Positions 1 to 44,455 of a stretch of DNA of 44,455 nucleotides are shown here, in pieces; within the stretch, counting starts at the first letter, position 1; each line of letters starts with the position of its first letter. The DNA is from an uncultured Pelagibacteraceae bacterium. Lineage in GTDB: Bacteria; Pseudomonadota; Alphaproteobacteria; Pelagibacterales; Pelagibacteraceae. A model generated the notes under the pieces. That model searched no databases, was not told the DNA's origin, and saw nothing but the letters and a program-made list of their open reading frames with translations. A program made the position numbers and the translations under genes. The stretch spans positions 1 to 44,455 of the forward strand of contig CACFKJ010000004.1 in assembly GCA_902566805.1 (NCBI GenBank), written 5' to 3'.

Positions 1-1437
1 TTAATACAAGAAGATTTACCCTTTAATAAAAATTTATCTAAAAATAGTATCAAAAATAAATTTAAATTGCCTACCTTAGAATTTCTAAATAAACCCTCTT
101 CTAAAGAAAGAGAAGTTAGTTCGGGGGAAAATAAAAATGATGAAAATTTTTTAGAAAAAATTTTATTGGATTTTGGTGTAGAGGGAAAAATTAAAAAAGT
201 AAGTCGAGGACCAGTTGTTACATTAAATGAATTTGAACCTGCCGCAGGTATTAAAGTTTCTAAAATAATAAACTTATCAGAAGATATTGCAAGAAATACT
301 AGTTCTGAATCTGCTAGAATTTCAACAATACCTGGTAGTAGTACAATAGGTATAGAGCTACCGAACTCATCTAGAGAAAGTGTGTATTTAAGCGAAATTA
401 TATCAGCACCAAATTTTATAAAAAAAGATATTAAATTGCCAATAGCATTAGGTAAAAGTATATCGGGGATCCCAATAATAAGCGATCTTAGTACAATGCC
501 TCACTTACTAATAGCTGGGACTACAGGATCGGGGAAGTCTGTATGTATTAACACATTAATTTTATCTCTTCTTTACAAACATACTCCAGACAAATGTAAA
601 TTTATTCTAATTGATCCAAAAATGTTAGAGTTATCAACCTACGAAGGAATACCACATTTGTTATGCCCAGTGATAACTGAAGCTAAAAGAGCTGCGTCTG
701 TTTTGGGTTGGGTAGTTAAAGAAATGGAGAGTAGATATAGATTAATGACACGAGTAGGAGTTAAAAATATAGATAGTTATAATTCTAAACACAAATTGGC
801 TATGCCTTACATTGTAGTAATTGTAGATGAAATGTCTGATTTGATGTTAGTAGCTGGTAAAGAAATTGAGGGGTATATCCAAAAACTCTCTCAAATGGCC
901 AGAGCAGCAGGAATACATATTATAATGGCAACTCAAAGACCAAGTGTAGATGTAATTACCGGAACCATAAAAGCTAATTTTCCAACAAGGATTTCTTTTC
1001 AAGTAACATCAAAAATTGATAGTAGGACAATTTTAGGTGAACAAGGAGCTGAACAGCTTCTGGGGAAAGGAGATATGCTATACATGTCCTCTGCAAATAG
1101 AATTGTTAGGATTCATGCTCCATTTGTTTCGGAGTCAGAAATAGATAAAATCAATAATTTTTTAAGAAACCAATCCGAACCAGACTATGTTGATGAAATA
1201 CTAAGTTTTGCTGATGAAAAAGAACACTCTAGCTCTACAACAAGCAATGAAAATCAAGATGAATTATATAATTCTGCTTTAGAATTAATAAAAGCCGAGG
1301 GAAAGGCATCGACATCTTTCTTGCAGAGAAAACTTCAAATTGGATACAATAGGGCTGCTCGAATTATTGATATGATGGAAGAAAATGGCGAAGTAAGCAA
1401 AGCAAATCATGTTGGGAAAAGAGAAGTTTTAAAATAA
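1..1437 (+). CDS. ftsK: DNA translocase FtsK, 5'-truncated by window edge (motor plus C-terminal gamma winged helix)
   Basis: Frame is open from base 1, so the track start (TTG at 67) is probably not real. Walker A AGTTGSGKS, ATQRPSVDVITG, gamma-domain-like C-terminus (LQRKLQIGYNRAARIIDMMEENGEV). Confidence 0.95.
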   Translation, partial: LIQEDLPFNKNLSKNSIKNKFKLPTLEFLNKPSSKEREVSSGENKNDENFLEKILLDFGVEGKIKKVSRGPVVTLNEFEPAAGIKVSKIINLSEDIARNTSSESARISTIPGSSTIGIELPNSSRESVYLSEIISAPNFIKKDIKLPIALGKSISGIPIISDLSTMPHLLIAGTTGSGKSVCINTLILSLLYKHTPDKCKFILIDPKMLELSTYEGIPHLLCPVITEAKRAASVLGWVVKEMESRYRLMTRVGVKNIDSYNSKHKLAMPYIVVIVDEMSDLMLVAGKEIEGYIQKLSQMARAAGIHIIMATQRPSVDVITGTIKANFPTRISFQVTSKIDSRTILGEQGAEQLLGKGDMLYMSSANRIVRIHAPFVSESEIDKINNFLRNQSEPDYVDEILSFADEKEHSSSTTSNENQDELYNSALELIKAEGKASTSFLQRKLQIGYNRAARIIDMMEENGEVSKANHVGKREVLK

Positions 1438-1994
1438 TGCGAATATTATCTTTTATATTTATATTTTTACTTTTTCAAAATATATCACATGCAGGAGTTA
1501 AAAAAGAAATTATAAATAAATTTAAAACTATTAATAATCTAACATTTAAGTTTAAACAAAACACAAATGAAAAAGAAGAAGAGGGTAAATGTATAATAAA
1601 GTATTCAAAAAAAATATATTGTAGGTATAAATCTAAATTTAATAAAATTCTTGTTTCTAATGGAAAATCATTAGTTGTTAAAAGTGACAAAAATAAACAA
1701 TACTATGTATATCCTCTTAAAAAAACTCCTCTAGAAATAATTTTAGACAAAGATCTTGTTTTAGAAAAATTGGAAATATCAGAAGGAAGATTAATAGATA
1801 ACAGGTACTATAATTTTTCTATCAATGATAAAAATAGAGTTATAAATATTTTTTTTGATAAAAAATCATTTAATTTAATAGGTTGGCAAACTGAGGATAT
1901 ATATCAAAATTTGTCTGCAACATATATATATGATTTTAAAATCAATCAAAATATAGATGAAAAATTATTTAATTTGCCTAAATCTCATAATTGA
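1437..1994 (+). CDS. lolA: Outer-membrane lipoprotein carrier protein LolA
   Basis: Signal peptide, LolA-like pattern (FKFKQNT...EGKCIIKYSKKIYCRY), follows ftsK. Confidence 0.75.
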   Translation: MRILSFIFIFLLFQNISHAGVKKEIINKFKTINNLTFKFKQNTNEKEEEGKCIIKYSKKIYCRYKSKFNKILVSNGKSLVVKSDKNKQYYVYPLKKTPLEIILDKDLVLEKLEISEGRLIDNRYYNFSINDKNRVINIFFDKKSFNLIGWQTEDIYQNLSATYIYDFKINQNIDEKLFNLPKSHN

Positions 1995-2022
1995 TTTTTA
2001 AATGAGTAATTCAAATATAGAT

Positions 2023-2535
2023 TTAAATATTTAGAGTAACTTTTTCAGATTTAAATATTTTCATTCCTCTAGCTATATAGTTTTTAATTCCATATTTGTG
2101 ATCAAAAGAACAAGTGTGCACCCAAACTCTTTTTGATCCCCCTTTAAATGAAATTTCGATAGCCTCTGACAATAGATATCCCCCATATTTCTTTCCGAAA
2201 TAGTCTTCTAAAATTCCAAAATAAGCTATTTCAGTTTCAGATTTTTCTTTATTATATATTAACTCAAAATATCCAATCAAATCATCTTCTTCCTTTAAAA
2301 CAAAAGTTTTAACATTATTATGAGTAGTATAATTAATCCATTTCTTATCATCCCAAACGAGTCTATCCCTCCATTTATATTTATTTCCAATTTGCTTATA
2401 AAAAAACTTATTAATTTGAAAATCTGGAGGATCTATAAGATGTACTTCACTATTATTTTTTGGTTTTTCAACTTTAAATAATTCTTTTAGTGATTTTATT
2501 TCTAAAAAATTTCTCTCTATTTCTTCCTTAGTCAC
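2023..2535 (-). CDS. GNAT-family N-acetyltransferase
   Basis: IGYFELIY...TEIAYFGILEDYFGKKYGGYLLSEAIE resembles the GNAT acetyl-CoA-binding region. Confidence 0.75.
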   Translation of the reverse strand: MTKEEIERNFLEIKSLKELFKVEKPKNNSEVHLIDPPDFQINKFFYKQIGNKYKWRDRLVWDDKKWINYTTHNNVKTFVLKEEDDLIGYFELIYNKEKSETEIAYFGILEDYFGKKYGGYLLSEAIEISFKGGSKRVWVHTCSFDHKYGIKNYIARGMKIFKSEKVTLNI

Positions 2536-2897
2536 TCTACCATTTTTCCAATCTTTTCACCTCCAAATAAATGAAAATGTAAATGAGGAACTTCTTGTCC
2601 ACCATTTTCACCTATATTAGCTAGAGCTCTATAACCGTTACCTTTATCTATTGAAATTCCTAGTTTATTAGCAACCTTAGATACTCCTCGAAAAAATCCC
2701 GCTATTTCATCAGAAGAAGCGTTATTATTAAAATCGTCTAAATCTGTGTATTTACCTTTTGGAATAACTAAAGCATGAATTTTTTTTTGTGGGTTTATAT
2801 CATAAAAAGACAAGACAAATTCATCTTCATATATTTTTTTACAAGGTATTTCTCCTCTTAGCACTTTAGCAAATATATTATTATTATCGTAACTCAT
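2532..2897 (-). CDS. HIT (histidine triad) family protein
   Basis: HIT motif HLHFHLFGG; IFAKVLRGEIPCKKIYED N-terminus. Confidence 0.92.
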   Translation of the reverse strand: MSYDNNNIFAKVLRGEIPCKKIYEDEFVLSFYDINPQKKIHALVIPKGKYTDLDDFNNNASSDEIAGFFRGVSKVANKLGISIDKGNGYRALANIGENGGQEVPHLHFHLFGGEKIGKMVE

Positions 2898-2903
2898 AAA
2901 TTT

Positions 2904-3545
2904 CTACCTACTGTAAACATTATATATTTTTTCATCTATTTCAGCATTAAAGGAAATTGATCTTCTTTCTTCATCAGTATCTTTAAATGGCCAAACATGG
3001 TGCATTAAATAATTTGGAAAAATATAAAAATCACCTACTTCTGGAATTGCATGATAAACAGATTTATTTAAAAACATTCTTGATCCATGTAAAAATTCTA
3101 GATGACCACCTCTATAAGTATTAGAAGGTTTGTTTTGGCTGAATTTTCCAAGATTTTTGGGTACTTTTAAAAATCCTGCTCCAGAAATATGGCCATAGTG
3201 CCAATGGGTAGGATTAAATTGATCTTTGAATTGTCTTACTACCCAGGTATTTTTCATTTTAAATTGAGTCATTTTATCACCAGTCTCTTGAAATACCCAC
3301 TTAGATACTTTCTCTGCCAAAAAATTAAGCCATCCTATTTTATCCATAAATTCTTTTTCTAACCTGAATTCTTGAGTAACATCAGCAACTAAATTATCTC
3401 CATGATCTAATTTTTTTAATTTTTCTTTATTTTCTGTCATTTCGTCTACATATTTATTTATTTCCTCTACCATTTTTGTAGGTATTTTTGTTTTTATAAT
3501 TGATGGTCCAAAATGTTTTATAATTTCAAAATTATCATTACTCAT
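2904..3545 (-). CDS. Putative 2-oxoglutarate/Fe(II)-dependent oxygenase
   Basis: HWHYGHISGAGFLKVP, GDFYIFPNYLMHHVWPF, RRSISFNAEI resemble a double-stranded beta-helix Fe/2OG core. Confidence 0.65.
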   Translation of the reverse strand: MSNDNFEIIKHFGPSIIKTKIPTKMVEEINKYVDEMTENKEKLKKLDHGDNLVADVTQEFRLEKEFMDKIGWLNFLAEKVSKWVFQETGDKMTQFKMKNTWVVRQFKDQFNPTHWHYGHISGAGFLKVPKNLGKFSQNKPSNTYRGGHLEFLHGSRMFLNKSVYHAIPEVGDFYIFPNYLMHHVWPFKDTDEERRSISFNAEIDEKIYNVYSR

Positions 3546-3552
3546 AAATATT

Positions 3553-3972
3553 TTATTTTATAACCTCTAATTTTTTAACAATACTAACGATTTTTTTTCC
3601 TGTTAAAATAGCATCAACTTTTGCACATTCAAAATAAGCATTTGTATTTTCTTGCGCTTTTTTTCTCAGTTTAAGGCAATATTTTTTATTCTCAGTATAA
3701 TAATGTTCAACTAATGTACGTGGCTGGCCTAAATACATCAGCAATGCAATAACTTCACTCTCTTTCTTTATTCGGGCAACTTCTTCAATTTTAGCAACTT
3801 GATTGGATGCTCCAGTTTCAAAATTTTGGTGTGGATTTTTCTTTATTCCGGCAGCTTTTTCAATTTTATCAACTTGATTGGATGCTCCAGTTTCAAAATT
3901 TTTGAAAGCTACAAATCCTTTGTATCCAAGATATACGAGCACTAATACTGCAAACACTTTAAAAATTTTCAC
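3553..3972 (-). CDS. Membrane-anchored hypothetical protein with a 25-aa tandem repeat
   Basis: N-terminal TM segment, then NFETGASNQV(D/A)KIE twice at a 25-aa interval. Confidence 0.6.
   Translation of the reverse strand: MKIFKVFAVLVLVYLGYKGFVAFKNFETGASNQVDKIEKAAGIKKNPHQNFETGASNQVAKIEEVARIKKESEVIALLMYLGQPRTLVEHYYTENKKYCLKLRKKAQENTNAYFECAKVDAILTGKKIVSIVKKLEVIK
3795..3901. repeat. Two-copy tandem repeat, 75-bp period
   Basis: caacttgattggatgctccagtttcaaaattt begins at 3795 and again at 3870. Confidence 0.85.
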
Positions 3973-4241
3973 TTTCTTCTTTTATTAAGTTCTTCCATTA
4001 CATATTCAATTTTAATATCATTTGCTTCTAAATACATTATCAAATGATAAAAAACATCAGCAGCTTCATGAATTGTATTATTATTTTCATCTACAGCTTT
4101 AACCAATTCATTTACTTCCTCTAACACTTTTTCTTTACTTAAAGATTTGTCATTCAAAAGTTTGTTTGTGTAAGAGTCTTCGACAGGATTATTTTTTCTA
4201 TCTCTTGCAAGTTTAAATAGGCTTTCTAAAGTGTTTAACAT
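3969..4241 (-). CDS. hisE: Phosphoribosyl-ATP pyrophosphohydrolase
   Basis: MazG/HisE-type helix EEVNELVKAV...HEAADVFYHLIMYL; end of his cluster. Confidence 0.9.
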   Translation of the reverse strand: MLNTLESLFKLARDRKNNPVEDSYTNKLLNDKSLSKEKVLEEVNELVKAVDENNNTIHEAADVFYHLIMYLEANDIKIEYVMEELNKRRK

Positions 4242-4242
4242 T

Positions 4243-4998
4243 CTAAATCCTAACTGGTATTCCTTTTGAGTTCAAATATTCTTTGGCCTCTTTTATAGAA
4301 TGTTTTCCATAGTGAAATATAGATGCAGCTAAAACTGCATTAGCATTTCCAAGTTTAATACCATCAACTAAGTGATCTAGATTACCAACTCCACCAGATG
4401 CAATAACTGGGATATTTACTTTAGAAGATATTTTAGATGTTAATTCAATATCAAATCCAATTTGTGTTCCGTCCCTGTCCATTGAGGTAATCAAAAGTTC
4501 TCCTGCTCCACTGTCTTCCATTTTTTCTGCAAATTCAATAGCATTTATTCCAGTATTATTTCTTCCTCCATGTGTAAATACTTCCCACATATCTCCATTT
4601 TTTTTTGCATCTATTGCAACAACAATGCATTGAGATCCGAATTTTTTTGAACTTTCAACAACAACTTCTGCATTTTCAACTGCTGCAGTATTTATTGAAA
4701 CTTTATCAGCTCCACAATTTAATAATTTATTTATATCATTAACACTTCTGACGCCCCCTCCAACAGTTAATGGTACAAAGCATTTTTTAGAAGTTTTTTT
4801 TACAACATCATAAATAATATCTCTGTTTTCGTTCGAAGCTGTAATATCTAAGAAACAAATTTCATCTGCCCCACCTTCACTATAAATTGTAGCTTGTTCT
4901 ACGGGATCGCCAGCGTCTTTTAAATCAACAAAGTTTATACCTTTTACAACACGACCATTTTTTACATCTAAACAGGGAATTATTCTATTTTTAAGCAT
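4243..4998 (-). CDS. hisF: Imidazole glycerol phosphate synthase subunit HisF
   Basis: [29 protein letters not shown]-type and IASGGVGN motifs. Confidence 0.97.
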
Positions 4999-5707
4999 CT
5001 TCTTTTACTAGTTCTTCTAATTTAATATCGCCATCATAGATAGCTTTTCCAACTATTATACCTTCAATATTTTTTAAAGTTTTAGCTTTTTTAATATCCT
5101 CCATTGATGAAACGCCACCTGATATAATCACAGGACAATTTGATAACTCGGCAACTTTTAATGTTTCTTCAAAATTTGGGCTTTGTTTCATTCCATCCCT
5201 ATTAATATCAGTATAAATTAATCTACTGACACCATAATCATTAACCTCTTTTAAATAATCTAAAGTTAATTTATTAGAATTTTCTTTCCACCCAGATACT
5301 GACAAATACTCATTTTTAGAATCTAAGCCTAAAGCAATTTTGTTTGGAAATTTATCACAAGATTTTTTTAAGAAATTTTTATCTTGTATGGCTGCACTTC
5401 CTAAAATAACTTTTTCAGCACCTACATCGATATATTTTTGAATACTTTCAAAATTTCTAATACCGCCACCTATCTCAACCTTTAAATCAAATTTACCGAC
5501 TATTTCCTGAATAATTTCTAGATTTATTGTTTCACCAGTTAAAGCTCCATCTAAGTCAACGATGTGTAGATTTTTAAAACCATGATCTTTATACTTTAAA
5601 GCTTGTTCCACGGGAGACGTTTCATATTCAGTTTTATTATCAAAATCTCCTTTAATTAACCTCACACATTTTTTATCTTTAATATCTATCGCTGGAAATA
5701 TTTTCAT
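4991..5707 (-). CDS. hisA: HisA isomerase
   Basis: [35 protein letters not shown]. Confidence 0.96.
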
Positions 5708-6334
5708 TTATAAATTTATAAAATTATCGATTATTTTAAGCCCAATCTTATCACTCTTTTCTGGGTGAAATTGGGTTCCAAAAATATTTTCTTTTTCAAC
5801 AGAACAGACAATATTAGAGGAGTAATCTGTTGTTGCAGAAATTACATTTTTGTCATTCGGTATAAATTCATAGCTATGAACAAAATACATGTGAGATTTA
5901 TTTTCTATATCTTTGAAAATTTTACTATCCTTTACAATATTAATTTGGTTCCAGCCAATATGTGGAAGTTTATATTTTCCATTTTGATTATCTATTTTTA
6001 AAACTTTGCCTGAAATCCAACCTAATCCCTTTGTTTCAGTTTCTTCATAGCCAATATCAGCAAACATTTGTAAACCAACACAAATTCCTAGAATAGGTTT
6101 TTTATGGGTTATTCCAAATTCATTTAAGGTATCTGTAAGACCATTAATTTTATTTAAAGCATCTACACAGCTTTTAAATGAGCCCTGCCCTGGTAAAACT
6201 ACTTTGTCACTAGATTTAATCTTATTTAAATCTGAGGTTACTTCAATATTTACTTTATCCTTAGCAACTTCTTTAAAAGAGTTTATTACTGAGCTAATAT
6301 TGCCCGAATTATAATCAACAATTGTAACATTCAT
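5708..6334 (-). CDS. hisH: Imidazole glycerol phosphate synthase subunit HisH
   Basis: Class I glutamine amidotransferase; GICVGLQMF, GTQFHPEKS. Confidence 0.96.
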   Translation of the reverse strand: MNVTIVDYNSGNISSVINSFKEVAKDKVNIEVTSDLNKIKSSDKVVLPGQGSFKSCVDALNKINGLTDTLNEFGITHKKPILGICVGLQMFADIGYEETETKGLGWISGKVLKIDNQNGKYKLPHIGWNQINIVKDSKIFKDIENKSHMYFVHSYEFIPNDKNVISATTDYSSNIVCSVEKENIFGTQFHPEKSDKIGLKIIDNFINL

Positions 6335-6339
6335 TAAAC

Positions 6340-6930
6340 TTATAAAGAACCTTTTGTAGAAGGAATTGTTTTTTTATTCCTCGGGTCCATTTCCAATGCT
6401 GTTCTTAAAGATCTTGCTAGTCCTTTAAAGCAAGATTCAATTATATGGTGGCTGTTATCACCATAAATATTTTCTACATGTAATGTAATTCCTGCAGATT
6501 GTGAAAACGCTTGAAACCATTCTTTAAATAGTTCTGTGTCCATTTCTCCAAGTTTTTCTACTTTAAGTTTTACCTTCCAAATTAGGTAGGGTCTATTTGA
6601 AACATCAATTGCAACACGGGTTAATGTTTCATCCATTGGTATCATTGCATGAGCGTATCTTTTAATGCCAATAAATTTTTTTGATGCTTTTTTAATACAT
6701 TCTCCAATAGCAATACCTGTATCTTCTGTAGTGTGATGCAAATCGATATGTGTGTCACCTTTTGCTTTAATATTCATATCTATTGAAGAATGTTTTGATA
6801 ATTGCTCAAGCATGTGATTTAAAAAACCTATTCCAGTATCAACTTTATATTTACCTTTACCATCAATATTTAAATCAACGTTGATACTAGTTTCTTTGGT
6901 CTTTCTAGTTATTTTTGCTTTACGCTTCAT
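6340..6930 (-). CDS. hisB: Imidazoleglycerol-phosphate dehydratase
   Basis: [46 protein letters not shown]. Confidence 0.97.
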
Positions 6931-6984
6931 AATTTAAAAAGGTATATATCTATTATGCAATTATGGCAATAATTGTGGCTTGGT

Positions 6985-7013
6985 CTTGAACTATTGAATT
7001 TAATATCCATTTA
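6985..7013 (+). promoter_or_regulatory. Candidate sigma32 (RpoH)-type promoter of hslVU
   Basis: CTTGAA-N14-ATCCATTTA compared with CTTGAA-N13..17-CCCCATNTA; upstream of a heat-shock operon. Confidence 0.45.
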
Positions 7014-7019
7014 TAAGGT

Positions 7020-7535
7020 ATGACAACAATAGTATTAGTAAGAAAAAATAATGAAGTAATAGTTGCTGGAGATGGACAAGTCAGCATGGGCAACACTGTA
7101 ATTAAAAGTACTGCAAAAAAAGTAAGAAAGATTGAGAAAAGAAATGTGATTGCAGGCTTTGCAGGGTCAACCGCAGATGCTTTAACATTATTTGAGAGAC
7201 TAGAGTCTAAATTAGAAAAACATGCTGGAAATTTATCTAGAGCTGCAGTCGAATTGGCAAAAGATTGGCGAACTGATAAATACCTTCGAAGGTTGGAAGC
7301 GCTAATGGCAATTGCCGATAAAGAAAATAGTTTTATTATTTCTGGAACTGGAGATGTTCTTGAGCCAGAAGGTGATGTAATTGGAATCGGTTCTGGAGGA
7401 AATTACGCTTTAGCAGCTGCAAAAGTTTTAATGGATAGTGAATTGTCAGCTGAAGAAGTAGCAAAAAAAGCGATACAAGTTGCGTCTGAAATTTGTGTTT
7501 TTACAAATAATAATTTGCAGATAGAAAAAATATAA
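7020..7535 (+). CDS. hslV: HslV protease subunit
   Basis: [26 protein letters not shown]; adjacent hslU. Confidence 0.97.
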
Positions 7536-8902
7536 TGGAAAAAACAAACGTTACAAATTTTAAACCAAAAGAAAAAAAGGAAGAACAATCGAACCTGGCT
7601 ACCTCTTTATCACCTAGAGAAATTGTTTCAGAATTAGATCGTTATGTAGTTGGACAAAATAAAGCTAAAAAAGCAGTTGCAATCGCTCTAAGAAATAGAT
7701 GGAGAAGACAGGCATTAAAAGGAGAGATGAAAGATGAAGTTCTTCCAAAAAATATATTAATGATAGGACCTACAGGTGTAGGTAAAACTGAAATATCAAG
7801 AAGATTGTCAAAATTAGCTGAAGCTCCATTTGTAAAAGTTGAAGCAACAAGATTTACAGAAGTTGGGTATGTAGGAAGAGATGTGGAACAAATAGTTAGA
7901 GATCTACTCGAAATATCCATTTCCATGGAAAAAGTAAAAAAAAGAAAAGAAGTTCAAGCACAAGCACAAAAATTAGCTGAGGAAAGAGTGTTAGATTCAT
8001 TGGTGGGTGCAAAAGCAAGTGTTGCAACAAGAGAAAGTTTTAGAAAAAGACTTAGAAATGGAGATTTGGATGATAATGAAATCGAGATAGCGGTGAGTGA
8101 AAATAGTCAAATGCCTTCTTTCGAAATACCCGGGATGCCTGGTGCAAATGTAGGTATGATTAATATTTCAGAAGTATTAGGAAAATCTATGGGAAGCAAA
8201 CCTAAGAAGAAAAAAATGTCTGTAAAAGAGTCTTATGAAATTTTAATGAATGAAGAATCAGATAAACTAATTGAGCAAGATAAAATTATAAAGGCAGCAA
8301 AAAATTCAGCAGAAAATAATGGAATAGTTTTTTTAGATGAAATTGATAAAATTTCTGCAAGAACTGATAGAGTCGGAGGAGATGTTTCTAGAGAAGGTGT
8401 GCAAAGAGATTTGCTGCCATTAATAGAAGGTACTACGGTTAGCACTAAATATGGAACTGTAAAAACCGATCATATTTTATTTATAGCCTCTGGAGCTTTT
8501 CAACTAGCAAAACCTTCGGATCTTTTACCAGAGCTTCAAGGTAGACTTCCTATAAGAGTAGAATTAGATCCATTAAACAGCGATGATTTTAAAAGAATTT
8601 TGAAGGAACCAGATAACAGTTTAATAAAACAATATAAAGCATTATTAAAAACTGAAAACGTTGAATTAGAATTTACTGATGATGGTATCAATACAATTGC
8701 TTCAATTGCTAATGAAGTTAATTCAACAGTTGAAAATATAGGAGCAAGAAGACTTCACACTATAATTGAGAAAGTTTTAGATGAAATAAGTTTTACCGCA
8801 ACAGATAGATCGGGTGAAAAAATTACAGTTGATTCTGAATATATTAAAAATAATATAGGTGAATTAGCTAAAGATACCGATTTATCAAAATTTATTTTGT
8901 AG
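7535..8902 (+). CDS. hslU: HslU ATPase subunit
   Basis: [43 protein letters not shown]. Confidence 0.98.
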
Positions 8903-9317
8903 TATTTTTTTTTTTTAATAATATATAAAACTTACCTTCATTTACATTCTGAAGTTTATCTTCTGAAAAATATTTTATATACTTCATTAATTCCTTATTT
9001 CTTTTAATAAAATCTGGAACAGTGTACTTTAATATACTTAAATCAATTGACTTATAAGGATCTTTTTTATTATTTGATCTTGAACCTTTTCCGGTAATAA
9101 TATTTAATTTAGAAACATTATTTTCATAACAATCTTGGATTAAAAACTTTATTTTTTTATTTGCTTCATCTAAAGAGTATCCATGAAAATCAAATGTTTT
9201 TTCTTTAAGATTTTTTCTAAATTTGATTTCAACAGAGTCTTTGTCTTCAACTTTATCCTTGCTGTTTAAGAAGTTCTTCCAATCTTTTTTATCTTTTTTT
9301 GATAAATTTTTATTCAA
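8892..9317 (-). CDS. Smr-domain protein
   Basis: [19 protein letters not shown]...[11 protein letters not shown]. Confidence 0.85.
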
Positions 9318-9905
9318 TTAGGCCTTAGTTTCTATCAACTGCCAATTAGGACTATTTGATCTTAAGTCTCTAGAAAACTTCCAAGTATCAGAGACTTTTT
9401 TAATTTTTTCAGGATCTCCAGATACTACTTTTTTATCTTTGTCTCTAACGCAAGAAATAATTTCACTCACAAAATTAACAGTAACTTCTAGAATATTATT
9501 ACTTTGAGAATGATCTTTAATATCTGCTGAATTAATTCCTACAAAAGTTGTTTCTGATAAAAAATTATTTTTTTTTCTTTCTTTTATGGCTTCTTCGAAT
9601 TCTTCAAAGATTTTTTTATTCAATAAATATTTAATATCATTCAAATTTCCCGATGCAAAGTTAGTAATAATACTTTCATAAGCAACCTTTGCTCCTTTGA
9701 TAAATTCAGTTTTAGCCTTTTCGTCAAAATTCTCTGCTCGAATTTTTGCTTCTTTTTTTCTTACTTGTAAATCTTTTTGGAAACTTGTTGATATATCCTC
9801 TTCATATCCTGTTTTTCTTCCTAATATTCCTCTTAGTCTCAAAAAAATGAACCCAGCAATCATTGCTAAAAGGATAATATCAATGTATTCAAAACTATAA
9901 CTCAT
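9318..9905 (-). CDS. Tim44-like domain membrane protein
   Basis: N-terminal TM, C-terminal ...DTWKFSRDLRSNSPNWQLIETKA typical of bacterial Tim44-like proteins; fxsA/secB neighbourhood. Confidence 0.85.
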   Translation of the reverse strand: MSYSFEYIDIILLAMIAGFIFLRLRGILGRKTGYEEDISTSFQKDLQVRKKEAKIRAENFDEKAKTEFIKGAKVAYESIITNFASGNLNDIKYLLNKKIFEEFEEAIKERKKNNFLSETTFVGINSADIKDHSQSNNILEVTVNFVSEIISCVRDKDKKVVSGDPEKIKKVSDTWKFSRDLRSNSPNWQLIETKA

Positions 9906-9964
9906 AACTAAATAATATTTACTATGTTGCTAAATTTCAACTGGCAAATTACAATTCGAGACAA

Positions 9965-10369
9965 ATGAACACAATACTTTTGTTGATAATAGCAGTTCCT
10001 TTGATTGAAATTTATTTATTTATTAAAATTGGTTCTCAAATAGGTGCTATCAACACAATTTCATTGATTTTGATTACAGCTGTATTGGGTGTAATCTATG
10101 CGAGATACGAGGGGTTTAACACCTTAAAAGCAGGCATGAAGCAATTGATGAATAATGAGATGCCAATTTATGAAATTATTTCTGGAGCAGCTTTGGCATT
10201 TGCTGCGCTGCTATTAATCATTCCTGGATTTGCTACAGATTTTTTTGGATTATTAATTATTTTTCCAATTACAAGAAAAATTTTTTTTAAAAATTTTAAA
10301 AAAAAATATACAAAAAATGAAAAAAATCTTATAGATGGTGAATACGAGGATTTGGATAAAAAAAATTAG
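9965..10369 (+). CDS. fxsA: FxsA family membrane protein
   Basis: PLIEIYLFIKIGSQIGAINTISLILITAVLG; AALLLIIPGFATDFFGLL. Confidence 0.9.
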   Translation: MNTILLLIIAVPLIEIYLFIKIGSQIGAINTISLILITAVLGVIYARYEGFNTLKAGMKQLMNNEMPIYEIISGAALAFAALLLIIPGFATDFFGLLIIFPITRKIFFKNFKKKYTKNEKNLIDGEYEDLDKKN

Positions 10370-10371
10370 TC

Positions 10372-10791
10372 ATGGAAAAAAATTACGAAATTATAATGGA
10401 GTTTGTAAAAGATATATCAAGTGAGACAAAAAATGCTGAAACATATATTTATGTGAAAGAAAATTTAAAAAAATATAATCTAAATATAGACATAAACTCT
10501 CTAGCTCTTAAAAATAAATTAATTGAGGTTAATACTAAGTTAACTTTTGATGATAAAAGTGATGGTGATAAAAAATCTCATTTTTTTATAAACTATGCAA
10601 CTATAATTAAGTTAAAAGAAACAAGTGATAGAAAAGTCATTGAAAAAACAATTTTGTGTGATTTACAAAATGAAATTTACCCTCGAGTTGAAAAAGTATT
10701 TTTAGAAGTTCTAAATATTTCTGGATATAAAGAAATAAAAATAGAAACTAAAATTGACTTTAATAAACTTTACAAAGAAAAATTCAATTAA
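10372..10791 (+). CDS. secB: Divergent SecB chaperone
   Basis: FVKDISSETKNAETYIY resembles the SecB N-terminus; fxsA/dnaQ neighbourhood. Confidence 0.65.
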   Translation: MEKNYEIIMEFVKDISSETKNAETYIYVKENLKKYNLNIDINSLALKNKLIEVNTKLTFDDKSDGDKKSHFFINYATIIKLKETSDRKVIEKTILCDLQNEIYPRVEKVFLEVLNISGYKEIKIETKIDFNKLYKEKFN

Positions 10792-11458
10792 AAAAGTTTT
10801 TTTTATTAAAATTTTTTAAATATACTTTATGCACCTCTAGTTCCCCTGGGCTAGGTATCAAAATTTTTTTACTATATACTTTTTTTTTATTTTTATCTTT
10901 TCTTTTCTCAATCTCATTATTTTTGGTATTAAAATTTAATAGAGGTTCTTTTTGATCAATTAGATTTATATACACTTTTGTTAGTAGTTCACAATCCATT
11001 AAAGCGGTGTGCTTTTCTCTTCTTGAATTATCAATTCTATATCTCTTGCAGAGAGCATCTAGATTTATGCTTGAGCCAGGAAATTTATCTCTTGCTATTT
11101 CTAAAGTATCAATAATATTCTCTTTTGATAATTTTGATCTTCCAATTATACCTAATTCATTATTTATATGTGATAGGTCAAACTCCGCATTATGAATAAT
11201 AATTTTTTTATCTTTAATAAATAAAAGAAACTCATCAGCAATATCTTTAAATTTTTTTTTATCTGCTAGAAATTCATCAGTATAACCATGAACCTCTAGA
11301 GCTTTCTCCGAAACTTTTCTTTCAGGATTTAAATAACAGTGAAATCTATTATTTGTTGGAATCTGATTTTCTAATTCTATGCATCCAATTTCTACTATCC
11401 TGTGACCATCAGAAACTGATAATCCTGTTGTTTCTGTATCTAAAACAATTTCTTTCAT
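10784..11458 (-). CDS. dnaQ: DNA polymerase III epsilon subunit
   Basis: EIVLDTETTGLSVSDGHRIVEIGCIEL; HNAEFDLSHIN; HTALMDCELL. Confidence 0.95.
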   Translation of the reverse strand: MKEIVLDTETTGLSVSDGHRIVEIGCIELENQIPTNNRFHCYLNPERKVSEKALEVHGYTDEFLADKKKFKDIADEFLLFIKDKKIIIHNAEFDLSHINNELGIIGRSKLSKENIIDTLEIARDKFPGSSINLDALCKRYRIDNSRREKHTALMDCELLTKVYINLIDQKEPLLNFNTKNNEIEKRKDKNKKKVYSKKILIPSPGELEVHKVYLKNFNKKNFFN

Positions 11459-12033
11459 TATTTTAAAATTTTTTTGAGAATCAATTTAACACTTTTTTTA
11501 ACCGTATTCCTTTTAAAATTATTATTAATAATAAAGTCTGATTTTTTTCTTTTTTTTTCTAATTTTAATTGAGTTTTTTCAAGTTTTTTTAAAATATTAG
11601 AATTGTAGTTTTTTCTTAACTTTAGTCTTTTGAGAATTTGTTTTTTTTTGGCATTAACATATATCAAAATATAATTTTTTTTATTTAACTTATTTTCAAG
11701 CAAAAGTGGAATATCTAAAACGACCATTTTCTTATTAGAATTTATAATTAAAAACTTTTTCATTTTATTTCTTACTATTGGATGAACAATTTTATTAATT
11801 TTAAATAGATTTTTTTGATTATCTAAAATTGCACTTTGTAATTCATTCTTTTTAATAGGAAATGAATGTACGTACTTTGGAAGTTTTTTTTTAATTTTAT
11901 TAAAACACTTTTTATCTTTTTTATATATTCTGATTACTTCTTCGTCTGCATTAAAAACAGGGCATCCAAACAATTTAGAAATATAACTTTTACCAGATCC
12001 TATTTTTCCTAAAATTCCAATTTTTATCATCAA
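11458..12033 (-). CDS. coaE: Dephospho-CoA kinase
   Basis: GILGKIGSGKSYISKLFG...VFNADE...VVLDIPLLLE. Confidence 0.9.
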   Translation of the reverse strand: MMIKIGILGKIGSGKSYISKLFGCPVFNADEEVIRIYKKDKKCFNKIKKKLPKYVHSFPIKKNELQSAILDNQKNLFKINKIVHPIVRNKMKKFLIINSNKKMVVLDIPLLLENKLNKKNYILIYVNAKKKQILKRLKLRKNYNSNILKKLEKTQLKLEKKRKKSDFIINNNFKRNTVKKSVKLILKKILK

Positions 12034-12824
12034 TCTAAAAGTTCGATTGTTTCATCATCAATTTTTGGCATTTTTTTGTGCCATATTGTAAAGGACTGAT
12101 GTGCTTGATAAATAAACATCATTTTTCCATTTTCTACTTTATTTCCAAGTAATTTTGCTTTCTTTAAAAAAGTTGTTTCCCTAGGATTATAAATTACATC
12201 ATAAAAGAATTTATTTGGACCTGAAGATGAAAAATCAATCTTTATTTCTTCTGCATTATTCAATCCAATACTTGTTGCATTGATAACCATATCAAAATCT
12301 ATATTTGTCCCCCAATCAACTATTTCAATATCTTTAAATAAAACTTTTAAACTTTCTGCTTTTTCTTTAGTTCTATTGCTCAATGTAATTTTTGATGCAT
12401 TCAATTTTTTAAGCGAATAAATAATTGAAGGAGCTACACCACCAGCACCTAATATAAATATATTCTTGTTAGAAATATCATATTTTGCATATTTGATCGC
12501 CAATTCAAATCCTGCAATATCTGTATTATGTCCAATTGTAGACCCATTTTGTAAATAAATTGTATTTACCGATTGTGTTTCTTTAGCTTCTGGACTTAAT
12601 TCATCTAAAAAAGGAATAATTTCTTTCTTATATGGGACCGTAACATTTATGCCATGTAATTTATTCTCTTTAACCTCAGAAATAATATTTTCTATATCTT
12701 TAATCTCAAGTTTTTTTTTTTCATAAATCGCATCAATATTATTTTTCTTTAACCAATAATTATGAAGCTCAGGTGATAGAGAGTGCTCAATGGGTTTTCC
12801 TATAACTAAAAATTTTTTCTTCAT
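12030..12824 (-). CDS. aroE: Shikimate dehydrogenase
   Basis: IGKPIEHSLSPELHNYW; GINVTVPYK; NTDIAGF; INATSIGL. Confidence 0.96.
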   Translation of the reverse strand: MKKKFLVIGKPIEHSLSPELHNYWLKKNNIDAIYEKKKLEIKDIENIISEVKENKLHGINVTVPYKKEIIPFLDELSPEAKETQSVNTIYLQNGSTIGHNTDIAGFELAIKYAKYDISNKNIFILGAGGVAPSIIYSLKKLNASKITLSNRTKEKAESLKVLFKDIEIVDWGTNIDFDMVINATSIGLNNAEEIKIDFSSSGPNKFFYDVIYNPRETTFLKKAKLLGNKVENGKMMFIYQAHQSFTIWHKKMPKIDDETIELLD

Positions 12825-13401
12825 AAAGAATTTATGTATTCCTTAATTTTTTTAACTGGTAATCCCATAATTGTGTCTTCATCTCCTTCAATTTTTGAAA
12901 ATAAATTTCTACCCTCACCTTCAATTTGATAAACATTATAAGCATATAAAGCTTCATCACTTATTTTATTTAAATATTTATCAAGATCGTCATTAGACAT
13001 TTTTTTCATAGTTAATGCTGCTTTATCAGTATAGTTCCATATCATTGAACCATTTTTTGAAATACAGACTGAGCTTATTAGATGGTGTTTTTTACCATTA
13101 AGCTTTTTTAAAATTTCAAATGCTTCCTTTCGGTCCAAAGGCTTTGAAATAATTTCTCCTTCTAAATCAATAACACTATCTGCTCCAAGCACAATTTCAT
13201 CACTTTTTTTTGACTCACTTTATTTGCTTTCAATTCTGCTAAATTTTTGGAAATTATCTCTGGACTAGCTCCTTCATTTAAAAGACTTTGCTTTACAAGA
13301 TCTTCATCAACATTTGATGGTTCAACAACACATTTAATATTATTTTTTTTTAATATTTCTTTTCTTACATTGCTTTTAGAAGCCAAAATTAAATTAAACA
13401 T
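12821..13401 (-). pseudogene. maf: Maf-family nucleotide pyrophosphatase in two frames (13162..13401 N-terminal part; 12821..13192 C-terminal part)
   Basis: N-part MFNLILASKSNVRKEIL...LAELKANKVSQKK continues in another frame as SDEIVLGADSVIDLEGEIISKPLDRKEA; junction is an A8 tract (T8 on +, 13204-13211). May be functional through slippage. Confidence 0.8.
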
Positions 13402-14218
13402 TTTTTTTATTTTTTATCTCATAAATTTTTATTATTGAAGCTGCGGTTTCCTCAACTGATTTCCTAGTAACATCAATTATTGGCCAATTAAATTTTTTAA
13501 ATGTTTTTTTTGCATAATCCAGTTCTTTTATGATATCTTCTAAATTTGTATATTCAGTCTCATTTTTTTCGTTTAAACTGTTCATTCTGTTTCTTCTTAG
13601 GTCAAACAATCTTTTTGGATCTGTGGTTAAGCCAACTGCACATATGCTGGAAGGTTCTTTTCTTAAAAAATCTGGTATTGAATTTTCGTTAACTATGGGA
13701 ATATTGGAAGTTTTAAAACCACGGTTTGCAAGATAAATTGATGTTGGAGTTTTACTGGTTCTGCTTACTCCTAATAAAATTATATCAGATTTGGATATGT
13801 CTTCGGATGAATTACCATCGTCGTGTTTCATGGAAAACTGAATGGCTTCCACCCTATCATAATATTCTTCGTCTAAAACATGTTGCCCACTAGGAACATG
13901 AGAAGCTTTTTGATGTAAAATTTTAGAAAAATTTAATATAAGGTCTCCTAAAACTCCAAAACATGGAATCTTTTTTGATTCACTTTCTTCAGTTAAAAAT
14001 TTTGCTAATTTGCTATCAACAATTGTGTAAAGAACAATAGAATGTTCATTTTTAGCTTTTTCTAATATTTGAGAAACTTGATTTTCTGTTCTAGTAAAAG
14101 AAAATTGGTTGGTATTATATTTAAAATTCTTAAATTGAGCTTTAAGTGCCATAAAAATCCTATCGAGAGTTTCTCCGGTTGAGTCAGAAATTAAGTAAAT
14201 TTGATATGTATCTTTCAT
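13394..14218 (-). CDS. ppsR: PEP synthase / pyruvate phosphate dikinase regulatory protein (DUF299)
   Basis: YLISDSTGETLDRI; DIILLGVSRTSKTPTSIYLANRGFKTSNIP. Confidence 0.95.
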   Translation of the reverse strand: MKDTYQIYLISDSTGETLDRIFMALKAQFKNFKYNTNQFSFTRTENQVSQILEKAKNEHSIVLYTIVDSKLAKFLTEESESKKIPCFGVLGDLILNFSKILHQKASHVPSGQHVLDEEYYDRVEAIQFSMKHDDGNSSEDISKSDIILLGVSRTSKTPTSIYLANRGFKTSNIPIVNENSIPDFLRKEPSSICAVGLTTDPKRLFDLRRNRMNSLNEKNETEYTNLEDIIKELDYAKKTFKKFNWPIIDVTRKSVEETAASIIKIYEIKNKKNV

Positions 14219-14502
14219 GTATAAAATATTTATAACTTATTAATAAATTAACTAAATATAATTGATTTAATATTCTTTGTATTTTTTACAAAAATAAGCC
14301 ATTTAATTAACAATTTTAAACATGTTGATAAAATTTAGTGAATTAAACATATTGTAAAATATTATGCAAAAAAATGCGTATTTTAAATGTTTATATAATA
14401 TTTATATTGTTTATAAAAAGTTGATAATTTGTTGATAATTAATAATTTACATAATTCACAAGATAATAAACAACTAATAAAGGATATATATATTAATTAA
14501 TT
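14219..14502. other. Candidate chromosomal replication origin (oriC)
   Basis: 284-bp extremely AT-rich non-coding gap between divergent ppsR and hemE; TGTTGATAA at 14323-14331 and 14430-14438 (reverse complement TTATCAACA), AGTTGATAA at 14419-14427, TAATTCACA at 14452-14460; hemE flank as in the Caulobacter origin. Confidence 0.7.
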
Positions 14503-15507
14503 ATGAGTCTAATTGCTAAGTGTATAAAAAATAAAGATAAAACTATAAAACCTATTTGGTTAATGAGGCAGGCAGGAAGGTATTTGCCAGAATTTAGAGA
14601 TATAAGAATAAAAAATCCAGATTTTATTAAATTATGTCTCAATAAAAATTTATCTTCCGAAATTACTTTACAACCAATTAAAAGGTTTGGTTTTGATGCA
14701 GCTATAATTTTTTCTGATATTTTAATGTTACCTTATGGTTTAGGTCAAAAAGTTGAATTTAAGAAAAATTTTGGACCTATCCTAGGTGAATTAGATTTAG
14801 CTAGTATTGAAGAAATTAATGAAAGAGTTTTCACAGACAAATTAACGCCAGTTTACGATGCAATCAGAAGTGTAAAGGAAAATAAACTTACAAAAAATAA
14901 AGAGGTAATAGGTTTTATTGGAGCTCCGTGGACTTTATTAGTTTACATGCTTAACAAACAATCTCCAAAAAAAGAATTAAGTAGTGAAATTTTAAAAGAT
15001 AAAAATAAAATAAAAAGTTTGTTTAATATAATTGATAAGTATTTAAAAATTCATATTAAGAATCAAATAAACGCGGGAGCTACAATTATACAAATTTTTG
15101 ATAGTTGGGCTGGTCTCGTTGATAATAAATCTTTAGATAATTATATTTATGAACCGACTATTAAATTAGTTCAATTTGTTAAGTCGCTTAATACGCCAGT
15201 TATATGTTTTCCTAGAAATATTCAAGATTATAAGAAATATGTTGAAATAACTAATCCAGATGTAATTAATATTGATTATAACGTTGATCCAAAAAAAATT
15301 AGAGATCAAATAGGAATAGTCATTCAAGGTGGAATGGATCCCAAATTTTTACTTAATGATAGGGAAAAATTAAAAAAAGAAGTATTAAATTATTTAAATT
15401 TATTTAAAGACCACCAATACATATTTAATTTAGGTCACGGTGTTTTACCAGAAACGGACCCTGGTACAGTAGAATATTTAGTAAAGTTAATTAGAGATTT
15501 TAAATGA
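14503..15507 (+). CDS. hemE: Uroporphyrinogen decarboxylase
   Basis: PIWLMRQAGRYLPEFR; FGFDAAIIFSDIL; FNLGHGVLPETDP. Confidence 0.98.
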   Translation: MSLIAKCIKNKDKTIKPIWLMRQAGRYLPEFRDIRIKNPDFIKLCLNKNLSSEITLQPIKRFGFDAAIIFSDILMLPYGLGQKVEFKKNFGPILGELDLASIEEINERVFTDKLTPVYDAIRSVKENKLTKNKEVIGFIGAPWTLLVYMLNKQSPKKELSSEILKDKNKIKSLFNIIDKYLKIHIKNQINAGATIIQIFDSWAGLVDNKSLDNYIYEPTIKLVQFVKSLNTPVICFPRNIQDYKKYVEITNPDVINIDYNVDPKKIRDQIGIVIQGGMDPKFLLNDREKLKKEVLNYLNLFKDHQYIFNLGHGVLPETDPGTVEYLVKLIRDFK

Positions 15508-16502
15508 AAGATCATCCAGAAGTAAAATTCGGCAAAACAGGTATAATTTTAGTCAATCTTGGAACCCCAGACTCTACTAGTTGGTGGGATATAAGAAAAT
15601 ACTTAAAAGAATTTTTATCTGATAATAGGGTGATAGAAGTCAACCCAATTGTATGGAAAATTATATTAAATCTTTTTATACTTACTTTTAGACCTTCTAA
15701 AACTGCAAAAGCTTATAAAGAAATATGGATGAAGGATAAAAATATGTCTCCTCTAAGATACTATACTCAAATGCAAGCTCAAAAATTAAAAAAAGAAATT
15801 TCCAACAAGGAAATAGAAATTGATTACGCAATGAGATATGGGAATCCTAGTATAAAAAAAGTTTTAACAAATCTTCAAAACAAGGGATGTGAAAACATAA
15901 TAATTTTACCACTTTATCCGCAATATGCTGCCCCAACAACGGCTACTGTCTGTGATGAAGTTTATAGATGTTTAATGAAAATGAGGTGGCAACCTAGCCT
16001 TCAGATTATACCACATTATGAGTCTGAACCTTTATATATAGATGCGCTTGTTAAAAGCATTGATAAAAAAATAAATGAAATAAATTGGTCTCCAGATCTA
16101 ATCGTTGCTTCTTATCATGGAATTCCTAAAAAATATTTTCAAAAAGGTGATCCATATCAGTGTTATTGCCAAAAAACATCACGCTTAATAAGTGAAAAAT
16201 TTAATAAAGTACCAATTCAAACAACTTTTCAATCTCGATTTGGTCCTCAAGAATGGCTAAAACCATACACAGACAAAGCCTTTGAAAACTTACCTAGTGA
16301 GGGAAAAAATAATATTCTAGTTATTTGCCCTGGATTTTCATCAGATTGTGTTGAAACTTTGGAAGAAATAGCAATTCAAGGAAAAAATACTTTTTTAAAT
16401 TCAGGAGGTAAAAATTTTGAAATTATCCCCTGCCTTAATGATAACAGCGATCATATCAATTTATTAAAAACTTTAGTTACTAGATATATAGTAAAAAAAT
16501 GA
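15504..16502 (+). CDS. hemH: Ferrochelatase
   Basis: GIILVNLGTPDS; LPLYPQYAAPTTATV; SYHGIPKKYFQKGDPYQCYCQKT. Confidence 0.97.
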   Translation: MKDHPEVKFGKTGIILVNLGTPDSTSWWDIRKYLKEFLSDNRVIEVNPIVWKIILNLFILTFRPSKTAKAYKEIWMKDKNMSPLRYYTQMQAQKLKKEISNKEIEIDYAMRYGNPSIKKVLTNLQNKGCENIIILPLYPQYAAPTTATVCDEVYRCLMKMRWQPSLQIIPHYESEPLYIDALVKSIDKKINEINWSPDLIVASYHGIPKKYFQKGDPYQCYCQKTSRLISEKFNKVPIQTTFQSRFGPQEWLKPYTDKAFENLPSEGKNNILVICPGFSSDCVETLEEIAIQGKNTFLNSGGKNFEIIPCLNDNSDHINLLKTLVTRYIVKK

Positions 16503-16933
16503 GTTTATATTTAACATTTAAATCTTTGCATTTAATTGCAGTAATTTCTTGGATGGCTGGATTATTATATCTTCCAAGAATTTTTGTTTATCATGTAGAA
16601 AATAATAATAAAAAAGAGACAGTAGAAATTTTTCAAATAATGGAAAAAAGATTATATTTCTACATAATGAGACCAGCCATGATATTTACATGGATATTTG
16701 GTATTTTATTAATTTTTTTTAATGGAATAGAAGTTTTTTCACAATTGTGGATGCAGCTAAAAATATTACTGGTAATTCTATTGTCGATTTATCATGAGCA
16801 CCTTGGAAAATGTCTTTATTCTCTAAAAAATGGTACAAACACAAGATCGGCTAAATATTTTAGAATAATAAATGAAATACCGACTATAATCTTAATTTTA
16901 GTTGTATTTATTGTAATTTTTAAGCCAATCTAG
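16499..16933 (+). CDS. hemJ: Protoporphyrinogen IX oxidase HemJ
   Basis: FKSLHLIAVISWMAGLLYLPRIFVYH; downstream of hemEH. Confidence 0.93.
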   Translation: MSLYLTFKSLHLIAVISWMAGLLYLPRIFVYHVENNNKKETVEIFQIMEKRLYFYIMRPAMIFTWIFGILLIFFNGIEVFSQLWMQLKILLVILLSIYHEHLGKCLYSLKNGTNTRSAKYFRIINEIPTIILILVVFIVIFKPI

Positions 16934-16992
16934 GGTTGAAATTTTAAAATCTATATATATATTTAATCCATCTAATATTAAAATCCCAAAAC

Positions 16993-18264
16993 ATGAATAT
17001 ACAAGAACTAAAAAAACAAAGCTCGGAGCATTTGATTTCAGAAGCGGAAAAACTGGGCATTGAGAATGCAAGTACCTTAAGAAAGCAAGAAATATTATTT
17101 GCTATACTAAAAAAGTTAGCTGAGAAAGGTGAAGAAATTACTGGTGGTGGAGTTTTACAATTACTTCAAGATGGATTTGGTTTCTTGCGAGCAATGGAGT
17201 CAAACTATCTACCTGGTCCAGATGATATTTATATAAGCCCAAGCCAAATAAGAAGATTCGGGTTAAGAACTGGAGATACAGTTGAAGGACCTGTAAGAGC
17301 TCCCAAAGAAGGTGAAAGATATTTTGCTTTGTTGCAAGTAAGTAAAATAAATTTTGAGGATCCTGAAAAATCTAAACACAAAATTGCATTTGATAACTTG
17401 ACCCCCTTATATCCAGATAGTCAACTTAAGATGGAGGTTGAGAGTAACAAAGTTGAGAAAAAAACAGATCTTACACCTAGATTGATTGATTTAGTTAGTC
17501 CAATTGGAAAAGGACAAAGGTCGCTTATAATATCACCACCTAAAGCTGGAAAAACAATGATACTTCAAAGTATTGCAAATTCAATTACCGCAAATCATCC
17601 CGAATGTTATTTGATGGTATTACTTATTGACGAAAGACCAGAAGAAGTTACAGACATGCAGAGAACAGTTAAGGGAGAAGTAATTAGTTCAACTTTTGAT
17701 GAGCCAGCTCAAAGACACGTCGCAGTAGCAGAAATGGTTATTGAAAAAGCGAAAAGATTAACTGAGCATAAAAAAGATGTGGTCATTCTATTGGATTCCA
17801 TTACTAGATTAGGTAGAGCTTATAATGCCGTAGTGCCAAGTTCAGGTAAAGTTCTTACTGGTGGTGTAGATGCAAACGCTTTACAAAGACCAAAAAGATT
17901 TTTTGGTGCAGCCAGAAATATAGAAGAAGGAGGTTCTTTAACTATAATTTCCACCGCTTTAATTGATACAGGAAGCAGAATGGATGAAGTTATATTTGAA
18001 GAGTTTAAAGGAACTGGAAACAGTGAATTAATTCTTGATAGAAAAATATCAGAAAAAAGAATTTATCCAGCAATAGACATAACTAAATCTGGAACCAGAA
18101 GAGAAGAACTTATTTTTGATAAAAATGATCTAGGAAAAATGAATGTACTTAGAAGAATAATTGCACCAATGGGCAGTATGGATGCAATAGATTTTATAAA
18201 CTCTAAGCTTAAGAACACTAAAAATAATGCAGAATTTTTCACATCTATGAATAAACCTGCTTAA
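16993..18264 (+). CDS. rho: Transcription termination factor Rho
   Basis: [58 protein letters not shown]. Confidence 0.98.
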
Positions 18265-18319
18265 GGACTAGTAAAACAATCAATAAATACTTAAATACAT
18301 ATTAATAATAAATATTAAT

Positions 18320-19873
18320 ATGAATTTAAATAATAAAATTGATGATTTAATTTATAAGCTCAATTCAAAAAAATTTTTTGAAGTTATTAAAGACGGAAAT
18401 GAGCTAATTAATAAATATCCAAATTCATTTATTTTTTATAACCTTGTTGGACTCGCTTATCAAAACATAAAAAATTTTGAAGAGTCTGAAATTTTTTTTT
18501 TAAAAGCTATTCAACTTGATTCCAAGGAAGTCTCGCCTAAAAATAATCTTGCTAATACTTATTTGGCTCTGAATAAATTATCTGATGCAGAAAAATTATT
18601 TAAAAATATTATAAATCAACATGGCAGGATTTCTGTAGTGTTAGCTAATTTTGCAAGGTTAAAAAGAAAATTAAATGATTTTGATAAAGCAGTAGAATTA
18701 TTAGAGGAAGTTATTAACAAAGATAAAAACAACCTAGCTTATTTGGAAGATTTGGCAAATTGCTATCAAAGCCAAGGAAATTTTGAAAAAACAAAAAAAA
18801 TTTGTATTGATATTTTAAATAAAAATCCAAAAAATATTTCTGCGCATCTAATCTTAAGTAAGCAAACTGATTACAGCAAAGGTGAAATCAATTTAGAAGC
18901 AATGATTGAGGCTGAAAAAAATTTAAGTATTGAAGATATTAATAAAAACAGAATTTGTTTTGCTATAGGTAAAGCTTATGAAGATAAGCAAAATATAGAT
19001 GAGTCTTTTAAGTATATTGAAAAAGGTAACAATTTACAGTCAAAAAAAGTTAATTATAAAATAGATAAAGAAGAACTAGTTTTTAAAAATATAAAGAATT
19101 TATTTTCGAAAATTAAACCAAATTTGAAAAAAAAATTTAATAATAAAAGGATTATATTTATTTGTGGCTTACCCAGGTCTGGAACTACTTTGGTTGAACA
19201 AATTTTATCTTCACATAGCAAAGTCAATGGAGCTGGTGAATTAACTTATCTTAAAAAATCAATAGATAATTTATTTATTAAAGAGAATAAATTAGATGAA
19301 AATATAATCAATAGTGAAATTAATTCTAACGAAAATTTATTGAATGATATGTATCATAGATATTTAGAAATACATAAATTTGGAAAAAACATTGTAACAG
19401 ATAAAGCTCCTCAAAATTTTATGTGGGTTGGTTTTATTAAATTTTTTTTTCCAAATGCCAAAGTAGTTCATTGTTTTAGAAATTCTAATGATAATTTTTT
19501 ATCTTTATATAAAAATAACTTTGCTTCCAACCAACATATGGGATGGAGTTTTACTGGTGATAACATAGTAAAATTTTACAATTTATATTCAGATCTTATG
19601 AAATTTTGGAAATTAAAATATAAAGATTTTTTCTATGAAATAAATTACGATAAGTTAGTTGTTGACAAAGATGCTGAAATAAAAAAACTATTAAACTACT
19701 GTGAACTTGAATTGGAGGAAAATTGTTTTAATCACGATAAAAATAAAACTCCAATCACAACAGTAAGCTTGGTTCAAGCTAGAAAGCCTATATATAAGAG
19801 TTCTTTAAACTCATCTAAAATTTATTCTAAATATTTAAATAAATATTTTAAACTTTTAAATAAATATAATTAA
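18320..19873 (+). CDS. TPR-repeat sulfotransferase-family protein
   Basis: N-terminal TPRs; IFICGLPRSGTTLVEQILSSHSKVNGAGEL (PAPS-binding-like loop). Confidence 0.9.
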   Translation: MNLNNKIDDLIYKLNSKKFFEVIKDGNELINKYPNSFIFYNLVGLAYQNIKNFEESEIFFLKAIQLDSKEVSPKNNLANTYLALNKLSDAEKLFKNIINQHGRISVVLANFARLKRKLNDFDKAVELLEEVINKDKNNLAYLEDLANCYQSQGNFEKTKKICIDILNKNPKNISAHLILSKQTDYSKGEINLEAMIEAEKNLSIEDINKNRICFAIGKAYEDKQNIDESFKYIEKGNNLQSKKVNYKIDKEELVFKNIKNLFSKIKPNLKKKFNNKRIIFICGLPRSGTTLVEQILSSHSKVNGAGELTYLKKSIDNLFIKENKLDENIINSEINSNENLLNDMYHRYLEIHKFGKNIVTDKAPQNFMWVGFIKFFFPNAKVVHCFRNSNDNFLSLYKNNFASNQHMGWSFTGDNIVKFYNLYSDLMKFWKLKYKDFFYEINYDKLVVDKDAEIKKLLNYCELELEENCFNHDKNKTPITTVSLVQARKPIYKSSLNSSKIYSKYLNKYFKLLNKYN

Positions 19874-22014
19874 TTATTATTAATTTTATCTTTATAAACT
19901 TTGTAATAAGCCTCTTCAAGATTTTCTGTATAAAGTTTAGAGTTAAATAAAGGTTGAGTTTTAATATTTTCAATTATTTTTTCTTTTATTTTTTTTATTT
20001 TATTTTTATCATTACTTAAATTTAATATTAAATTTTTGTATTCTTCATCACTATTTGTAATTAATTCATTTAAATTTATTGCACTTAAAATACTAGATGA
20101 AACTCTACTACTGAATGAATTACCTATTTTTGTCACTACAGGTAGGCCGGTCCATAGTGCATCGCTTGTCGTTGTATGTCCTGTATAAGGGTAGGTATCT
20201 ATGAATAAATCTGCCAAACGATGTCTTCCTAAATGATTAGAATGATTTTCTGGATCGGCAAATATAACCCTATTACTATTTATACCTAATTTTGAAAATT
20301 CATTTTTTAAATTTTTTTTAGTTATTTCGTTATCAGCAAATAACCAAATTATGCTATTTTCTTTTTGCTTTAAAATATCACTCCAAACATTAAGCATTTT
20401 TAAATTAATTTTATATGATCTATTAAAGTTACAAAAAATAAATTTATCTTCAGGTAAATTGTATTCTTTTTTAGTGATTTTTTTATTTGATATTATTTTT
20501 TTATCATCGTTTGGTTGATAACAGTTTGGTAAATTTATTATTTTTTCCGAAAAAAATTTTTTATTTTTTTCATTTATTATAGTATTATCTGCTATAATAT
20601 AATCCATGACATTTGGTCCACAAGTTCCTGGATAACCTAAATAATTTATATGTGTTGGGGCACATCCTTTTGCAAAAATTTTATACCTGTTGTTATTTAC
20701 AAAACCCATAAGATCAATTGCTATGTCAATTTCTAATTCTCTTGACAATTTTGAAATTTCTTGATCATTTTTTTTAAATACATCTATAAATTTATCACAT
20801 GAGTTACTTATCCTTTTTTGATATATATCTCTCTCATTTAATGGATAAAAACTAAAAGCATAAATTTCAAAATTTTCTTTGTTATGCAATTCGAATACTC
20901 TTGAAATCAAATGTGCTGTTGCATGATTTCTAAAATCTGCAGAATAATAACCTAGCCGAATTTTTTTCTTTTTCTTTTTTAAGATCGGTCTAGGAAATAT
21001 TTTAATATATTTATTAAAAGTTACAGCTGCCTTTAATTCTAATTCTGGAGAATCTTCAAAGTGTTGAATAAAAATTGGAAATTCTGTTTTCTCCCCAGTC
21101 TTAGTGAAATCAATCAATTCTTTCTGGTAATTTTCGATATTTTTCCAATCGCAAAGAACTGATTTTAAAATAATTAATGAGTTTAGAAAGTCACTATTTT
21201 TTTTTAGTGAATATGCTTTTTCAAGATCTGATAAAGCTTGCTCATATAATTTAAATTGCCAAGCTATTTGGCCCCTTAAAAAATAGGCTTTTGGAAATTT
21301 TGCCTTTAATTCTATAGCTTTGTTTAAAGATACAATGGCAGCTTTTTTTTGACCTAAATGATTTAGTACAACTGCTTTATTATAATGCATTCTGGTCATA
21401 TTGGGTTCCTGATTAGTTATTATTTCATAGTCAACTAATGCAAGTTCGTACTTTTGATATTTTAAATATAGATCAGTTCTGTTTACCAAAGCTAAAAAAT
21501 AATTATTATTAATCTGTAGTGCTTTGTTGTAGTTATCTAAACTCTTTTCATAATTATCATTAAAGTTATAATAGTTTGCAACATTGAAATATACTTCTGC
21601 ATAGTCTTTTTTTATTTCTATTGCTTTGTCCCAATTTTCCAGGGCTTTTTGATCTTCTCCTAAATTTTCATGAATTATAGCTTTTAAATTAAATAGTTCA
21701 GCCTGATTTTTGTTTAAATTAATTGCTAATTCTAAATTTTTAAGTGCTGCGTCAGATTTTTTTAATCTCTGTAAAATCATAGCCTTTTTAAAAAAATGTT
21801 CATAATTTTTATCGTCAATTTGAATTATAAGATTTGAGTATTTAAGAGCTTCTTCGAAGTTTTCTTTTTTTATATTTATTAAAGTAATTAGATTTAAAGC
21901 TTCTAAACTTTGATTATTATTACTAAGAACAGTTTCACAAATTTTTTTAGCAGCTTCTAAATCGTTGTTATCATAAAAATATTTTGCTGATGATAAATTT
22001 TTATTTATTGCCAT
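19870..22014 (-). CDS. TPR-repeat O-GlcNAc-transferase-like (SPINDLY/OGT, GT41) glycosyltransferase
   Basis: TPRs; KIRLGYYSADFRNHATAHLI, INYLGYPGTCGPNVMDYIIAD, RLADLFIDTYPYTGHTTTSDALWTGLPVVT. Confidence 0.92.
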   Translation of the reverse strand: MAINKNLSSAKYFYDNNDLEAAKKICETVLSNNNQSLEALNLITLINIKKENFEEALKYSNLIIQIDDKNYEHFFKKAMILQRLKKSDAALKNLELAINLNKNQAELFNLKAIIHENLGEDQKALENWDKAIEIKKDYAEVYFNVANYYNFNDNYEKSLDNYNKALQINNNYFLALVNRTDLYLKYQKYELALVDYEIITNQEPNMTRMHYNKAVVLNHLGQKKAAIVSLNKAIELKAKFPKAYFLRGQIAWQFKLYEQALSDLEKAYSLKKNSDFLNSLIILKSVLCDWKNIENYQKELIDFTKTGEKTEFPIFIQHFEDSPELELKAAVTFNKYIKIFPRPILKKKKKKIRLGYYSADFRNHATAHLISRVFELHNKENFEIYAFSFYPLNERDIYQKRISNSCDKFIDVFKKNDQEISKLSRELEIDIAIDLMGFVNNNRYKIFAKGCAPTHINYLGYPGTCGPNVMDYIIADNTIINEKNKKFFSEKIINLPNCYQPNDDKKIISNKKITKKEYNLPEDKFIFCNFNRSYKINLKMLNVWSDILKQKENSIIWLFADNEITKKNLKNEFSKLGINSNRVIFADPENHSNHLGRHRLADLFIDTYPYTGHTTTSDALWTGLPVVTKIGNSFSSRVSSSILSAINLNELITNSDEEYKNLILNLSNDKNKIKKIKEKIIENIKTQPLFNSKLYTENLEEAYYKVYKDKINNN

Positions 22015-22080
22015 TTCAAATCGTTAAATTAATTATAATCTTAAAGTATATTTATTAAAAAAACAGGTTATACTTATTTA

Positions 22081-23412
22081 ATGACAATTTATGCTTTATC
22101 AACCGGTCCTGGTATATCTGGGATGGCAGCCATTCGTATTTCAGGAAAAAAAGCTCGTGAGGTAATTACTAAGCTTACTAAAGGGAAGTTTCCAAGCCCA
22201 AGAGTAGCTACATTAAAAAAAATCAACAAAATCAATACTAATGAATTAATAGATCAGGGCTTAATTTTATGGTTTCCTGCCCCACACAGTTACACAGGTG
22301 AGGATATGGCTGAAATTCATGTACATGGAAGCCTAGCAGTTATTAAGGCTGTTCAGGCTTCAATATCTCAAATTGAAGACTGTAGATTAGCTGAACCAGG
22401 AGAGTTTACGAAAATTGCTTTTCAAAATAATAAAATAAATATACTTCAAGCAGAAAGTATAGGTGATTTAATATCATCAGAGACTGAAATTCAAAGAATG
22501 CAAGCAATAAATATGATGTCAGGAATTAATTCTGAAAAATTTAATTCTTGGAGGAATAGCTTGTTGAAAGTTTTGTCTCATATTGAAGCAAAAATAGATT
22601 TTCCAGAAGAAGAAATAAATGATCAAATTCTAAAAAATATAAAAAAAGAATCAGAAAAAGTACAATCAGAAATTAAAAAAACTTTGGATGACCAAAAAGT
22701 TGGTGAAAGAATTAGAGAGGGTTTTAAAATAGCAATTGTAGGTCCAACGAATGCAGGTAAATCAAGTTTATTAAATTATCTTTCAAAAAGAGAGGCGGCA
22801 ATAGTTTCTGAAAAAGCAGGCACTACTAGAGATGTAATCGAAACACATTTAAATTTAGATGGACTACCTGTGATACTTTCTGATACTGCAGGAATTAGAG
22901 AATCTAAAAATGAAATAGAAAATAAAGGTATAAAATTAGCAATAAAAAAAGCTGAGGATGCAGATCTTAATATCGTTGTTATAGAGCCAAAAAGTGTTTA
23001 TTTTGCTGCCTTTTTGAAAGACTTAATTTCAGATAAATCTATACTTGTTATAAATAAATCAGATTTAGGAATAGATAATATAGTGGATGAATTTAAGAAA
23101 TATAATCCAGTTTTCATATCAATTAAAAATGAAAAAAATATAGAGAATTTAATTTCTAAAATTAAGGATAAATTAAAAAATAAATTTGTTAACGCTGATG
23201 ATATTTTGATTACAAGAGAAAGGCATAGACAAAATTTAGAACAATGTGTGGATCATATAGAGAATTTCAAAAGTAAAACAGAATTAGAAGATTTTGATAA
23301 AGCGGCTGAGGACCTTAGGTTAGCAACTAGAAATTTAGGAATGATAGTTGGAAAGGTAGATGTTGAAGAAATATTAGGATCTATTTTTAGTGAATTTTGT
23401 ATCGGCAAATAA
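22081..23412 (+). CDS. mnmE: tRNA modification GTPase MnmE
   Basis: IYALSTGPGISGMAAIRISG; GPTNAGKSSLLN; C-terminal FCIGK. Confidence 0.98.
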   Translation: MTIYALSTGPGISGMAAIRISGKKAREVITKLTKGKFPSPRVATLKKINKINTNELIDQGLILWFPAPHSYTGEDMAEIHVHGSLAVIKAVQASISQIEDCRLAEPGEFTKIAFQNNKINILQAESIGDLISSETEIQRMQAINMMSGINSEKFNSWRNSLLKVLSHIEAKIDFPEEEINDQILKNIKKESEKVQSEIKKTLDDQKVGERIREGFKIAIVGPTNAGKSSLLNYLSKREAAIVSEKAGTTRDVIETHLNLDGLPVILSDTAGIRESKNEIENKGIKLAIKKAEDADLNIVVIEPKSVYFAAFLKDLISDKSILVINKSDLGIDNIVDEFKKYNPVFISIKNEKNIENLISKIKDKLKNKFVNADDILITRERHRQNLEQCVDHIENFKSKTELEDFDKAAEDLRLATRNLGMIVGKVDVEEILGSIFSEFCIGK

Positions 23413-23487
23413 TACCTGATAATGCTTGCTTTTAGTAGCTTTTAACAGTTTTCTTGTAAAATTTTATATCAATAATAAATTATACTT

Positions 23488-25359
23488 ATGAAAAATGATT
23501 TGACTTTTGATGTTGTAGTAATTGGTGGTGGCCATGCAGGATGTGAAGCTGCAGCAGCTTCGGCTAGACTAGGAGTGAACACTGCTTTATTTACTCATAG
23601 ATTTGATACTATTGGTGAAATGTCTTGTAATCCTGCAATAGGAGGCTTAGGTAAAGGTCATTTAGTAAGAGAAATAGATGCGCTGGATGGTGTTATGGGC
23701 GAAGTAGCCGATAAGTCCGGTATTCAATTTAGACTATTAAACAGAAGCAGAGGTCCAGCCGTTAGAGGGCCAAGAACACAGAGTGACAGATCATTATACA
23801 AAGTATATATGCAAGAAAAACTTGTAAACTACTGTAATTTAAGCATTTTTTCAGACCCTGTAATCAAGTTTAATTTTAATAAAAACGTTATAACTGGCTT
23901 TATTACACAATCTGGTAAAGAAGTAAGGTCAACAATGATTATTTTAACAACTGGCACATTTTTAAATGGATTGATCCATATAGGCGAAAAGAAGACGCCA
24001 GCGGGTAGGTTTAACGAAAAGCCTTCAACAGGATTAAGTGAACAATTAAAAAAATATAATTTTAAAATAGGTAGATTAAAAACTGGTACACCTCCAAGGC
24101 TAGATGCTCGTACAATTAATTTTGAAAACTTAGAAGAACAACATGCAGATGATGATCCTTATTTTTTTTCTTTCTTAACAAAAAAAAATTATAATAAACA
24201 AATTTCATGTCGAATGACTTATACCAACGAAGCTGTTCATAAAATTATTTCCAAAAATATTAAACGAAGCGCTATGTACTCAGGAAGTATTAGGGGAGTT
24301 GGCCCAAGATATTGTCCATCAATAGAAGATAAAATAAAAAAATTTGCAGATAAGCAAAGACATCAAATATTTTTAGAACCAGAGGGGCTTAATGACTTCA
24401 CAATCTATCCAAATGGTATATCAACCTCATTACCATCTGATGTACAGAAAGAAATATGTAGTAAAATCAATGGTTTAGAAAATGTTAAAATATTAAGACC
24501 TGGATACGCTATAGAGTACGATTTTGTTGATCCTAGAGAGCTTTTTTTAACACTCGAGACTAAAAAGATCAAAAATCTTTATCTTGCCGGTCAAATAAAT
24601 GGAACTACTGGATACGAAGAAGCAGCTGCCCAAGGGTTAATAGCTGGAGTTAATGCCGCTCTATCAATTAAGGGAGCAGAACCTTTCATATTGGATAGGT
24701 CCGAAGCATATATTGGTGTAATGATTGATGACCTAGTGACCAAGGGTGTTGCGGAACCTTATAGAATGTTTACATCAAGAGCTGAATACAGACTTTCTCT
24801 TAGATCGGATAATGCAGATTTAAGATTAACCCAAAAGGGTATAGAATTAGGCTTGGTTATGGAAAATAGAAAAAAAATATACAAAGAAAAATTTTTAAAA
24901 TTAAAGCAAATTCAGTCTAAAATGGATAAATTGATGATTACCCCATCAAAAGCATCTAAATATGGAATAAATATAGCTAAAGATGGGATTAGTCGTTCTG
25001 CAACTCAAATATTAGGTCAGAAATCAGTAAATATGAGTAATATTAGAGAAATTTGGCCAGAAATTAAATTTATTTCAAATGAAATAGATGAACAAATACA
25101 AATAAACTCACATTATAAGGGTTATTTAAAGAAACAAAAGGCTGATATTTTGGCTTTTAAAAGAGATGAAAATTTAATAATACCCGAGGACTTAGATTAT
25201 GATAGTTTTTCTGGTCTTTCTAACGAGGTAAAGTCAAAATTTAAGAAAATCAGGCCTAAAACACTCGGCCAGGCCCTACGAATAGATGGAATTACTCCTG
25301 CAGCAGCATATATTTTGTTGTCTCATGTTAAAAGAAGGTCTATTAAGCATATAGCTTGA
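23488..25359 (+). CDS. mnmG: tRNA modification protein MnmG (GidA)
   Basis: [55 protein letters not shown]. Confidence 0.98.
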
Positions 25360-26000
25360 TTGATTCGGAAATTATAAAAAACAAAAAATTTTTTTCTTTA
25401 GATGTTTCACGTGAAACCTCAAAAGATCTTATGGAGTACAGTTCTTGTATAATATCTAAAAATAAAGAGATAAATTTAATTAGCTCAAGCACGGAAAAGT
25501 CAATAAATACAAGGCATATTCAGGATAGCGCGCAAACTATTGATTTTATTGATAAAAAAGATATAAAAATTTGTACAGATCTAGGTTCAGGTGCAGGTTT
25601 TCCAGGAATAGTTTTATCAATTTTGATGAAACATAAAAATCCACTATTCAAAGTAATATTTTATGAAAAGAGTTTTCATAAAAGTAATTTTTTAAGAGAA
25701 ATGTCAGAAAAATTTAAATTAAATACAGAAATTAATCAGAAAAATATTTTTAAAGAAAAAGATTTAGAAACAGATGTCATAATTTCTAGAGCATTTAAAC
25801 CATTGCCAAAAATTCTAGAAATAGCGTCAACTAACTTTAAAAACTATAAGTATATAGTCTTATATTTAGGAAAGAGTGGAAAAAAAATTCTTAATGATAC
25901 TTTAAAAAAATGGACATTTGATTATGAACAAAAAAAAAGTTTAACAAATCAAGACTCTCTAATAGTTAAAATTTCAAACATAGAAAAAAAAAATGGATAA
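25356..26000 (+). CDS. rsmG: 16S rRNA (guanine527-N7)-methyltransferase RsmG (GidB)
   Basis: [28 protein letters not shown]; mnmEG-rsmG-parAB order. Confidence 0.95.
25403..25418. promoter_or_regulatory. parS-like centromere site inside rsmG
   Basis: tgtttcacgtgaaacc: 15 of 16 bases of the palindrome TGTTTCACGTGAAACA; parAB follow directly. Confidence 0.9.
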
Positions 26001-26793
26001 AAAAATTATATCAGTGATAAATCAAAAAGGAGGTGTGGGGAAGACAACAACAGTAATAAACTTAGCAGCAGGATTATCAATGAAAGGTAAAAAAATTTTA
26101 GTAATCGATCTTGACCCTCAAGGAAATGCAACGACTGGACTCGGTTTATCAAACACTGAGAGTTCGGAACAAACTATATACTCAGTTCTCAATGGTAACA
26201 AAAAAATATCTGAGGTAGTGAAAAAAACAAAATTTGAGAATCTAGATTTAATCACTTCTAACGTAGATTTGTCAGGTTTAGAGGTAGAAACAGCAGGAGA
26301 TAGTAGAAGAGCCTTCATGTTGAAGGATGAATTAGCTGCATATTTAAATGATTTTAAAGCATCTTATGATTATGTGCTGATAGACTGCCCACCGTCATTG
26401 AGTTTGTTAACAATAATGGCGCTTGTTTCATCTAACTCCCTTGTAGTTCCACTTCAAACAGAATTTTTTGCTTTAGAGGGCTTAACTCAGCTGATGAAAA
26501 CCATAGACCGTATAAAAAATAATTTAAATCCAGAATTAGCAATTAAAGGAATACTTCTTACGATGTACGATAAAAGAAATAAACTTTCCAGCGAAGTTGA
26601 AAAAGATGCAAGAGAATATTTTAAGGAAAAAGTTTATAGAACAGTTGTTCCTAGAAATGTAAGATTGTCAGAAGCACCTTCGCACGGAGTACCGGTATTG
26701 CTATACGATAAAAACTGCCCTGGCAGTAAATCATATTTCAATTTTACTGAAGAGTTTTTAGATCAAGATAAATATATGGAGACCGCTGCATGA
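25993..26793 (+). CDS. parA: Chromosome partitioning ATPase ParA
   Basis: ISVINQKGGVGKTTTVINLAAGL; LIDLDPQGNATTGLG. Confidence 0.98.
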   Translation: MDKKIISVINQKGGVGKTTTVINLAAGLSMKGKKILVIDLDPQGNATTGLGLSNTESSEQTIYSVLNGNKKISEVVKKTKFENLDLITSNVDLSGLEVETAGDSRRAFMLKDELAAYLNDFKASYDYVLIDCPPSLSLLTIMALVSSNSLVVPLQTEFFALEGLTQLMKTIDRIKNNLNPELAIKGILLTMYDKRNKLSSEVEKDAREYFKEKVYRTVVPRNVRLSEAPSHGVPVLLYDKNCPGSKSYFNFTEEFLDQDKYMETAA

Positions 26794-27641
26794 TAAATCC
26801 TTTTAAGCAAAAAAGAGGTTTGGGAAGAGGTTTATCATCATTAATAGGAGATACATCTTCAAATTCCAAAATAAATAAAATATCAGTAAGCTCAATAACA
26901 AGAAATAAATATCAACCTAGAAAAAATTTTAATAAAGAAAATTTAGAAGATCTCACAAATTCAATTAAAGAACGTGGAATAATCCAACCAATTATAGTTA
27001 GAAAATCTAAAAGCAATGAAAATAAATTTGAAATAGTTGCAGGGGAAAGAAGATGGATTGCTGCTCAAAACGCAGGTTTACATGAGGTTCCAGTAGTAGA
27101 GGTTGATGTTGATGATTTGAAATCCCTTGAATTTGCAATCGTAGAAAATGTTCAAAGACACGATTTAAATCCAGTAGAAGAAGCTCAAGGATACCAAAGA
27201 TTAATAGATGAATTTAATTATGATCAAGAAAAAGTTGCAAAATTTATTGGAAAAAATAGAACACACATTACTAATTGTTTAAGGATATTATCTCTTCCCA
27301 AAGAGGTAATTAATTTAATAGAAGAAGAAAAACTTTCTCAAGGGCATGCAAAAGTTCTTGTCGGTTTAGATAACTCCTATTTTCTTGCTAAGAAAATTAT
27401 TGATAAAAAACTCTCAGTAAGACAAACAGAAAATTTGATTAGAGTGATTAAAAATCCTAAAAGATTTAAATCAATTTCTAAAGATTCAAATATTAAATAT
27501 TTAGAAAACTCTTTGAAAGAAAAATTGGGAATTAATGTATTCATTATTAATAAAAAAAATAATAGAGGCTCAATCAGCTTTGAATATAAAGATTTACAAC
27601 AACTAAATAAGATAATAGAGGTTATTAAGTCTAATTATTAG
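26790..27641 (+). CDS. parB: Chromosome partitioning protein ParB
   Basis: GLGRGLSSLIG; IVAGERRWIAAQNAGL; ENVQRHDLNPVEEA. Confidence 0.98.
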   Translation: MINPFKQKRGLGRGLSSLIGDTSSNSKINKISVSSITRNKYQPRKNFNKENLEDLTNSIKERGIIQPIIVRKSKSNENKFEIVAGERRWIAAQNAGLHEVPVVEVDVDDLKSLEFAIVENVQRHDLNPVEEAQGYQRLIDEFNYDQEKVAKFIGKNRTHITNCLRILSLPKEVINLIEEEKLSQGHAKVLVGLDNSYFLAKKIIDKKLSVRQTENLIRVIKNPKRFKSISKDSNIKYLENSLKEKLGINVFIINKKNNRGSISFEYKDLQQLNKIIEVIKSNY

Positions 27642-28626
27642 TTTTATTAGATATACCAAATATAAAATCAGAGACTATATTTAAAGTATTCATTGTATTA
27701 TTTTTCACTAAATATTCAATGTCGTTAATTTTATAGATTAAATTTTCAATATCATATGCGCTCCAATTCATTAATTGAGTTTTCACAATTTCTTTATCCT
27801 TCCAGAATATAGGTGGTTTATATGTTGAAATTGCCTTATCAACATTGTTATCAATATTTAACTCTTTCTTTATTTTAAAAATTCTTTTCGACTTATTAAG
27901 CATTGTTCTTAAAATTAAAATACAGTCATCATCTGAAAAGTTATTTTGATTTATAATAGCACTTATTCTTTTTTGATTTTTTGCTAAACAATTATCAATT
28001 AATTCGTTTATACTGTAATTTTCTGCAAGATTAGTAATTTTAAAAACTTCTTCGTAAGAAATCTTTCCATTTTTATATGCATAATTATATATTTTATTCA
28101 TTTCATTATTTAAATTAGATCTATCTCCCTGACATCTTTCTACTAAAAAATTAATAACCTCTTGAGATATAGAAATTTTTTTTTCTTTAAAATAATTAGT
28201 AGCTAAAAATGATAAAGTTTTATTTTGATCAGAGTAAAATGGGATACAAATAGTATTTTTTTCTTTTTCAAAAAAATATCTTAATTTAGATCTTTTATCT
28301 AATATTGACGCTATAAATACCATTGTAACATCATCAACATTTGACGATATAAAATCTTCGACTAATTTAAGTATTTTGTCTGAAGTATTAGAAATTATAT
28401 AGAGTTTTTTATCTTCAAAAAAAGATTTGTTTAAAATACTTGAAATAAAATTATTATAATCACTAAAAATTTCGCTTTCATCATATTTAAATACATTATT
28501 TTTAAAATTTGAAGTTAAATTTTCATATATAAATTGGTTTTTGAAACCTCTATTTTCACCATATAATAGATATAAATTAGATTTGGTTGCTTTAAACTTT
28601 TGTAACTCATTGTTCTTGATAATCAT
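27631..28626 (-). CDS. holA: DNA polymerase III delta subunit
   Basis: YLLYGENRGFKNQFI; HolA-like architecture; lptE-leuS neighbourhood. Confidence 0.85.
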   Translation of the reverse strand: MIIKNNELQKFKATKSNLYLLYGENRGFKNQFIYENLTSNFKNNVFKYDESEIFSDYNNFISSILNKSFFEDKKLYIISNTSDKILKLVEDFISSNVDDVTMVFIASILDKRSKLRYFFEKEKNTICIPFYSDQNKTLSFLATNYFKEKKISISQEVINFLVERCQGDRSNLNNEMNKIYNYAYKNGKISYEEVFKITNLAENYSINELIDNCLAKNQKRISAIINQNNFSDDDCILILRTMLNKSKRIFKIKKELNIDNNVDKAISTYKPPIFWKDKEIVKTQLMNWSAYDIENLIYKINDIEYLVKNNTMNTLNIVSDFIFGISNKTNN

Positions 28627-28627
28627 T

Positions 28628-29092
28628 TTAGTTAAGAGAACTTAAAAAAATAGATATATTTCTTGCTATTGTACCTGCTAAATTTTTTCTTATATTATTT
28701 TCATATATACCCAAATCAAATTTACTAGACATAGTATTGTAATTTTTTTTTTCCAAGAAAGTTTTTTTATAAATTTGATTATTAATATCGCTTACTTCTA
28801 TATTTGTTGTTATTTCTATTCTATATGTCTTGGGGTTTCCTTTAGTATCTTTAGAAGTTACATTTCGCGATTCAGAACTACTAATTTTTAAATAATATTT
28901 TTTATCCTTTTCTGGATTATTTCTATAATTTACTAAATTTACTAGTATATTGTCATTTATATTTTTATCTCCATTTTGAGTTATATCTTCTATTGAAAAA
29001 TTAGTTGAGTTATTATTTAGAACTGAACTAAAGCCACAACCAGCTAAAAAAACAAATAATATTAATGTTGTAAATTTATAATTTTTTATCAT
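28628..29092 (-). CDS. lptE: LPS-assembly lipoprotein LptE-like
   Basis: Lipobox LAGCGF; between holA and leuS. Confidence 0.75.
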
Positions 29093-31629
29093 TCTGTTAA
29101 AATATTAATTAATCTATTTTTAACAAAAAAAGTTTTTTTAATCTTTTTATTTTGTAAAGCTTTTTTCATTATTTCGTTATCTTTTATTTTACTCAAAAAT
29201 TCTTTCTCATTAATATCAGTATTTTCTCTTATTAAACCTCTTTTTTTACCATCTACCTGTATAACATATTCTATCATTTGCTTTTGTAATAGTGATTTAT
29301 CAACTTCAGGCCATTTTTGTAAATTATCAAATTTTAACTCTTCAAGACATTCTGAGGCAAAGTGTGGAATAATTGGTGATATAACACTAAGAAAATTAAT
29401 GTAGTTCGCTAATAAAATTTTCTTTTCAATTGGTTTATCTAGCTCCTTAGATAAAAAATTATAAACTTCATAAATATTTGCAATAATAACGTTATAGTTG
29501 AATCTATCTAGGTTATTATTAATTTTATGAATAAATTCATTTATTTTATTAGGAATTTCACTTTTGGTTAATTCATTATTTTCATCTAATTTTAATTTGA
29601 TTTTGTTATGCAATGTCCAAAGTTTTTGAATAAATTTATATGATGCTAACATACCTTGCTCTGACCATTGTACATCTTTTTCTGGTGGGCTATCAGATAA
29701 AATAAATAGTCTAACTGCGTCAGCTCCATAATTTAAAATAATTTGTTCTGGATCAATGGTATTTTTTTTTGACTTTGACATTGATTCTGATGGTCCCACA
29801 ATAACTTTATTTTTATTTCCAGATTTTAAGTAAAAATTTTTCCCATCTTTACTTTCTACTTCTTCAGGGCTTAACCAATTATTATTTTCATCTTTATAAG
29901 TTTCGTGACAAACCATACCCTGTGTAAATAAACTTTGAAATGGCTCATAGATATTAAATTCACTATTTTTAAAACTAATAGCTCTCATAAAAAATCTCGA
30001 ATATAAAAGATGTAAAATTGCATGTTCTACTCCACCTATATACTGATCTACTGGCATCCAATAATTAATCTCATCTTTAGTAAAACCATATTTGCCTTCA
30101 TTTGGAGAACAAAATCTTAAATAATACCAGGATGAACAAACAAATGTATCCAAGGTGTCGGTTTCTCTAACAAGTTTTTTTCCATCAATTATTATATTTT
30201 TCCAATTTTTTTGAGCATCTAAAGGGTTTCCTTTTACATTAAGATCAATATTTTCGGGTAATCTCACTGGTAACATTGATTTAGGAATCGGAATACTATT
30301 TCCTTTTTCGTCATAAGCTATTGGTATTGGACAGCCCCAGTATCTTTGTCTTGATACTCCCCAGTCTTTTAACCTATAATTTATTTGTTTTTTACCGAGT
30401 TTTTTTTTCTCTAAAATTTTAATTGTTTCTATTACAGAATTTTCTGGAGCTTCTAGACCATTTAAAAAATCAGAATTTATAATTACTCCTGATCCTGGAT
30501 ATGCTTCTTTATCAACTTCAAAATTTTCTTTTTCGTTCTTTGGTCTTACAACAGTTTTAATTTCTAAGTTATATTTTTTTGCAAAATCAAAATCTCTCTG
30601 ATCGTGAGCCGGACAGCCAAAAACCGCGCCAAACCCATAATCCATCAATACGAAGTTTGCAAAATAAACTGGAACTTTTTGTTTTGGATTTAGAGGATTT
30701 ATTGCAGTTAAATCTGTCTTGAAACCTATTTTTTCTCCAACAGCAATTGCTTCTTCAGTCGTACCAGTTTTAGAACATTCATTTTTAAATGATTTGAAGT
30801 CATCTTTACCCTCATAAAATTTTGAAATTTCATGATCAACAGACAAAGCTATAAATGACAATCCAAAAAGAGTATCAGGTCTTGTTGTGAAACATTTAAT
30901 CTTTTCAACAGCTAAATTTCCCTCAATTTTAAAGTCAATTTCACTACCAAATGATTTTCCTATCCAATTTTTTTGCATAGTTTTAACTTTACTTGGCCAA
31001 TCATTTAATGTTTCAAGACCATCAAGTAAATCTTGTGAAAACTTAGAAATATTAAAGAACCATTGGCTTAATTTTTTTCTTTCTACAATTGCTCCAGATC
31101 TCCAACCTCTTCCATCAATTACCTGTTCATTTGCAAGAACTGTCTCGTCTACAGGATCCCAATTTACATAATTTTCTTTTCTATATACAAGTCCCTTTTC
31201 ATAGAGCTCTAAAAAAAATATTTGTTGATGTTTATAATAATCTTCTGAACATGTAGAAATTTCTCTGTCCCAGTCAATTGACAAACCTAATTTTTTGAGT
31301 TGAGTTTTCATTGTATCAATATTTTTATTTGTCCATTCTTTAGGATCTAACTTGTTTTCTCTAGCAGCATTTTCAGCTGGCATACCAAACGCATCCCAAC
31401 CCATTGGATGAAGAACATTATAACCTTTCATAGATTTATAACGTGCCAAAACATCTCCTATAGTATAATTTCTAACATGCCCCATATGTATTTTTCCTGA
31501 AGGATAAGGAAACATTTCAAGGCAATAAAATTTTTTTTTTGATTTATCTACTTTTGATTTAAATACTTTATTTTTTTGCCAAAACTGTTGCCACTTATCT
31601 TCGACAATTTTAAAATTGTATCTCTCCAT
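29089..31629 (-). CDS. leuS: Leucyl-tRNA synthetase
   Basis: [25 protein letters not shown] (HIGH-type); [13 protein letters not shown] (KMSKS). Confidence 0.98.
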
Positions 31630-31655
31630 ATTTGAAAATTTAACTTTAGGTTTTT

Positions 31656-32279
31656 TTAATTATCTTTTTTTTTGTTCTTATTACGTCTTTCCTTTTTCTT
31701 AGGAATTCTAACTTCTGGAACTCTTCTATTTTTCTTTTGAATTGCTTTTATTTCAATATCGTATACCGCAGCCTTTTGTAAAATTTTCTTTTTTAATTCT
31801 CCTATTAAAACTCCTTTATTTTCAGATATTGAGCAGTTATCAAATGACTGACATTTTTTTTGAAATACTTTTATGTCCAAAGCATCTACTCTTACTTCGT
31901 TATCTAGAAATCTTACTGATATTTTAACAGATTCTTTTTGTGTATTATTCTCACTATACCAATCAGTAATAATTAGTCCACCACTGTAATTCGCTGTCGC
32001 TAGAGGCATGAAGTCTAAAGTATCTAGTGTAGCTCGCCATAAAGCATTTGATGTTGCAAATTCAAAAGATCCACCACCTTCTTTTTTATTTAAATCCATT
32101 ATTCTAAACCCTCTACCTTCTTCTAAATTTTTTTGTACTCTTGCTTCTGGCTCTGCTGGAAATTCTCTGGCATCCGCAGGGTCCCAAATTTTTCCTCTGC
32201 TTGAACATGAATTTAAGATGATTAAAAAAGATGCAAAAATAGATAAAATTATAAATTTGTAAGAATTCAGTTTTTTCAT
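31656..32279 (-). CDS. DUF3576-like lipoprotein
   Basis: Lipobox [42 protein letters not shown]. Confidence 0.8.
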
Positions 32280-32501
32280 TTAAAAGACACTTTCATATAG
32301 CATTATAAATATTAACAATCAGCAATTGTTGAATTTAGTCTAATCACTAAAAAAAGCCAATTTTTTCAAGCAAAATTGTGATGTATTTTTGCAACACATT
32401 AATAAAAAATTATAAATAATCAATATTATTAAAGGAAGAAATTGCAAATTTTGTTAAAAAAGCAACGTTTATAATTAATTATAACAAATAAGGAGAAAAT
32501 T

Positions 32502-33440
32502 ATGGACAATAAAATGAAAAAAGTAGGGCTAACTGCGCTTGCAGGTTCTTTAGCTGCTACTACTGGTTACGCTGCAGACATGAGTGTATCTGGATCATGG
32601 TCAGTTAGCTATGATACTAATGATACATCAACTGTTACAGGTAACCCTTTAACATTAGGTGATAGTATCACGTTCTCTGCATCAGGTGAAACTGATCAAG
32701 GTTGGACTGTTGGTATGTCATACGAGTTAGACTACGGTGGAGTACTTGATGATCTTAAAGCTACTTTAGACATGGGTGATGCTGGTAAATTCACTTTCGG
32801 TGAAAGTGCTGGTGGATCTGGTATTAGAGCAGTTAAGAACATTGTTCCTGCAGCTGATACAGCTGTGTACTCAATGTCAGCAACAACAACTGCTTATGGT
32901 ATGGCTAGAGGTATCGATCAAACAGGTTATATCGGTTATGATATATCAATGGGCGACATGTCTCTAAGTTTTGATACATCAAAAGCAACAGGTGGAACTG
33001 ATAGATCTGCTTCTGTGTCTTACACAGGAATTGATGGTTTACAAGTTGTAGCTGGTCTTGCAGAAACTTCAACTGCACAAGCTAATGCAGGAGTTGATAT
33101 GGAAACTGTAGGTGTTAAATACACTATGGGTTCAGTAACTGTTGCAGCTCAACTTAACGAAGTAGATGATGCTTCAACTACAAATGATGACGAAGACGCT
33201 ACACACATTGGTGTTTCTTTCGCATTATCTGATCAAGTATCAATATCTTACGCTCAATTAGAAACTGAGTTTGGTGCGTCTACAAAAACAGCTGATGAAA
33301 CAGTATCAGGTGTTGGTGTATCTTACACAGCTGGTTCTATGAGTGTTAAAGCTTATGCTGGTAAAACTGAAAATGATGCAGGTAACGCAACAGCTGCTGA
33401 TTTAGAAGAAAAAGGTGTAACATTATCTTTCTCATTCTAA
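32502..33440 (+). CDS. Outer-membrane porin
   Basis: Signal peptide LTALAGSLAATTGYAADMSVSGS; repeated beta-strand pattern; C-terminal Phe (VTLSFSF); aggag ribosome-binding site. Confidence 0.9.
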   Translation: MDNKMKKVGLTALAGSLAATTGYAADMSVSGSWSVSYDTNDTSTVTGNPLTLGDSITFSASGETDQGWTVGMSYELDYGGVLDDLKATLDMGDAGKFTFGESAGGSGIRAVKNIVPAADTAVYSMSATTTAYGMARGIDQTGYIGYDISMGDMSLSFDTSKATGGTDRSASVSYTGIDGLQVVAGLAETSTAQANAGVDMETVGVKYTMGSVTVAAQLNEVDDASTTNDDEDATHIGVSFALSDQVSISYAQLETEFGASTKTADETVSGVGVSYTAGSMSVKAYAGKTENDAGNATAADLEEKGVTLSFSF

Positions 33441-33464
33441 TATAGTTTTATACTAGAAAATATT

Positions 33465-33499
33465 CGGCCCCTTAATTTTTTAAGGGGCCGTTTTTTTTT
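33465..33499 (+). terminator. Rho-independent terminator of the porin gene
   Basis: cggccccttaa-tttt-ttaaggggccg followed by T9. Confidence 0.95.
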
Positions 33500-34023
33500 G
33501 AGAATAATTCAATAGCTGCAAAACCATAAATATTTAATAATTTAAGTTTTTTTATATTTTTTTTATTAATTCCTCCGAGAGCAATAATATTTTTATAAGT
33601 ATATTTAGTTAAATTTTTAAATTTATTAATTCCTAAATAAGTATTTTTTTTTTTGAAAATGGAACTTATAAATATTGCTTTTACTCCTTGTTTTTCCTTT
33701 ATTTTTACTTCTTTTAAATTATGTGCAGAACCAAGAATAATAAATTTTCTTTTTAATGCATAATTGTTGTGTCTAAAATCTTTGTTAAAAGAAGGTAAAT
33801 ATACCCCATCAAGATCAAGCTTAATTGCTAATTTAAAGTTATTTGATATAAGAAATTTAATCCTTTTTTTTCTACAAAAAAATTTAATTTTTTTAATTAG
33901 ATTTTCATCTATTTTTTTTTTATAATTTCTATAAATCAAAGAAATATTGTTATCAATCTTACTTATATGATTTGGATCAAATTCATTAATAAAGTAATAT
34001 ATATTTGGTAATTTATTATGCAT
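33472..34023 (-). CDS. Divergent ThiE/TenI-like protein
   Basis: DGVYLPS, KFIILGSAHNLKEV, GVKAIFISSIFKKKNTYLG, IIALGGINKKNIKKL. Confidence 0.7.
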   Translation of the reverse strand: MHNKLPNIYYFINEFDPNHISKIDNNISLIYRNYKKKIDENLIKKIKFFCRKKRIKFLISNNFKLAIKLDLDGVYLPSFNKDFRHNNYALKRKFIILGSAHNLKEVKIKEKQGVKAIFISSIFKKKNTYLGINKFKNLTKYTYKNIIALGGINKKNIKKLKLLNIYGFAAIELFSKKNGPLKN

Positions 34024-34665
34024 AATACTGTAAAGAATTTAATTCATATTCAAGAGGAAATAAATTTAAATAATAATTCATATAATCCAAAAATTATTGC
34101 AGTTTCAAAAACTTTCAAAATAAACAATATATTACCATTAATTGAGTATGGTCATTTTCAATTTGGAGAAAATAAAGTCCAAGAAGCAATAGAGAAATGG
34201 TCTGAACTTAAAGCTAAAAATTCTAAAATTGAACTTCATATGTTGGGAAAACTTCAGACTAATAAAGTTAAGCATGCCTTAAAAATTTTTGATTATATTC
34301 ATTCTTTAGATAGTACTAAATTAGCTGATAAAATTGCAACTGAGCAAAAAAAAATAAACAAAAAACCTAAATTATTTATTCAAATTAATATAGGAGAAGA
34401 ATCACAAAAGTCAGGAATCAAGATAAATGAATTTGAACAATTTTACGAATATTGTAAAAAGCTAGAACTTGAAGTAATAGGTACAATGTGTCTTCCGCCT
34501 GATGAAAAAGATCCAAATATTTTTTTTTCAAAAATGAAAGAACTAAATGATAAATTTAATATTCCTGAACTGAGTATGGGCATGTCAAATGATTATATAA
34601 TTGCAATTAAGTATATGGCTTCCCACCTAAGAATTGGCTCTAAAATATTTGGTAAAAGAAATTAA
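34018..34665 (+). CDS. yggS: YggS/PLPBP family PLP homeostasis protein
   Basis: KIIAVSKTF; FGENKVQEAIEKW; HMLGKLQTNKVK; LSMGMSNDYIIAI. Confidence 0.95.
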   Translation: MHNTVKNLIHIQEEINLNNNSYNPKIIAVSKTFKINNILPLIEYGHFQFGENKVQEAIEKWSELKAKNSKIELHMLGKLQTNKVKHALKIFDYIHSLDSTKLADKIATEQKKINKKPKLFIQINIGEESQKSGIKINEFEQFYEYCKKLELEVIGTMCLPPDEKDPNIFFSKMKELNDKFNIPELSMGMSNDYIIAIKYMASHLRIGSKIFGKRN

Positions 34666-35153
34666 TTTATTTTTATTTTTGTATTTTTTTTAATTATTCT
34701 TAAAAGAATTAAAAAATCTTTTTTTTTTAATGCAATACATCCTAAAGTTGGTTTATAGTTATTAGTTAGGTGTAAAAATATAGCACTTCCTTTATTAGAA
34801 ATTGGTTTTTGATAGTTATAGTTTATTAAAACAACATAATCATACTTATTATCTTTTCTAAACATTTTTTCATGTTTGATTTTTTTTTTAATTATTATTT
34901 TACGATTATAGTATTTACTATTAATATCATTACACCATCCTATATTTTTTTTAATTTTGTAACATTTTAACTTAGTAATAGGTTTCGGCACTCTATCATT
35001 TCTATAATAAACAGGTCCTAACATAAAAGTACCCTTTGGTGTTGCATAATCACCCTCTATTTTTTTACTTTTAATACCCGTTTTACCAATGCAGCATTTA
35101 AGTTTAAAATCATTGATAATTAGCGTATCTTTATTTTTTAATTTAATTAACAT
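34662..35153 (-). CDS. L,D-transpeptidase (YkuD-like) family protein
   Basis: GDYATPKGTFMLG, GSAIFLHLTNNYKPTLGCIAL. ATG at 35153 preferred over the track's TTG at 35174. Confidence 0.85.
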   Translation of the reverse strand: MLIKLKNKDTLIINDFKLKCCIGKTGIKSKKIEGDYATPKGTFMLGPVYYRNDRVPKPITKLKCYKIKKNIGWCNDINSKYYNRKIIIKKKIKHEKMFRKDNKYDYVVLINYNYQKPISNKGSAIFLHLTNNYKPTLGCIALKKKDFLILLRIIKKNTKIKIN

Positions 35154-35162
35154 ATTTTTTAA

Positions 35163-35753
35163 ATGTACCAACAAAATATCATAATATATGAATTTGAAGA
35201 ACTATTTAGTATATTATATGAAATCAAAGAAATATTAAAATTCAATTTAATTTTTTTAAAAAATAAAGATAAAAGTTTAGAATTTGATGAAAGTAAGTAT
35301 GGAAATTTTTTAATATTAGTAAAAAAAAAAAATAATATTAAAGAAATCTTTCCAAAAATTAATACGAACAGATTGATAGAAATAGAGAATTATCCTTTAA
35401 AAATAGAAAAATTAATAGAAATTTTAAATATAAACTTGTTAAAGCAAGAGTATAATTTCAAATCAGAAATTAAATTAGAAAAATACTTGATAGATTTAAA
35501 TTCACGAGAAATAAAAAATAATATAAAAAGTTTAAGATTAACGGAAAAAGAAATCAATATAATTCTATTTTTAAAATCAAAAAATAAACCACAAAAAATT
35601 GAAGTTTTGCAAAAGGAAGTTTGGGGTTATTTATCAGAACTAGAAACTCACACAGTTGAAACACATGTTTATAGATTGAGAAAAAAAATCAAAGATGTTT
35701 TTGATGATGAAAATTTTCTAATAAGTGAAAAAAGTGGTTATATAATTAATTAG
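35163..35753 (+). CDS. OmpR-type winged-helix regulator with degenerate N-terminal domain
   Basis: LRLTEKEINIILFLKS...ETHTVETHVYRLRKKI...ISEKSGYIIN. Confidence 0.85.
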   Translation: MYQQNIIIYEFEELFSILYEIKEILKFNLIFLKNKDKSLEFDESKYGNFLILVKKKNNIKEIFPKINTNRLIEIENYPLKIEKLIEILNINLLKQEYNFKSEIKLEKYLIDLNSREIKNNIKSLRLTEKEINIILFLKSKNKPQKIEVLQKEVWGYLSELETHTVETHVYRLRKKIKDVFDDENFLISEKSGYIIN

Positions 35754-35879
35754 ATGAAAAAGAGAAATCTCATTGCTAAGGATTTAATGTCAAAAAAATA
35801 TAAGCCTAGAGTAATTAAACCTAAAAAGGGCAAAGGAAGCTTTAAAAGAAAAAAAAATAATATTTCTCAAATGTCTTAA
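35754..35879 (+). CDS. arfA: Putative ArfA-like alternative ribosome-rescue factor, 41 aa (not in ORF track)
   Basis: MKKRNLIAKDLMSKKYKPRVIKPKKGKGSFKRKKNNISQMS; RV-x-K-x-KKGKGS-x2-RK as remembered for E. coli ArfA (RVEKNKKGKGSYMRK); starts directly after the preceding stop. Confidence 0.75.
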   Translation: MKKRNLIAKDLMSKKYKPRVIKPKKGKGSFKRKKNNISQMS

Positions 35880-36805
35880 AGTCTTGCTCCTATTTGTTGA
35901 ATTACTTTTGATGACATTTCAGTACCTTTTTCTAAACTATCCTTTAAAGACATATTATTCACATGTCCATGTAAAAATCCTGCAGCAAATAGATCACCAG
36001 CACCCGTTAGATCTACAATTTTAAGATTATTTTTAATTCCACATTCTGCAGTATCATTACCATTTATAGCAATAGCTCCTTTTTCGCCTCTTGTAACCAC
36101 TATAGTTTTTTGGAGTTCTTTTGCAAAATTTATAACTTCATTGAAACTTTTTGCGTTTATAAGTGAGATAATTTCTTGCTCATTAGCAAAAGTGATATCT
36201 AATTTATTTTTAACTAATTCTAAAAAATGTGGTTTATGTCTATCTACACAAAACTGATCAGAAAGTGACATTGCTACTTTGTTTGAACTTTTAATAGCTT
36301 TTTCAAAAGCTTTTTTTGGATCTCCTTCATCCCATAAATATCCCTCTAAAAAAATAATATCACTTTTTTTAATTACATCTGAATTTATGTCGTTTTCATT
36401 TATTTTTCCTGCAGTTCCTAAAAAAGTACACATTGTTCTTTCTGAATCTGGTGTAACTAATATTAAACATGTACCTGTTGGTAGTTCTTCTTTCTTTTTT
36501 AGGTAGAAATATTCAACATTTTCGTTTTTTAAGCCTTCTTCATATTTAGCCCCAAGATTATCATCACAGACTTTACCAATAAATCCAACTTTATTACCAA
36601 GTTGAGAAAGGCCTACTATTGAATTAGCAACAGACCCTCCTGAAACAGTTTTTTCAATTTTAAGATTAGACAATAAATTTTTGAACTCTATTTCATCAAA
36701 AATTAATTTCATTGTACTTTTTGTTAGTCCATTATCAGTTATAAACTTATCTTCAACTTTGCAAATAACATCTACTATTGCATTTCCAATTCCTAAAATT
36801 TTCAT
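35876..36805 (-). CDS. PfkB-family carbohydrate/adenosine kinase
   Basis: GGSVANSIVGLSQLG; DLTGAGDLFAAGFLHG. Confidence 0.95.
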   Translation of the reverse strand: MKILGIGNAIVDVICKVEDKFITDNGLTKSTMKLIFDEIEFKNLLSNLKIEKTVSGGSVANSIVGLSQLGNKVGFIGKVCDDNLGAKYEEGLKNENVEYFYLKKKEELPTGTCLILVTPDSERTMCTFLGTAGKINENDINSDVIKKSDIIFLEGYLWDEGDPKKAFEKAIKSSNKVAMSLSDQFCVDRHKPHFLELVKNKLDITFANEQEIISLINAKSFNEVINFAKELQKTIVVTRGEKGAIAINGNDTAECGIKNNLKIVDLTGAGDLFAAGFLHGHVNNMSLKDSLEKGTEMSSKVIQQIGARL

Positions 36806-36806
36806 A

Positions 36807-37460
36807 TTAAGCTTTATTTGTTTTTATTGGTTTTTTTCTATTAGGATAACAAGTAGTACAAATTTTACAAGTCAAACCATAACAATCTCTGGCTTTACAA
36901 TATTCTCTACCATAATAAATAATCTGTAGATGAAGTTTATTCCAATTCCTTTTTGGAAACAAACGTTTTAAATCTTTTTCTGTTTGAATCACATTTTTGC
37001 CGTTAGTAAGCCCCCATCTTTGAGCAAGTCTATGAATATGTGTATCAACAGGAAAGGCTGGATATCCAAATCCTTGAGACATCACCACACTAGCTGTTTT
37101 ATGGCCGACACCTGGAAGTTCTTCCAACTCCTCAAATGTCTTTGGTACTTTCCCCCCATATTTCTCTATTAATTTTTTTGATAGTAAATAAACGCTTTTT
37201 GCTTTTACTCTAAAAATCCCAATACTCTTAATTAAGTTTTCAATCCTTTGCCTTCCTAATTTTACAAAGTGATCAGGTTTATTATACTTTGGATAAATAT
37301 TTTTAGTTACATTATTTACATTTGCATCAGTAGTTTGTGCAGATAACAAAACAGAAATTAACAGTGTAAATTTATTTCTATGTTTTAATGGAATTGGCGT
37401 TTTTGGATAAATTCTATTAAGAATTTTTAATATTATTTTAGATCTTTGAACTTCATTCAT
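36807..37460 (-). CDS. nth: Endonuclease III
   Basis: LLSAQTTDANVN; LPGVGHKTASVV; VDTHIHRLAQRWGL; Cys cluster near the C-terminus. Confidence 0.97.
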   Translation of the reverse strand: MNEVQRSKIILKILNRIYPKTPIPLKHRNKFTLLISVLLSAQTTDANVNNVTKNIYPKYNKPDHFVKLGRQRIENLIKSIGIFRVKAKSVYLLSKKLIEKYGGKVPKTFEELEELPGVGHKTASVVMSQGFGYPAFPVDTHIHRLAQRWGLTNGKNVIQTEKDLKRLFPKRNWNKLHLQIIYYGREYCKARDCYGLTCKICTTCYPNRKKPIKTNKA

Positions 37461-38233
37461 TTAAAGTTCAAGACATTTCTCATTGAGTAAAGGCCAGGTT
37501 TTTTGTTCATTAACCATTGTGCTGCCGTCAAAGCTCCCTCTGAATAAAGAGCCCTATCAAAAGCTTCATGATTCAATCTAATTATTTCTTTTCCGCTTGA
37601 AAATGCTACCTCATGCTCTCCAATAACTTCACCTTTTCTTAATGAGTTAAAATTAATCTTTGCTCCGTAAGGAAAAGATTTTTTATTAAGATATTTTTTT
37701 CCAATTAACTTATAAAAATCTTTATTTTTTCCTACTGCAATACCTCTTCCGAGCATTAAAGCTGTTCCAGAAGGATGATCTTTTTTGTGCTTATGATGAA
37801 TTTCAAAAACTTTACTTAAAAAATTACTTCCAAGAGATTTGGACGCAATTTCTGTTAGATACATTAATAAATTTATTCCCAAGCTCATATTTCCAGCTTT
37901 AAGTATTGGTATTTTTTTTGAATATTTCTTAATTAGGTTTTCTTCTTTTTTTGTGAATCCAGTTGTTCCAATAACTACTTTTTTCTTTAATTTTGATGCA
38001 ATTTTAAGAACTTCAAATGTACATTTGGGGATCGTAAAATCTATTATTAAATTCACATTTTTAAAAGCTTCTTCAGTATTTATATTTGGTTTAATTCCAT
38101 TAATTTTTTTATTTATTGTTCTATTTTCTGTAAGAGCTACTATTTTAAAATTTTTATTAGATTTAGCAGATTTAATGATCTGTTGTCCCATTCTTCCCAT
38201 ACATCCAGTAATAGCTAAGTTAATTTTTTTCAT
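37457..38233 (-). CDS. dapB: 4-hydroxy-tetrahydrodipicolinate reductase
   Basis: AITGCMGRMGQQI; VIGTTGF; EIHHKHKKDHPSGTAL. Confidence 0.97.
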   Translation of the reverse strand: MKKINLAITGCMGRMGQQIIKSAKSNKNFKIVALTENRTINKKINGIKPNINTEEAFKNVNLIIDFTIPKCTFEVLKIASKLKKKVVIGTTGFTKKEENLIKKYSKKIPILKAGNMSLGINLLMYLTEIASKSLGSNFLSKVFEIHHKHKKDHPSGTALMLGRGIAVGKNKDFYKLIGKKYLNKKSFPYGAKINFNSLRKGEVIGEHEVAFSSGKEIIRLNHEAFDRALYSEGALTAAQWLMNKKPGLYSMRNVLNFK

Positions 38234-38401
38234 TTAAATGATTTGATATAAAAGTACCATAACAACCAAAACAATTATAGTCCAAATAGATAAATTTGTT
38301 AAAAACTGCTTTAGTTTTAAGTTAGTTCTGAAAAAGGCTGGCAGTACTAATATTAGAACAGCAATTAAAGAAATTGCTGCGAATATTTGATCTAAATCCA
38401 T
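38234..38401 (-). CDS. Small single-pass or two-helix membrane protein, 55 aa (not in ORF track)
   Basis: MDLDQIFAAISLIAVLILVLPAFFRTNLKLKQFLTNLSIWTIIVLVVMVLLYQII; fills the dnaJ-dapB gap exactly on the same strand. Confidence 0.75.
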   Translation of the reverse strand: MDLDQIFAAISLIAVLILVLPAFFRTNLKLKQFLTNLSIWTIIVLVVMVLLYQII

Positions 38402-39529
38402 CTAATTTTTCCAGAAGCTTTTAGCTTTTTGAAAGAATTTTTTAATACTTGGGTTCGATTTTTCGTTTTCAATTTGTCTAAATTTTTCTAACAAATCTTT
38501 TTGTTCTTTATTTAGAGATACTGGAATTTCTGTATTTACTTGTACATAAAGATCTCCATTTCCCCCACCCCTCATGAAAGGCATACCTTTGCCCTTTAAC
38601 CTCAATTGTTTACCGCTTTGTGTTCCAGATGGAATTTTAATTTTTGCTTTTCCGCCGTCAACTGTTGGAATCTCTATCGATGTTCCTAGGGCTGCATCTG
38701 CAATCGATATTGGACATTCAAAAAACAAATTTTCTTCAGATCTTTTAAATAAATCATGAGAATAAACATTAATAAATAAGTAAAGATCTCCATTAGAAGC
38801 TCCTCTAGATCCAGCCTCACCTTTTCCTGCTAATCTAATCCTTGTTCCATCATCAACTCCTTTAGGAATGGTAACAGATAATCTTTTTGAAGCTTGTTTT
38901 TTACCTTGCCCACTGCAACTTGTACATGGATTAGTAATTTCCTCACCTGATCCAGAACATTGAGGACATGTTTGTTGAACTGTGAAAAATCCTTGATTAG
39001 ATCTTACTTGGCCATGTCCCCCACACATCGAACAGGTTCCTGGGCTATGACCTGGTTTTGAACCACTACCACTACAAGTATCACACTTTTCTGATGTAGA
39101 AAACTTTATGTCTTGTTTTTTTCCTGTAAATGCTTCCTCTAAAGTTATTGATAAATCGTATCTAAGGTCTGAGCCTCTATTATTAGATCTTCTGGATCTT
39201 CTTCCTCCGCCACCAAATCCTTCTCCAAAAAAATCTTCAAAAATATCTGAAAAGTGACTGGAAAAATCAAAATTTCCAAATCCGCCTCTTCCTCCGCCAC
39301 CGTTTTCAAAAGCGGCATGACCAAAATTATCATAATTTTGTTTTCTTTCGGGGTTTGATAAGACATGATAAGCTTCAGATGCTTCTTTGAACTTTTCTTC
39401 AGCACCTTTATCTCCCTCATTTTTATCAGGATGGTATTTTACTGCTAATTTTCTATATGCTGATTTTATCTGATCTGCAGAAGAACTTTTATTAACACCC
39501 AAGACTTCATAATAATCCTTTTTTGCCAT
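38402..39529 (-). CDS. dnaJ: Chaperone DnaJ
   Basis: J domain with HPD; four CxxCxGxG-type zinc repeats. Confidence 0.98.
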   Translation of the reverse strand: MAKKDYYEVLGVNKSSSADQIKSAYRKLAVKYHPDKNEGDKGAEEKFKEASEAYHVLSNPERKQNYDNFGHAAFENGGGGRGGFGNFDFSSHFSDIFEDFFGEGFGGGGRRSRRSNNRGSDLRYDLSITLEEAFTGKKQDIKFSTSEKCDTCSGSGSKPGHSPGTCSMCGGHGQVRSNQGFFTVQQTCPQCSGSGEEITNPCTSCSGQGKKQASKRLSVTIPKGVDDGTRIRLAGKGEAGSRGASNGDLYLFINVYSHDLFKRSEENLFFECPISIADAALGTSIEIPTVDGGKAKIKIPSGTQSGKQLRLKGKGMPFMRGGGNGDLYVQVNTEIPVSLNKEQKDLLEKFRQIENEKSNPSIKKFFQKAKSFWKN

Positions 39530-39560
39530 AACTAATTACAGACAAATAATTGTTGCTAGC

Positions 39561-41483
39561 TTAGGCGCTTTTTTCTTTATTTTCGTCTTTTACTTCCTCA
39601 AAGTCTGCATCAACAACGTTTTCGTCTTTTTTTCCTTCTTCTTTTGAGTCTTTAGGTGCATCACCAGGTTTAGCACTTTGTTGAGATTTATAAATTGCCT
39701 CACCTAATTTCATTGATGCTTGTACTAAATCTTGTGTTTTCTTTTTAATATCTTCGACATCAGTTCCTTTTAGAGAATTTCTCAAATTCGACGAAGCGGT
39801 TTCAATAGCTTTTTTATCAGCTTCAGAAACTTTTGTACCATGTTCTTTCAGATTTTTTTCTGTTGAGTGTAATAGTGTGTCTGCTTGATTTCTTGCATCA
39901 ACAGCTTCTCTTTTCTTTTTATCAGCTTCTTTATTTGACTCTGCATCTTTTACCATTTTATTTATTTCATCATCACTTAAACCACCTGAGGCCTGGATTT
40001 GAATTTTTTGCTCTTTTCCTGTTCCCTTATCTTTTGCAGAAACATTTACAATTCCGTTAGCATCAATATCAAATGTAACTTCTATTTGAGGCACTCCTCT
40101 TGGAGCTGGCGCTATACCAACCAATTCAAAATTTCCTAAAATTTTATTGTCAGAAGCCATCTCTCTTTCACCCTGTAGCACTCTAATTGATACAGCTGGT
40201 TGATTATCTTCAGCTGTTGAGAATACTTGGCTTTTTTTTGTGGGTATTGTAGTATTTTTTTCTATAAGTTTAGTTGATACCCCACCTAAAGTTTCAATTC
40301 CTAGAGATAGAGGTGTAACATCTAATAGCAAAACATCTTTTACATCTCCTTGTAACACTCCAGCTTGTATAGCAGCACCCATTGCAACAACTTCGTCAGG
40401 ATTTACAGATTTATTAGGTTCTTTTCCAAAAAAGTTTTTAACTTCCTCGATTACTTTAGGCATTCTTGTCATACCACCTACTAAAACTACTTCACTTATA
40501 TCGCTTGGTGATAACCCGGCATCTTTCAAAGCCGTTTTACATGGTGGAATTGTTCTAGAAATCAAATCTTCAACTAAAGCCTCAAGTTTTGCTCTAGTCA
40601 TTTTTAAGTTAATATGTTTTGGACCAGTTTTGTCAGCAGTAATAAATGGAAGATTTATTTCTGTTTGAGCAGCAGAAGATAATTCTATTTTTGCTTTTTC
40701 AGCAGCTTCTTTTAATCTTTGTAAAGCTAGCTTATCAGATTTTAAATCAATGCCACTTTCTTTTTTAAATTCATTCAATAAATATTCAACAATTGTATTA
40801 TCAAAATCTTCTCCACCTAAAAATGTATCACCGTTAGTAGATTTTACTTCAAAAACTCCATCTCCTAATTCAAGAATAGATACATCAAAAGTACCACCAC
40901 CTAAATCATAAACCGCAATTTTCTTATTTGTTTTTTTATCTAATCCGTAAGCAAGTGATGCTGCAGTTGGTTCATTTATAATTCTTAAAACTTCTAGACC
41001 TGCAATTTTACCAGCATCTTTAGTTGCTTGTCTTTGTGCATCATTAAAATATGCGGGCACAGTAATTACTGCTTTACTAACTTCTTGTCCTAAATATTTT
41101 TCTGCTGTTTCTTTCATTTTTTGTAAAACAAACGCAGAAATTTGTGATGGTGAATATTTTTGTCCTTTTGCTTCTATCCAAGCATCACCTTTTTCAGAGT
41201 TAACAATTTTAAATGGTGAAGTCTCTATATCTTTTTTTACTGATGGATCTTCAAAATTTCTTCCAATTAATCTTTTTACTGCAAAAATTGTATTTTCAGG
41301 ATTCGTTACAGCCTGTCTTTTTGCTGGTTGACCAATAAGTTTTTCATCATTATCTGTAAAAGCTACTACTGATGGTGTTGTTCTTGCTCCTTCAGCATTT
41401 TCTAGAACCTTAGCTTGCGTACCTTCCATTATAGATACACATGAATTTGTTGTCCCTAAATCTATTCCAATTACTTTGCTCAT
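39561..41483 (-). CDS. dnaK: Chaperone DnaK
   Basis: [32 protein letters not shown]. Confidence 0.99.
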
Positions 41484-41500
41484 TTTATATATATCTGAAC

Positions 41501-41531
41501 TTCATATAAGTGTTATTTTTTATAGTACAAG
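41501..41531 (-). promoter_or_regulatory. Candidate sigma32 (RpoH)-type promoter of dnaK
   Basis: On the minus strand CTTG-N17-CTTATATGAA, close to the alphaproteobacterial RpoH pattern CTTG-N17-CYTATNTNNG. Confidence 0.6.
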
Positions 41532-41543
41532 TTGCTTAAGTAA

Positions 41544-42167
41544 TTATTTTTCCTCATTTTTATGCTCATTTTCCTTAGTTTTATTATCTTTGTTGTCCTC
41601 TTTTTTTGTTTTTTTGGAAACTCCGACTAGAGAAGGTCTAAGCAGTCTATCTTTCATCAAGAAACCTTTTTGTATCTCTTGTACTATCGTACCTTGCTCC
41701 TTGGAATCATCTTCTATCTCAAGCATTGCTTGATGAAAATTTGGATCTAATTTTTTATTAATACAATCTATTTTTTCTATATTATTTTTTTTGAAAATTG
41801 AGATTGTATCATTGTATATTATTTCAAGGTGTTCAGAAATTTTTTTATATTCATTATTTTTTTTTAAATCTTCATCGTTCTCCAAAGATATCTTTGACCT
41901 TTCTAGATTGTCAATTAAATTTAAAGCTTCTTTCGCAAATGAAAAACCGCCATATTCAAATGCATCATCTCTTTCTTTTTCAAACCTTCTTCTTTGATTT
42001 TCCATTTCAGCTAAAGTTCTTGAGAGTTTATCTTCCAAGTCTTTAATTTTATCTTCTGATGAAACAACCTTATCTTTTTCATTATCTAAATCATCTTCTG
42101 ATTTAATTTCATCTTCAGGTGCATCTTTATTTTCATTATCAGCATTTATGATTTTTTCTTTTTCCAT
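41544..42167 (-). CDS. grpE: Nucleotide exchange factor GrpE
   Basis: LAEMENQRRRFEKERDDAFEYG; LDPNFHQAMLEIED; GFLMKDRLLRPSLVGVSK. Confidence 0.96.
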   Translation of the reverse strand: MEKEKIINADNENKDAPEDEIKSEDDLDNEKDKVVSSEDKIKDLEDKLSRTLAEMENQRRRFEKERDDAFEYGGFSFAKEALNLIDNLERSKISLENDEDLKKNNEYKKISEHLEIIYNDTISIFKKNNIEKIDCINKKLDPNFHQAMLEIEDDSKEQGTIVQEIQKGFLMKDRLLRPSLVGVSKKTKKEDNKDNKTKENEHKNEEK

Positions 42168-42203
42168 CTAATTGTATATGGTATGAAAAACTATAATTTC
42201 TAG

Positions 42204-42806
42204 ATGAAAAAAAAAAAAATTATTGAGCTAATAATAGGGTCGAATAATACAGGTAAATTAAAGGAAATTAGAGATTTATTGCCAAAAAGAATTAAGATTT
42301 ATACTCCTAAAAAATTTAAATTGAATAGCCCAAAGGAAAATGGCAAGTCTTTTAAGGAAAATTCTATAATAAAAGCAAAATTTTACTCAAAAAAAACAGG
42401 AAAAATTTGCATAGCTGACGACTCTGGACTTGAAATAGATTTGCTTAATAAGTCGCCAGGTATTTACTCATCTAGATGGGGAGGAAAAAAAAGTAATTTT
42501 AATTTAGCAATAAAAAAGGTTTATAGGGAGATAAATAAAAAAGATAAAGATTGGAAGAGCAAAAAAATTAAATGTAGATTTATTTGTTCTCTCACAATTT
42601 ATTGGCCTAATGCAACTATAAAAAATGTTTCAGGAATTATAGAGGGTATAATTTCAAAATCAAAAAAAGGAAAAAATGGTTTTGGATATGATCCAATCTT
42701 TATTCCTTTAGGTAAAAGTCTTACTTTTGCCCAAATGAAACCTGAAGATAAATTTAAAATTGATCATAGAGCAAAAGCTTTTAAAAAAATTAAAAAATTT
42801 TTCTAA
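42204..42806 (+). CDS. rdgB: XTP/dITP diphosphatase (RdgB/HAM1)
   Basis: GSNNTGKLKEIRDLL; ADDSGLEIDLLNKSPGIYSSRWGG; GFGYDPIFIP. Confidence 0.96.
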   Translation: MKKKKIIELIIGSNNTGKLKEIRDLLPKRIKIYTPKKFKLNSPKENGKSFKENSIIKAKFYSKKTGKICIADDSGLEIDLLNKSPGIYSSRWGGKKSNFNLAIKKVYREINKKDKDWKSKKIKCRFICSLTIYWPNATIKNVSGIIEGIISKSKKGKNGFGYDPIFIPLGKSLTFAQMKPEDKFKIDHRAKAFKKIKKFF

Positions 42807-43941
42807 ATTTACCATTTTCAGCACTATAAAAATTTAATTGATGGGTAATTTTATTTTGGTTAATTTCAAAAATGCCAATTTTTCCCTTAAACTTATTTTT
42901 TTTAAAAAATATTTTTTCATCTATAATAAAGTTATTTTTATATAATAAGTAGTATATAAGTCCTACAAGATCATAACTTAAAAAAGAAATTTGATTGGGG
43001 TACGAATTATATTTTGAATAATAATTTTGAATAAAATTATCATAATTAGATTTATTTATAGATGGAAAATAAATTGGTTGTAAATTTTCTTCTTTAAGCA
43101 ATGATTCATCAAACCATTGATTTAAAGCTATATATGTAATTCTCTTTGATGAAATATCAGTATAAAGTAAGGATGTTGCTACACTTTTTAAACTTTCTTC
43201 AAAATCTCCTATTATTACAGAGTCAAAATTAATACCTCCTAAGGTATCTTTTTTTTTTAATCTTTCAATTTTTTTCTCTTTACCAATTTCATTGGAGTCT
43301 TCTAATCTTTTTATTTCATCAAGTAAATTTTGTTTTCTTTGTTTGTATCTTGTTAAAACTTCTATTTGAGATGTAAGAATTGTGGGATCTGAATTATATT
43401 CAAAAATATCTTTAACAATAATTTTTGTTTTATTTATTGCATATTTAATTTCATTCTTATCATTATTATTAGGTATCAAAAATATACTTCTCTCTAAATT
43501 ATTTTTTTTTTTAAATTTTTTAATCGTATTTATTTGTGATATTGCATTTACACCTGCACTAATAACATTTTTTGGATTTTGATAAATTTTGTTTGTAAGA
43601 GATATAAAAGTAATATCACTAAGTTTTTTCAGTTGATTTATATTATTATTAAATAGAGGACCTATAATTATTTTTATACCCTTTTCAGATAATTCTTCTG
43701 AAACTTTCAAAGTAACTTTCGAATCTGCTTTTGTATCTCTTGGATAAATTTCTATTTTACTATCCTCAATTTTATTAACTGCTAATCTAACAGAATTTAC
43801 AATTGATTGACCAATACTACTGTACTCGCCCGATAAAGGCACAATTAATCCAATTTTAATTTTTTCTTCAGAAAATGCACTTCCATTTAAAGGATATAAA
43901 ATTATTAAAATAAAACATAAAAATTTAAATATAGATTTCAT
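42790..43941 (-). CDS. Periplasmic ligand-binding / LpoA-like (PBP activator) protein
   Basis: From ATG at 43941 the signal peptide MKSIFKFLCFILIILYPLNGSAFS precedes KIGLIVPLSGEYSSIGQSIVNSVRLAVN; next to rsmI. Confidence 0.85.
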   Translation of the reverse strand: MKSIFKFLCFILIILYPLNGSAFSEEKIKIGLIVPLSGEYSSIGQSIVNSVRLAVNKIEDSKIEIYPRDTKADSKVTLKVSEELSEKGIKIIIGPLFNNNINQLKKLSDITFISLTNKIYQNPKNVISAGVNAISQINTIKKFKKKNNLERSIFLIPNNNDKNEIKYAINKTKIIVKDIFEYNSDPTILTSQIEVLTRYKQRKQNLLDEIKRLEDSNEIGKEKKIERLKKKDTLGGINFDSVIIGDFEESLKSVATSLLYTDISSKRITYIALNQWFDESLLKEENLQPIYFPSINKSNYDNFIQNYYSKYNSYPNQISFLSYDLVGLIYYLLYKNNFIIDEKIFFKKNKFKGKIGIFEINQNKITHQLNFYSAENGKFRKIF

Positions 43942-43972
43942 TTTTTTTGTATTATTATATTTAATTAAACTA

Positions 43973-44455
43973 ATGTATCCAGATATAGACAAAAATAAGA
44001 TAAAAAAAGGTTTATATATTGTTTCTACTCCAATAGGAAATTTAAAGGATATTACTCTTAGAGCTCTTGAGGTGCTTAAATTATCAGATTTTGTGTTATG
44101 TGAAGACACTAGAATATCGAGTAAACTTTTATCACATTATAAAATTAAAACTAAGCTTATATCTAATCATAAATTTAACGAAAAAAAAAATATTAATAAA
44201 ATTCTAGATTTTTTGAAATCAGAAAAAATTATTTCTCTTATTTCAGATGCTGGAACTCCAACAATATCAGATCCTGGAAATATTTTAATTAGCAAATGTA
44301 TAGAAAATAATATTAAAATATTTTCGATACCTGGACCTTCGGCAGTAAGTGCAGCTGTTTCAATGAGTGGTTTCACTGATAAATATTATTTCCATGGATT
44401 TTTACCAGAAAAAAAAACACAAATTGAAAATGAATTTAAAAATATTTCAAAAATA
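43973..44455 (+). CDS. rsmI: 16S rRNA (cytidine1402-2'-O)-methyltransferase RsmI, 3'-truncated by window edge (not in ORF track)
   Basis: GLYIVSTPIGNLKDITLRALEVLKLSDFVLCEDTR; ISDAGTPTISDPG; IPGPSAVSAAVSMSGF. Confidence 0.96.
   Translation, partial: MYPDIDKNKIKKGLYIVSTPIGNLKDITLRALEVLKLSDFVLCEDTRISSKLLSHYKIKTKLISNHKFNEKKNINKILDFLKSEKIISLISDAGTPTISDPGNILISKCIENNIKIFSIPGPSAVSAAVSMSGFTDKYYFHGFLPEKKTQIENEFKNISKI

Follow-up and report, generated by a model that had tools for sequence, protein, structure and literature searches.

The ppsR–hemE intergenic gap as the probable chromosomal replication origin of a SAR11 bacterium

In this SAR11 (Pelagibacterales) bacterium, the intergenic gap between ppsR and hemE (positions 14219–14502) is very probably the origin of chromosomal replication, oriC, as judged from comparison with related genomes. 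The window, that is, the whole stretch of 44,455 nucleotides that was analysed, belongs to contig C4 of a 901-kb assembly in 51 contigs. The initial annotation had proposed an origin here, and conservation, synteny and the proximity of parS make the case stronger than was then claimed.

The gap and its DnaA-box-like sites

The features are listed below. Counts out of 104 refer to the alignment of the gaps of 104 relatives, from which box spacing was also taken and which may slightly favour constant spacing.

13394–14218, minus strand: ppsR (PF03618, E 1.5e-89; COG1806/DUF299 family), conserved boundary gene
14219–14502, no strand: candidate oriC, whole ppsR/hemE intergenic region (from length and conservation in relatives)
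14227–14235, minus strand: box B1, TTATAAATA in the window, consensus TTATTAACA; at most one mismatch to TTATNNACA in 95/104
14304–14312, plus strand: box B2, TAATTAACA in the window, consensus TTATTAACA; at most one mismatch in 98/104
14323–14331, minus strand: box B3, TTATCAACA, with the weakest conservation of the seven; at most one mismatch in 52/104
14408–14416, minus strand: box B4, TTATAAACA, first of the 11-bp array; B4–B5 spacing 11 bp in 103/104
14419–14427, minus strand: box B5, TTATCAACT, second of the array; B5–B6 spacing 11 bp in 104/104
14430–14438, minus strand: box B6, TTATCAACA, third of the array; distance to B7 fixed in 104/104
14452–14460, plus strand: box B7, TAATTCACA in the window, consensus TTATTCACA, adjoining the unwinding tract; at most one mismatch in 88/104
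14464–14480, minus strand: DnaA-trio-like tract, NTA triplets of the top strand (from TA-step phase across the family; degenerate in the window species)
14480–14502, no strand: AT-rich stretch adjoining hemE, presumed unwinding element (from sequence; TATATATA at the same place in f2)
14503–15507, plus strand: hemE (PF01208, E 1.9e-85), conserved boundary gene
25404–25417, no strand: parS, GTTTCACGTGAAAC, with no other intact copy in this assembly, about 11 kb from the gap
25993–27641, plus strand: parA and parB (PF13614, PF02195, PF17762)

With 284 bp and a GC content of 0.130, the gap is indeed the largest non-coding one in the window, as the initial annotation had stated; the runner-up among ORF-free gaps has 222 bp (32280–32501), and a GC content as low as this is found in only 31 of all 284-bp frames of the window. 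Its AT content lies above the genome level (13% GC in the gap), as is expected of a hemE-type origin. The flanking genes diverge as described before, ppsR leftward and hemE rightward, and no tRNA or Rfam genes were detected in the window. ppsR belongs to the DUF299 family, COG1806; the gap occupies the hemE/COG1806 intergenic position typical of this origin type, and 107 relatives agree. The next gene after ppsR, maf (12821–13395, minus strand), is split, with its N-terminal part in one frame and the remainder in another (overlap near 13190). This is a frameshift in the assembly; it may stem from faulty sequencing, or the gene itself may be broken.

We compared the gap among 107 loci of the window's own family (f1) and 18 loci of a sister family (f2), an alignment that the initial annotation had suggested as a check, and the outcome was strongly positive in both families. 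In f1 the gap always lies between ppsR (minus) and hemE (plus) and measures 260–286 bp in the 107 relatives, with a median pairwise identity of 61% among the 104 aligned gaps. No ppsR match was found in 24 genomes of f2, and in the 18 of these where hemE was found the gap persists at 271–281 bp, between maf and hemE, and retains a box, NTA triplets and TATATATA. Helical phasing of the steps in gap length (about 261/271/282) was also considered and failed after relatives were collapsed (mean distance 2.17 vs 2.63 expected, n=9). One SAR11-type ppsR–hemE gap (L086) lies on a contig filed under a Flavobacteriaceae MAG, probably through a binning error.

The alignment places seven DnaA-box-like sites at conserved positions. 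B1 lies near ppsR, B2 and B3 in the middle of the gap, followed by the array B4–B5–B6 and then B7, which starts 22 bp past the start of B6. The repeats reported initially stand as placed (TGTTGATAA at 14323–14331 and 14430–14438, AGTTGATAA at 14419–14427, 11 bp before the second of these, and TAATTCACA at 14452–14460). Overlooked at that stage were TGTTTATAA at 14408–14416, which completes the three-copy 11-bp array, the degenerate boxes at 14227 and 14304, and the trio-like tract past 14460. B1, B2 and this tract are degenerate in the window species itself. Moreover, a GCTTCAAT-like element between B3 and the array (window 14361–14380, aligned column near 14367) is conserved in most relatives; it has diverged in the window species and does not fit the IHF consensus.

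Most boxes depart from TTATCCACA at position 6, where C is found only in B7 and, in consensus, in B3, while the remaining boxes carry A; the CACA of B7 is nearly invariant among relatives. The E. coli DnaA-box consensus is TTWTNCACA, as quoted in PMC7561715, and by E. coli rules the boxes with A at position 6 would be weaker sites of uncertain affinity. SAR11 DnaA is present, and its domain IV has the recognition motifs known from E. coli, so that a changed specificity is not needed.

The unwinding tract and a model of initiation

Past B7, TA steps occur mostly at offsets 5, 8, 11, 14 and 17. Among 87 distinct tracts, which come from related sequences and are hence not independent, 84% of the TA steps fall in one phase, against a shuffle maximum of 45%. 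In f2, three genomes carry an explicit CTACTACTA or longer at this position, and the tracts of this family continue into TATATATA. A DnaA-trio arrangement consists of a box, a spacer, triplets and AT-rich DNA, with strand and order as here (PMC8287927; PMC7561715), and the C. difficile example includes CTACTACTA (PMC7561715). At least three in-phase triplets lying 0–16 bp past a box were found across f1 by phase statistics and in the three f2 genomes, but only partly in the window, whose own tract is degenerate and in phase only in part. No GC-rich cluster between box and trios was seen in f1.

On this arrangement, DnaA would bind the distal boxes B1–B3 and a cooperative array formed by the three co-oriented boxes B4–B6, 11 bp apart, together with the oppositely oriented B7. 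A DnaA-ATP oligomer could then grow from B7 onto the single-stranded trio tract and open the AT-rich DNA beside hemE. The DnaB helicase would be loaded at the opened DNA, and DciA, which serves other alphaproteobacteria in this step, would probably take part; searches of seven genomes detected DciA in five, the exceptions being G004 and the incomplete G000. Replication would proceed bidirectionally, and ParB at the nearby parS would segregate the new origins.

Motif tests in the gaps for CtrA, GANTC, GATC and IHF gave no support for those factors. No CtrA sites (TTAA-N7-TTAA) are present in the window gap. Such sites are few or variable in related origins (PMC1914354), so we did not treat them as essential, and Pelagibacter is reported to lack ctrA (PMC2877005). 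The IHF consensus occurs in 21% of gaps vs 12% of shuffles, with two matches in the window, and IHF sites are not clearly present. GANTC is rarer in the f1 ppsR–hemE gaps than in shuffles (0.07 vs 0.58 per gap).

Chromosomal setting and alternative readings

The initial annotation noted that the Caulobacter origin abuts hemE. The Caulobacter origin, mapped experimentally, and the predicted Rickettsia origin both lie between hemE and COG1806 (PMC1914354), and the SAR11 synteny matches them. The parS site noted about 11 kb away was recovered as well. In the 41 genomes with parS and the gap on one contig, the intact parS always lies near the gap, at 7.4–11.2 kb in 24/24 f1 genomes and 8.4–13.5 kb in 17/17 f2 genomes. 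In a subset of f1 relatives the intact parS is accompanied by another parS-like sequence that carries one mismatch, at a distance of exactly 332 bp (for example G004:C8:69605 and 69937; likewise G010, G013, G023 and G027).

The gap separates two divergent genes and must contain their promoters, and DnaA can also act as a transcription factor. The gap might then hold only the shared promoters of ppsR and hemE; the repeats would be operators bound by DnaA or some other regulator, and replication would start elsewhere. We regard this as very unlikely, because the size and the hemE-side anatomy of the gap persist after ppsR was lost in f2, which argues against a mere ppsR promoter, and because the boxes are rigidly spaced, the trio tract is periodic, parS is always close and the location matches that of known origins.

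An origin at dnaA–dnaN, as in many bacteria, would be separated from the gap by about 63 kb in G012, a complete relative; the classic order, dnaA and then dnaN, is kept. Gene-strand bias in G012 puts the best origin at 1.24 Mb, and the gap (1.262 Mb) scores at most 2 units below this best; with 63% co-directional the bias is weak, and the broad 95% bootstrap range, 1.13–1.50 Mb on the unwrapped 1.343-Mb circle, also takes in dnaA at 1.199 Mb. The skew check proposed initially is consistent with the gap, at a resolution too low to separate it from dnaA; the strand score at 1.20 Mb is only a little lower (172 vs 188). The skew analysis covered G012 stretches (713 kb of 1343 kb) and one G037 contig, and fourfold-site skew was uninformative there. 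The dnaA-adjacent reading is nevertheless extremely improbable: no box cluster was found beside dnaA, where the 260 bp upstream are nearly box-free (0.08 TTATNNACA per sequence vs 3.36 in the hemE gap, 24 relatives), and parS lies beside hemE, not dnaA.

As to the words themselves, conservation of the repeats in relatives holds for the wider form TTATN[AC]ACA and not for the literal GTTGATAA word. The wider form occurs 3.12 times per gap in relatives vs 0.11 in mononucleotide shuffles, an enrichment of about 28-fold, and its density is 11.58/kb in the gap vs 0.148/kb in flanking sequence. Its top cluster is the gap in 65 of 68 loci, and also within the 713 kb of G012 examined; a DnaA-box cluster that stands out in this way is expected of a hemE-type origin. 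In the whole G012 genome, the sole pair of TTATNCACA sites less than 300 bp apart falls in the gap; this full-genome ranking covered TTATNCACA only, and TTATNAACA occurs in at least 100 places in G012. The octamer GTTGATAA is uninformative alone, with 94 matches throughout this assembly vs 107 for the reversed control, and neither TTATNCACA nor GTTGATAA showed genome-wide enrichment. The paired-box pattern GTTNATAANNNGTTNATAA was not specific genome-wide when one mismatch was allowed, and its only two exact matches in this assembly both lie inside the gap. The signal beyond chance lies in clustering, spacing and conservation rather than in the word GTTGATAA itself. That the repeats are random words of very AT-rich DNA, as the count of GTTGATAA taken alone would allow, is excluded by the alignment and has a negligible likelihood, since the fixed spacing is kept despite 61% median identity, with 33 clusters below 75% identity, and the boxes are so strongly enriched over shuffles.

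Comparison with known origins

SAR11 are among the most abundant ocean bacteria, and metagenome-based growth estimates require that their origin be known. One study of SAR11 metagenome coverage describes one origin and one terminus (PMC9589681). We found no base-level SAR11 origin in the open literature; a computed prediction may exist in DoriC or in subscription papers. The gap supplies a base-level candidate, which remained beside hemE after the loss of ppsR. In the genomes examined, methods that put the origin at dnaA would miss it by about 60–70 kb, or about 5% of the chromosome. We tentatively suggest that the SAR11 origin may be a minimal, CtrA-free one, about 280 bp long and composed mostly of weak boxes substituted at position 6 (TTATNAACA) in a rigid 11-bp array with one better box beside the trios; the timing of initiation might thus depend on DnaA-ATP and escape the cell-cycle brake of alphaproteobacteria.

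On comparative grounds, the gap is a well-resolved additional predicted origin of the alphaproteobacterial hemE type. It resembles Cori of Caulobacter crescentus and the Rickettsia origin in both boundary genes, an AT-rich gap, a DnaA-box cluster and a location apart from dnaA (PMC1914354). However, the SAR11 gap is shorter (about 280 bp vs 383–404 bp), control by CtrA is not expected in SAR11 (ctrA reported absent, PMC2877005), and the SAR11 boxes are mostly TTATNAACA, with a trio-like tract resolved by comparison. In Wolbachia, Ehrlichia and Anaplasma (hemE/COG1253; PMC1914354) the origin likewise remained with hemE when the other neighbour changed, whereas the new neighbour in SAR11 f2 is maf, a change that the loss of ppsR alone explains. 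Finally, the basal unwinding system of Bacillus subtilis, a DnaA-box with DnaA-trios (PMC8287927, PMC6669920), shares the box, short spacer, triplets and AT-rich DNA, ordered alike and on the same strand. The SAR11 region differs in being much more AT-rich, in having no GC-rich spacer in f1, in triplets that are mostly ATA/CTA rather than pure CTA, and in a site that is not adjacent to dnaA.
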